The notes under the pieces were generated by a model. It searched no databases. It had not been told where the DNA came from and worked only from the letters and a program-made list of their open reading frames with translations. Shown here one piece after another: positions 1 to 44,864 of a DNA stretch of 44,864 bases. The translations under genes and the position numbers were made by a program. Source of the stretch: Clostridia bacterium (lineage in GTDB: Bacteria > Bacillota > Clostridia > Oscillospirales > Acutalibacteraceae); the NCBI GenBank assembly GCA_017623615.1, contig JAGAOT010000011.1:1-44864 (forward strand), in the 5' to 3' direction. Within the stretch, counting starts at the first letter, position 1; each line of letters starts with the position of its first letter.

Positions 1-15
1 AACACTCCGCTGAAT

Positions 16-165
16 CAAAACTGCGACCTTTTCGGTGCTTCGCAGTTTTGAAAGTGCAGATTTTTGTCACAGCAAGGCGAAAATCTGCACGGAATACGGG
101 GTTATTTCAAAGATTTTTAACGATGCTGTGGCGGAAATATGCCTTTCAAAACCGTATGGAGTTCG
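16..165. repeat. Foldback (imperfect palindromic) repeat element
   Basis: Two perfect 11-bp inverted repeats lie side by side: 16-26 with 40-50 (CAAAACTGCGA / TCGCAGTTTTG) and 54-64 with 80-90 (GTGCAGATTTT / AAAATCTGCAC). In addition the block 37-97 aligns with the reverse complement of 101-160 at roughly 70% identity by eye, sharing GTTTTGAAAG, CACAGCA and AAAATCT in order, so the whole stretch can fold as one large branched hairpin centred near 99. This is the layout of a miniature foldback or dispersed palindromic repeat. Copy number elsewhere in the genome cannot be seen here. Confidence 0.6.
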
Positions 166-481
166 AATCTTTTCACTCTATCAATGGGAGTTTGTCGGCG
201 GTAAGGCAGAAGATGGTGAAACTCTTGAGCAGGCACTTATACGCGAATGCAGGGAGGAAATCGGTGTAACCGTCAGCGTGGGAGATGTTTTTATGGAGGT
301 TGACCATGTTTACCCCGATATAACCATTCATCTCACTCTTTTCAACGCGGAAATTGCCGAGGGAGAGGTGCAAATGCTTGAGCATAATGATATTAAAAGC
401 ATCACTCCCGCCGAAATTGAGCAATACAGATTCTGTCCCGCGGATGACGAAATTCTAAAGAAAATCAAAGAAGTATTTTGA
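35..481 (+). CDS. NUDIX hydrolase (MutT/CTP pyrophosphohydrolase type), 5' end probably remodelled
   Basis: The Nudix box is intact at about residues 55-77 (GGKAEDGE, then RECREEIGV, fitting Gx5Ex7REUxEExGU), and the C-terminal half (tyrosine-rich DHVYP, TLF, LEH, PADDEIL) fits the 8-oxo-dGTP/CTP pyrophosphohydrolase branch, which hydrolyses nucleoside triphosphates linked to a moiety X. The family normally starts with a strand like VVAAVI followed by an ATQR motif about 20 residues before the box. Here the first ~45 codons translate the foldback repeat and show no such motif. The only upstream start in frame is a GTG at 35, inside a hairpin stem, without a ribosome binding site. The gene may be a 5'-truncated pseudogene, or may start upstream of the window in another frame. 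Family is confident, integrity is not. Confidence 0.6.
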   Translation: MLRSFESADFCHSKAKICTEYGVISKIFNDAVAEICLSKPYGVRIFSLYQWEFVGGKAEDGETLEQALIRECREEIGVTVSVGDVFMEVDHVYPDITIHLTLFNAEIAEGEVQMLEHNDIKSITPAEIEQYRFCPADDEILKKIKEVF

Positions 482-489
482 AAATCAAG

Positions 490-526
490 AGCACCGTATC
501 GGAAATACCGACACGGTGCTTTAAAA
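490..526. terminator. Bidirectional rho-independent terminator
   Basis: A 13-bp stem (490-502 with 508-520, one mismatch) with loop AAATA lies between the convergent NUDIX and surface-protein genes. It is followed by TTTAAAAATTT on the plus side and has A-rich sequence on the other side, so it can serve both genes. Confidence 0.8.
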
Positions 527-533
527 ATTTCGG

Positions 534-1982
534 TTAGTTTTCTTTCTTTTTCTTGATAATTAACGCAACTGCCGCAGAGATTGCAAGGGCGGCAAAAGCG
601 GTAATGCCCGCTGCGGTTGAGCCTGTTGAGGGTATTTCACCGCCGACATTTGAATCATCCTGCTTGTTTTCCCATGTTGCCGTAAAGGTCAAATTCTTTT
701 TGGGCATTTTGTCGGGGATTTCGGGTGTCCAGCCCGCAAATTTATATCCGTCCTTTGTCGGGTCTGCGGGAACGGTTATTTTGTCGCCCGATTCGTGCTT
801 ATAGGTCTTGTAAACCTTGCCGTCAACCTTGTATGTGACGGTATAAGTCTTGTTAATGCCCGATGTGATTCCGAGAAGCGCGAAAATGCCGCCGATAATC
901 GAAACTCCGGTAATTGCCGTGCCTGCGATTGCCGCTATAACGCCGCCTGCAATAACCGTGCCGCCGATAACAAGGGCAACAAAGTCCTTGTCAACTTTCC
1001 ATTTTGCGGTGAAGGTAAGGTCTTCCGCAGGCATAACCGCGGGTATTGCGGGGGTCCAGCCGTCAAAAATGTGTGCAAATTTTTCAGGGTCCTCGGGCAC
1101 GGGGATGCTCTGACCCTCCGCAACTTCGTATGCTTCATAGGTCTTGCCGTCAACTATATAAACGACATTGCCGTTTTTCAGCCATTTTGCCGTGAACTCA
1201 ACATCGTTTGCGGGCACGGTTGCGTAGCTGTAAAGGTTAGTGCCGTTTTTGTCAAACCAGCCGGCAAAAATATAGCCCTCTTTTGCGGGGTCTTCGGGGG
1301 CTGTAAGCGCAATGTCGGAGCCGTAGGGCACAACCTTTGTGAGGTAGTTTGTGCCGTCAACCGTATAGCTGATTTGATAGCTCTTAACCTCCCAAGAAGC
1401 ATATGCCTTGATGTTTTCCGCGGGCATAACCTCGGGCATTTTAATGGCTTCTCCGTCTTTTTCGCCGAGAATCCATCCCGCAAACTCAAAGCCCTCTTTT
1501 GCGGGGGGAGCGGGGAGCTCGATTTTTGCGCCCGCTTCATAGCTCTGTGCTTCGCCGAATTGCTCGTCATCGCTCAAATAATAGGTGACGGTAAACTTTT
1601 CGGCTTCTTGTGTTTCTGTGTCCCATTGTGCATAGAGAGTTATTTCTGAATTTTCTGTTTCGGTCAGATTTTTTACCGAAGCGGCGGGAGCGTAGTTATC
1701 TCCGCTGCCGTCTTTTGCTGTGTTCCAGCCTGTAAGCTTGAAGCCCTCCTTGGCAGCCGAATCAGAATCGGGAAGAGTGATTTCGGTGCCGTATTTTGCG
1801 GTGACGGGTTCAATTTCGCCCTCACCGCCGTTAAGGTCAAAAATAACCTTATATTCAAATTCTTTGTTGCTGTCGGTTTCGCCGTTTACGTCACCTGCGG
1901 CAAAGCCGACAATGGGTGTGGTTGAAAGAAAGCATGCCAATGAAAGCACAACGGCAAGCAGTCCTTTTAATTTGTTTTTCAT
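534..1982 (-). CDS. Secreted, sortase-anchored InlB B-repeat surface protein
   Basis: 482 residues. A signal peptide (1-28: lysines, hydrophobic core, GFAAG cleavage region) precedes four repeats of the InlB B-repeat/Flg_new type (about 44-120, 130-197, 202-267, 273-328), each ending in EGFxFAGW...AxW. A fifth repeat (380-437) follows an unusual glycine-rich hydrophobic stretch at 334-375. The C-terminus has the sorting-signal layout: IPSTG (450-454), hydrophobic segment, KKKK tail. Such repeats form small beta-grasp-like extracellular modules used as stalks or ligand-binding surfaces; the ligand is unknown. The ATG at 1982 has GGAGGAAA just upstream. It is transcribed from the promoter at 2110-2138 through a structured leader. 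Confidence 0.85.
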   Translation of the reverse strand: MKNKLKGLLAVVLSLACFLSTTPIVGFAAGDVNGETDSNKEFEYKVIFDLNGGEGEIEPVTAKYGTEITLPDSDSAAKEGFKLTGWNTAKDGSGDNYAPAASVKNLTETENSEITLYAQWDTETQEAEKFTVTYYLSDDEQFGEAQSYEAGAKIELPAPPAKEGFEFAGWILGEKDGEAIKMPEVMPAENIKAYASWEVKSYQISYTVDGTNYLTKVVPYGSDIALTAPEDPAKEGYIFAGWFDKNGTNLYSYATVPANDVEFTAKWLKNGNVVYIVDGKTYEAYEVAEGQSIPVPEDPEKFAHIFDGWTPAIPAVMPAEDLTFTAKWKVDKDFVALVIGGTVIAGGVIAAIAGTAITGVSIIGGIFALLGITSGINKTYTVTYKVDGKVYKTYKHESGDKITVPADPTKDGYKFAGWTPEIPDKMPKKNLTFTATWENKQDDSNVGGEIPSTGSTAAGITAFAALAISAAVALIIKKKKEN

Positions 1983-2103
1983 AGATTTCCTCCGTTTTAT
2001 ATGAAAATTTATGTTTTAAAGATACGCTCCGATTTAACAATCAAATCCGCAAATGCGGCTTCCCACCCGCTTTAATATTTATGCGGAGCATATCTCTAAA
2101 GCC
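1983..2103 (-). promoter_or_regulatory. Structured 5' leader of the surface-protein mRNA
   Basis: Read on the minus strand, the ~120-nt leader is closed by a 12-bp near-perfect stem (2084-2095 with 2020-2031, AGATATGCTCCG / CGGAGCGTATCT, one mismatch that can form G-U). Inside it, one CCGC segment can pair with either of two flanking GCGG segments: GCGG-N8-CCGC, or the perfect CCGCATTTGCGG (2047-2058). Mutually exclusive hairpins inside a closing stem suggest a cis-regulatory RNA. It matches no riboswitch class I recognise. Confidence 0.45.
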
Positions 2104-2109
2104 TTGCCA

Positions 2110-2138
2110 ATTATACATTGCCCTTTGACCGCGGTCAA
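2110..2138 (-). promoter_or_regulatory. Sigma-A promoter with palindrome over the -35 box
   Basis: On the minus strand TTGACC (2133-2138), a 17-bp spacer and TATAAT (2110-2115) form a near-consensus promoter for the surface-protein gene, about 120 nt upstream of its ATG. The -35 box is embedded in a perfect 14-bp palindrome, TTGACCGCGGTCAA (2125-2138), a plausible repressor site. Confidence 0.8.
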
Positions 2139-2182
2139 TGCATATGAGCAAATTACAATTATTTACTAATTCCCGAAAAGAA

Positions 2183-2803
2183 TTATTCGTTTTTTCTTTT
2201 AAATGAAATTTTCTTCTCCTCGCCGTCAAGCAGTCTTGCAAAATTCGGTGCATGCTTAACCGCAATCATAACAGCGCAGGAAGCGGCAAAAACAAAGTTT
2301 GCTGAAGCGTTAGAGCCGCTCCAAAGCAATGCCAAAAGCGGATAAACCGCGGCGCATATGCCCGATGCAAGAGAAACTGTTTTTGTAACGGCGGTTATAA
2401 CTGCAAACAACCCCAGCAGAGCAATCGCTGCGGTCGGCATTATCGCAAAAGCCGCGCCGGCAGCGGTTGCAACACCCTTACCGCCTTTAAATTTGAAAAA
2501 GACAGGAAAAACATGACCAAGCTGAACGAAAAAGCCTGCAATAAGAACGCATTCATACGGTGCGTTCAGAGAATTAACAAGATATTTTGCCGCCAGAGTA
2601 CAGATAAGTCCTTTTGAAAAGTCAAAAAGGAACACCGCCGCACCCGCTTTTTTGCCGAATGTCCGCAGGGTATTTGTCGCCCCTGCATTTCCGCTGCCCG
2701 TGTTGCGGATATCCGTGCCGTAAAAGACCTTTGAAATGATAACCGCCGAGCTTATGCTGCCGATAAGATAAGAGATAACTGCGCTTAATGTCAAATATAT
2801 CAA
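2183..2803 (-). CDS. plsY: Glycerol-3-phosphate acyltransferase PlsY
   Basis: 206 residues, the usual length for PlsY, the integral membrane enzyme that transfers the acyl group of acyl-phosphate to sn-glycerol-3-phosphate in the first step of phospholipid synthesis. Conserved motifs are visible: GSISSA plus DIRNTGSGNAGATN (about 15-43), GHVFPVFFKFKGGKGVAT (about 96-113) with the glycine-rich phosphate-binding loop, and the late HAPNFARLLDGEE motif. Five to six hydrophobic segments fit a membrane protein. The start is TTG at 2803, preceded by GAGGTGG at good spacing. An extended -10 promoter lies at 2859-2867. No clear terminator separates it from the surface-protein promoter downstream, so readthrough is possible. 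The downstream partner PlsC is at 8846. Confidence 0.95.
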   Translation of the reverse strand: MIYLTLSAVISYLIGSISSAVIISKVFYGTDIRNTGSGNAGATNTLRTFGKKAGAAVFLFDFSKGLICTLAAKYLVNSLNAPYECVLIAGFFVQLGHVFPVFFKFKGGKGVATAAGAAFAIMPTAAIALLGLFAVITAVTKTVSLASGICAAVYPLLALLWSGSNASANFVFAASCAVMIAVKHAPNFARLLDGEEKKISFKRKNE

Positions 2804-2858
2804 AAAACCACCTCGCGGATATTTTATCCAATCGAGAAAAATTTATTTGACTTGCAGT

Positions 2859-2867
2859 ATTATATCA
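2859..2867 (-). promoter_or_regulatory. Extended -10 promoter for plsY
   Basis: TGATATAAT on the minus strand (TATAAT complement at 2859-2864, TGA at 2865-2867), about 55 nt upstream of the TTG start. The -35 region is poor, which is typical when TGn is present. Confidence 0.6.
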
Positions 2868-2923
2868 GCTTAATGTATACTGACTGTTTCGCGGATTTTA
2901 AACCGAAGTTAACATTTTGTGAG

Positions 2924-2959
2924 CAAAAAATTAACCGCAGCCCCGAAAGACTGCGGTTA
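2924..2959 (-). terminator. Rho-independent terminator after the HAD gene
   Basis: A perfect 9-bp stem TAACCGCAG / CTGCGGTTA (2932-2940 with 2951-2959). On the minus strand it is followed by ATTTTTTG. It ends the GH95-HAD transcript. Confidence 0.85.
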
Positions 2960-2962
2960 GCG

Positions 2963-3562
2963 TTATTTATTTACTTTATTTCTGATTTCCTCAATGCTTA
3001 TTTCCGTCAAAACACCTTTTTGCGCGTGGAAGCATCTTTCACCGAGCTCAAAAATGTGAATGTCGTTCTTTAAAGAATCGGAATAAACATTTATGAATTT
3101 TGCATTCGGAAGCGTTTCCGAAAGGCGCAGCGGTTTTTGCTTATCCTTGCAGTTAAAGCCTTGTATTTCTCCCGTTTTCGGGTTCATGCGGGTTGCAATG
3201 AGCGTGTGCACCTTGTATTTTTTGCAGATGGGTTTCAAGAAAAATTCGGGTGAAGCGGAGCAGACAACAACGGGTCTTTCTCTGTTTTGCGGCTCAAAAA
3301 TGGGGTAAATATTCTTTTCTTGGCTTTTCCAGAATTTTTGAGCCATTTTTTCACCGTCAATAAAGCGAAGGAATGAGAAGCATCTGCCCTTGTATTTATC
3401 GCCGAAGCCCAAAAAGAACAGAATAAGATTGAGCAAAAGCCAAGGGGTTATAAAAATCAGATACGGTCTGTGCAGAATGCAGTAAAACAGAAAAACGGTT
3501 TCCGAATCCTGCGGATAAACGGTTTTGTCGAAATCATAAAGGTCAAATGTGTTTTCAGGCAT
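2963..3562 (-). CDS. HAD-superfamily phosphatase (subfamily IB, PgpC-like)
   Basis: 199 residues. HAD motif I is DFDKT (about 9-13, the first Asp being the nucleophile), motif II is VVCSAS (about 97-102) and motif III/IV is YSDSLKNDI (about 160-168). A hydrophobic cap insertion at about 22-50 and the YSDS motif resemble E. coli phosphatidylglycerophosphatase C more than SerB, so a lipid phosphate substrate is possible. The nearby plsY is compatible with that, but a terminator lies between them. The ATG at 3562 overlaps the end of the GH95 gene by 8 bp, so the two are translationally coupled. The substrate is not determined by the sequence; the family call is firm. Confidence 0.8.
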   Translation of the reverse strand: MPENTFDLYDFDKTVYPQDSETVFLFYCILHRPYLIFITPWLLLNLILFFLGFGDKYKGRCFSFLRFIDGEKMAQKFWKSQEKNIYPIFEPQNRERPVVVCSASPEFFLKPICKKYKVHTLIATRMNPKTGEIQGFNCKDKQKPLRLSETLPNAKFINVYSDSLKNDIHIFELGERCFHAQKGVLTEISIEEIRNKVNK

Positions 3563-5843
3563 TGAAAGTTACCTTTTCGCCTTTCAGTTCAACCTCGGTT
3601 GCCTTGCCGCCGACGATAACATTGAATTTGCCCTTGCCTTCAAGGCTGTATTTAACTGCCTTTCCGTCTTTCCATTCAATGTCAACAATAACGCCGCCCT
3701 TTGCAAGCAAGCCGCTGACCTTGCCGTTTTTCCACTTTGAGGGAAGAGCGGGCAGAATATAAATTTTGCCGTTGTAGCTCTGCATAAGCATTTCGGTTAT
3801 GCCGCTGACAAAGCCGAAGTTTCCGTCAATCTGGAACGGGGGATGGGCATCAAAAAGATTTTCGTATGTTCCGCCGCCCTTTGTGTAGTTAACGCCAACG
3901 CTCTTAACGGGGCGAAGCTGAAGCTCAATAAGCTTGAGTGCATGGTCGCCGTCAAGAAGCCTTGCCCAGAAGTTGATTTTCCAGCCGAGGCTCCAGCCCG
4001 TGCCGTTGTCGCCTCTGCGTTCAAGAGTTCTGCGGCATGCCTTGGCAAGCTCGGGTGTTTCATCAACCGTGATAAGGCGTGCAGGGTGAAGCGCATAAAG
4101 ATGTGAAACATGTCTGTGGTGTATTTCAACCTCGGGATAGTCGTCGTCAAACTCAAGAAGCTGACCGTCGCTGCCTATCTTGAAATCCGCCATGTTTGCG
4201 ATTGTTTTTTCAAGCTCTGCCGCAAATTCGGAATCGATGCCGAGAATGCTGCATGCTTTTATGCAGTTTTCGAAAAGCTCTCTTGCAATGGACATCGACA
4301 TTGTGGAATATCTTGCAACGTTGCAGCGTTTGCCTTGATATTCAAAGCAGTTTTCGGGTGAAGTGCCCGGAGCAAGCACAAGCTTGCCTTCGTATTCCGA
4401 CATGATGTCAAGATAGAATTCTGCCGCCTTCTTCATTACGGGATAAGCGGTTTCTTTAAGATATTCAACATCGTTTGTGTATTCGTAATGCTCAAAAAGA
4501 TGCTCGCAAAGCCAGCCCGATGAGCCGTGCCAGAATGCCCACTGTGAGCTGCCCGCAACGGGAGTTGAGAGCCTCCAAAGGTCAACATTGTGGTGTGAGG
4601 TCCAGCCCTTTGCGCCGTATTGACCCATTGCAGCCTTTTCACCGCTTATGCTAAGCTCTTTTACCATTTCGATAAGCGGAAGATTGACCTCGGGCATGCG
4701 GCACATGAGCACGGGCCAATAGTTCATTTCCGTGTTGATGTTAACCGTGTAGTTGGAGTGCCACGGAGGAGTGATTCTGTCATTCCAGATGCCTTGAAGC
4801 GTTGAAGGCTGTGAGCCCTTTCTTGATGAAGAAATTGCAAGATATCTGCCGTAGTTATAAACGAGCGTAATAAGTGAAAGGTCACTCTTGTCTCTTTTAT
4901 ATGCAACAAGACGTTTGTTGGTGGGCATGTCTTCCTTGCCGCCGCCGATATCAAGCTCCACCCTGTCGAAAAGCTCCTTATAATCGGCAAGATGTGCCTT
5001 CTTTTCGGCGTCATAGTCGTTTACGGAGGCGATACGCTCCATGCAGGGCTTTATGTATTCCTTGCCTTCAAGATAGGGGTGCTTATTCCAGCCGTTAAAG
5101 CTTGTTTCGCTTGTGAAGAAAAGAACCGCTTCGGTTGCATCTGTAACTGCAAGGCGGTTTTCAACCGTTTTTGTTGAGCCGTCTGTTATAACCTTAACAA
5201 CTGCTCTGAAGCGCATGCCGCGCATTTCGGGCTCATCAAAATAAATTTTGTTGCTCGCTTGGTTGTCAACGTTGTTTTCGCCGTGGCATTCGCCGTCCAG
5301 AATAACCATGTTACCATCAACAAAGCTGTTGCTTTTAAGCTTTGAATTAAGAGCAATTTCAAAACTCATTTTGTCGCTGCATGTAAGCTTTGCGGCAATT
5401 ATTTTTGAGGGATAGGATGCAAAAAATTCTCTTTTGTATTCAACGCCTGCGCGGGTGAATTCAACCGCGGAAACAGCGCTTTCAAGGTCAAGAGAACGCT
5501 TGTAATTCTTAATTCTGCCCTTGAATCCGAAATCTATTTCAAGGTTGCCGAGGGGCATGTATGCCTGGCTCCATGTGCTCTGGAAGTTTGTTTCAATTTC
5601 TTCTTCCGCCTCGTGAAGCTTGCCTGCAAGCGCAAGGTCGCGTGCTTTTTTGAAAGATTCGGGTGCGCCGTCACGGACGGTGTTTTTCGGCTTGCCGTTC
5701 CAAAGCTCGTCATGGTTGAGGCAGAGAAGCTCCTTTGAAGGGGTGCCGTAAATCATTGCACCGAGCGTTCCGTTGCCGATAGGCAGGCTCTGTGTCCATG
5801 CCTTGGCGGGTGAATCATACCATAAAAGTGTTCCTGATGACAT
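3555..5843 (-). CDS. Glycoside hydrolase family 95 (alpha-L-fucosidase type)
   Basis: 762 residues from the ATG at 5843, which has AAAGGAGAT 8 bp upstream; longer in-frame starts fall inside the promoter and are rejected. The N-terminal beta-sandwich motif SLPIGNGTLGAM, the YMPLGNLEIDF strand and the catalytic (alpha/alpha)6 barrel are typical of GH95, inverting enzymes that remove alpha-1,2-L-fucose (some members act on alpha-L-galactosides) from mucin or milk-type glycans. Likely catalytic elements are the NIN pair before TEMNYWPV, the glutamate in GTSPEN (general acid) and the aspartate in FQIDGNFG. There is no signal peptide or lipobox, so the enzyme appears cytoplasmic and would need imported oligosaccharides; no transporter is next to it. 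It is divergent from an RpiR-type regulator. Confidence 0.9.
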   Translation of the reverse strand: MSSGTLLWYDSPAKAWTQSLPIGNGTLGAMIYGTPSKELLCLNHDELWNGKPKNTVRDGAPESFKKARDLALAGKLHEAEEEIETNFQSTWSQAYMPLGNLEIDFGFKGRIKNYKRSLDLESAVSAVEFTRAGVEYKREFFASYPSKIIAAKLTCSDKMSFEIALNSKLKSNSFVDGNMVILDGECHGENNVDNQASNKIYFDEPEMRGMRFRAVVKVITDGSTKTVENRLAVTDATEAVLFFTSETSFNGWNKHPYLEGKEYIKPCMERIASVNDYDAEKKAHLADYKELFDRVELDIGGGKEDMPTNKRLVAYKRDKSDLSLITLVYNYGRYLAISSSRKGSQPSTLQGIWNDRITPPWHSNYTVNINTEMNYWPVLMCRMPEVNLPLIEMVKELSISGEKAAMGQYGAKGWTSHHNVDLWRLSTPVAGSSQWAFWHGSSGWLCEHLFEHYEYTNDVEYLKETAYPVMKKAAEFYLDIMSEYEGKLVLAPGTSPENCFEYQGKRCNVARYSTMSMSIARELFENCIKACSILGIDSEFAAELEKTIANMADFKIGSDGQLLEFDDDYPEVEIHHRHVSHLYALHPARLITVDETPELAKACRRTLERRGDNGTGWSLGWKINFWARLLDGDHALKLIELQLRPVKSVGVNYTKGGGTYENLFDAHPPFQIDGNFGFVSGITEMLMQSYNGKIYILPALPSKWKNGKVSGLLAKGGVIVDIEWKDGKAVKYSLEGKGKFNVIVGGKATEVELKGEKVTFNA

Positions 5844-5882
5844 ATGAATATCTCCTTTAAAAAGGTAATTTTTGCTGTAGTA

Positions 5883-5911
5883 ATTATACACCATTGTTTT
5901 TATGCCGTCAA
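5883..5911 (-). promoter_or_regulatory. Sigma-A promoter for the GH95-HAD operon
   Basis: On the minus strand TTGACG (5906-5911), 17-bp spacer, TATAAT (5883-5888). Transcription would begin about 30 nt upstream of the GH95 ATG. Confidence 0.8.
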
Positions 5912-5945
5912 TCATAATTTTACCGATTTAAACCGATATAGAAAA

Positions 5946-5986
5946 CTTGCAATATTATGAAAGAAATCTTGCAAAAACCGCTTGCA
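5946..5986. promoter_or_regulatory. Three direct CTTGCA repeats, candidate operator
   Basis: CTTGCA occurs at 5946-5951, 5968-5973 and 5981-5986, the last overlapping the -35 box of the regulator gene. The arrangement lies between the divergent GH95 and RpiR promoters and could bind the RpiR protein. This is inferred from position only. Confidence 0.35.
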
Positions 5987-6010
5987 TTTCGCATTAATAT
6001 AGTGTAATAT
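5982..6010 (+). promoter_or_regulatory. Promoter of the RpiR-to-rpsA operon
   Basis: TTGCAT (5982-5987), 17-bp spacer, TAATAT (6005-6010), ending about 30 nt upstream of the regulator ATG. Confidence 0.6.
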
Positions 6011-6041
6011 TTATTTTATACGGAAAAGTGAGGTTTTGTAT

Positions 6042-6914
6042 ATGGCGGAAAACTTTCAAAAGCATATAGAAAGCGTTTACGGCAACCTTTCGAAAGGCCA
6101 CAAAAAGATTGCCGATTATATTAAAGAAAACTATGAAAAGGCTTCGTTTATGACGGCTGCAAGCCTCGGCAAAGCTGTCGGCGTAAGCGAATCAACCGTT
6201 GTTCGCTTTGCTGCGAATATCGGTTTTGAGGGCTATCCCGAACTGCAGAAATACCTGCAGGAAATGGTTAAAAGCCACCTCACAAGCGTTCAGCGCATGG
6301 ACGTTGCGGCAAGCAGATTCGGCGGTGACGACTTTATCGATAAGGCATTTATGGCTGATATCGAAATGATAAAGTCTACGCGTGACAGTATTTCCCGCGA
6401 GGCATTCATAAAGAGTGCGGAAGCGATAAACAAAGCAAAAAAAATATATATTCTCGGTGTGCGCAGCTCTGCGGCGCTTGCAAGCTTTGCGGCGTTCTAT
6501 TTCAGATTTCTTTATGAGAATGTTGTCCTTATCGACACTTCCGCTTCAAGTGAGCTTTTTGAGCAGATGTTCCGCATAAGCAGCGAGGATGTTTGCATCG
6601 CAATCAGTTTTCCCCGATATTCCAATCAAACGGTAAAGGCTCTGTCTTTTGCAAAGGACAGAGGTGCCACAATTATTTCCGTTACAGACGGCGAACGGTC
6701 ACCCATAGCGTCTTTTGCAACGCATCTTCTTGTTGCCAAGAGCAATATGGTGTCTTTTGTGGATTCTCTTGTTGCGCCGTTGAGCGTAATCAACGCTCTT
6801 ATTGCGGCTTGTGCAAAAGGAAAATCGCAGGATGTCTATAAGGACTTTGAAGCGCTTGAAAAAATATGGGATGAATACCATGTTTACCGCACAGACGGGG
6901 AGGATAGGAAATGA
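6042..6914 (+). CDS. MurR/RpiR-family transcriptional regulator
   Basis: 290 residues. The N-terminal HTH_6 domain (about 1-80; LSKGHKKIADYI, then AASLGKAVGVSESTVVRFA as the recognition helix-turn-helix) is followed by a SIS sugar-phosphate-binding domain (about 110-260; KIYILGVRSSAALA, ISFPRYSNQTV, ISVTDGERSPIA). Family members sense phosphosugars and control catabolic genes. The ATG at 6042 is chosen over the TTG at 6036 because GTGAGG lies 8 bp upstream of the ATG but only 2 bp from the TTG. It is divergent from the GH95 gene, suggesting control of it. It is also the first gene of an overlapping operon (its stop overlaps the next start by ATGA) that continues into housekeeping genes. Confidence 0.9.
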   Translation: MAENFQKHIESVYGNLSKGHKKIADYIKENYEKASFMTAASLGKAVGVSESTVVRFAANIGFEGYPELQKYLQEMVKSHLTSVQRMDVAASRFGGDDFIDKAFMADIEMIKSTRDSISREAFIKSAEAINKAKKIYILGVRSSAALASFAAFYFRFLYENVVLIDTSASSELFEQMFRISSEDVCIAISFPRYSNQTVKALSFAKDRGATIISVTDGERSPIASFATHLLVAKSNMVSFVDSLVAPLSVINALIAACAKGKSQDVYKDFEALEKIWDEYHVYRTDGEDRK

Positions 6915-8182
6915 AAACCTCTTTGCTTGTTATCGGCGGCGGTGCGGCGGGCTTAATGGCCGCAGGCAGCGCGGCAAACGAGGGCGCGGAAACGCTTGTT
7001 CTCGAACGCAGCGAACGCCCCGCAAGAAAGCTGATGATAACGGGTAAGGGCAGGTGCAACGTCACCAACAACTGCCCGTCCCTTCAGGAGCTTATTTCCA
7101 ATGTGCCCCGCAACGGCAGATTTCTTTACGGCGCATTTTCGCGCTTTATGCCTGCCGATGTAATGGATTTTTTCGAGAGCAGGGGAGTTGAGCTTAAAAC
7201 GGAGCGCGGCAACCGAGTTTTCCCCGTTTCCGACAATGCCGCTGATATCGTTGATGCTCTTGCGGGTTATGCAAAAAGCCGCGCAAGATTTATAAACGGA
7301 AGAGCGGTAAAGCTTCTTGTTGAAAACGAAAAAATCGCGGGAGTTGAAACCGAAAACGGCGAAAAAATATTTGCCGATAAAGTGATAATCGCAACCGGAG
7401 GTCTTTCGTATCCGGGCACGGGCTCAACCGGCGACGGCTATGAGCTTGCAAGGCAGGCGGGTCACAGAATAACACCCTTGAAGCCTTCTCTTGTTCCTCT
7501 TGAAATACATGAGGGCTTCTGCAGCGAACTTATGGGTCTTTCTCTGCGCAACACGGCGATAAAGGTTATCGATACCGACACCAACAAAACCGTATACACC
7601 GATTTCGGCGAAATGCTTTTTACTCATTTCGGTGTTTCGGGTCCGATGATTTTGAGTGCTTCCGCACATATGCGCGATATGAAAAGCGGAAAATATAAAA
7701 TATATATTGACTTAAAGCCCGCTTTGACGGAAGAACAGCTTGATGCAAGAATTCTGCGTGATTTTTCCGAAAATACAAACAAAAATTATATCAATTCGCT
7801 CAATTCTCTTTTGCCCAAAAAGCTGGTTCCGGTAATTGTAAAATTGAGCGGCATAAATCTTTCAACAAAGGTTAATCAGATTACCAAAGAACAGCGAAAA
7901 AAGCTTGTTCAGGTTCTCAAAGGCATGTGCATAACGGTAACGGATTTCAGACCCGTTGCCGAAGCAATAATCACCTCGGGCGGTGTTGATATTTCACAGA
8001 TTAACCCGAAAACCATGGAATCAAAGCTGGTCAAGGGTCTTTATTTTGCGGGCGAGGTTATCGATGCGGATGCATATACGGGCGGCTTCAATCTGCAGAT
8101 TGCTTTCTCAACGGGTCGCCTTGCGGGCTTAAGCGCCGCAGAAGAAATAATAAATGAACGGAGCTATGATTATGAGCAATAA
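6911..8182 (+). CDS. HI0933/YhiN-family NAD(P)/FAD-dependent oxidoreductase
   Basis: 423 residues. The FAD dinucleotide-binding motif GGGAAGLMAA (about 8-17) with acidic LERSERPARKLMITGKGRCNVTN (a family signature) opens the protein. VIATGGLSYPGTGSTGDGY sits near 160, and the C-terminal LYFAGEVIDADAYTGGFNLQIAFSTG is the second FAD-contact motif. These soluble flavoproteins (sometimes annotated aminoacetone oxidase) have poorly defined physiological substrates. In clostridia the gene commonly precedes cmk and plsC, as here. It starts 4 bp inside the RpiR gene and its end contains the cmk start, implying translational coupling. Confidence 0.9.
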   Translation: MKTSLLVIGGGAAGLMAAGSAANEGAETLVLERSERPARKLMITGKGRCNVTNNCPSLQELISNVPRNGRFLYGAFSRFMPADVMDFFESRGVELKTERGNRVFPVSDNAADIVDALAGYAKSRARFINGRAVKLLVENEKIAGVETENGEKIFADKVIIATGGLSYPGTGSTGDGYELARQAGHRITPLKPSLVPLEIHEGFCSELMGLSLRNTAIKVIDTDTNKTVYTDFGEMLFTHFGVSGPMILSASAHMRDMKSGKYKIYIDLKPALTEEQLDARILRDFSENTNKNYINSLNSLLPKKLVPVIVKLSGINLSTKVNQITKEQRKKLVQVLKGMCITVTDFRPVAEAIITSGGVDISQINPKTMESKLVKGLYFAGEVIDADAYTGGFNLQIAFSTGRLAGLSAAEEIINERSYDYEQ

Positions 8183-8849
8183 TGTTATAAATGTTGCGAT
8201 AGACGGCCCCGCCGGTGCGGGCAAAAGCACGGTTTCGCGTGCGGCTGCAAAGGCTGTCGGATATATTTATGTTGACACGGGTGCGCTTTACCGCGCAGTC
8301 GGAGTCAATGCATTAAGAAACGGCATCGATACAAAGGATAAACCCGCAGTTGCGGCAACTCTTGCGGATATCAGCGTTGACCTTGTTTTTGAAAACGGCG
8401 AGCAAAAGGTGCTTCTCAACGGTGAGGATGTTTCAACAGAAATAAGAACTCCGCCTGCTTCAATGGCTGCTTCCGATGTTTCGGCAGTGCCCGAGGTCAG
8501 AGCTTTTCTCTTTGATTTGCAGAGAGATATTGCCGCAAGAAACAACTGTATCATGGACGGCAGAGATATCGGCACGGTTGTTTTGCCCGACGCAAAGGTT
8601 AAGATTTTTCTTACCGCTTCTCCCGAAGAAAGAGCGATGAGAAGATATAAAGAGCTCATCGAAAAGGGAAACGATGTCAATTACGAAGAAGTGCTTGAAG
8701 ATTTGGTGCAAAGAGATTATAATGATTCTCACCGCGAAATTGCTCCGTTAAAGCCCGCCGAGGACGGTGTTATTCTTGACACAACGGGCATGAGCCTTGA
8801 GGAATCCGTTAACGCGATAATAAAAATTATTAAGGAGAAAGTGCAATGA
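8172..8849 (+). CDS. cmk: Cytidylate kinase
   Basis: 225 residues, the usual size for the (d)CMP kinase of pyrimidine salvage and phospholipid precursor supply. The P-loop IDGPAGAGKST (about 10-20), YVDTGALYRAVG (substrate region), MDGRDIGTVVLPDA and TASPEERAMRR lid residues are all present. The ATG at 8172 is preferred over ATGs at 8154 and 8166 because GGAG (8160-8163) is then 8 bp away. It overlaps the preceding flavoprotein gene by 11 bp and the plsC start by 4 bp (ATGA). Confidence 0.96.
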   Translation: MSNNVINVAIDGPAGAGKSTVSRAAAKAVGYIYVDTGALYRAVGVNALRNGIDTKDKPAVAATLADISVDLVFENGEQKVLLNGEDVSTEIRTPPASMAASDVSAVPEVRAFLFDLQRDIAARNNCIMDGRDIGTVVLPDAKVKIFLTASPEERAMRRYKELIEKGNDVNYEEVLEDLVQRDYNDSHREIAPLKPAEDGVILDTTGMSLEESVNAIIKIIKEKVQ

Positions 8850-9490
8850 AAGGCTTCGATTATTCTGTAGAAATCAAAGACAGCAAAACCTATGAAAAAT
8901 TAAGACCCATCGGCGGCTCCGTTATAAATAAGCTTTACAAAATCGAGTACGTCGGCGTTGAAAATATCCCTTCGGACGGCGGATTTATTATCGCTTCCAA
9001 CCACATGCACGCTCTTGACCCCGTGTTTATCGGTCTTGGTCTTAAAGACAGACAGCTTCACTTTATGGGCAAAAAGGAGCTTTTTGAAAACCCGATTGCA
9101 AAAAGCTTTTTGACAAAGCTTAACGGATTTCCCATTGTCAGAGGCGGTGCGGATTCGCAGGCGCTTGACTATGCGATACGCGTTGTAAAAGAGGGTCACA
9201 TTCTCGGCATTTTCCCCGAGGGTACACGCTCAAAGGATTATAAACCCGCAAGAGCAAAAAGCGGCGTTGCACTTATTGCCAAGGAAGCAAAGGCGGATAT
9301 ATTGCCCGTTTCAATCTATACATCCGACGATATGAAAAAACATACAAAGCTCACCATAAGGTTCGGCGAGGTTATGCCTTATGAAAGCCTCGGCTTGGGT
9401 GAGGATGCTTCAAAGGAACAGGTTCGTAACTGTGCGCATGCCGTTATGGATGAAATCAAAAAGCTTTGGGGGATGGGTCATTGCGAATAA
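8846..9490 (+). CDS. plsC: 1-acyl-sn-glycerol-3-phosphate acyltransferase
   Basis: 214 residues. The acyltransferase HX4D motif is NHMHALDP (about 51-58), followed by GKKELF, GGADSQAL region and FPEGTRSKD (the glycerophosphate-binding motif). The enzyme acylates lysophosphatidic acid to phosphatidic acid at the membrane, the step after PlsY. It is fourth in the overlapping operon, starting on the cmk stop and ending 10 bp inside the ispH-rpsA gene. No clear transmembrane segment at the N-terminus, so probably a peripheral enzyme. Confidence 0.93.
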   Translation: MKGFDYSVEIKDSKTYEKLRPIGGSVINKLYKIEYVGVENIPSDGGFIIASNHMHALDPVFIGLGLKDRQLHFMGKKELFENPIAKSFLTKLNGFPIVRGGADSQALDYAIRVVKEGHILGIFPEGTRSKDYKPARAKSGVALIAKEAKADILPVSIYTSDDMKKHTKLTIRFGEVMPYESLGLGEDASKEQVRNCAHAVMDEIKKLWGMGHCE

Positions 9491-11520
9491 CTCTTGCAAA
9501 AACCGCGGGCTTTTGCTTCGGGGTTGACAGAGCCGTTGCCATGGCGTATGAGGTTGCCGAAAAGGGCGGTGATGCCGCAACTCTCGGTCAGCTTATTCAT
9601 AATACCCATGTCACAAACGAGCTTGCCGAAAAGGGTGTCGGAATTATCGATTCTCCGCAGCAGGCGCATGCGGGTCAAACGGTTATAATCCGTGCCCACG
9701 GCGTTGCGGATTCGGTTTATAATGAGCTTGAAAAAACGGGAGCTGAAATATGCGATGCAACCTGCCCGTTTGTTAAGAAAATCCATACGATTGTTAAAGA
9801 GAATTCGTCCGAGGATGTCCCCGTTTTGGTTGCGGGTGACCCCGTTCACCCCGAGGTTATGGGCATAACGGGGCACTGCAACGGCGAAGTTTATGTTTTT
9901 AAAAACCTTGAAGAGCTTGAAAAAATTCTTTCTGACAATCCTGAATTATGCGAAAAAAGAATAATATCTGTTTCCCAAACAACATTTTCGCAAAATGTAT
10001 GGAAAAAATGTAAAGAAAAAATAAAAATAGACTGTACAAATTCAAAAATATTTGATACAATATGCTTTGCGACCCGCCAAAGGCAGGATGAAGCAGCCAA
10101 GCTTTCAAAGCGCTGCGACATGATGATTATTATCGGCGGCAGGCACAGCTCAAACACGGTTAAGCTTAAAGCCGTGTGCAGTGAAAACTGCGAAACATAT
10201 TTGGTGGAAAGAGCCGAAGAGCTCCAATCCATAGATTTTTCCCATTGCGCCGAAATCGGCGTCACGGCAGGGGCATCCACCCCTTCCGCAATAATTAAGG
10301 AGGTACTTTTAGAAATGTCCGAAATCGTAAAAGAAACCGCAAATATTCAGGTAGAGGAGGTGCCTTCTGAAGCAGCAACAACAGCAGACGAGATGGATTT
10401 TTCCGCAGCTCTCGAAGCTTCTTTGAGCAGCATGAGCACTGACCAAAAGGTCAAGGGCGTTGTTATGGGTATCACACCCACCGAAATCCAGGTTGACATC
10501 GGCAGAAAGCATGCCGGCTTTGTTCCCATGGATGAATACAGCGCAGACCCCACAGCAAACGCAGCAAAAGAGCTTAAGATTGGCGATGAAATCGATCTTA
10601 TTATAATGAAAACAAACGATGCCGAGGGCACCGTTATGCTTTCCAAGAAGCGCTTTGATGCTCAGAAGTCATGGGTTGACGTCATCGAAGCAGAAGAAGA
10701 CGGCAGAATCCTTGAAGGCACAGTTGCAGAAGTTATCAAGGGCGGCGTTCTCGTTGTTTCCAACGGCATTCGCGTATTTGTTCCCGCTTCTCTTGCAACA
10801 GAGCGCCGCGACGAAAATCTTGAGGACCTTCTCAAGACAACCGTTAAGTTCCGTATTATCGAAGTTAACAAGCAGCGCAGAAGAGCAGTCGGCTCAATCC
10901 GTTCCGTACTTAAGGAAGCAAAGAAAGAAGCAACAGAAGCTTTCTGGGCTCAGGCAGAAGTCGGCCAGAAGTACAGCGGCGTTGTTAAGTCAATGACAAA
11001 CTACGGCGCATTCGTTGATATCGGCGGTGTTGACGGCATGGTTCACATTTCCGAAATGTCATGGAAGCGCATTAAGAATCCTTCGGAAGTTTTCTCAATC
11101 GGTCAGGAAGTTGATGTTTACATCAAGGCTCTCGACGCTGAAAACAAGAAGATTTCTCTCGGCTACAGAAGAGATGAGGACAATCCCTGGGAAATCCTTC
11201 GCAAGAATTATCCCGTTGATTCCGTTATCGAGGATGCTGAAATCGTTGGTCTTACAACATTCGGCGCATTCGCAAGAATCATCCCCGGCATTGACGGTCT
11301 TATCCATATTTCACAGATTGCAGACCGCCACATCAGCAAGCCTCAGGATGTTCTTAAGGTTGGCGATAAGGTAACCTGCAAGCTCACCGCTGTTGACTAC
11401 GACAAGAAGCGCGTCAGCCTTTCAATCCGCGCTCTTATCGAGCCCGCAGAAGAAGCAGAAGCTCCCGCAGAGGAAGCAGCTCCTGTTGAAGAAGCTGCGG
11501 CTGAAGAAGCAGCTGAATAA
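9481..11520 (+). CDS. ispH: IspH-ribosomal protein S1 fusion (HMBPP reductase + S1)
   Basis: 679 residues from the TTG at 9481. Residues 1-~278 are IspH, the [4Fe-4S] enzyme making IPP/DMAPP in the MEP pathway: cluster cysteines C12 (AGFCFGV), C95 (DATCPFV) and C195 (TICFATRQRQ), with H40, H73 and the HPE motif at 123-125. Residues ~305-655 hold four S1 RNA-binding domains, followed by an acidic alanine-glutamate tail. The fusion is known from clostridia. At the junction, AAGGAGG (10297-10303) precedes an in-frame ATG at 10315, which would yield a free ~401-residue S1. The S1 half uses AAG/CGC/GAC codons like a highly expressed gene, whereas 9897-10075 inside IspH is markedly A+T-rich. Last gene of the operon, closed by the terminator at 11534. 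Confidence 0.95.
   Translation: MRITLAKTAGFCFGVDRAVAMAYEVAEKGGDAATLGQLIHNTHVTNELAEKGVGIIDSPQQAHAGQTVIIRAHGVADSVYNELEKTGAEICDATCPFVKKIHTIVKENSSEDVPVLVAGDPVHPEVMGITGHCNGEVYVFKNLEELEKILSDNPELCEKRIISVSQTTFSQNVWKKCKEKIKIDCTNSKIFDTICFATRQRQDEAAKLSKRCDMMIIIGGRHSSNTVKLKAVCSENCETYLVERAEELQSIDFSHCAEIGVTAGASTPSAIIKEVLLEMSEIVKETANIQVEEVPSEAATTADEMDFSAALEASLSSMSTDQKVKGVVMGITPTEIQVDIGRKHAGFVPMDEYSADPTANAAKELKIGDEIDLIIMKTNDAEGTVMLSKKRFDAQKSWVDVIEAEEDGRILEGTVAEVIKGGVLVVSNGIRVFVPASLATERRDENLEDLLKTTVKFRIIEVNKQRRRAVGSIRSVLKEAKKEATEAFWAQAEVGQKYSGVVKSMTNYGAFVDIGGVDGMVHISEMSWKRIKNPSEVFSIGQEVDVYIKALDAENKKISLGYRRDEDNPWEILRKNYPVDSVIEDAEIVGLTTFGAFARIIPGIDGLIHISQIADRHISKPQDVLKVGDKVTCKLTAVDYDKKRVSLSIRALIEPAEEAEAPAEEAAPVEEAAAEEAAE
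10297..10317 (+). promoter_or_regulatory. Internal ribosome binding site and start for S1
   Basis: A perfect anti-SD match AAGGAGG at 10297-10303, followed after 11 nt by an in-frame ATG (10315) at the exact junction of the IspH and S1 moieties. The spacing is slightly long but workable. Confidence 0.55.
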
Positions 11521-11533
11521 TATTGTTTTTTCG

Positions 11534-11564
11534 CCGCCCGCAGTTTTTCTGTGGGCGGTTTTTT
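11534..11564 (+). terminator. Terminator of the RpiR-to-rpsA operon
   Basis: Stem CCGCCCGCAG / CTGTGGGCGG (11534-11543 with 11549-11558, one mismatch), loop of five T, then TTTTTT. Confidence 0.92.
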
Positions 11565-11594
11565 GTAAGTTAAAGTTTTCGTAAGGTGAATTTG

Positions 11595-12518
11595 ATGGCA
11601 CAAAAAAACAAAGGCAAACTTCTTGGTCCGTTTTACTGTATTCTTGCCGCTGTTGTATGGGGCATGTCGTTCGTTGCACAGAGCGAAGGTGCTTATATCG
11701 GCACTTTTACGTTTAACGGTATCCGAACTTTAATCGGCGGCATTGTTTTGATTCCGCTCGTTATTTTCAGCTTCAGAAAAGAAAATGCAGCTTTGCCTGC
11801 GGGCGAAAAGAAAAAATTCCCGTTTAAAGATGTTCTCATCGGCGGCATTTGCTGCGGCATTCCTCTTTTTATAGGCGGCAATCTTCAGCAGCATGCTTTT
11901 AATTACATAGAGGTCGGCAAGGTCGGATTTATAACCGCGCTTTACATGGTGCTTGTTCCTGTTGTCGGAATTTTTCTTAAGCAGAAGGCAAGATTCAATG
12001 TATGGATAGGCGTTGCATTCGGTGTTGTCGGTTTATATTTTTTAAGCATCCCGAAAGGTGATTTTTCAATCGGCAAGGGTGAGCTGATAACAATATTCTG
12101 TTCTTTCGGTTTTACGGCTCACATTCTTGTTATCGACCATTTTTGCAAAAAGGTTAACAATATTGCGCTTTCATGTGCGCAGTTTTTTGTTGCGGGCATT
12201 CTTTCGATAATATGCATGTTTATTTTTGAGGAGCCCGAATTTGATGCGGTTGTCGGCGCTTATGTTCCGCTTCTTTATGCGGGAATTATGAGCTGCGGCG
12301 TTGCATTTACGGCGCAGATTTTCGGTCAGAAATATACCGAGCCCGCCGTGGCATCGCTTTTGCTTTGCCTTGAATCGGTTTTTGCTGTTCTTTTCGGCTG
12401 GCTGCTTTTGCATCAAACCCTCTCCGCACGAGAGCTTTTCGGCTGTCTGATTATGTTTATCGCAATAGTTTTTACGCAGATACCCTCCGACAAATTCGTT
12501 TTAAAGAAGAAAAAATAA
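11595..12518 (+). CDS. EamA-family drug/metabolite transporter (DMT superfamily)
   Basis: 307 residues with about ten hydrophobic segments forming two EamA repeats (first about 10-145, second about 155-295). The signature GMSFVAQ lies in the first helix and YTEPAVASLLLCLESVFAVLFGWLLL in the penultimate region. Members export or exchange small metabolites such as amino acids or nucleotide sugars across the cytoplasmic membrane; the substrate cannot be read from the sequence. The ATG at 11595 has AAGGTGA 5 bp upstream; a GTG at 11586 sits within that site. The next gene follows after 21 bp, so they may be co-transcribed. Confidence 0.88.
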   Translation: MAQKNKGKLLGPFYCILAAVVWGMSFVAQSEGAYIGTFTFNGIRTLIGGIVLIPLVIFSFRKENAALPAGEKKKFPFKDVLIGGICCGIPLFIGGNLQQHAFNYIEVGKVGFITALYMVLVPVVGIFLKQKARFNVWIGVAFGVVGLYFLSIPKGDFSIGKGELITIFCSFGFTAHILVIDHFCKKVNNIALSCAQFFVAGILSIICMFIFEEPEFDAVVGAYVPLLYAGIMSCGVAFTAQIFGQKYTEPAVASLLLCLESVFAVLFGWLLLHQTLSARELFGCLIMFIAIVFTQIPSDKFVLKKKK

Positions 12519-12539
12519 AATCTGAACGGAGGATAAACT

Positions 12540-14288
12540 ATGATAAGCAAAATAGTTTCCGTTATTATTTCGTTTGCAATAACCGTTACGGGTTTTGCAT
12601 ATAATTCTTTCAGCACCGTTGTTGACGGCATCAGCGAGATGCTTTTCGGTGTTCCTTATACCGTTGATGCGATAAAATCGGATTTCTTTGAGAATATCAA
12701 GGATGCCGATGTTGTGAATGTTGACGGCGAAAGCGGCTATGTTAAAGATCTTATTGCCGTTTTTGTTGATGAGAATTTGAGCTTTTTTGAAAGAATTTCG
12801 CTGTTTAATGCCTGCGGAGGTATTCTTGCGGGCTGGTGTGCCCCCGCTGATTTATATGTTATCCGTTACGCTCCCATGAGCTACGGTCAGGTGATTTCAA
12901 AATGTGAAAAGCTTGAGGAAAAGAGCGGAATTGCCCTTGCAATTCCCGTTTCTACATATAAAACACAATCAAACATGACCCCGAATGACAGCTTTGATGC
13001 CAAAGATGATGCTTTTGATTGGGATGAGCTCAATCCCTCGGGAAGCAACTGGTGGCTTGAAGCAGTTCAGGCAAGGCAGGCGTGGGATTATTCGGATTAT
13101 TTCAGCAATATTAATATCGGAATTGTCGATTCCGGTTTTGAAACCGACCACCCCGAGCTTGCAGGCAGAGTAAGCTTCCCCGGCGATAAATATGCAAACA
13201 GAAACCGCGCCGATTTCCACGGCACACATGTTGCGGGCATAATCGGTGCAAACAAAAACAACGGCATAGGCATTGCGGGAATTTGCGACAATTCCAAGCT
13301 TATCTGTGTTGACTGGCAGCCGGATATTCTCCAAATCTGGCACACGGAGCTTGCAATCCTTTTCGGATTTTCCGCGGCTGTCAAAGCGGGAGCAAAGGTC
13401 GTTAATTTTTCGCTCGGTGTTTCCGCATCGCGAACAAGCGACTCTCGCGGAATTATAGATAATGTGTTCAGCCCCGCCGCTTTTTCGCTGATGATGGCGT
13501 CGCTCCTCTCAAAGGGCTACGACTTCGTTGCAGTTCAGTCTGCAGGAAACGGCGATTTTTACGGCGACCCGATGAACGCGGATTACAACGGTCATTTTTG
13601 TTCTGTTACCGAAAGCAACGCTTTCACGGGCTTTACCGGCATATCCGCCCGTGAGCTTTTGGACAGAATCATAGTTGTCGCATCCGCAGATAATAACGGC
13701 GGCGGCACATATACTCAGGCGGAATACACAAATGTCGGCAAGAATGTTGATATTGCCGCTCCCGGCACGGATATTTACAGCTCAACTGTTTACGGCGGCT
13801 ATGAATATCTCACCGGTACTTCGATGTCCGCCCCGATTGTTACGGGCATTGCATCGCTTGTGTGGTCGATAAACCCCGCTTTTACCGGAGCTGATGTCAA
13901 GAGCATCGTTTGTTCGTCAACCGAATCCGTTGCGGCGGTTAATACTGAAACGGATTATTATTATGATGTTGATTTGCTTGACTATCCCGTGGTTAACGCA
14001 AAGCTGGCGGTTGAAGAAGCAATAAGAAAGACCGATTCCTCTGTCGGCACGGTGAGCGGCAGGATAGTGGGCGCAGAAGCGGCTGAAATAGAATACGGCG
14101 GCATTTCGCACACCTTGTTTTCCGACGGCTCATATAAATTTGTTGCCAAAGAGGGCAGCGGCATTGCAAGGGTGCTTGACGGCAGCGGAGCGGAAATCGG
14201 CTCATTTGATATGACCGTAACCGCAGGCACCGAGGTGCAGATGATTGATTATGTAATACAGGGCTCGGTGGAAGAGCCCATCATATAA
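12540..14288 (+). CDS. Secreted subtilisin-like serine protease (S8)
   Basis: 582 residues. An N-terminal hydrophobic signal (about 1-22) is followed by a propeptide-like region to ~165 and the peptidase domain. The catalytic triad is complete: Asp197 (IVDSGF), His227 (HGTHVAG) and Ser428 (GTSMSAP), with the oxyanion Asn337 (SAGNG). A C-terminal ~75-residue beta-rich module (GTVSGRIVGAEAAEIE onward) resembles a carboxypeptidase-regulatory/PEGA-like fold. No LPxTG or transmembrane anchor is seen, so the enzyme is probably secreted or held by its N-terminal segment. GGAGGATAAACT precedes the ATG. It is presumably co-transcribed with the upstream transporter; a GGGCTC/GAGCCC hairpin at its 3' end lacks a T-tract. 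Confidence 0.9.
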   Translation: MISKIVSVIISFAITVTGFAYNSFSTVVDGISEMLFGVPYTVDAIKSDFFENIKDADVVNVDGESGYVKDLIAVFVDENLSFFERISLFNACGGILAGWCAPADLYVIRYAPMSYGQVISKCEKLEEKSGIALAIPVSTYKTQSNMTPNDSFDAKDDAFDWDELNPSGSNWWLEAVQARQAWDYSDYFSNINIGIVDSGFETDHPELAGRVSFPGDKYANRNRADFHGTHVAGIIGANKNNGIGIAGICDNSKLICVDWQPDILQIWHTELAILFGFSAAVKAGAKVVNFSLGVSASRTSDSRGIIDNVFSPAAFSLMMASLLSKGYDFVAVQSAGNGDFYGDPMNADYNGHFCSVTESNAFTGFTGISARELLDRIIVVASADNNGGGTYTQAEYTNVGKNVDIAAPGTDIYSSTVYGGYEYLTGTSMSAPIVTGIASLVWSINPAFTGADVKSIVCSSTESVAAVNTETDYYYDVDLLDYPVVNAKLAVEEAIRKTDSSVGTVSGRIVGAEAAEIEYGGISHTLFSDGSYKFVAKEGSGIARVLDGSGAEIGSFDMTVTAGTEVQMIDYVIQGSVEEPII

Positions 14289-14312
14289 AATGTGTTTGAA
14301 AGGAAGAGTTAA

Positions 14313-15995
14313 ATGGCAGAAATCAAGAAGCATTGGTACAAAGAAATGGCTGTTTACCAGGTCTGGCCCCGCAGCTTTTATGACGGTAACGGCGACGGTA
14401 TCGGCGATATCAAGGGCGTTATGGAGAAACTTGACTACATAAAGAGCATTGGCGTTGATGCAATTTGGTTTTCACCTCTTTATAAGTCCCCCCAGAACGA
14501 CTACGGCTATGATATTGCGGATTATAAATCAATAGCTCCCGAATACGGCACTCTTGAGGAGTTTAAGGAGCTGCTTGATGCGGCTCACAGCAAGGGCCTC
14601 AGAGTTATCATGGACCTTGTTATTAACCACACCTCTAACGAGCATGAGTGGTTTAAAGAAAGCGAAAAGAGCAAGGACAGCCCTTATCACGATTATTATT
14701 TCTGGCGCAAGGGCAAAAAGCCCAACGGCAAGAAGCCTCCCAACAACTGGATTTCAACCTTTGCAGGTCCCGGCTGGCACTATAACGAAAACCTTGACGA
14801 GTGGTATCTCACTCTTTTCTGCAAGGAACAGCCCGACCTTAACATGGATAATCCCAAGGTGCGTGAGGAAATCAAGGATATCATCAGATTCTGGCTTGAT
14901 ATGGGTGTTGACGGCTTCCGTGAGGACGTTATTACCTTTATTTCAAAAAGAGAGGGTCTGCCCAACGGCTTCCCCATTCCCGTTGCATGCGGCATGGAGC
15001 ATTACAAGTGCGGTCCCAATCTTGACAAATATCTCAGAGAATTCAGAGCGGTTACAGATAACTATGACTGCATGACAGTCGGCGAAGCACCCATGATGAC
15101 TCCGAAGCTTGCCCTCCGCTTTATCAAAGAGGGCGCGGGTCAGACTCTTAACATGATGTTTAACTTCCAGCATATGGAAGCAGATTCGTTCATGGTAAGC
15201 TGGGTACCCATGCCGTTCAGCCTCAAAAAGCTCAAGAATGCCTATGACAGATGGCAGCATAAGCTTTACGGCATCGCATGGAACGCAAACTATATCGAAA
15301 ACCATGACCAGCCCAGAGTTATCAACCGTTACGGAAGCACAAAATACAGAGTTGAAAGCGGCAAAATGCTTGCAACAATGTATATCTGCCAGAGCGGTAC
15401 ACCGTTCATTTATCAGGGTCAGGAGATTGGCATGCTCAACGTGCCCATGGAAAGCGTTGACGAATATACCGACACACAGGTTAAGAGCACATATCAGCTT
15501 TTCAAAAAGCTCGGCATTTCCGATAAGACATTCCTTAAGATTTCAAACCGCGCTTCGCGTGACAATGCAAGAACTCCCGTTCAATGGACTGCGGAAAAGA
15601 ATGCAGGCTTCACAACGGCAGATAAGGCATGGTTCAAGGTTAACCCCAACTATACCGAAATCAACGTTGAAGCGGCAGAAAAAGACGAAAATTCGCTTCT
15701 TAACTATTACCGCAAGCTTCTCAAATTCCGCAAGGAAAACGAGGTTTGCATTTACGGCGATTTCAAGCAGCATTATAAGAGCAGCAAAAAGCTCTTTGTT
15801 TATGAGCGTAACTACGAGGGCAAGAGAATGCTCGTTATCAACTCCTTTGTTGAGGACGGTGTAAGCTTCACCGCACCCAAAGGCTTCGATTTGAGCAAGG
15901 GCAAGCTTGTTCTTTCGAACTATGAGGTTATTGACAGCAGCGTCAACACGTTCATGACAAAGCCCTACGAAACAAGAGTTTATCTCTTTGATTAA
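14313..15995 (+). CDS. GH13 alpha-glucosidase / oligo-1,6-glucosidase
   Basis: 560 residues, the usual length for GH13_31-type cytoplasmic exo-alpha-glucosidases. Conserved regions: DLVINHTS (region I, about 101-108), QPDLN (about 173-177, typical of this subfamily), GVDGFREDVI (region II; Asp205 nucleophile), TVGEAP (Glu258 acid/base) and ENHDQPR (about 329-335). The Val after the nucleophile (Val206) is the residue found in isomaltase-type enzymes, where maltases have Thr, so alpha-1,6 linkages (isomaltooligosaccharides, limit dextrins, panose) are the more likely substrates. No signal peptide. RBS AAAGGAAGAG upstream. Codon use is strongly biased, suggesting high expression. Ends at a bidirectional terminator. 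Confidence 0.93.
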   Translation: MAEIKKHWYKEMAVYQVWPRSFYDGNGDGIGDIKGVMEKLDYIKSIGVDAIWFSPLYKSPQNDYGYDIADYKSIAPEYGTLEEFKELLDAAHSKGLRVIMDLVINHTSNEHEWFKESEKSKDSPYHDYYFWRKGKKPNGKKPPNNWISTFAGPGWHYNENLDEWYLTLFCKEQPDLNMDNPKVREEIKDIIRFWLDMGVDGFREDVITFISKREGLPNGFPIPVACGMEHYKCGPNLDKYLREFRAVTDNYDCMTVGEAPMMTPKLALRFIKEGAGQTLNMMFNFQHMEADSFMVSWVPMPFSLKKLKNAYDRWQHKLYGIAWNANYIENHDQPRVINRYGSTKYRVESGKMLATMYICQSGTPFIYQGQEIGMLNVPMESVDEYTDTQVKSTYQLFKKLGISDKTFLKISNRASRDNARTPVQWTAEKNAGFTTADKAWFKVNPNYTEINVEAAEKDENSLLNYYRKLLKFRKENEVCIYGDFKQHYKSSKKLFVYERNYEGKRMLVINSFVEDGVSFTAPKGFDLSKGKLVLSNYEVIDSSVNTFMTKPYETRVYLFD

Positions 15996-16003
15996 TTAAA
16001 ATG

Positions 16004-16039
16004 AAAACTCCCGAAAAGCAATCGCTTTTCGGGAGTTTT
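16004..16039. terminator. Bidirectional terminator
   Basis: A 16-bp perfect stem (16004-16019 with 16024-16039), loop AATC, with A-run on one side and T-run on the other. It serves the convergent alpha-glucosidase and foldase genes. Confidence 0.95.
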
Positions 16040-16049
16040 TTACGTTTGA

Positions 16050-17726
16050 TTAATAGGATGATGAATAAGCAAGGTTCTTTCTAATCTTATCGCAGAAATC
16101 CTTTGAAACCTTGTTAATCCATGTTGAATGCTCCTTGATGGCATATTCGCCGTCTTCTGCAAAGAGAGCTTCTTCATACTTTTCGAGAGCTTCGTTGCCC
16201 TTTGTTGTTCTGATTGAGTTTTCCCAGTCGGTATCATCGGTATTGTCGCTTACGAAATACATGATGTGATAGCCGTATTCTGTTTCAACAATGCCTGTGT
16301 CGCCTGCTTTTCTTGCGGGGTCAAATGACCAATCCTCAAAAGCTTCAACATAGTTGTCGCTGATTCTGATGCCTTCATAAAGACCGCCGTTTTCAGCGGA
16401 GCCTGTGTCGGCTGTGTTGTCTGTTGCAAACTTTGCAAAGGTTTCTTCGGTCTTTTCGCCTGCAGCCCACTCGTCAAAGAGTGCCTTTGCCTTTGTATAA
16501 GTTGCCTGCTTTTCGGCATCTGTTACATTTTCGCTGTCTTCTGCCTCAAACTCGATAAGGCAGTGACGAACGTCAACGCTGTTCATTGCATATACGGGCT
16601 TAACGCTGAAGATGATGTAAACAGCCTTTTCGCCGGTAATCATTGTCTTATCGCCTGCTTTGCGGGCTGTGTCAAATGCCCAGTCAGCAGCTTTTTCTGA
16701 TGTTGCGGTAACAAATGAATTGTATGTTGCAAGCTCGGAAAGGGTGGTGTAGTCTTTATCGGTTGCTTCTTTTGCATCCTTGTTCTTGTATGCTGTGATT
16801 GCAGCTTTGAAGGAGGCTTCGTCTGTAAGCTTGTCAAAGATTGCCTTTGCTTCCGCTTCAACCGCTGCGTTTGCAGCCTTCTGTCTTGCTGCAAGTGCTT
16901 CTTCGGTTTCGTTTTCCTGAGCTGTCAGGGTTGTGAATGTGAATGCATAGTAGCGAACGTCAGCATAGTCATAGTTCTTTCTGTTTGCATCGTATTCAGC
17001 CTTGATAACTTCGTCGGTAATGCCTTCGTTAAGCTCGCTTGCCTTGTCAGAAGAATAGTTCTTTGCAAGTGTTTCCATTTCAAGCTGCTTTTTAAAGGTC
17101 TTTTCGTTGAAGCCGGGTCCGAAGCTTTCGCGGAGATAAGCGTTGAGAGAATAGTTGTTTGTTGCAGCCTGTTCTCTGTAGTTTTCGATTGTTTCGCTGA
17201 TTTCCTTCTGCTCGTCCTCGCTCAGCTTATAACCTGCCTTAACAGCTTCGTTATAATAGGAAACAATGGTCTGTGCATAGTTGACAGATGTTTTCTTGAA
17301 GCTGTCAGCCCATGTGATGGCGTTGCCGTCAGCATCTTTTTCTGTTGAATCCTGCTCGTCGGGAGCAACTGCGGTGTCAAAGCCGATGTTCATGCCGCTC
17401 TGTGCATAATAATCGGCGTAATAAGCCATCTGCTGATACTGGGCGGAATAATAATAATTGTATTCGGCTGCCGAAACCTTGGTGTCACCGATTTCAACTG
17501 CGGTTGCAAATCTTTCGATAACGCCGACGGTGTCAACAATTTTCCATGCAACGCCGCCGACAATGGCAACGGCAAGAACAATCGCAACAACCTTTTTGAT
17601 TAATTTGGCAGCAGCGCTTCTCTTTTCAATGCTTTTTGCGTTCTGCTTTGCTGCCTTGGCGATTCTCGCTTTGCGCTCCTCGCGGTAAATTTCAGCCTTG
17701 CTCTTTGAGCTTTCGTTTTTAGCCAT
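16050..17726 (-). CDS. Membrane-anchored parvulin-type peptidyl-prolyl isomerase / foldase
   Basis: 558 residues from the ATG at 17726; the ATG at 17738 would abut the AAAGG site, whereas 17726 gives workable spacing. A charged cytoplasmic N-terminus (about 1-40) precedes one transmembrane helix (about 42-65), then a SurA/PrsA-N-like helical region rich in Tyr/Gln. The C-terminal rotamase module (VDVRHCLIEF ... GGLYEG ... FDPARKAGDTGIVETEYGYHIMYF, about 375-500) fits PpiC/PrsA, which assists folding of secreted proteins at the outer face of the membrane. A preceding stretch (YADVRYYAF ... WAFDTARKAGDKTMITGEKAVYIIF) repeats the same layout, so the module is duplicated, the first copy being degenerate. 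High expression is suggested by codon use. Confidence 0.85.
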   Translation of the reverse strand: MAKNESSKSKAEIYREERKARIAKAAKQNAKSIEKRSAAAKLIKKVVAIVLAVAIVGGVAWKIVDTVGVIERFATAVEIGDTKVSAAEYNYYYSAQYQQMAYYADYYAQSGMNIGFDTAVAPDEQDSTEKDADGNAITWADSFKKTSVNYAQTIVSYYNEAVKAGYKLSEDEQKEISETIENYREQAATNNYSLNAYLRESFGPGFNEKTFKKQLEMETLAKNYSSDKASELNEGITDEVIKAEYDANRKNYDYADVRYYAFTFTTLTAQENETEEALAARQKAANAAVEAEAKAIFDKLTDEASFKAAITAYKNKDAKEATDKDYTTLSELATYNSFVTATSEKAADWAFDTARKAGDKTMITGEKAVYIIFSVKPVYAMNSVDVRHCLIEFEAEDSENVTDAEKQATYTKAKALFDEWAAGEKTEETFAKFATDNTADTGSAENGGLYEGIRISDNYVEAFEDWSFDPARKAGDTGIVETEYGYHIMYFVSDNTDDTDWENSIRTTKGNEALEKYEEALFAEDGEYAIKEHSTWINKVSKDFCDKIRKNLAYSSSY

Positions 17727-17757
17727 AAAATTGTTCATCCTTTACTTAAGTATTAAT

Positions 17758-17800
17758 TGCCGACCGAACAAAATCGGCACAATGTATATATATTATACTA
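17758..17800 (-). promoter_or_regulatory. Promoter and leader hairpin of the foldase gene
   Basis: On the minus strand a TATAAT box (complement within 17790-17800) lies upstream of a leader containing TGCCGA-N10-TCGGCA (17758-17779). The -35 box is weak (CTTGTA). The hairpin could stabilise the message. Confidence 0.45.
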
Positions 17801-17855
17801 TTTTTATAGATTTTACAAGCTTTTTTGTGAAAATTTATAACATATTTGAAATTTG

Positions 17856-18833
17856 TTAATATTTTCGTTCGGTCAGAGTGCCGTCAAGGAACTCGCGTTT
17901 GAACCAAACATCGGGCACCTCAAAGCTTTTGCCGTTAAGATATTCAAGTATTCCCGCGTCGGAGGTGAACATGAATTTCAAACGGTAAGAATAAAGAAAC
18001 TGCTTTTTATACCCCAAAGCCTTATTGAGTGCGTTTGTGCCGTATTTTCCGTCGCCGAGCAGGGGATGACCGATGCTTGAAAAATGGGCTCTTATCTGGT
18101 GTGTTCTGCCCGTGAGCAATTCAACCTCAACAAGGCTCAAGCCGTCTTTTTCGGAAATAACGGAATACTTTGTTTTTATTTCCTTTGCTCCGTTTTCTTC
18201 GCGGTCAAACACACGCACCTTATTCTTCTTTTCGTCTTTTATGAGCCAGCCCTTGAGAAGACCGCTTTTCTTTTTAAGGGAGCCGTGAATAACGCAAAGA
18301 TAATATTTTTCAAGCTCTCTGTCCTTGAGCTTTTGATTGAGTATCCGCAGGCTTTCGGCGTTTTTTGCCGCTATCACTATTCCGCCCGTGTTTCGGTCAA
18401 TTCTGTTAACAAGAGCCGGCGCAAAGGACTGCTCATCCTTCGGGTTGTATTCACCCTTTTCATATAAATAACGCTTAACTCTGGTTATGAGTGTGTCATT
18501 ATATTCCGTTTCATCGGGGTGAGAGAGCAGACCAACCTTTTTATCGAGCAACAGTATGTTTTCATCCTCATAGACAATATCAATATTTTTGGAGGCGGAA
18601 AGAAAATCATATTTTTCATCAACGGGTGCAAAAAATTCGTCGTTGATATACATGTCTACGGTGTCGCCTTCGGCAAGCTTTGCGGAAATATCGCTCTTTT
18701 TGGAATTAACCTTGATTCTTTTTGTTCTGATGTATTTATACATCAGCGATTTCGGTAGGGCGGGAACTGCTTTTGAAATGAATTTGTCAAGCCGCTGACC
18801 CGAATCGTTCTTTGAAATTATGAAAGTTTTCAA
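17856..18833 (-). CDS. RluA-family pseudouridine synthase
   Basis: 325 residues. An S4 RNA-binding domain (about 12-65; QRLDKFISKAVP ... YIRTKRIKVN) precedes the pseudouridine synthase core. The catalytic motif is VNRIDRNTGG (Asp146), a variant of the usual HRLDxxTSG. LLTGRTHQIRAH and GHPLLGDGKYG are the other signatures. It converts specific uridines to pseudouridine in 23S rRNA or tRNA; RluC/RluD/RluA specificity cannot be assigned from sequence alone. It is alone on the minus strand, and its downstream side is the foldase promoter region with no obvious terminator. Confidence 0.92.
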   Translation of the reverse strand: MKTFIISKNDSGQRLDKFISKAVPALPKSLMYKYIRTKRIKVNSKKSDISAKLAEGDTVDMYINDEFFAPVDEKYDFLSASKNIDIVYEDENILLLDKKVGLLSHPDETEYNDTLITRVKRYLYEKGEYNPKDEQSFAPALVNRIDRNTGGIVIAAKNAESLRILNQKLKDRELEKYYLCVIHGSLKKKSGLLKGWLIKDEKKNKVRVFDREENGAKEIKTKYSVISEKDGLSLVEVELLTGRTHQIRAHFSSIGHPLLGDGKYGTNALNKALGYKKQFLYSYRLKFMFTSDAGILEYLNGKSFEVPDVWFKREFLDGTLTERKY

Positions 18834-18861
18834 TTAATATCTCTCCGAATTAAAAAATGCT

Positions 18862-18889
18862 TTGCAAAACGAGGGTTTTGCAGTATAAT
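18862..18889 (+). promoter_or_regulatory. radC promoter overlapping a perfect inverted repeat
   Basis: TTGCAA (18862-18867), 16-bp spacer, TATAAT (18884-18889). The spacer and -35 are occupied by TGCAAAAC-gagg-GTTTTGCA (18863-18882), a perfect 8-bp inverted repeat suitable as an operator. It is not the LexA/DinR box of Gram-positives (CGAAC-N4-GTTCG). Confidence 0.65.
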
Positions 18890-18921
18890 AAAACAAAACA
18901 TGTTAAATTGTGAGTGAACAT

Positions 18922-19617
18922 ATGAAAAACACAGAGAATCCGCATCAAAACCACAGAGCGCGGATAAGAGAAACCTTCCGAAAAGCGGGTGTTGAAAAAA
19001 TGCCCGACCATAATCTGCTGGAGCTTCTTCTTTTTTATTCGATTCCGCGAAAAGACACTAACGAAATAGCCCACAGACTTATCAGCACCTTCGGCTCGCT
19101 CAACAGAGTTTTTGATGCATCATATGAGCAGCTTCTTGAGGTTGAGGGGGTTGGTGAAAGCTCCGCATTGCTTATTTCGATGATTCCCGCAATCTGCAAA
19201 CGTTATATTGACGGCAGGGCGAAAGCAAAGATAAATTTATCTGAGCCTGCACAAGCCCGGGAATATATCGAAAAACTGTTTTTCGGCTGTAACTGCGAGA
19301 CTTTTTATTTGCTTTGTCTTGATGCTGTCGGCAATCTTATCAACTGCTGCAAAATCGGTGAGGGCACATCCGAAAATGTGCTTGTCGACAAAAGAGCCGT
19401 GCTTGAAACAGCCTTTAGAAATAATGCCGACAAAGTGATTTTTGCCCATAATCACCCAAACGGAATTGCCGCTCCGTCAAAAAAGGATTTGGAAATGACG
19501 GGGGAAATGAGTTCGTTGCTTTCGGGTGTGGGAATACGGCTTGCTGACCATTTTATAGTTGCTGCAAACGAATCAATTTCTCTCGCTTCAATCGAAAAAT
19601 TTTCAACTATGTTTTAA
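18922..19617 (+). CDS. radC: RadC-family JAB/MPN protein
   Basis: 231 residues from the ATG at 18922; a GTG at 18910 is the alternative and lacks a ribosome binding site, while GTGAGTGA precedes the ATG weakly. The N-terminal helix-hairpin-helix-like region (LEVEGVGESSA, about 75-85) is followed by the JAMM metal site AHNHPNG ... SKKDLEMT (HxH plus Asp). RadC-type proteins were historically linked to DNA repair, but their biochemical role is unresolved. The gene stands alone with its own promoter and terminator. Confidence 0.88.
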   Translation: MKNTENPHQNHRARIRETFRKAGVEKMPDHNLLELLLFYSIPRKDTNEIAHRLISTFGSLNRVFDASYEQLLEVEGVGESSALLISMIPAICKRYIDGRAKAKINLSEPAQAREYIEKLFFGCNCETFYLLCLDAVGNLINCCKIGEGTSENVLVDKRAVLETAFRNNADKVIFAHNHPNGIAAPSKKDLEMTGEMSSLLSGVGIRLADHFIVAANESISLASIEKFSTMF

Positions 19618-19620
19618 ATT

Positions 19621-19653
19621 GCCGCAAAATCCAAACGGGTTTTGCGGCTTTTT
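19621..19653 (+). terminator. Terminator of radC
   Basis: Stem GCCGCAAAA / TTTTGCGGC (19621-19629 with 19640-19648) followed by TTTTT. It sits two bases before the end of the convergent GH5 gene. Confidence 0.88.
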
Positions 19654-19654
19654 G

Positions 19655-21136
19655 TCAAAATGAAATTTTAACCGTGTGCTTGCCTGCGCCTGCTGTAATT
19701 TTCATCATCGCCGCGCCGCTGTCGCTGACAGGCTCCAAAGTGTATTTCGCATCGCATTCAATACTCTTTGCCGCCTTGTGAATATAAATTTCCGTGGGCA
19801 AGTCATATTCCTTGTCCTGAGTATATTCAAGAGTGAAAACATTGTTTTCTCTGTCAAGCGAATAGCTGTCAATCGAGCCGCAAACAGCAACGGGAGATGT
19901 TCTGACAAGGCACTGCATGATGGGATTTTCGAGCAGACCGTCATAATATGCCCAATATGTATGGCTCCATTGATTTTTATCAAATTTGTCAAGAAGATAT
20001 TCAATGTGATAAAGCCAGTCCGTACCCTCGGACGCGCCGCCCCATTCGCCGACTATAACGGGCACGTCAAGCCTTTCCTGCGACCTTCTGTGTTCATCGA
20101 AAATTGAGCCGACTCTTGAATTGCTTGCGTATTTGTATGCGGGAGTGTCAACCATAAGGTCATATGCGTGAGGAGCGAAGCAAAGCTTTTCTTCGCGCTT
20201 TCCGTCATAATTAACTGCAGGCGCGGAATAGGGGATGCCGAGGTTTGAATAATAGCTGTTTTCCATAATGATTATGCCGTTGTCCGTAACCTCTCGCACA
20301 GCCTTCGCCGTATTGTTTATGAACTTTGAATATGCACCCGTATCGAATTTTTTGATGAGTGCGTCACCTGCGCTTGTAACCTTTCGGAAAAGCGATGGGT
20401 CGTTGAACGGCTCCAAAACGCGGATTGCGTTGCCCGAAACAAGCTGCTTTATCATCCAAAGCTTTTTGCATCTCTTATCGGTGATAACCGTTTTTGCAAG
20501 GTTCATTATGAGCTTTCTGAAAACCTTGCCGCCGTCTGTGCCGGGGAAGGGCTCGTTAAACAAATCAAAGCCGAAAAGGGCGGGGTGGTCTTTGAATCTT
20601 TCTGCAACGTGCTTCCACATGTTGCAAAAATATGTTTGCAGGGGAATGCCGTTAACCTTATCGTTTGCCCAGAAATGGTCAAATGCCTTGTGCACAGCCT
20701 TGCCCCAGAAATAACCTTCTGCCCAAACAAGCTTTGTCGGGGTGAACTTTGCGCCGCCGGTAATGCATGCCCATGCAGGTGCGCCGTCGCCCGCCGTGAG
20801 GGGGGCACCGCTGTAAAGGTCCTGATGCATGTCCAAATAGAAATAAATACCGTATTTTGCGCAAAGGTCTGCAACTTTCTGGATTTTGTCAAGATTTTCT
20901 TCGTTGTATTTTCCGGGCTCGGGCTCGATTGAATCCCATGTTAAACCGAGTCTGACAAGATTAAAACCCTTTCGGCTCAAATCGGCAATCAATTCTTCAC
21001 TAAAATTGAATGCATACTGTCTTTCGGATTTTTCGTCGGGATGCCAACCCTTTTCGCAAAGGTTAACGCCGTTAAAAATTCTTTGTCTGCCGGCGGAGTC
21101 GATGAACTTCTTTTCAAATGTTGTTATTTTCAGCAT
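19655..21136 (-). CDS. Glycoside hydrolase family 5, endoglycoceramidase-like
   Basis: 493 residues. The (beta/alpha)8 GH5 core carries the acid/base Glu195 (FNEPF) and nucleophile Glu364 (VGEWGG). GVNLCEKGWHPDE near the start, LDMHQDLYS (about 101-109) and PAWAC are shared with the endoglycoceramidase-related GH5 branch, which cleaves the glycan-ceramide linkage of glycosphingolipids. Some members act on other beta-glucosides, so the substrate stays open. A C-terminal beta-sandwich of about 90 residues (SYSLDRENNVF onward) also fits that branch. No signal peptide is present, unusual for a glycolipid hydrolase. AAAGGA precedes the ATG; promoter at 21179-21207. Confidence 0.82.
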   Translation of the reverse strand: MLKITTFEKKFIDSAGRQRIFNGVNLCEKGWHPDEKSERQYAFNFSEELIADLSRKGFNLVRLGLTWDSIEPEPGKYNEENLDKIQKVADLCAKYGIYFYLDMHQDLYSGAPLTAGDGAPAWACITGGAKFTPTKLVWAEGYFWGKAVHKAFDHFWANDKVNGIPLQTYFCNMWKHVAERFKDHPALFGFDLFNEPFPGTDGGKVFRKLIMNLAKTVITDKRCKKLWMIKQLVSGNAIRVLEPFNDPSLFRKVTSAGDALIKKFDTGAYSKFINNTAKAVREVTDNGIIIMENSYYSNLGIPYSAPAVNYDGKREEKLCFAPHAYDLMVDTPAYKYASNSRVGSIFDEHRRSQERLDVPVIVGEWGGASEGTDWLYHIEYLLDKFDKNQWSHTYWAYYDGLLENPIMQCLVRTSPVAVCGSIDSYSLDRENNVFTLEYTQDKEYDLPTEIYIHKAAKSIECDAKYTLEPVSDSGAAMMKITAGAGKHTVKISF

Positions 21137-21178
21137 AGAAATGAGTCCTTTCTGTAATATTTAAAAATATTCATCTTA

Positions 21179-21207
21179 ATTATATCATTTAATTTTCATA
21201 TTTGCAA
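21179..21207 (-). promoter_or_regulatory. Promoter of the GH5 gene
   Basis: Minus strand TTGCAA (21202-21207), 17-bp spacer, TATAAT (21179-21184) with an upstream TGA making an extended -10. Confidence 0.75.
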
Positions 21208-21223
21208 CATTTGATATTTTCTA

Positions 21224-21252
21224 TTGCGTTGTCAAAAAAAATATGCTATACT
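21224..21252 (+). promoter_or_regulatory. Promoter of the alcohol dehydrogenase gene
   Basis: TTGCGT (21224-21229), 17-bp spacer, TATACT (21247-21252), about 45 nt before the GTG start. Divergent from the GH5 promoter. Confidence 0.6.
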
Positions 21253-21297
21253 TTAACTGTATTTAAATATAAAACATAACAGATAGGGGTAATTATT

Positions 21298-22512
21298 GTG
21301 GCAGCTTCAACACTTTTCAAAATGTATTGCAGAACATATCAGGGCATTTTCCGCGTTGCGGTTAATTTCCTTAACTGGAAAGAGCCCGAGCTTGTTAAAG
21401 GCGCAGGCAGCGTAAAAAAGCTTCCCGAGGTTGTTAAGGCAAACGGTCACAACAGCGTGCTTGTTGTAACAGATAAGGGACTTATGGGTCTTCATCTTCT
21501 CGACGGTCTTTTCGAGGGTCTTGAAAAGGCAGGGGTTAAGTATGTTGTTTATGACGGCACACAGCCCAACCCCACAATCAACAATATTGAAGATGCAAGG
21601 CAGCTTTATGCCGATAACAACTGCTCCGCCGTTATTGCTTTCGGCGGCGGCTCACCCATGGACTGCGCAAAGGTTGCGGCTGCAAGAATCGCAAGACCCA
21701 ACAAAACCGTTCAGAAAATGCGCGGCACTCTTAAAATCCTTAAAAAGCTGCCCACGATTTATGCAGTTCCCACAACAGCGGGCACAGGCTCCGAAACCAC
21801 CATTGCCGCCGTTGTTTCCGACCCCTCAACACATGAAAAATATGCTCTGCAGGACCCCGTTCTTCGCCCGAAGTATGCGGTTCTTGACCCGGAGCTCACG
21901 GTTGGTCTGCCTCCTCATATAACATCAACAACCGGCATGGATGCTCTCACTCATGCCGTTGAAGCCTATATCGGTCACAGCAACACAAAGGATACAGCCG
22001 CTGCTGCCGAAAAGGCAACAAAAATGATTTTTGACAATATCCTCAAGGTTTATGAAAACGGCAAGGATATTCAGGCAAGAGAAAACATGCTTGAGGCGTC
22101 TTACCTTGCAGGTATCGCATTTACAAGAGCATATGTCGGCTACGTTCATGCAATCGCCCACAATCTCGGCGGCATGTACGGAACTCCTCACGGCCTTGCA
22201 AACGCAGTTATTCTGCCCTATGTTCTTGAATATTTCGGCGAAACCGCTCATAAGCCCCTTGCAAAGCTTGCAGATGTTGCGGGCCTTGAAACAAAGGGTC
22301 TTTCCGAGGCTCAAAAGGCAAACCTTTTCATCGCCAAGGTTAAAGAGCTCAACAAGCTTCTCAACATTCCCGAGCACATCGAGATTTTCGAAAAGGATAT
22401 TCCCACAATCGCTCAAAGGGCGTTCAAAGAAGGCAATCCTCTTTATCCCGTTCCCAAGATTATGGATATTGATGACTTGAAGTGCGTCATCAGAAAGATA
22501 GGAAATCTTTAA
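21298..22512 (+). CDS. Iron-containing alcohol dehydrogenase
   Basis: 404 residues, group III Fe-ADH. The N-terminal Rossmann-like NAD(P) domain shows AFGGGSPMDCAKVAA (about 117-131) and PTTAGTGSE (about 158-166). The helical metal domain shows DALTHAVEAY (His of the iron site, about 221-230), HAIAHNLGG and HG in TPHGLANA. It reduces aldehydes to alcohols (or the reverse) in fermentation; the exact substrate is not visible. The start is GTG at 21298 with AGGGG 8 bp upstream. Codon use is strongly biased, pointing to high expression. Monocistronic, with own promoter and terminator. Confidence 0.92.
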   Translation: MAASTLFKMYCRTYQGIFRVAVNFLNWKEPELVKGAGSVKKLPEVVKANGHNSVLVVTDKGLMGLHLLDGLFEGLEKAGVKYVVYDGTQPNPTINNIEDARQLYADNNCSAVIAFGGGSPMDCAKVAAARIARPNKTVQKMRGTLKILKKLPTIYAVPTTAGTGSETTIAAVVSDPSTHEKYALQDPVLRPKYAVLDPELTVGLPPHITSTTGMDALTHAVEAYIGHSNTKDTAAAAEKATKMIFDNILKVYENGKDIQARENMLEASYLAGIAFTRAYVGYVHAIAHNLGGMYGTPHGLANAVILPYVLEYFGETAHKPLAKLADVAGLETKGLSEAQKANLFIAKVKELNKLLNIPEHIEIFEKDIPTIAQRAFKEGNPLYPVPKIMDIDDLKCVIRKIGNL

Positions 22513-22520
22513 TTAATAAA

Positions 22521-22552
22521 ACGGGCAATTCTGCGTAATTGTCCGTTTTTTT
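22521..22552 (+). terminator. Terminator of the alcohol dehydrogenase gene
   Basis: Stem ACGGGCAATT / AATTGTCCGT (22521-22530 with 22537-22546, one G-T pair), then TTTTTTT. Confidence 0.92.
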
Positions 22553-22620
22553 GAACAAATTTTTAATGAAACGGAAACATTTTTGTATTATAATGAAAGC
22601 ATAAGAAAGGGGTGCGAGTA

Positions 22621-23898
22621 ATGAAAATTAATAAAGTGTTAAGCTTTGTTCTGGTATCTGTAATTATTTTTTCTTCGTTCACATTAACCGGTTTTGCAGC
22701 CAAGGACAGCTGGCAGCCGAAAAATAAAGAGCCTTTTGTTTTTGTTCACGGTCTTAACGGCTGGGGCGGCGCAGAGGGTATCAACGGTCTTATTCCTTAT
22801 TGGGGTGCAACAACGGGCGACCTTATGCAGTATTTGCAGCAGCAGGGTTACGAATGCTATTCGGCTTCGGTGGGACCTTTGAGCAGCGCGTGGGACAGAG
22901 CATGTGAGCTTTATGCGCAGATTATCGGCTCAAGGGTAGATTACGGCGTTGCGCACTCCAAAAAATATAATCATGACAGATACGGCAGAACATATTATAC
23001 TCCGCTTATCCCCGAATGGGGTGAGCTTGATGAAAACGGCAAGATTCATCAGATTCATCTTATCGGTCACAGCTTCGGCGGCACAACCGTCAGAATGCTC
23101 ATTCAGCTTCTTACCGAGGGCTCGCCCGAGGAAATGGCGGCAACGGACCCAAATGAAATTTCGGAGCTTTTCACGGGCGGAAAAGGCGATTGGGTGAAGA
23201 GCGCAACAACAATATGCACTCCGCACAACAGTGCCTCGGTTTATTATCCGCTTGTAAGTCTCGGTTTATACGATATCGTGCAGACAGTAAGCTATCTTTA
23301 TGCAGGTATAGCGGGCAGAACATATTTCAACGGCAGGCTTGTTGACTTTCATCTTGAGCAATACGGCTTGACCGAAATCCCCGGTGAGGGCGGAGCGGAT
23401 AATCTTTTCAAAGCGATGAAGCTTGTTCTTGAAAACGGCGACGATTCCTGCCTTTATGACTTGACTCCCAAGGGCACGGCAAAGCTCTATGATGAGCTTT
23501 CCATAAACGAGGATATATATTATTTCTCATATGCTTTTTCCACAACCGAGGAAATTGAGTTTCTCGGCATTGAAATGCCCGCTTTTAATACTAACCCCGT
23601 TATTTATCTTACTGCCGTGATGATGGGCATTATGCCCGAGTTTACGGACCCCGAAACGGGCGTTGTTTATGATGAAAGCTGGCATGCAAATGATGCTTTG
23701 GTAAATACCGAAAGCGCAAAATATCCTCTTGATGAGCCTCACAAGGATTTTGACAAAGACAATATCGAAAAAGGTGTATGGAATGTTATGCCCGTTGAAG
23801 AGGGCGACCACGGAGCAGCGATTGGTCTTTTCTCCGATAAAGAAAAAGTTCAGGAATTCTATCTGGAGCTTTGTGAAATGCTTTGTGAATTGAATTAA
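22621..23898 (+). CDS. Secreted lipase, thermoalkalophilic (I.5-like) type
   Basis: 425 residues. A signal peptide (1-26, ending FAAKD) leads into an alpha/beta hydrolase closely patterned on Geobacillus/Staphylococcus lipases: FVHGLNGWGG, YWGATTGDL, ASVGPLSSAWDRACELYAQ and the nucleophile elbow IGHSFGG. The triad is Ser151, Asp358 (NDALVNTES) and His397 (GDHGAAIG). WDRACE and the two histidines of VAHSKKYNHDR correspond to positions that bind structural zinc in that family. It should hydrolyse triacylglycerols outside the cell. The ATG at 22621 has AAAGGGG 8 bp upstream; an in-frame GTG at 22612 lies in that site. A TATAAT at 22589-22594 lacks a good -35. Confidence 0.9.
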   Translation: MKINKVLSFVLVSVIIFSSFTLTGFAAKDSWQPKNKEPFVFVHGLNGWGGAEGINGLIPYWGATTGDLMQYLQQQGYECYSASVGPLSSAWDRACELYAQIIGSRVDYGVAHSKKYNHDRYGRTYYTPLIPEWGELDENGKIHQIHLIGHSFGGTTVRMLIQLLTEGSPEEMAATDPNEISELFTGGKGDWVKSATTICTPHNSASVYYPLVSLGLYDIVQTVSYLYAGIAGRTYFNGRLVDFHLEQYGLTEIPGEGGADNLFKAMKLVLENGDDSCLYDLTPKGTAKLYDELSINEDIYYFSYAFSTTEEIEFLGIEMPAFNTNPVIYLTAVMMGIMPEFTDPETGVVYDESWHANDALVNTESAKYPLDEPHKDFDKDNIEKGVWNVMPVEEGDHGAAIGLFSDKEKVQEFYLELCEMLCELN

Positions 23899-23904
23899 TA
23901 AAAA

Positions 23905-23937
23905 ACAAGGGTTGGTGCATTCACCGACCCTTGTTTC
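23905..23937. terminator. Bidirectional terminator
   Basis: A 13-bp stem (23905-23917 with 23922-23934) with loop CATT. The better T-run is on the minus strand, so it mainly ends the ECF S-component transcript. Confidence 0.8.
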
Positions 23938-23953
23938 TTAAACAGTTAAGTAT

Positions 23954-23982
23954 GGCGGGGCTTGTTCCCGCCGATTTTTTTT
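23954..23982 (+). terminator. Second terminator after the lipase gene
   Basis: Stem GGCGGG / CCCGCC (23954-23959 with 23967-23972) followed by GA and eight T. It overlaps the stop codon of the convergent gene. Confidence 0.75.
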
Positions 23983-24520
23983 ACTGTATATGCCGCATTT
24001 TGAGGATTTTTTTCAAAAGCTCCGACAGCGGAACAACAAGCATTCCCACAGCAAGATTGCCGACGGCATGAACGGTGTCCCATGTAAGCCCCGCGGCAAT
24101 CCATGCAACCGTTTGTTTAAAATCAAATCCGAACATGAGAGCCTGCGCAGGAGCATAAAGAATGCCAAAAGCAAGACCGTGCAGGCAGCAGACAATCGGA
24201 TAAACGAAGCATGCCGTTTTTTTCTTCATGTTTTTCGGCAGAAGCATTGTAACTGCCCACAGTATTGTCCAAATGTAAAGATACGGTATCCACCATAAGG
24301 AAAAGCCGCTGAAAAGCCCGTTGAGCATAACATAAACGTAAATCGGGATTAGTGCTTTTTTGCGGAAAACAACCGTGTAAACCATTGTCAGCATTCCGAG
24401 CAGGTGAATGTTTGGCAATGCCTCCATAAGAATTTTGGAGCAGAACATGATTGCGCCGAGCATGGCAAATATGACCGTTTCTTCAATTCTCTGCAGTCTG
24501 TTATTACTTTGTGTATTCAA
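23981..24520 (-). CDS. ECF transporter S component, probably cobalamin-specific
   Basis: 179 residues with about five to six hydrophobic helices. The first helix has the AxxxA motif (AMLGA) that S components use to dock onto the shared EcfT/EcfA energy-coupling module; the module is not in this window. The start is a TTG at 24520 that overlaps the end of the DUF4430 lipoprotein gene by 17 bp. Because both lie downstream of a cobalamin riboswitch, the likely ligand is vitamin B12 or a corrinoid precursor, as in CblT/CbrT-type systems. The ligand assignment rests on the riboswitch and the neighbour rather than on residues. Confidence 0.82.
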   Translation of the reverse strand: MNTQSNNRLQRIEETVIFAMLGAIMFCSKILMEALPNIHLLGMLTMVYTVVFRKKALIPIYVYVMLNGLFSGFSLWWIPYLYIWTILWAVTMLLPKNMKKKTACFVYPIVCCLHGLAFGILYAPAQALMFGFDFKQTVAWIAAGLTWDTVHAVGNLAVGMLVVPLSELLKKILKMRHIQ

Positions 24521-24932
24521 GGCTGTATACTGCGTTTTCGTCGATTTCGGCGCCGTCTATGCCCGTTGTTGCGTATTCGCCGTTAACATAGAAAGCCCAG
24601 TAGCTTTGGTCAATGTCGTAATCGGCTGTTACGCCGTTAACGCTTTTGATATAAAGCCCGTAGTCACCCTGTTCACCCGAAATAAGATTATTTTCAATAA
24701 GAGCCTCGCCGAGATTTGTTTTATCCGTATGCACGGTAAAGGTAACGGTTTTGTCCTCAATTTTAACCTCAACAACGGCGGTGATTGCGCCTTCGCCGAG
24801 CTCGGTATCCTCGGTATACACGGCGTTTTCCCAAAGACCCGTTGCATCGGGTGCGTTTGTGCATGCTCCGAGGCAAAGCACAAAAACCAAAGAGAGTATT
24901 ACAGAAATTGCGGAGTTGATTGTTTTCTTCAT
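24504..24932 (-). CDS. DUF4430 lipoprotein (transcobalamin-C-terminal-like)
   Basis: 142 residues. A lipoprotein signal (lipobox LGAC, Cys24) precedes a ~110-residue domain with the DUF4430 pattern: NLGEALIENNLI, GLYIKSVNGV, QSYWAFYVNGEYATTGID and a terminal YSLEY strand. DUF4430 is related to the C-terminal beta domain of intrinsic factor/transcobalamin. Downstream of a B12 riboswitch and overlapping an ECF S-component gene, it is best read as the extracellular corrinoid-binding partner, tethered to the membrane by lipid. AAAGGA lies 9 bp before the ATG. That it binds B12 is an inference. Confidence 0.82.
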   Translation of the reverse strand: MKKTINSAISVILSLVFVLCLGACTNAPDATGLWENAVYTEDTELGEGAITAVVEVKIEDKTVTFTVHTDKTNLGEALIENNLISGEQGDYGLYIKSVNGVTADYDIDQSYWAFYVNGEYATTGIDGAEIDENAVYSLEYTK

Positions 24933-24970
24933 TTTTTTAATCCTTTCGATTCTAAATTTTCAAAAGAATA

Positions 24971-24996
24971 AAAATAAAAGCACCCTCCAAGGGTGC
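24971..24996 (-). terminator. Riboswitch expression-platform terminator
   Basis: Minus strand GCACCCT-tgg-AGGGTGC (24980-24996) followed by TTTTATTTT, directly between the cobalamin aptamer and the DUF4430 ATG. Confidence 0.85.
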
Positions 24997-25005
24997 AATG
25001 CATTA

Positions 25006-25166
25006 GGTATGAATATCCTGCCATATTCCAACCGAAACACATCTCCCCATGCTGCCCGAGAGACTTTTATGTGTCACAGAGCGATAAGCATTCCGACTTT
25101 TACGGTAATGGCTGTTGCTGCGGATTTTCACCGCGATTTCCTTATCATCGGGTATGCATTCATACC
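25006..25166 (-). promoter_or_regulatory. Cobalamin riboswitch
   Basis: On the minus strand the conserved core reads AAGGAAATCGCGGTGAAAA, followed by TCCGCAGCAACAGCC, the classic L4-P3 region of the B12 riboswitch. Later elements include AGTCTCTCGG and TATGGCAGG near the 3' end. The closing P1 stem pairs GGTATGAAT (from 25158-25166) with ATTCATACC (from 25006-25014), a perfect 9-bp match. It is followed by an intrinsic terminator (24971-24996) and the DUF4430/ECF genes, so high B12 should switch uptake off. The upstream promoter is at 25219-25247. Confidence 0.9.
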
Positions 25167-25218
25167 CGATAACGAACAAAAACTGCCCGATGCCCTGCGT
25201 TTATTTTTTTGTAACCAC

Positions 25219-25247
25219 ATTATACAAAGCCGTTATTGTTTTGTCAA
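25219..25247 (-). promoter_or_regulatory. Consensus promoter of the B12 riboswitch transcript
   Basis: Minus strand TTGACA (25242-25247), 17-bp spacer, TATAAT (25219-25224): a perfect sigma-A consensus about 50 nt before the aptamer. Confidence 0.9.
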
Positions 25248-25298
25248 TCTGCTTTATCGGCAAAGTTTTTTAAAAAAGTTCAACAAATTTTTTTGGAG

Positions 25299-25356
25299 CA
25301 AACTGCAGTCACTCCACTTCTTTTGTTCAAAAACAACAAATTTCGCAGTTTGAAAT
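25299..25356. repeat. Inverted repeat in the 25250-25440 intergenic stretch
   Basis: CAAACTGC (25299-25306) pairs with GCAGTTTG (25345-25352). The right arm, TTCGCAGTTTGAAA (25343-25356), resembles TTCGCAGTTTTGAAA at 39-53 in the left-edge foldback element, so this may be a short or decayed relative. The rest of 25250-25440 is A+T-rich and shows no ORF that I can support. Confidence 0.35.
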
Positions 25357-25440
25357 GTACAAAATAAACAAAATTAATTTCGCTTTATCTTTTATTATGT
25401 TGAGGCTGAATAATTTGGGAAACCTAAATATTTGTTGAAG

Positions 25441-25472
25441 TTGCACAAAAACAAAGATGAATGTTTGTGCAA
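25441..25472. promoter_or_regulatory. Operator-like palindrome upstream of the small gene
   Basis: TTGCACAAA (25441-25449) and TTTGTGCAA (25464-25472) form a perfect 9-bp inverted repeat with a 14-nt centre, ending 6 bp before the -35 box at 25479. The location suits an activator or repressor site. Confidence 0.5.
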
Positions 25473-25478
25473 AATCAC

Positions 25479-25506
25479 TTGACTTTTTTTGAGGATGGTG
25501 TATAAT
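25479..25506 (+). promoter_or_regulatory. Promoter of the 43-residue ORF
   Basis: TTGACT (25479-25484), 16-bp spacer, TATAAT (25501-25506); predicted start of transcription near 25513. Confidence 0.82.
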
Positions 25507-25537
25507 AAAGCCACAACAAAACGAAAGGATGAATGTT

Positions 25538-25669
25538 ATGAAATTCTACGAAATGTCCAACTACAGCGCGGAGAAAGAGCTCCTCAACGAAATCGAAAGC
25601 GAAAAGAAGTTCCTTACATTCAAAAAGCTTTTCAAAATCATGAAGCTCAACGCTTTGCTTAACGCATAA
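25538..25669 (+). CDS. Small cationic protein, 43 residues, unknown function
   Basis: I do not recognise this protein. An ATG at 25538 has AAAGGA 8 bp upstream and a strong promoter 30 nt before that. The ORF runs 43 codons to TAA with no cysteine and no signal peptide. The first half is polar and acidic (YSAEKELLNEIESEKK); the second half (KKFLTFKKLFKIMKLNALLNA region) is lysine-rich and amphipathic, the type seen in membrane-active peptides, small toxins or peptide signals. The transcript continues into three hairpins ending at a strong terminator near 25813. It stands alone between the divergent B12 transcript and the YlmC/YmxH gene. Alternatively the ORF is incidental to a small RNA, but the RBS, codon choice and promoter favour translation. 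Confidence 0.65.
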   Translation: MKFYEMSNYSAEKELLNEIESEKKFLTFKKLFKIMKLNALLNA

Positions 25670-25700
25670 GCCTGAGGAGCGGCTTTCAGCCCGTAAAAAC

Positions 25701-25722
25701 ATCAACCCGCAAGGTTGATTTT
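25701..25722 (+). terminator. First hairpin after the 43-residue ORF
   Basis: ATCAACC-cgcaa-GGTTGAT (25701-25707 with 25713-25719) followed by TTTATAT; a modest terminator or the first element of a structured 3' region. Confidence 0.5.
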
Positions 25723-25729
25723 ATATAAT

Positions 25730-25813
25730 CTGAGAAAGGTTTTACCTCTCAGAAACTTGGACAACAGCACAGACCGTAACAAAGAGTTTTGTCTTTGTAC
25801 GGTCTGTTTTTTG
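25730..25813 (+). terminator. Hairpin plus strong terminator of the small transcript
   Basis: CTGAG-N-CTCAG (about 25731-25753) is followed by a 15-bp stem with one bulge (25769-25784 with 25793-25807, ACAGACCGT...ACGGTCTGT) and TTTTTT. This ends the transcript begun near 25513. Confidence 0.8.
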
Positions 25814-25858
25814 CTTTTTAGGCATATGATATGTTGATGAAGAGTTTGGGGGTGTGAA

Positions 25859-26134
25859 ATGAATTGCTGTATAACAGAGCTTCGGTGCAAGGAGGTTATT
25901 GACAAATCCAACGGCTGCCGGCTGGGTCTTGTGAGCGACGTTGAGGTGGATTCCTGCTGCGGGCGGGTGGTTGCCCTGATTATTTTCGGACGTCCCAGAT
26001 ATTGGGGAATATGCGGCAAACGGGAGCGCATACGCGTTTGCTGGGAGGATATTGAGGTTATCGGCAGCGACACGATTCTGGTTTGCAAGGTCAACCGCGA
26101 TGAGCAGCACCGCAGAAGGAGCAGAACATCTTGA
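25859..26134 (+). CDS. YlmC/YmxH-family sporulation protein (PRC-barrel)
   Basis: 91 residues. The small beta-barrel motif CITELRCKEVIDKSNGCRLGLVSDVEVD, followed by VVALIIFG and a second strand set (IRVCWEDIEVIGSDTILV), is the PRC-barrel pattern of the YlmC/YmxH group found in spore-forming Firmicutes. Its molecular role is undefined; an association with sporulation comes from phylogenetic distribution and regulation in Bacillus. This copy has several extra cysteines (CC near residues 3-4 and 33-34) and a basic tail (RRRSR). GGGGGTG precedes the ATG. Ends at a bidirectional terminator. Confidence 0.85.
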   Translation: MNCCITELRCKEVIDKSNGCRLGLVSDVEVDSCCGRVVALIIFGRPRYWGICGKRERIRVCWEDIEVIGSDTILVCKVNRDEQHRRRSRTS

Positions 26135-26138
26135 AACA

Positions 26139-26182
26139 AAAAATCCGAGTGAGTGATTAAACACTTCGCTCGGATTCTTTTA
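26139..26182. terminator. Bidirectional terminator
   Basis: Stem AATCCGAG / CTCGGATT (26142-26149 with 26169-26176) with further pairing inside. T-rich runs follow on both strands. It separates the convergent PRC-barrel and oxidoreductase genes. Confidence 0.85.
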
Positions 26183-27475
26183 TTTTTTCAAATCTCCGTT
26201 TGCGGGGTTGTCAAGCACCTTGCCGTCCTGCGAAAACCTTGAGCCGTGGCACGGGCAGTCCCATGAATGCTCGTCTTTGTTCCATTTGAGCGCACAGCCG
26301 AGGTGCGGGCAGCGTTTTGTTGTAAAAGTCATAAGATTTTTCGCCGATTCAAATCCGTTTATGAAAAGCTGCGGCTTTATAATGCTTCTTGACGGACTGA
26401 ACAGACTTTCAAATTCGTTTCTTTTATCCGTTATAAGGTCGCTCAAAATCATCGCCGAAAGCATTGCGCCCGTCATGCCCCATTTGTTAAACCCGCTTGC
26501 GGCATAAAGATTAGGTGTGTTTTTTGAATATCTTCCGATATACGGCATGCTGTCAAGGCTCATGTAGTCCTGGGCAGACCAATAGTATTTTTCCGCTGAA
26601 TCTGGATAATGCTTTTTTGCAAATGCTCTCAATTCGTTCCAGTTGCCGCCGTCTTTGCCTGTTTTATGCCCTCCTCCGCCAAGCAAAAGCAAAGAGCCGT
26701 GATTCCTGAACGAAAGACCCGCATCGTTTTCGTCAACATACATTCCGCCTGCATCCTGCGAATTTTCAAGAGCAATAACATAAGAACGGTGCTGATAAAG
26801 CTTCAGAAAGTAGCTCCCGTGTTTGTTGATGAACGGAAAATGCGTGGTTACGATAACTTTTTGCGCGTTTATATTCCCTCGGTTTGTAACCGCTTTTGTG
26901 CCGATAAGTTCATGCACAAAAGTGTTTTCATAAATGTTGAGCCCGTCTGCAACCGCTGATAAGAATTTAATCGGGTGAAACTGTGCCTGATTTTTAAAAA
27001 TAACCGAGCCGTTTGGCTTTATCGGCAGGGGAAGCTCTTTCGCAAATTCGGCATGAAAGCCGATTTTTTGGAGCGCATCAAGCTCATCTTCCGTCTTTTC
27101 CCCGTCAAAGGAAAAAACGCAGTTGTCCTTAATCTCGTAATCACACTCGATATTTTTGCAAATGCGTGCATATTCGTCAAACGCCGCTTGGTTTGCCGCA
27201 AGATACATCTGCGCGCTTTCAAGCCCTTCGCCTTTTAAAATTTTGCTGTAAATATATCCGTGCTGAACGGTAATTTTTGCCGTCGTGTTTTGTGTGTTGC
27301 CCGAGCATATTCTGTTTTTTTCAACAAGCGCATAATCAATCCCTTTTTGATGCAGAAAATACGCCGTAAGAATGCCCGCGATTCCGCCGCCGATAATAAG
27401 GACATCGGTTTTAATGTCTTTTTCAAGCGTCGGAAACGTGGGCATATTAATATTTGATTGCCATAATGATTTCAT
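26180..27475 (-). CDS. FAD-dependent oxidoreductase with C-terminal Rieske domain
   Basis: 431 residues from the ATG at 27475 (GGTGA 6 bp upstream); a GTG at 27484 is the only earlier start and lacks a ribosome binding site. The DAO-type FAD domain begins with VLIIGGGIAGILTAYFL (about 25-41) and has the C-terminal NLYAASGFNKWGMTGAM motif. A Rieske [2Fe-2S] domain follows, with ligands CPH (TKRCPHLGC, about 387) and CPCH (WDCPCHGSRF, about 406). This DadA-Rieske fusion occurs in many Firmicutes; the substrate is unknown (an amine or amino acid is usual for DAO proteins). Upstream it is divergent from the amidase gene. Confidence 0.88.
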   Translation of the reverse strand: MKSLWQSNINMPTFPTLEKDIKTDVLIIGGGIAGILTAYFLHQKGIDYALVEKNRICSGNTQNTTAKITVQHGYIYSKILKGEGLESAQMYLAANQAAFDEYARICKNIECDYEIKDNCVFSFDGEKTEDELDALQKIGFHAEFAKELPLPIKPNGSVIFKNQAQFHPIKFLSAVADGLNIYENTFVHELIGTKAVTNRGNINAQKVIVTTHFPFINKHGSYFLKLYQHRSYVIALENSQDAGGMYVDENDAGLSFRNHGSLLLLGGGGHKTGKDGGNWNELRAFAKKHYPDSAEKYYWSAQDYMSLDSMPYIGRYSKNTPNLYAASGFNKWGMTGAMLSAMILSDLITDKRNEFESLFSPSRSIIKPQLFINGFESAKNLMTFTTKRCPHLGCALKWNKDEHSWDCPCHGSRFSQDGKVLDNPANGDLKK

Positions 27476-27524
27476 GCTTTTCACCGTTTCAAAAAATAAA
27501 TACTATTCTATTTTTTCTTAAATA

Positions 27525-27533
27525 TGATATAAT
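27525..27533 (+). promoter_or_regulatory. Extended -10 promoter of the amidase gene
   Basis: TGATATAAT at 27525-27533, 20 nt before the TTG start; poor -35. Confidence 0.5.
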
Positions 27534-27553
27534 ATTCATACGGAGGTGGAACG

Positions 27554-28174
27554 TTGAAAAGGAAAATAATTACTGCTTTAATTTGCATATTAATACTTGC
27601 ATTGTCTGTTTTGATAGCTGCGGGGATGCTTTATTCACCCGTTCAGGTGGTGATTGACCCCGGTCACGGCGGAAGCGACGTCGGCGCACAGTATAACGGC
27701 AGATATGAGAAAGACGACAATCTCGAAATTGCGCTTCTTGTATGCGAAAATCTCCGTGATATGGGCATTGAAGCATGCCTCACGCGCGATGATGATAAAT
27801 TTGTTGAACTTAAGGACAGATGTGCGTTGGCAAACCGCAGGAATGCGGAGCTTTTCGTTTCGCTCCACCGTAACAGCGCAGAGGGCGCAAACGGCGTTGA
27901 AATATGGGTGAGCAGCGACTCGCCCGAAGCCGACACCGCTCTTGCTGAAAACATTTTGACAGCCCTTGATGCCGTCGGCATTTCCGAAAACAGGGGAGTC
28001 AAAAGCGGCTATGCAATGGGAGAGGGCAATTATTATGTCAACAGCCAAACCGATATGCCGAGCTGCCTTGTTGAGCTTGGATTTATAAACAGCGAAACGG
28101 ATAACGCTCTGCTTGATAAAAACATGCAGGCGTATGCCGAGGCTATAGCAAAAGCGATTGAAGAAACACTTTGA
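27554..28174 (+). CDS. N-acetylmuramoyl-L-alanine amidase (Amidase_3)
   Basis: 206 residues: a signal anchor (about 6-25) followed directly by a single Amidase_3 catalytic domain with no cell-wall-binding repeat. The zinc site is complete: His38 (DPGHGG), Glu58 (DNLEIA) and His105 (SLHRN), with catalytic Glu174 (CLVELGF). It cleaves the amide between N-acetylmuramic acid and the stem peptide; such minimal CwlD-like amidases act in spore cortex modification or cell separation. CwlD is the closest architectural match by length and layout, though paralogs exist. TTG start with GGAGGTGG upstream. Confidence 0.88.
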   Translation: MKRKIITALICILILALSVLIAAGMLYSPVQVVIDPGHGGSDVGAQYNGRYEKDDNLEIALLVCENLRDMGIEACLTRDDDKFVELKDRCALANRRNAELFVSLHRNSAEGANGVEIWVSSDSPEADTALAENILTALDAVGISENRGVKSGYAMGEGNYYVNSQTDMPSCLVELGFINSETDNALLDKNMQAYAEAIAKAIEETL

Positions 28175-28213
28175 ATATGCAAGAATGTATTTTACAACCG
28201 AACTTGAGCGTTT

Positions 28214-28921
28214 TTACATTTTACTTAAAATTTCTCCGACTTTTCCGTGAATAACCAACCCGAATTTTTCATCCATTGCGGTTGCATCTTTATTAATCAA
28301 AACAAGGTTCTTTCCTTTGAAATATCTGATTAAACCCGCTGCGGGATAAACGGTCAGCGAGGTGCCCGCAACTATAAGCATATCAGCATTTGCAATGGCG
28401 TTAACCGCTCCCTCAATAATGTCGTTATTCAGCGATTCCTCATATAAAACAACGTCAGGCTTGACGATGCCGCCGCATTCGCATTTAGGAATGCCGCTTG
28501 ACTTATAAACAAAGTCAAAATCGTGAAATTTGCCGCATTTCATGCAGTAGTTGCGAAGCGCAGACCCGTGCAATTCATAAACGCACTTACTGCCCGCAAG
28601 CTGATGCAAGCCGTCAACATTTTGTGTTATAACAGCCTTTAATTTGCCTGATTTTTCAAGCTCCGCAAGCTTATAATGCGCCGCGTTGGGCTTCGCATCG
28701 GGGAAGCAGAGATATTTTCTGTAAAAATCGTAGAAATCCTCTGTGTGCATCTCAAAAAAGCTGTGGCTCAAAACACTTTCGGGCGGGTATTTATAGTTCA
28801 TTTTATATATTCCGTCAGCCGAGCGAAAATCTTTGCATCCGCTTTCGCATGATACACCCGCTCCGCCGAAAAACACAATATTTTCACTCGTTTTTATCAT
28901 TTCAGCAAGCTTTTTTAACAT
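28214..28921 (-). CDS. Sir2-family NAD-dependent protein deacylase
   Basis: 235 residues from the ATG at 28921, which has GAGGTGA upstream; the in-frame extension to 29023 runs over the promoter and is rejected. NAD-binding motifs are FFGGAGVSCESGCKDFRS (about 18-35) and TQNVDGLH (about 101-108), the catalytic His is in YELHGS, and the zinc site is CMKC ... CEC (four cysteines). GTSLTVYPAAGL is the second NAD contact. It removes acetyl or other acyl groups from lysines. The gene is convergent with the amidase gene, with no clear terminator in the 39 bp between them. Confidence 0.93.
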   Translation of the reverse strand: MLKKLAEMIKTSENIVFFGGAGVSCESGCKDFRSADGIYKMNYKYPPESVLSHSFFEMHTEDFYDFYRKYLCFPDAKPNAAHYKLAELEKSGKLKAVITQNVDGLHQLAGSKCVYELHGSALRNYCMKCGKFHDFDFVYKSSGIPKCECGGIVKPDVVLYEESLNNDIIEGAVNAIANADMLIVAGTSLTVYPAAGLIRYFKGKNLVLINKDATAMDEKFGLVIHGKVGEILSKM

Positions 28922-28940
28922 TGCTTTCACCTCAAAGCCA

Positions 28941-28969
28941 ATTATACTGAATTTACGCACATATTTCAA
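28941..28969 (-). promoter_or_regulatory. Promoter of the sirtuin gene
   Basis: Minus strand TTGAAA (28964-28969), 17-bp spacer, TATAAT (28941-28946), about 20 nt before the ATG. Confidence 0.8.
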
Positions 28970-29010
28970 TATATAATGTAATAAATCACACAAAATATTG
29001 AGCTTTTTTG

Positions 29011-29039
29011 TTGCATTAATCAATAAATAGTGTTATAAT
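29011..29039 (+). promoter_or_regulatory. Promoter of the TepA-to-DUF3006 gene run
   Basis: TTGCAT (29011-29016), 17-bp spacer, TATAAT (29034-29039), about 80 nt before the ClpP-like ATG. Confidence 0.75.
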
Positions 29040-29120
29040 ACTATGAAATATTGTATTATGGTTAATGCGCGCTTTTTGAGGAATACTAACTTTGTTTTAT
29101 TCCGAGAAAGGGTGCGTAAT

Positions 29121-29885
29121 ATGAGCAATAAGAATAAAAAAAACAACAACTTTTTTCTTCCTTCTCCTCCGTGGCAGTCGCCCGATTGCAGCAGCGGCAA
29201 TAACGACGGCGACGATTCATCCGCATTAAACGGCATTATCGAATCCGGCTCGGTAACTGTGCGAAAGGGAGAGCATCTTATCCATTGTCTGACAATAATC
29301 GGTCAGATTGAGGGGCATTATATTCTGCCCGCGCAGAACAAAACCACTAAATACGAGCATGTTATTCCCCAGCTTGTGGCTATTGAAGAAAGCGATGAAA
29401 TTGACGGGCTTATCATGATTTTGAATACGGTTGGCGGCGATATCGAAGCAGGTCTTGCGATTGCGGAATTGGTAGCGGGCATGACAACCCCCACCGTTTC
29501 GCTCGTGCTCGGCGGCGGGCATTCAATAGGCGTTCCGCTTGCGGTTTCAACCGATAAATCGTTTATAACTCCGTCCGCAACGATGACCATTCACCCCGTG
29601 CGCATGAACGGGCTTGTGCTCGGTGTTCCCCAAACTCTTTCATATTTTGAACAGATGCAGGAGCGCATAGTCCGCTTTGTTTCCGATAATTCCGAGATTA
29701 ATCCCGACAGATTCCGCGAAATGATGCTTGCGACGGGCGAACTTGTTCTTGATGTCGGAACGGTTTTGAGCGGTGAAGCGGCGGTCAACGAGGGTCTGAT
29801 TGACTCTCTCGGCAGCCTTTCCGATGCGCTCAACTGTCTGTATGATTTAATCAGTCAAAATGAAAATAAATCTCCGAAAGGATGA
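29121..29885 (+). CDS. ClpP-like serine protease, TepA (translocation-enhancing) type
   Basis: 254 residues from the ATG at 29121 (GAAAGGGTG upstream); the earlier ATG at 29043 sits right after the promoter and adds unconserved residues. The ClpP/crotonase-like fold has the oxyanion loop LNTVGGDIEAGLAIAE, catalytic Ser in LGGGHSIGVPLA and His in MTIHPVRMNG. A low-complexity Asn/Ser/Asp N-terminus precedes the domain. Bacillus TepA (YmfB) processes residual signal peptides and lies just upstream of spoIIIE, as here. ftsK/spoIIIE follows after 5 bp. Confidence 0.88.
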   Translation: MSNKNKKNNNFFLPSPPWQSPDCSSGNNDGDDSSALNGIIESGSVTVRKGEHLIHCLTIIGQIEGHYILPAQNKTTKYEHVIPQLVAIEESDEIDGLIMILNTVGGDIEAGLAIAELVAGMTTPTVSLVLGGGHSIGVPLAVSTDKSFITPSATMTIHPVRMNGLVLGVPQTLSYFEQMQERIVRFVSDNSEINPDRFREMMLATGELVLDVGTVLSGEAAVNEGLIDSLGSLSDALNCLYDLISQNENKSPKG

Positions 29886-29890
29886 CATAA

Positions 29891-32437
29891 ATGGCAACCA
29901 CCCAAAACAAAAAAAACGGAGCGGCTCAAAAGAAAAAGCCCGCGTCAAAAAGCTCTGCTCCCAAGAAAACGGCGGCAAAAGAGCCCGCCAAAAAAGAGGT
30001 TAACGTAACCGTAAAACGCCAGAAAACCGCCATTGTCTTAATGGCGGCGGCTGTGTTTCTGCTCTGCGTTGCGCTGATAAAGGGCGAAAGCGTTTGGCTG
30101 ACCCTGCATAACGCAATGTTCGGCATTTTCGGCTTCTGCGTTTATATTATCCCCGCCGTGCTGATTTATATGGCGATTGTTTATGCCAAGGACAAGCCTT
30201 TGGGCAGCATTGCCGCAAATCTCACGGGCACGGGCATTTTTGTTGCGCTTTTAAGCGGCGCAATACATACTTTTGCAAACACCGCAGAATATCTCAACAC
30301 GGTTGGGATAGGAATTCAGATTTCCGACTCGTGGAATAAGGCTGCCGCTTTGTCAAACGGCGGCGTTTTCGGCGCGATTATCGGCGGCGCAATTTCAAAG
30401 CTTTTCGGCAAAACGGGCGCATGCATAACAATAGTTCTTCTTCTTGTCGTGCTTGCAATGTTCCTGACGGGCACAACGCTCCTCGGGCTTCTCAATGCTA
30501 TCCGTAAGCCCGTTAAGCGCGTTGGCGAACTGACCAACGAAAAGCTGGAGCAGAACGCGGCAAGGCGTGAACAGCTTGAGCAGGAGAGGGAGAAAGAAAA
30601 AGAAACAAAAAAAGCCTTCAATCCTCCGAAGCAGCCCACGATTTCGGTTGAAAAATTTGAGGATAATTTCATCACGGACGAATCCACCTTTGCGCCCGTG
30701 GAGGAAGTTCCCGTGCCCGAAATTCCCGTTGTGAAGCTCCCCGATGCAGAGCCTACGGATATTATAGAAGAAACAATAGAAGCTGCGGTTGAAGAAGAAA
30801 AGCCCAAAAGAAAAAGGAAAGCTCCTGCCGTTCCCGACGGCGAGCCGATTGAAGAGGCGGTTGAAATCCCCGTTGAGGTTTTGCCCGATGCAGAGCCCGC
30901 ATATGTTTTCCCGACCATTGATTTGCTCAATGTTGTTGAAAAAGACGGCTCGACAGACAGCATGACCGAAATGCAGATTGGCGCAAAAAAGCTTGTTTCA
31001 ACGCTTGAAAGCTTTAAGATTAATGCGGAAGTTACCAACATCTGCCGCGGTCCTTCCGTTACCCGATATGAGCTTGTGCCCGAAGCGGGTGTAAGAATAA
31101 ATAAAATAACCGGTCTTTCCGATGATATTGCGCTTCGCCTTGCAGCAACAAGCGTGCGTATCGAAGCACCCATTCCCGGCAAATCCGCCATAGGCATTGA
31201 AGTGCCGAACGGCGCAAAATCAATGGTTTCAATGCGCGAAATTATCGATACTCCCGAGTTCAGAGATGCCAAGAGCAAGCTCAATGTTGCTCTCGGTAAA
31301 GATATAACGGGTAACATCATCTGCGCAGACCTTGCTAAAATGCCCCACCTTCTTGTTGCGGGCACAACGGGCTCGGGTAAATCCGTCTGCCTTAACTCAA
31401 TGATTGTCAGCATTCTTTATAACGCCTCACCCGATGAAGTAAAGCTGCTCATGATTGACCCGAAAATGGTTGAATTTACCGTTTATAACGGCATTGCTCA
31501 CCTTGAAGTTCCTGTTGTTTCCAATCCCCGTAAAGCGGCGGGTGCGCTCGGCTGGGCGGTTGGCGAAATGGAAAAACGCTATAAGCAGTTTTCCGAAAAC
31601 GGCGTAAGAGATATCAAGGGCTTCAACAAGCTTTGCGAAACACGCGAAGACCTTGTTAAGATGCACCAGATTGTTATATTTATCGACGAGCTTTCCGACC
31701 TTATGATGGTTTCGCCCAAAGAGGTTGAGGACAGTATATGCCGCCTTGCCCAGATGGCAAGAGCTGCGGGCATTCACCTTGTTATCGCAACCCAAAGACC
31801 GTCGGTTGACGTTATTACGGGTATCATCAAAGCCAATATTCCCAGCCGTATTGCTCTTTCTGTTTCATCGCAGGTTGACTCCCGAACAATCCTTGACTCA
31901 ATCGGCGCGGAAAAGCTTCTCGGCAACGGCGATATGCTGTTTAACCCCGTCGGCTCAAGCAAGCCCACCCGTGTTCAGGGCTGCTTTATTTCCGATGCCG
32001 AGGTTGAACGCGTTGTAAACCATATCAAATCGCAGGCACAGACAACATATAACGAAGAAACTATGCACGAAATCGAGGCAAAGGCGGCTGCGGCTGAAAA
32101 TGCCAAGAAGAAGACCGTTGATGAGGATGATGAGAGCGATTGGGACCCCATGCTCAACGATGCGATTGAAGTTGTTGTTAATGCGGGCGGCGCATCAACA
32201 ACCATGCTCCAAAAGAAGCTCAAGCTCGGCTATGCAAGAGCATCAAGAGTTATGGACCAGCTTGAAGAAAAGGGCATTGTAGGCCCCTCCGAGGGCGCAA
32301 AGCCCAGAGCTGTTCTTTTAACAAAACAGCAGTGGTACGAGATGCAGGCGCTTGCGGACGGCGCAGGTGCCCCGAATATTGACGACGTTTTTGCGGATGA
32401 TGACGATTTCGCAGGCGCGGAGGATGATTTTGAATAA
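29891..32437 (+). CDS. ftsK: FtsK/SpoIIIE DNA translocase
   Basis: 848 residues. A lysine/alanine-rich N-terminus is followed by about four transmembrane helices (about 48-205), a charged linker (about 215-345) and the motor: a FtsK alpha domain, then Walker [10 protein letters not shown] (about 494-502), Walker [14 protein letters not shown] and [12 protein letters not shown]. The C-terminal winged-helix gamma domain (about 740-800, [31 protein letters not shown]) reads oriented DNA motifs. It pumps chromosomal DNA through the septum at division or into the forespore. Synteny with tepA suggests the SpoIIIE role. An acidic tail ends the protein. Its stop overlaps the YgiQ start region. Confidence 0.95.
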
Positions 32438-32438
32438 T

Positions 32439-34313
32439 ATGAACGGATTTTTACCCGTTACAAAAGAGGATATGACCGCAAGGGGATGGGAGCAGGCGGA
32501 TTTCGTTTATGTCAGCGGAGATGCCTATGTTGACCACCCCGCTTTCGGTGCGGCTATAATCACAAGAGTGCTTGAAAATGCGGGCTTCAAGGTTGCTTTC
32601 CTTGCCCAGCCCGATTGGCGCACAAACGATGATTTCATGCGCTTCGGCAAGCCGCGTTTGGGCTTCCTTGTCAGCAGCGGCAACATCGATTCAATGGTTG
32701 CTCACTACACAGCCGCCAAGAAAAAGCGCAGCTCGGATTATTACAGCCCGGGCGGCAAATTCGGCATGCGCCCCGACAGAGCGGTTATAGTTTATTGCAA
32801 TAAAATAAGAGAGATTTACGGCGATGTTCCCATTGTTATCGGCGGGCTTGAAGCGTCTTTACGCCGCTTTGCCCACTATGACTATTGGGACGACAAAATA
32901 CGCCGTTCAATCCTTTTTGATGCGCAGGCGGATTTGCTTTCCTTCGGCATGGGTGAACGCTCAATGGTCGAGATTGCAAAAAGGCTTGATGCGGGCGAAA
33001 ATGTTGCGGATATCCGCGATATCCGCGGCACATGCTACAGCGTTGATGTGCGCGAAACGCCGTATATCGGCGCGGAATGTCCGTCATTTGAAAATGTTTG
33101 TAATTCAAAAAAAGAATATGCCGTTTCCTGCCGCATTCAGCAGGATGAGCAGGATTTTTTCAGAGGCAAAGCAATAAAACAGCGCCACGGCAGTAAAATG
33201 CTTGTGCAGAATCAGCCCGCAATCCCTCTTTCGCAGGAGGAGCTTGACGCGGTTTATGCCCTGCCGTATATGCGCACATATCACCCCATGTATGAATCCG
33301 AGGGCGGTGTGCCGGGCATTGAAGAGGTGCGTTTTTCAATCGCTCATAACCGCGGCTGCTTCGGCGGCTGCAATTTCTGCTCACTCGCCTTTCATCAGGG
33401 CAGATATATCACAACCCGCAGTAAGGAATCAATCGTAAATGAAGCAAAGCTTTTGACAAATCTTCCCGATTTCAAAGGCTATATTCACGATATCGGCGGA
33501 CCGACTGCAAACTTCCGCCGCCCGTCCTGCGACGGGCAGGAGAGCAGAGGTCTTTGCAAGGGCAAAAAATGCCTTGCGCCCGCGCCTTGCCCCAATCTGA
33601 AGCCCGACCACAGCGAATATCTTGATATTCTGCGCACGGTGCGTTCGCTTCCAAAGGTTAAAAAGGTGTTTATCCGCTCCGGTATCCGCTATGACTATAT
33701 GCTCAAGGATAAGGACGACAGCTTTTTCAGAGAGCTTGTTGCCCACCATGTCAGCGGTCAGTTAAAGGTTGCACCCGAGCATTGCTCTGCCGCCGTGCTC
33801 GATAAAATGGGCAAGCCCCATATCGAAGCGTATGTTGAATTTTCAAAACGCTATTTTAAATATTCCAAAAATGAGGGCAAGGAGCAGTATCTCGTTCCCT
33901 ATCTTATGTCCTCACACCCGGGAAGCACGCTCAAAGAAGCCGTTGAGCTTGCGCTGTTTCTTAAAAAAATCGGAATCCGCCCCGAGCAGGTGCAGGATTT
34001 TTATCCCACCCCGGGCACGGTTTCAACCTGCATGTTTTACACGGGCCTTGACCCCTACACAATGAAAGAGGTCTATGTTGCAAAAGACCCGCACGAAAAG
34101 GCAATGCAGAGGGCACTTTTGCAGTATTTTAACCCCAAAAACAAGGGTCTTGTTATCGAGGCTCTGCGCAAAGCGGGCAGGCATGACCTTATCGGCTACG
34201 GCGATAAGTGCCTTGTAACGCCCAATAAGCCTGTTACTCAGGTAACAAGAGAGAGAGGAAAAACCGTTAATGGACGAAACCAAAAACACGGACAAAACAC
34301 AAGAAAAAAATAA
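32439..34313 (+). CDS. YgiQ-family radical SAM protein
   Basis: About 624 residues. The start is either the ATG at 32439 or the TTG at 32430, which overlaps the ftsK stop and has GGAGG 6 bp upstream; the conserved region begins FLPVTKEDM. Motifs: an N-terminal B12-binding-like region ([29 protein letters not shown]), the radical-SAM cluster CFGGCNFC (CX3CX2C) in [18 protein letters not shown], and the DUF3362 tail. YgiQ proteins are widespread radical SAM enzymes of unknown reaction. It ends 44 bp inside the next gene, indicating coupling. Confidence 0.9.
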
Positions 34314-35199
34314 AAAACTGATTTATATAATTGTTGCAGTTGTCGTTGTGATAGCATCGGTTTTTGGCCTCAGTCTTGATGACATTGAAACCATGCTTGG
34401 AGGTCTGCCGGTTTATACCGAAACTCAAGCGGGCTTTTCGGTTCATTTCATCGATGTCGGTCAGGGTGACTGCACTCTTGTTGCAAGCGGCGGCGAATAC
34501 CTTCTGATTGATGCGGGCGAAAACGGTCACGAAACCGATGTTCTCAATTATCTGCGCTCAATGGGCGTTAAAAAACTCGATTATATCATTGCCACCCACC
34601 AGCATTCCGACCATATCGGCGGTTTGCCCGAGGTGCTTGATGAGTTTGAAACAGATAACATAATCATGCCGCGTCTTACCCAAGCGCAGACCCCCACCAA
34701 CAGCACATATACCGCATTCCTCAAAGCTGTCAAAGCATCGGGCGCAAAGGTTATCTCCGCAAAGCCGGGTTTGACCTATCATCTCGGTGAAGCGGAATTT
34801 GAAATTCTCGGCCCCGTCACAAATGACGCCGAGGATATCAACAGCATGTCCGCAGTAACCAAAATAACCTACGGCGAAACTTCTTTCCTTGTTACCGGCG
34901 ATGCCGAAAAGGACGAGGAGCTTGAAATTATAGATAACGGTGCTGACCTCGACTGCGATGTATTAAAGGTCGGTCATCACGGCTCATATACCTCATCATG
35001 CAAGGAGTTCATAAGTGCCGCTTCGCCGGAGGTTTGTGTTATTTCCTGCGGTGAAAACAACGATTACGGTCACCCGCACGATGCCGCCGTTAAACGCCTA
35101 AAAAAACAAACCGACGAGATTTACAGAACGGATATCTGCGGCGATATTGTTATGGTAAGTGACGGCGAGAAAATTGAAATCAGCTATGAAAACCAGTAA
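34270..35199 (+). CDS. Membrane-anchored MBL-fold hydrolase (ComEC C-terminal-like)
   Basis: 309 residues. A lysine-rich N-terminus and one transmembrane helix (about 17-36) precede a metallo-beta-lactamase domain of the ComEC/Rec2 type: [20 protein letters not shown], the metal motif [10 protein letters not shown] (HxHxDH), [12 protein letters not shown] and [10 protein letters not shown]. Domains like this in ComEC act as nucleases on the non-transported DNA strand, but stand-alone versions are common in clostridia with unknown substrates. The active site faces outside the membrane. Overlaps ygiQ by 44 bp; a degenerate paralog and DUF3006 follow. Confidence 0.88.
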
Positions 35200-35216
35200 T
35201 CTGTGAGGTGTTTCCT

Positions 35217-36086
35217 ATGCGAAGATTGCCGAGCGAGCCTGAGCATATCAGAAAAGAAAAAGTCAGAGAATGGTCTGAAAAATGGCGTAGAAGACGCTTT
35301 ATCGGCGATATGGTGCTTTTGAGCATGATTTTGATTTTGGGGATTTCGCTGTGTATCAAAAACAGCGATTTTGTAAAAAATCTTAAATTCAGATTTAATA
35401 GCACTGATTGTGTAATTCATAGCATTGATTACGATTACGGCAAAGGTGTATATTTTGAATCCGAAGGCGAAACGGCTCTTATTGATTCGGGAACTGAGAG
35501 TCATTCGGAAGAACTTCTGAATTTTATCAGAACCAAAGGAATAGAAAAGCTTGATTATCTTTTGATTTCCGACCCTGACGAAAAATATCTGGATGTACTT
35601 TCCGCTGTTACAGAATCAACGGAAATATCAAGAATTATTATTTCTCAATGTGATGATTCTTTGTTTGCGGCGTACGATGATTTTGCTTTTGAAAATCTTG
35701 TTACGCTTTCGAGTGCAGACAACATGCGCTATTTTTCGATTGGCGAAATGAATTTTGATATTCTTGACGCGGAAACTATGTCAGCCAAGGTTTTTCTTGA
35801 GAATAATTCATTTTTGATTTATAACTCTTGCTCCGAAGAAACTGAACTTGAAATTATGAATTTCTCTTCTTACTATGATTTTGATGTTTTGATTTCATTG
35901 GACGGAAATCTGCCGAGTCAAAAGTTCATCGAAACTGTCACTCCCGAAAATATCGTCATAAACGGCGATGAAAAAGATACTGCGGATTTAACTGCTTCGG
36001 GCGAAATTTACAGAACCGTTCTGAACGGCGATGTTATCATAAAAAGCAATGGCGTTGATTTTGAATTTGAATGCGAAAACCAATGA
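35217..36086 (+). CDS. Degenerate, metal-site-lacking paralog of the MBL-fold protein
   Basis: 289 residues from the ATG at 35217 (GTGAGGTG 6 bp upstream; a GTG at 35208 lies in that site). A basic N-terminus and one transmembrane helix (about 33-50) precede a domain that matches the previous gene in order: ALIDSG for LLIDAG, GIEKLDYLLISDPDEKYLD for [19 protein letters not shown], and GEIYRTVLNGDVIIKSNG for [18 protein letters not shown]. All HxHxDH ligands are gone (SDPDEKYLD), as is the GDAE/GHHGS pair. It is therefore a tandem duplicate with an inactive site, perhaps a partner or ligand-binding subunit. Base composition is more A+T-rich than its twin. I do not know a family with this exact description. 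Confidence 0.75.
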   Translation: MRRLPSEPEHIRKEKVREWSEKWRRRRFIGDMVLLSMILILGISLCIKNSDFVKNLKFRFNSTDCVIHSIDYDYGKGVYFESEGETALIDSGTESHSEELLNFIRTKGIEKLDYLLISDPDEKYLDVLSAVTESTEISRIIISQCDDSLFAAYDDFAFENLVTLSSADNMRYFSIGEMNFDILDAETMSAKVFLENNSFLIYNSCSEETELEIMNFSSYYDFDVLISLDGNLPSQKFIETVTPENIVINGDEKDTADLTASGEIYRTVLNGDVIIKSNGVDFEFECENQ

Positions 36087-36095
36087 GGTGATTAA

Positions 36096-36314
36096 ATGTA
36101 TTTCAGCGTAGATATTATCGAAGAAACAGTTGCACTTTGCATTGACGATGACGGTGCTACCCGTGCAATTTCACTCGACTTGATTGACGGCGAGGTGAGC
36201 GAGGGCGCGGTGCTCGTTGAAAACGAAAACGGAAGATATACTCTCGACAAAGACGAGGAAAAAAGGCGCAGAGAAAGCAATTTTATGCTTGCGGAAAGCC
36301 TCTTTGATGAATAA
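36096..36314 (+). CDS. DUF3006 family small protein
   Basis: 72 residues: YFSVDIIEETVALCIDDDG, then LDLIDGEVSEGAVLVEN and an acidic/basic helix (DEEKRRRESN). This is the DUF3006 pattern, a small beta-barrel-like acidic protein often next to ComEC-like MBL genes. It starts 9 bp after the degenerate MBL gene with GAGGTG upstream and closes the transcript before the terminator at 36337. Its function is unknown; the conserved neighbourhood suggests a shared role with the MBL proteins. Confidence 0.82.
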   Translation: MYFSVDIIEETVALCIDDDGATRAISLDLIDGEVSEGAVLVENENGRYTLDKDEEKRRRESNFMLAESLFDE

Positions 36315-36336
36315 TATATAAATATTGCAAAAAACA

Positions 36337-36378
36337 GAGCGGATTATTCAATTTTCTCTTGAATAATCCGTTCTTTTA
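36337..36378 (+). terminator. Terminator of the TepA-to-DUF3006 run
   Basis: Stem of 12-15 bp (CGGATTATTCAA 36340-36351 with TTGAATAATCCG 36359-36370, extended by GAG/TTC) and tail TTCTTTTATT. Its right arm supplies the -35 box of the miaB promoter. Confidence 0.88.
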
Positions 36379-36387
36379 TTATATAAT
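36359..36387 (+). promoter_or_regulatory. miaB operon promoter overlapping the terminator
   Basis: TTGAAT (36359-36364, inside the terminator stem), 17-bp spacer, TATAAT (36382-36387), 34 nt before the TTG start of miaB. Confidence 0.7.
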
Positions 36388-36420
36388 AACAAATATATGC
36401 TCAATATGGAGGAATATGTC

Positions 36421-37842
36421 TTGTCACCCGTTTCAGACAGAAAAAACATATCAGTTCCTGCCGAGGAAACAGAAAAACAAAAAGAATATTCGCAGCTTGT
36501 CAGGGAGATAATCGGTCAGCGTTATGCCGAGCCTCCCAAAGCTTTTGTTCATACCTACGGTTGCCAGGGTAACGTTGCCGACGGCGAAAGGCTTGAGGGC
36601 ATGCTCGAAGAAATGGGCTACCGCCTTGTCAATGAGCTTGACGGTGCGGATTTGGTGCTCTATAACACCTGTGCAATCCGTGAGCATGCGGAAGACAGAG
36701 TTTTCGGCAATGTCGGCGCATTTAAACAGCAGAAAACCGTAAACCGCGACATGCGCATTCTGCTCTGCGGCTGTATGATGCAGCAGGAGTGGGTTGTTGA
36801 AAAAATCAAAAAAAGCTATCCGTTTGTTGATATAGTTTTCGGAACTCATGTTATGCACAGGCTGCCGGAATTTCTTTACACAAGCCTCAGCCGCGGCAAA
36901 AAGGTTCGCGAATTTCCGGAGCATGACGGTGTTATCGTTGAGGAGCTGCCCATTCATCGCGACAGCGATTTTAAGGCGTGGGTGCCGATTATGTACGGCT
37001 GCAACAACTTCTGCACATATTGCATCGTGCCCTATGTCAGAGGCAGGGAGCGCAGCCGCGAACCCAAGGCGATTATAGCCGAGGTTAAACAGCTTGTTGC
37101 GCAAGGTTACAAAGAAATCACGCTTCTCGGTCAAAACGTTAATTCCTACGGCAAAAACCCCGATTACGGAATGAACTTTGCCGCGCTGCTTCGCGAGCTC
37201 AACGCGATTGAGGGCGATTTCATAATTCGCTTTATGACATCTCACCCCAAGGATTGCACATATGAACTTCTTGACACAATGGCAGCGTGCAAAAAGGTTG
37301 CAAAGCATCTTCACCTGCCGTTCCAGAGCGGAAGCAACAGAGTGCTCGGCGAAATGAACAGGCGATACACAAGAGAAAAATATCTCGACCTTTTACACTA
37401 TGCCTATTCCGTAATGCCGGAGCTTTCCGTGACCAGCGACGTTATTGTCGGTTTTCCCGGGGAAACTTATGAAGAATTCCTTGAAACCGTTTCCCTTGTC
37501 GAAGAAGCAAAATTCACCTCGATGTATACTTTCATCTTTTCACCGAGAAACGGCACAAAGGCGGCGCAGATGCCCGACCCCGTTTCAAGAGAAGAAAAGG
37601 GGAAATGGTTTAAAGAACTTCTTGATGCTCAGGAGAAAATCGCCGCGGTCAGAACAGCTTCAATGGTCGGCAAAACCTACCGTGTGCTTTGCGAAAGCGT
37701 GAGCAAGGGCGGTTTGATTGAGGGCAGAACGCAGGGCAATATCATCATCGAATTTCCCGCAGAAACATCGGTTATAGGCTCCTTCCGCGATGTCAAGGTA
37801 ACCGAATCGCTCACCTGGATTTTAAGGGGCGAGCTTCAATAA
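36421..37842 (+). CDS. miaB: tRNA-2-methylthio-N6-dimethylallyladenosine synthase
   Basis: 473 residues from the TTG at 36421, chosen because GGAGG (36408-36412) is 8 bp upstream; the ATGs at 36397 and 36406 have no site. The UPF0004 domain carries the auxiliary-cluster cysteines (TYGCQGN, NTCAIRE, CGCMMQ). The radical SAM cluster is CNNFCTYC with VPYVRGRERSR, and a TRAM domain (about 410-470) ends the protein. It adds the methylthio group to i6A37 of tRNAs, the product of MiaA, which is encoded at the other end of the same gene run. First gene of the miaB/YlbF/mutS/mutL/miaA order. Confidence 0.95.
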   Translation: MSPVSDRKNISVPAEETEKQKEYSQLVREIIGQRYAEPPKAFVHTYGCQGNVADGERLEGMLEEMGYRLVNELDGADLVLYNTCAIREHAEDRVFGNVGAFKQQKTVNRDMRILLCGCMMQQEWVVEKIKKSYPFVDIVFGTHVMHRLPEFLYTSLSRGKKVREFPEHDGVIVEELPIHRDSDFKAWVPIMYGCNNFCTYCIVPYVRGRERSREPKAIIAEVKQLVAQGYKEITLLGQNVNSYGKNPDYGMNFAALLRELNAIEGDFIIRFMTSHPKDCTYELLDTMAACKKVAKHLHLPFQSGSNRVLGEMNRRYTREKYLDLLHYAYSVMPELSVTSDVIVGFPGETYEEFLETVSLVEEAKFTSMYTFIFSPRNGTKAAQMPDPVSREEKGKWFKELLDAQEKIAAVRTASMVGKTYRVLCESVSKGGLIEGRTQGNIIIEFPAETSVIGSFRDVKVTESLTWILRGELQ

Positions 37843-37898
37843 GTTAATACGACGGTAAAACGTATTATAAATATCTATCACAGTTAGGAGAAACAAAA

Positions 37899-38309
37899 AT
37901 GGACGTAATTGCAAAAGCAAGAGAGCTTGGCGCACTTCTTCAGCAGGATGAGCGCTACATCAAGCTCATGGAAGCACAGAAGGCTAACGAGGAAGACACC
38001 GCTCTTAACGAGCTCATCGCAAGAATTCAGCTTGTTCAGATGTCTTTCCAGCACGAGGCCGCAAAAGAGGATAAGAACGAGCAGAAGCTTGAAGCATATG
38101 ACAAGGAGTTCGGCGAAATCTACACCCAGATTATGGCTAACCCCAACATGCAGGCTTATGAAGCTGCAAGAGCTGAAATTGACAAGCTCATGCAGTATAT
38201 CAACAACATCTTTGTTCTTTGCCTTCAGGGTGAAGACCCCGCAACATGTGAGCCCCAGCAGGAGCATAGCTGCAGCGGCGAATGCTCATCCTGCGGCGGC
38301 TGCCACTAA
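37899..38309 (+). CDS. YlbF/YmcA (RicA/RicF)-family protein with Cys-rich tail
   Basis: 136 residues. A helical YlbF domain (about 1-110; MDVIAKARELGALLQQDERY, then FGEIYTQIMANPNMQAYEAA) is followed by a cysteine-rich tail (LCLQGEDPATCEP, then CSGECSSCGGCH; seven Cys and a terminal His). In Bacillus, YmcA lies directly after miaB and before mutSL and forms, with YlbF and YaaT, a Fe-S-containing complex that aids mRNA maturation by RNase Y and supports competence, biofilm and sporulation. Position therefore points to YmcA/RicA. The extended C-terminal cysteine cluster could hold or donate a cluster. RBS AGGAGA. Confidence 0.82.
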   Translation: MDVIAKARELGALLQQDERYIKLMEAQKANEEDTALNELIARIQLVQMSFQHEAAKEDKNEQKLEAYDKEFGEIYTQIMANPNMQAYEAARAEIDKLMQYINNIFVLCLQGEDPATCEPQQEHSCSGECSSCGGCH

Positions 38310-38320
38310 TGCAAATTAAG

Positions 38321-38363
38321 TTTATCTGTAGGGGCGGATATCATCCGCCCGCAGATAAATTTT
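38321..38363 (+). terminator. Palindromic hairpin between YlbF and mutS
   Basis: Stems TTTATCTG / CAGATAAA (38321-38328 with 38352-38359) enclose GGGCGGAT / ATCCGCCC (38332-38339 with 38343-38350), followed by TTTT. The TAGGGGCGGAT...ATCCGCCCGC core looks like a dispersed REP-type palindrome recruited as a weak terminator or attenuator within the operon. Confidence 0.65.
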
Positions 38364-38409
38364 CAGTGTAAAAAAGTTTTCGGAAGTTTTTGAAAGGTAT
38401 GGTAAATTC

Positions 38410-41013
38410 ATGGCAGAGCTTACCCCTATGATGAAGCAATATTTCCAAATTAAAGAGAATTACCCCGACACGATTCTCATGTTCCGCCTGGGCGATTTTT
38501 ACGAAATGTTTTTTGAAGATGCAAAAACCGTTTCGGCGGAATTGGAGCTTGTTTTAACGGGCAGGGACTGCGGTCAGGAAGAGAGAGCACCCATGTGCGG
38601 TGTGCCGTTCCACAGCGCGGATTCCTATATAGCCCGTCTTGTTTCAAGGGGATATAAGGTTGCAATCTGTGAACAGCTTGAAGACCCCGCGCTTGCAAAG
38701 GGTATTGTTAAGCGCGATGTCACAAGGGTGCTCACTCCGGGCACGGTTATCGAAAGCACAATGCTTGACGAGGGTAAAAACAATTTCCTTGCATGCATCT
38801 GCGCTTTGAAAGATTGTGTAGGTGTCTGCTTTGCCGATATTTCCACGGGCGGCGTTCATGTAACGCAGTTTGAAAGAAAGAATTGCGAGCGCAAGGTGAT
38901 TAATGAGCTCGGCAGATTTTCTCCGAGCGAAATCATAATCAACTCCGATGTGCTCAAGCTCAATCAGGTTACGGATTTCGTCAAATCAAAGCTTCATTCC
39001 TCGTGTGACCTGCTTGATGACGAATGCTTTGACCTTTCAAAAGCCTCCGCAACTCTTTTTAAGCATTTTAAAATCACATCTCTTTCCGAGCTTTCTCTTG
39101 AAAATGCCTCCGGTGCCGTCTGCGCATTGGGTGCATCAATGGATTATCTCAAAGAAGTTCAGAAAACAGAGCTTGAAAACATCAAAAATATAGATTATTA
39201 CGGCTCCGGCAGCTTTATGCGCCTTGATGTTTCAACATTGCGCAACCTTGAAATAACCGAAACAATGCGCAACCGCGAAAAGAGAGGCTCGCTTCTCTGG
39301 GTGCTCGACAAAACGCGCACCTCGATGGGCAAGCGTATGCTCCGAAGCTGGCTTGAACAGCCTCTGCTTAACATAGCTAAAATCACAAAACGCCATAACG
39401 CCGTTTCGGAGCTTGTTGAAAAGCCCTCGGTGCGTGACGATATAATTGAAGCGTTAACCGGCTGTCAGGATATGGAAAGGCTGATAACCAGAATTGCCTA
39501 TTCAACAGCAAACGCAAGAGAGCTTAAAGGTCTTTCTTCAACTCTTGCAAGGCTTCCCGCAATCAAAGAATATCTTTCCTTGTGCCAAAGCACTCTGCTT
39601 TGGGAAACCTGCGGTGATATCCTGCCCCTCAATGAGCTTGGCGAAACTATTGATAATGCAATCGTTGATGAGCCGCCGTTTTCCGTGCGTGAGGGCGGCA
39701 TGATAAAAGACGGCTTCAATGCCGAGCTTGATGAGCTTCGCGATATCGTTAACAACGGCAAGGGATATATTGCCGATATCCAGCTCCGTGAGCAGGAAAG
39801 AACGGGCATCAAGAAATTAAAAATCGGATATAATCGAGTTTTCGGCTATTATATCGAAGTTCTCAATTCATATAAAGAGCTTGTTCCCGAGGACTATATC
39901 CGCAAACAGACCCTTACAAACTGCGAAAGATATATCACGCAGGAGCTTAAAGAGCTTGAATCCAAGGTGCTCGGTGCGCAGGAGCGTATAGTGCGCCTTG
40001 AATATGAAATTTTTGATTCCGTTCGCAAAAAAGCGGCAGAGCACCTTTACGAAATTCAGAAAACTGCGGCGGCTGTTGCTGCAACCGACGTTTTGTGTTC
40101 TTATGCACGCGTTGCATCGGAAAATAACTATTGCTGCCCCGCAATGAATGCGGGCGACAGAGTAGCCGTTACCGACGGAAGGCATCCCGTGGTTGAAAAA
40201 ATGATAGATTTTCCGTTCGTTCCCAACGACACGGTTTTGGACTGCGGCGACAATCGCTGCGCAATTATAACGGGCCCCAACATGGCGGGTAAATCAACAT
40301 ACATGCGCCAGGTTGCGCTCATATGCCTCATGGCGCAGGCGGGCAGCTTTGTTCCCGCTCTTTCAGCGGAGCTTTGCGTTGTTGACGGCATTTTCACCCG
40401 TATCGGCGCATCGGACGACCTTGCCTCGGGCTCCTCAACCTTCATGGTTGAAATGAATGAGGTTGCTGATATTCTCAAAAACGCAACATCAAAGAGTCTT
40501 ATTATATTTGACGAAATCGGCAGAGGCACTTCCACCTTTGACGGCATGAGCATTGCAAGAGCCGTGCTCGAATATTCAGCCGACAAACGCAAACTCGGCG
40601 CAAAAACGCTTTTCGCAACCCACTATCATGAGCTCACGGAGCTTGAAAACAGCGTTGCGGGTGTAAAAAACTACAACATAGCGGTCAAGAAAAGAGGGGA
40701 CGATATAACGTTCCTGCGCCGCATTGTTTCGGGCTGCGCAGACGGCAGCTACGGCATTGAGGTTGCAAAGCTTGCGGGAGTGCCCAACAGCGTTGTTGAA
40801 AGAGCAAAGGTTGTCCTCAAAGAGCTTGAGGGCGAGGGCTTGAAAGCCCCCGTTCACCGTGCCGATTACGAAGAGCCCGAAATGCAGATGTCTTTCGGCA
40901 GCACAAACGCAAACGATATCGTTGAAAAGCTTAAAAATCTTGATATCAATACGCTCACTCCGATTGAGGCAATGAGCGTTCTCTATGACTTAACCAAACA
41001 AGCGAAAAACTGA
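38410..41013 (+). CDS. mutS: DNA mismatch repair protein MutS
   Basis: 867 residues, typical for MutS1. The mismatch-reading motif GDFYEMFFEDA (about 27-37, Phe-x-Glu) lies in domain I. Lever/clamp domains (about 260-560) follow, then the ABC-type ATPase with Walker A GPNMAGKSTYMRQV (about 622-635), the Asp box ASDDLASGSSTFMVEM and Walker B LIIFDEIGRGTSTFDG, and ATHYHEL. A C-terminal helical tail (about 800-867) carries an LTPIEAM motif. It recognises mismatches and recruits MutL, encoded 18 bp downstream. GAAAGGT precedes the ATG; the upstream hairpin may attenuate readthrough from miaB. Confidence 0.97.
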   Translation: MAELTPMMKQYFQIKENYPDTILMFRLGDFYEMFFEDAKTVSAELELVLTGRDCGQEERAPMCGVPFHSADSYIARLVSRGYKVAICEQLEDPALAKGIVKRDVTRVLTPGTVIESTMLDEGKNNFLACICALKDCVGVCFADISTGGVHVTQFERKNCERKVINELGRFSPSEIIINSDVLKLNQVTDFVKSKLHSSCDLLDDECFDLSKASATLFKHFKITSLSELSLENASGAVCALGASMDYLKEVQKTELENIKNIDYYGSGSFMRLDVSTLRNLEITETMRNREKRGSLLWVLDKTRTSMGKRMLRSWLEQPLLNIAKITKRHNAVSELVEKPSVRDDIIEALTGCQDMERLITRIAYSTANARELKGLSSTLARLPAIKEYLSLCQSTLLWETCGDILPLNELGETIDNAIVDEPPFSVREGGMIKDGFNAELDELRDIVNNGKGYIADIQLREQERTGIKKLKIGYNRVFGYYIEVLNSYKELVPEDYIRKQTLTNCERYITQELKELESKVLGAQERIVRLEYEIFDSVRKKAAEHLYEIQKTAAAVAATDVLCSYARVASENNYCCPAMNAGDRVAVTDGRHPVVEKMIDFPFVPNDTVLDCGDNRCAIITGPNMAGKSTYMRQVALICLMAQAGSFVPALSAELCVVDGIFTRIGASDDLASGSSTFMVEMNEVADILKNATSKSLIIFDEIGRGTSTFDGMSIARAVLEYSADKRKLGAKTLFATHYHELTELENSVAGVKNYNIAVKKRGDDITFLRRIVSGCADGSYGIEVAKLAGVPNSVVERAKVVLKELEGEGLKAPVHRADYEEPEMQMSFGSTNANDIVEKLKNLDINTLTPIEAMSVLYDLTKQAKN

Positions 41014-41031
41014 TAAAAGGAGGTTTCTTAT

Positions 41032-42951
41032 ATGCCGAAAATTAATGTTCTTTCAAAACAGCTTGCGGAGCTTATTGCCGCGGGCGAGGTTGTTGAACGC
41101 CCTGCTTCGGTTGTTAAGGAGCTTCTTGAAAATTCAATAGACGCGGGAGCAACCGCAATAACGGTTGAGATAAAAAACGGCGGTATTTCTTATATCAGAA
41201 TCACCGACAACGGTTGCGGAATTTCAAAGGACGATATTCGCAACGCCTTTGTAAGCCATGCAACAAGCAAAATCGCAACGCCCGAGGATTTGAACAGCAT
41301 TTTTACTCTCGGCTTCCGCGGCGAAGCGCTTGCAAGCGTCAGCGCGGTTGCGAGGGTTGAGGTTATGACCAAAACCGCCGAGGATGAAACGGGTCTTCGC
41401 TATGTTATCGAAAGCGGAGAAGAAGTTTTGCTGGATGATGCGGGCTGCCCCAACGGCACAACGATGATTGTCAGGGATTTGTTCTATAAAACCCCCGCAA
41501 GAATGAAATTCCTTAAAAAGGATGTAACGGAAGCAAACGCGGTTGCGAGCGTTGTTGACCGCATTGCTCTTTCTCACCCCGAAGTGTCGTTCCGTTTTGT
41601 AAGAGAGGGTAAGCAGGTGCTTGTAACCAGCGGTAACGGCGATTTGCTGACATGTATCCGCGAAATTTTCGGAAAGGATTTTTCAGCCGACCTTATTCCC
41701 GCCGAGTTTGAGGGTCAAGGTATAAAGGTGAGCGGATATGTTTCCAAGCCGACTGCGGCAAGACCCAACCGAAACATGCAGTTTTTCTTTTTGAATAACA
41801 GACTTATTAAAACGGGCACGGGAAGCGCGGCTTTAAGCGAAAGCTATAAAAATTCAATTATGGTCGGCAAATTCCCGTCGTGTGTTTTGAATATTGATAT
41901 TGACCCGTCTTTGGTGGATGTTAATGTTCATCCCGCCAAAACAGAGGTCAGATTTTCCGATGAACGTGTGATTTTTAATGCCGTATTCTGTGCATGCAAA
42001 AATGCGCTTGCGGCAGGTGACACCCCCAAACAGATAAAAAAAGAAATTCCCAAAACAGATTATTACAAAGCTCCCGAAAAACCCGCGGAGCAGTTAAAGA
42101 TAACACCCGTTGCCGCCCCAAAAAAGGATTTTTGGCAGCATATACCCGTAAAATCAGAGTCAAAGACCGAGCCGCCTGCGGTAAAAATCAACATCGTTGA
42201 GCCTAAAGCGGCTGAGGTGAAAAAAGAGCCTCAAAAATTTGCGATGGTCAGCGCTCCGATTGTAACACCTGCAAAAGAAGAAAAAATTGAAGATATTCTT
42301 TTGAATTCACCCCCCAAGGCTGAAATTTCCGAGCCTATCGTGCCCGAAATTGTTTCCGCAGAGCCTAAAAATGAGTTCTGCGAAGAGGAATTCCACCTTG
42401 TCGGCGAGGCGTTCAAAACATACATTATCTGTGAATACCGCGGCAAAATGGTTATAATCGACAAGCACGCGGCGCATGAACGTATAATTTACGAAAAGCT
42501 CAAAAGAGAGAATGGTGAGCGCACCCCGCAGCTTCTTCTGCTGCCCGTAACCGTTACTCTTTCAAAAGAGGAATACTCCGCTTTTCTCGAAAATCTGGAG
42601 CTTGTCAACAAAGCGGGCTTTGATGCCGAGGATTTCGGCGGCGGCTGCGTTATCGTCAGGGAATGCCCCATGGAGCTTTCCGCCGATGACATTCAGGATG
42701 TCATAAGTGAAATCGCAGGCAGATTTGTTGACAAAAAGCAGGATGTTTCATTTGAAAAAATGGATTGGATTTTCCATTCTGTTGCGTGCAGAAGTGCAAT
42801 AAAAGCAGACAATTTCACATCAAGGCTTGAAATGGAGCGTTTTGCAAAGCAGCTTCTTTCAATGCCCGACATCCGCTACTGTCCGCACGGCAGACCCGTG
42901 CTTATTGAAATGACACAAAGAGAGCTGGAGAAGAATTTTGGCAGAGTCTAA
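41032..42951 (+). CDS. mutL: DNA mismatch repair protein MutL (endonuclease-type)
   Basis: 639 residues. The GHKL ATPase domain has LIAAGEVVERPASVVKELLENSIDAGA (about 12-38), DNGCGI, THATSKI-like SHATSKI and GFRGEALASV. A Pro/Lys/Glu-rich linker covers about 335-450. The C-terminal domain keeps the nuclease motif IDKHAAHERIIYE (DQHAx2Ex4E) and CPHGRP, so this is a nicking MutL, as expected where MutH is absent. AAAGGAGG precedes the ATG. The stop lies 14 bp inside miaA. Confidence 0.97.
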   Translation: MPKINVLSKQLAELIAAGEVVERPASVVKELLENSIDAGATAITVEIKNGGISYIRITDNGCGISKDDIRNAFVSHATSKIATPEDLNSIFTLGFRGEALASVSAVARVEVMTKTAEDETGLRYVIESGEEVLLDDAGCPNGTTMIVRDLFYKTPARMKFLKKDVTEANAVASVVDRIALSHPEVSFRFVREGKQVLVTSGNGDLLTCIREIFGKDFSADLIPAEFEGQGIKVSGYVSKPTAARPNRNMQFFFLNNRLIKTGTGSAALSESYKNSIMVGKFPSCVLNIDIDPSLVDVNVHPAKTEVRFSDERVIFNAVFCACKNALAAGDTPKQIKKEIPKTDYYKAPEKPAEQLKITPVAAPKKDFWQHIPVKSESKTEPPAVKINIVEPKAAEVKKEPQKFAMVSAPIVTPAKEEKIEDILLNSPPKAEISEPIVPEIVSAEPKNEFCEEEFHLVGEAFKTYIICEYRGKMVIIDKHAAHERIIYEKLKRENGERTPQLLLLPVTVTLSKEEYSAFLENLELVNKAGFDAEDFGGGCVIVRECPMELSADDIQDVISEIAGRFVDKKQDVSFEKMDWIFHSVACRSAIKADNFTSRLEMERFAKQLLSMPDIRYCPHGRPVLIEMTQRELEKNFGRV

Positions 42952-43891
42952 AACACCGCTTATTGCCGTTGTCGGTCCCACGGCATCGGGCAAAACCTCG
43001 CTTGCGGTTGAAATATGCAAGCGTATCGGCGCAGAAGCAGTTTCCTGCGATTCGATGCAGATTTATAAAGGCATGGATATCGCAACCGCAAAGCCCATGC
43101 CCGAGGAAATGCAGGGCGTTCCTCACCATTTGATAGGCTTTTTAAATCCCGATGAGCCTTTCAGCGTTGCAAAATATTGCGAATTGGCGCGCTATGCAAT
43201 AGCTGATATAACTGTCAGGGGCAAAAAAGCCGTTCTTGTCGGCGGCACGGGGCTTTATTACAGCTCGCTTGTCGATAACATCGAGTTTTTACCCGAAGAA
43301 ACAGATTTTGAATATCGTGAAATGCTCAAAAAGCGCGCCGAAACCGAGGGCGCGCAGGTGCTTCTTGATGAGCTTGCGGCGGTTGACCCCGAAGCGGCTT
43401 CTGTTCTGCATGTCAACAACCTTGGCAGAATTATCAGAGCACTTGAAATTTATCATACAACGGGCAAAACGAAAACAATGCAAAATGAGCAGTCTGTTCA
43501 AAATCCCACGCCGTTCAAAACAACGGCAATCTGCCTTGATGCAAGGGACAGGCAGTTCCTTTATAACCGCATCAATAAAAGGGTTGACATTATGCTGGAA
43601 GCGGGTCTTTTGGAAGAAGCAAAGGCTTTTTTTGAGTCGCCTCTCGGCAGAACGGCAAGGCAGGCAATCGGCTACAAGGAGCTGTATCCTTATTTTAAAA
43701 ATGAAAGAACGCTTGATGAATGCATAGAAAATCTCAAAATGCAGACACGGCGATACGCAAAGCGCCAGCTTACTTGGTTCAGGCGTGATGAAAAAATTAA
43801 TTTCCTTTATATTGATGATTATTCAAGCGGCGAAGAGCTTTTGAATGCCGCATGTGAAATTATAGAAAGGGGAGCGATTGGTGAAAGGTAA
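42938..43891 (+). CDS. miaA: tRNA dimethylallyltransferase
   Basis: 317 residues. The P-loop is VGPTASGKTSLAVE (about 12-25), followed by SCDSMQIYKGMDIATAKP (substrate and tRNA contacts), LVGGTGLYYSSLVD and the C-terminal QTRRYAKRQLTWFRRD motif. It attaches the dimethylallyl group (from DMAPP) to A37 of tRNAs that read UNN codons, giving i6A for MiaB; DMAPP comes from the MEP pathway whose IspH is at 9481. The start is TTG at 42938 with GGAG 7 bp upstream, overlapping mutL. The next gene starts 11 bp before its end. Confidence 0.96.
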   Translation: MAESKTPLIAVVGPTASGKTSLAVEICKRIGAEAVSCDSMQIYKGMDIATAKPMPEEMQGVPHHLIGFLNPDEPFSVAKYCELARYAIADITVRGKKAVLVGGTGLYYSSLVDNIEFLPEETDFEYREMLKKRAETEGAQVLLDELAAVDPEAASVLHVNNLGRIIRALEIYHTTGKTKTMQNEQSVQNPTPFKTTAICLDARDRQFLYNRINKRVDIMLEAGLLEEAKAFFESPLGRTARQAIGYKELYPYFKNERTLDECIENLKMQTRRYAKRQLTWFRRDEKINFLYIDDYSSGEELLNAACEIIERGAIGER

Positions 43892-44864
43892 AGACAGGCT
43901 GCTGAAAGTGCTTTCGGCTTTGGCAGCGGTAATAATAGTAGTGTATTTTGCTGCGGAGATTTATAACCTCACCGCGCGAACCTACACAACCCAAACGGCT
44001 TATGAGCAAACCGTGCTTGAAACGGTTGATGCCGAAATGTTCATTATTCGCGACGAAACTGTTCTGACCGTTTCTTCGTCCGGAGTTACCGTTCCTCTTG
44101 CGGACAGCGGTGAAAGGGTCAGCAAGGGCAGCTCGATAGCGGCAATTTTTTCAAGCGAAGCGGCAGCAGAGAATTATGTTGAAGCCGAAGCGCTTCAAAG
44201 CAAGCTTGAAACATATCAAAAGATTGATTCCCAGCTTCGTTTGGCAAATGTTGATTTGGATAAGCTTAATGACGAGATTGATTCTGAATTCAACGCCATG
44301 CTTGACGGCGCATATAATAACGATTTTTCGGATATCAGCGACCGCAAGCTTGCATTCAGTGAAAAGCTTTCAAGAAAACAGATTTCTTTGAATCATATTG
44401 TTGACTGCTCCGATAAAATCGCAGAGCTGCAAAACGAAATTTCCGCTTTGCAGTCAGCAGGCACTCCCTCCGAAATCATAACAGCCGAGGCGGCAGGGTA
44501 TTATGTAAGCAAAGAGGACGGCTTTGAAAACCTTATAACGGTTGCCGATATTGATTCTTTAACTCCCGAAATGCTTGAAGATGCGCTGAAAAGCGATAAA
44601 AAAGAGCCTGCAAACGGCTCGATAGGCAAAATAATAGACGGCTATAACTGGTATGTTGCCGCGATGATTGATTCAACGCTTGCGGTTGATTTTGCCGACA
44701 GAAAAACAGTTAATCTGATTTTCGGCGACTCCGATGAGGATGCCGTGCCCGCTTATCTTCATTCAATTCAAAATATTGACGGCTCCGAGTCGCTTATTGT
44801 TTTTAAATGCAATCTTATGAATGAGCAGCTTGCCTCTCTTCGCAAGGTTGACGGAAAGATAGTT
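43881..44864 (+). CDS. HlyD-like membrane-anchored protein (partial, runs off the right edge)
   Basis: 328 codons are visible and open to the edge. A GTG at 43881 has GGAG 6 bp upstream and overlaps miaA by 11 bp. The short basic N-terminus and one transmembrane helix (about 9-27) are followed by an HlyD/biotinyl-lipoyl-like half (TVDAEMFIIRDETVL, SSGVTVPLADSGERVSKGSSIAAIF) and an alpha-helical hairpin (about 95-195, predicted coiled coil). The lipoyl-like second half (AEAAGYYVSKEDGFENL) and a beta-barrel then begin. Membrane-fusion proteins of this type partner with efflux systems, but in clostridia this one sits in a conserved miaA/cell-division-side context, so a cell-envelope role is possible. 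Confidence 0.75.
   Translation, partial: MKGKDRLLKVLSALAAVIIVVYFAAEIYNLTARTYTTQTAYEQTVLETVDAEMFIIRDETVLTVSSSGVTVPLADSGERVSKGSSIAAIFSSEAAAENYVEAEALQSKLETYQKIDSQLRLANVDLDKLNDEIDSEFNAMLDGAYNNDFSDISDRKLAFSEKLSRKQISLNHIVDCSDKIAELQNEISALQSAGTPSEIITAEAAGYYVSKEDGFENLITVADIDSLTPEMLEDALKSDKKEPANGSIGKIIDGYNWYVAAMIDSTLAVDFADRKTVNLIFGDSDEDAVPAYLHSIQNIDGSESLIVFKCNLMNEQLASLRKVDGKIV

What the first reader, a model, noticed from the sequence alone, without database searches (positions are those of the whole stretch)
25441..25813. Free-standing small gene: palindrome, consensus promoter, 43-residue cationic ORF, chain of hairpins
Between larger transcripts lies a complete miniature gene that ordinary annotation would miss: a 9-bp inverted repeat abutting the -35 box, TTGACT-N16-TATAAT, a good ribosome binding site, an ORF with an acidic front and lysine-rich amphipathic back, then three hairpins, the last a strong terminator. 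It may be a dual-function RNA (peptide plus structured 3' part), a toxin or antimicrobial peptide, or a signalling peptide precursor. I know of no family with this sequence.
Basis: partly seen in the sequence, partly recalled or inferred. Interest (0 to 1): 0.7.

Follow-up and report, generated by a model that had tools for sequence, protein, structure and literature searches.

The report
Conserved unannotated small-protein gene
A 43-residue protein gene with its own rigidly conserved promoter and a structured RNA tail, missed by standard family libraries, is kept by many species of one family of gut bacteria and shares its control site with a cell-wall gene of the kind linked to dormancy.

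Summary
Orthologs were found in 39 of 45 same-genus genomes and, by profile, in 15 other genera of the family at E<=1e-4. No credible match outside the family appeared in order- and class-wide samples. The ORF is under purifying selection (pN<pS in 46 of 47 related pairs). Pfam, NCBIfam, PDB sequence, phage and viral-contig searches gave no convincing relative.

The "9-bp palindrome" is part of a fixed two-site operator: TTGTGCANNNTGCACAA (O1) centred 39 bp upstream of TTGAC, plus a TTGTGCA half-site (O2) next to -35. This spacing holds in 37 of 38 tabulated genus loci and, for O1, in 17 of 20 loci from other genera. The same palindrome lies 28-29 bp upstream of a YabE-like muralytic-type gene in 27 of 29 loci, this genome included. 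The 3' RNA has covarying hairpins around UUUNAUAUA (42, 45, 106).

Best reading: a small intracellular helical regulator in a cell-wall/dormancy regulon, controlled by a dimeric factor, probably an activator and possibly a 7TM-LuxR protein. The peptide's target and the regulator's identity are inferred. Antimicrobial and toxin readings are not supported.

The parts
25432..25448 (+). O1: upstream operator, form of TTGTGCANNNTGCACAA (here TTGTTGAAGTTGCACAA)
   Evidence: Centre 39 bp upstream of TTGAC in 37 of 38 genus loci, 0-3 mismatches of 14; same place in 17 of 20 loci of other genera
25465..25471 (+). O2: TTGTGCA half-site next to the -35 box
   Evidence: Exact at this place in 36 of 38 genus loci
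25479..25506 (+). Promoter TTGACT-N16-TATAAT
   Evidence: TATAAT and the 16-nt spacer in 38 of 38 genus loci
25523..25529 (+). Ribosome binding site GAAAGGA
   Evidence: a comparable site precedes the ORF in the orthologs listed
25538..25669 (+). ORF of 43 codons, small-protein family without a Pfam or NCBIfam name
25701..25719 (+). Hairpin II of the 3' RNA element
   Evidence: 89% of cells paired, 5 of 7 pairs with two-sided changes
25719..25727 (+). Linker TTTTATATA (family form TTTNATATA)
   Evidence: Exact form in 24 of 38 genus loci within 110 nt of the stop; 9 of 7600 shuffled stretches
25729..25753 (+). Hairpin III of the 3' RNA element
   Evidence: 67% of cells paired, 4 of 7 pairs with two-sided changes; misaligned in part
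25770..25812 (+). Intrinsic-terminator hairpin and T-run
   Evidence: stem is too long-looped for the simple scan, which did not list it

Best explanation
A monocistronic, tightly regulated gene for a 40-49-residue, probably two-helix intracellular protein, old in one family of Clostridia. SHOWN by comparison: the ORF is under purifying selection; a two-site operator and a 16-nt-spacer promoter are held at fixed distances; the same palindrome sits upstream of a YabE-like (DUF348-G5-3D) gene; the mRNA ends in covarying hairpins around UUUNAUAUA in most of the genus. INFERRED: a dimeric factor binds TTGTGCA half-sites on one face of the DNA (centres 6, 28 and 39 bp from TTGAC, differing by multiples of 11; about -40, -63, -73) and activates the small protein together with the YabE-like wall protein, perhaps also an SPFH operon. 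The leading candidate is a membrane 7TM-LuxR (HisKA_7TM-GerE) protein. The small protein then works by protein-protein contact, most likely as feedback or checkpoint regulator of that response (this last step about 1 in 4). The 3' hairpins stabilise or process the mRNA or add an RNA function.
For: Orthologs in 39 of 45 genus genomes; pN<pS in 46 of 47 pairs; O1 at 39 bp in 37 of 38, O2 exact in 36 of 38, spacer 16 in 38 of 38; same geometry in other genera, other offsets 1 of 1140; TTGTGCA-N6-CTTGAC: 36 of 43 matches at this gene, reversed control 0; YabE-like promoters: site at 28 bp in 24 of 29 and at 29 bp in 3, domains by Pfam; 9 of 14 distinct sites of a related motif at an SPFH/7TM-LuxR promoter; covariation 35 two-sided cells against 15.2 shuffled.
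Against: No expression data. Both promoters are near consensus, which is unusual for activator-dependent ones. The SPFH/7TM-LuxR motif has N5, not N6, between its halves, a different geometry, and its reversed control gave 1 match. The 7TM-LuxR gene was not looked for in this genome. In three related loci of another genus O2 is lost (L054-L056) and in L117 O1 is. Two covariation measures were not above shuffles (pairs with two-sided change 88 of 500, pair types 32 of 500). No structure could be predicted.
Confidence: 0.6

Rival explanations
1. Dual-function RNA of the SR1 type: besides the peptide, the 3' part is a base-pairing regulatory RNA with UUUNAUAUA as exposed seed.
For: Short unpaired constant stretch between covarying hairpins; found once per genome, behind this ORF, for all 18 matches at E<=1e-4.
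Against: Exact linker absent in 14 of 38 genus loci; no target found; pairing of UUUCAUAUA with start codons fails where the fourth base is A.
Confidence: 0.2
2. The same gene, but O1/O2 bind a repressor: the near-consensus promoter is off until a signal releases it.
For: Near-perfect promoter in all 38 loci; O2 borders the -35 box.
Against: O1 and the YabE-like site lie far upstream of -35, in step with the helix, which suits activators better.
Confidence: 0.3
3. Antimicrobial, toxin or secreted signalling peptide.
For: Short, partly amphipathic; this copy has net +2 (75).
Against: Net charge from -3 to +4 over 38 orthologs; no neighbour kept across clades; no phage or viral match; conserved single gene in most species of the genus.
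Confidence: 0.05
4. Leader peptide or attenuator of the downstream PRC-barrel gene (25859).
For: That gene follows in the closest relatives.
Against: A terminator separates them; the downstream gene differs in other clades while the unit stays.
Confidence: 0.03

Closest known systems
SR1/SR1P of Bacillus subtilis (dual-function sRNA with a small protein)
   Same: Free-standing regulated small gene: ~40-residue protein, structured RNA, own terminator (SR1 from abstracts in the listing; its size and regulation recalled)
   Different: No sequence kinship seen; base-pairing targets unknown here; operator and co-regulated wall gene differ
Small helical inhibitors: Sda, Spo0E-like proteins; anti-activators such as TraM and Aqs1
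   Same: Small, helix-rich, act by binding a regulator (TraM and Aqs1 from passages of PMC13043044; Sda and Spo0E recalled)
   Different: Pfam lists neither Spo0E-like nor Sda for any of 36 members at E<=0.1; target unknown
YabE/Sps proteins, Firmicute counterparts of resuscitation-promoting factors
   Same: The co-regulated gene has the DUF348-G5-3D layout (PMC1084345, abstract)
   Different: It is the partner gene, not the small protein; its enzymatic activity was not tested
LuxR-type promoters (lux/tra boxes)
   Same: Palindromic box just upstream of -35 (PMC13043044, passage); TGTGCA half-site as in the tra box (recalled)
   Different: Three central bases here, four in the tra box (recalled); different phylum; regulator only a candidate

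Membership tests
Dual-function sRNA (SR1-like) | Translated small ORF | tested here: met
   Purifying selection, pN<pS in 46 of 47 pairs; translation itself not tested
Dual-function sRNA (SR1-like) | RNA part acts by base-pairing with other mRNAs | not tested
   Only conserved structure and linker shown
Spo0E-like / Sda sporulation inhibitors | Match to the family profile | tested here: not met
   Not among Pfam rows at E<=0.1 for 36 members
LuxR-type regulated promoter | Palindromic site at fixed distance from -35 | tested here: met
   also true of many other regulator families
LuxR-type regulated promoter | Binding of the LuxR-type protein to the site | not testable with these tools
   Needs a binding assay
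Antimicrobial peptide | Conserved positive charge | tested here: not met
   Net -3 to +4, mean 0.5, 38 orthologs
Toxin-antitoxin | Partner gene kept beside the toxin | tested here: not met
   No neighbour shared across clades in 51 stretches, ORFs of 70 aa and more only; an antisense RNA partner was not tested

The most novel reading that the evidence does not exclude
A family-wide dormancy/envelope circuit in gut Clostridia: a membrane-embedded 7TM-LuxR sensor binds TGTGCA palindromes and co-activates an Rpf-like wall factor, an SPFH membrane operon and a dual product (two-helix small protein plus a structured RNA with a constant UUUNAUAUA) that closes the loop as anti-activator and post-transcriptional regulator.
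Probability: 0.15. Interest if true: 0.85.

Novelty: new variant of a known kind. Interest (0 to 1): 0.6.

Why it matters
It is a small-protein family without a curated model whose promoter geometry is kept to the base pair across genera, which marks a core regulatory function in rumen and colon Clostridia known mostly from metagenomes. The co-regulated YabE-like gene gives a testable handle: a link to wall proteins proposed to control culturability in Firmicutes. The promoter signature TTGTGCA-N6-CTTGAC also finds the gene where protein similarity fails.

Tried and rejected
DnaA-box control (Sda-like): rejected; the constant bases are not those of TTATNCACA (recalled). CRP-type site: half-sites one base closer than TGTGA-N6-TCACA (recalled). 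G000 C19 site with 1 mismatch: part of a TAGTGC-type repeat upstream of a 72-aa protein that reads like a small HTH repressor (by eye). G000 C9 site with 2 mismatches: intergenic, upstream of an M23 peptidase gene, but no TTGAC promoter at a like distance; left as a lead. Pairing of UUUCAUAUA with start codons: broken where the fourth base is A. Neighbourhoods: 51 stretches, largest cluster in 10, no partner across clades. Rfam on 8 YabE-like promoter loci: nothing at gathering. Motif literature search: listing only, two papers with the string, contexts not read. Small-protein literature searches: no paper on this family among the rows listed. One search used N5 where the palindrome needs N6, so it did not test the intended pattern; its hits are reported as a related motif. 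Structure prediction never ran, so no fold claim goes beyond the sequence pattern. Plasmid records were not searched.

Full report
OBSERVATION. The inverted repeat has no chance counterpart in 100 shuffles, the promoter matches 11 of 12 bases and the transcript is more structured than all 100 shuffles (z -5.8). The ORF is 25538-25669, 43 aa.

A CONSERVED GENE. tblastn in 99 relatives gave matches at E<=1 in 40; the ten best besides the window's own have 62-76% identity, and the weak end includes chance hits inside long frames. With a profile, 83 of 398 genomes drawn from the family matched at E<=0.1; the matches at E<=1e-4 lie in 16 genera, the window's own included, and most of the weaker ones look like chance. 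In 394 genomes drawn from the order and 291 from the class (family members included), matches at E<=0.001 outside the family were one (24 residues inside a 454-codon frame, G488) and none. In the genus I tabulated 38 of 45 genomes, those with a peptide in hand; of the seven left out, G018 proved to have it too, so 39 of 45. Many genomes are incomplete. Of 47 pairs of equal length and at least 60% identity, 46 have pN<pS (pairs not independent; the exception is G017/G027). The 12 named records with orthologs are metagenome assemblies titled Clostridia, Oscillospiraceae or Ruminococcaceae bacterium, those with a stated source from goat, water buffalo, roe deer, sheep or horse gut or faeces.

NO KNOWN FAMILY. 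Pfam and NCBIfam gave no row at E<=5 for four members. Of the 36 members of A3, only one to three matched any one family at E<=0.1: best E 0.0065 (HTH_SUN2, Pfam), 0.025 (PHROGs), 0.0095 (PDC-S02, PADLOC); I take these as chance. The PDB gave one row at E 0.58. Phage records (one member as query) and viral contigs (A2) gave none.

THE PROMOTER. In all 38 genus loci TATAAT is perfect and the spacer is 16; TTGTGCA (O2) is exact at one place in 36; the best form of TTGTGCANNNTGCACAA (O1) is centred 39 bp upstream of TTGAC in 37 and 38 bp in one, with 0-3 mismatches of 14. From other genera I scored 21 loci (L038 and L057-L060, also in hand, were not scored): L118 had no promoter by my rule; of the other 20, O1 at 39 bp has at most 4 mismatches in 17 and O2 at most 2 of 7 in 17, while other offsets gave 1 of 1140; O2 is lost in L054-L056 and O1 in L117. 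TTGTGCA-N6-CTTGAC alone hit 36 of 45 genomes with 43 matches, 36 of them at this gene, reversed control 0. It led to copies that the first tblastn had missed, misplaced or scored above E 0.1: G001, G029, G032, G037, G038 and G040; G007 came up with the three-site pattern.

A SECOND TARGET. TTGTGCANNNTGCACAA has 19 distinct sites in 14 of 45 genus genomes: 8 at the small-protein gene, 11 elsewhere. Of these 11, eight are promoters of one orthologous gene, centre exactly 28 bp upstream of TTGACA in all eight; the other three (G004 C35, G015 C31, a second site in G023 C10) share no gene. The gene's product has DUF348, G5 and 3D domains, the layout of YabE, described as the Firmicute counterpart of resuscitation-promoting factors and muralytic (PMC1084345, abstract). 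The gene was found in 36 of 45 genomes. Of the 30 loci returned I scored 29 (L217, a partial match, left out): site at 28 bp with at most 3 mismatches in 24, at 29 bp in 3, 4 mismatches in 2; other offsets 3 of 696, which are those 29-bp sites. This genome's copy (L198) has TTGTGCAAAATGAACAA, one mismatch. The centres 6 (O2, if read as half of a palindrome), 28 and 39 differ by multiples of 11, so the bound protein would sit on one face at about -40, -63 and -73, positions usual for activators (established knowledge, not a test).

A POSSIBLE REGULATOR. A pattern meant to find more targets was one base short (N5 instead of N6). Of its 14 distinct sites (reversed control: 1), 9 lie at one kind of place: six upstream of a gene for a HisKA_7TM-GerE (LuxR HTH) protein, five of these divergent from an SPFH (Band_7) gene, and three upstream of the SPFH gene in other species. 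The SPFH gene heads a cluster in the two stretches seen. LuxR-type boxes lie just upstream of -35 (PMC13043044, passages), and TGTGCA is the tra-box half-site (recalled). I name this 7TM-LuxR protein as leading candidate, without proof; the different spacing counts against it.

THE RNA. Twenty genus loci chosen for having the linker show hairpin II, TTTNATATA and hairpin III, so the constant linker there is partly a matter of choice; unselected, the exact TTTNATATA follows the stop within 110 nt in 24 of 38 genus loci, against 9 of 7600 shuffled stretches. For the structure that I named, 78% of cells pair and 35 cells carry two-sided changes against 65.9% and 15.2 in shuffles (0 of 500), and sliding the partners destroys the pairing; two other measures do not stand out. 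Model R1 matched in 24 of 60 genomes at E<=0.1; all 18 matches at E<=1e-4 lie at this gene, 8 of the 10 weaker ones do not. In the 38 genus loci it lies behind the ORF in 25 at E<=0.012, five of them not used to build it. It is unrecognisable in the clade with peptides like MNSYFGYERE. A hairpin with a like linker also follows the ORF in several other genera. Rfam: nothing at gathering in the window but the AdoCbl-II riboswitch; in 15 loci at E<=1 only two sub-threshold rows in L041 fall in the 3' region.

CONTEXT. In close relatives the next gene is a PRC-barrel gene (in the window PF05239 just under its cut-off; YlmC/YmxH by recall), but no neighbour is shared across clades in 51 stretches. 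The gene is autonomous. Some genomes of other genera carry second or tandem copies.

HOW IT PROBABLY WORKS. A dimeric factor reads an envelope or growth-state signal and turns on the small protein and the YabE-like protein together. The sequence pattern (two helix-like stretches around K-x-F-S/T) suggests a helical hairpin that binds another protein; feedback on the regulator or a checkpoint on growth resumption is my committed guess, about one in four for that step. The RNA tail may protect the message or act in its own right.

VERDICT. Observation confirmed, interpretation half right: a conserved small-protein gene new to the libraries searched, with an unusually rigid promoter and a link to a dormancy-type wall protein.

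Noticed in passing
window 25082-25150 (-): AdoCbl-II (cobalamin) riboswitch upstream of a DUF4430 gene (24504-24932 -) and a further membrane-like ORF: likely a cobalamin-uptake unit.
   Followed up: no
L194-L198, L201, L202, L204-L207, L209: 12 of 29 YabE-like promoters carry a second inverted repeat, TTGACAAA-N-TTTGTCAA, filling the space from -35 to -10: perhaps a repressor site besides the TTGTGCA site.
   Followed up: partly
L051, L057, L058; G371:C2: Second copies of the small protein close behind the first (L051, L057, L058) or 7.5 kb away (G371): a diversifying family.
   Followed up: no
L155 6047 (G019:C22:31346): The operator-promoter pattern without a recognisable small-protein ORF behind it.
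   Followed up: partly
L113 1510-1532 (G000:C9): A 2-mismatch form of the inverted repeat lies upstream of an M23 peptidase gene in the window's own genome; no matching promoter spacing.
   Followed up: partly
L112 1501-1560 (G000:C19): TAGTGC-type repeats upstream of a 72-aa HTH-like protein: probably an autoregulated repressor of a mobile element.
   Followed up: no
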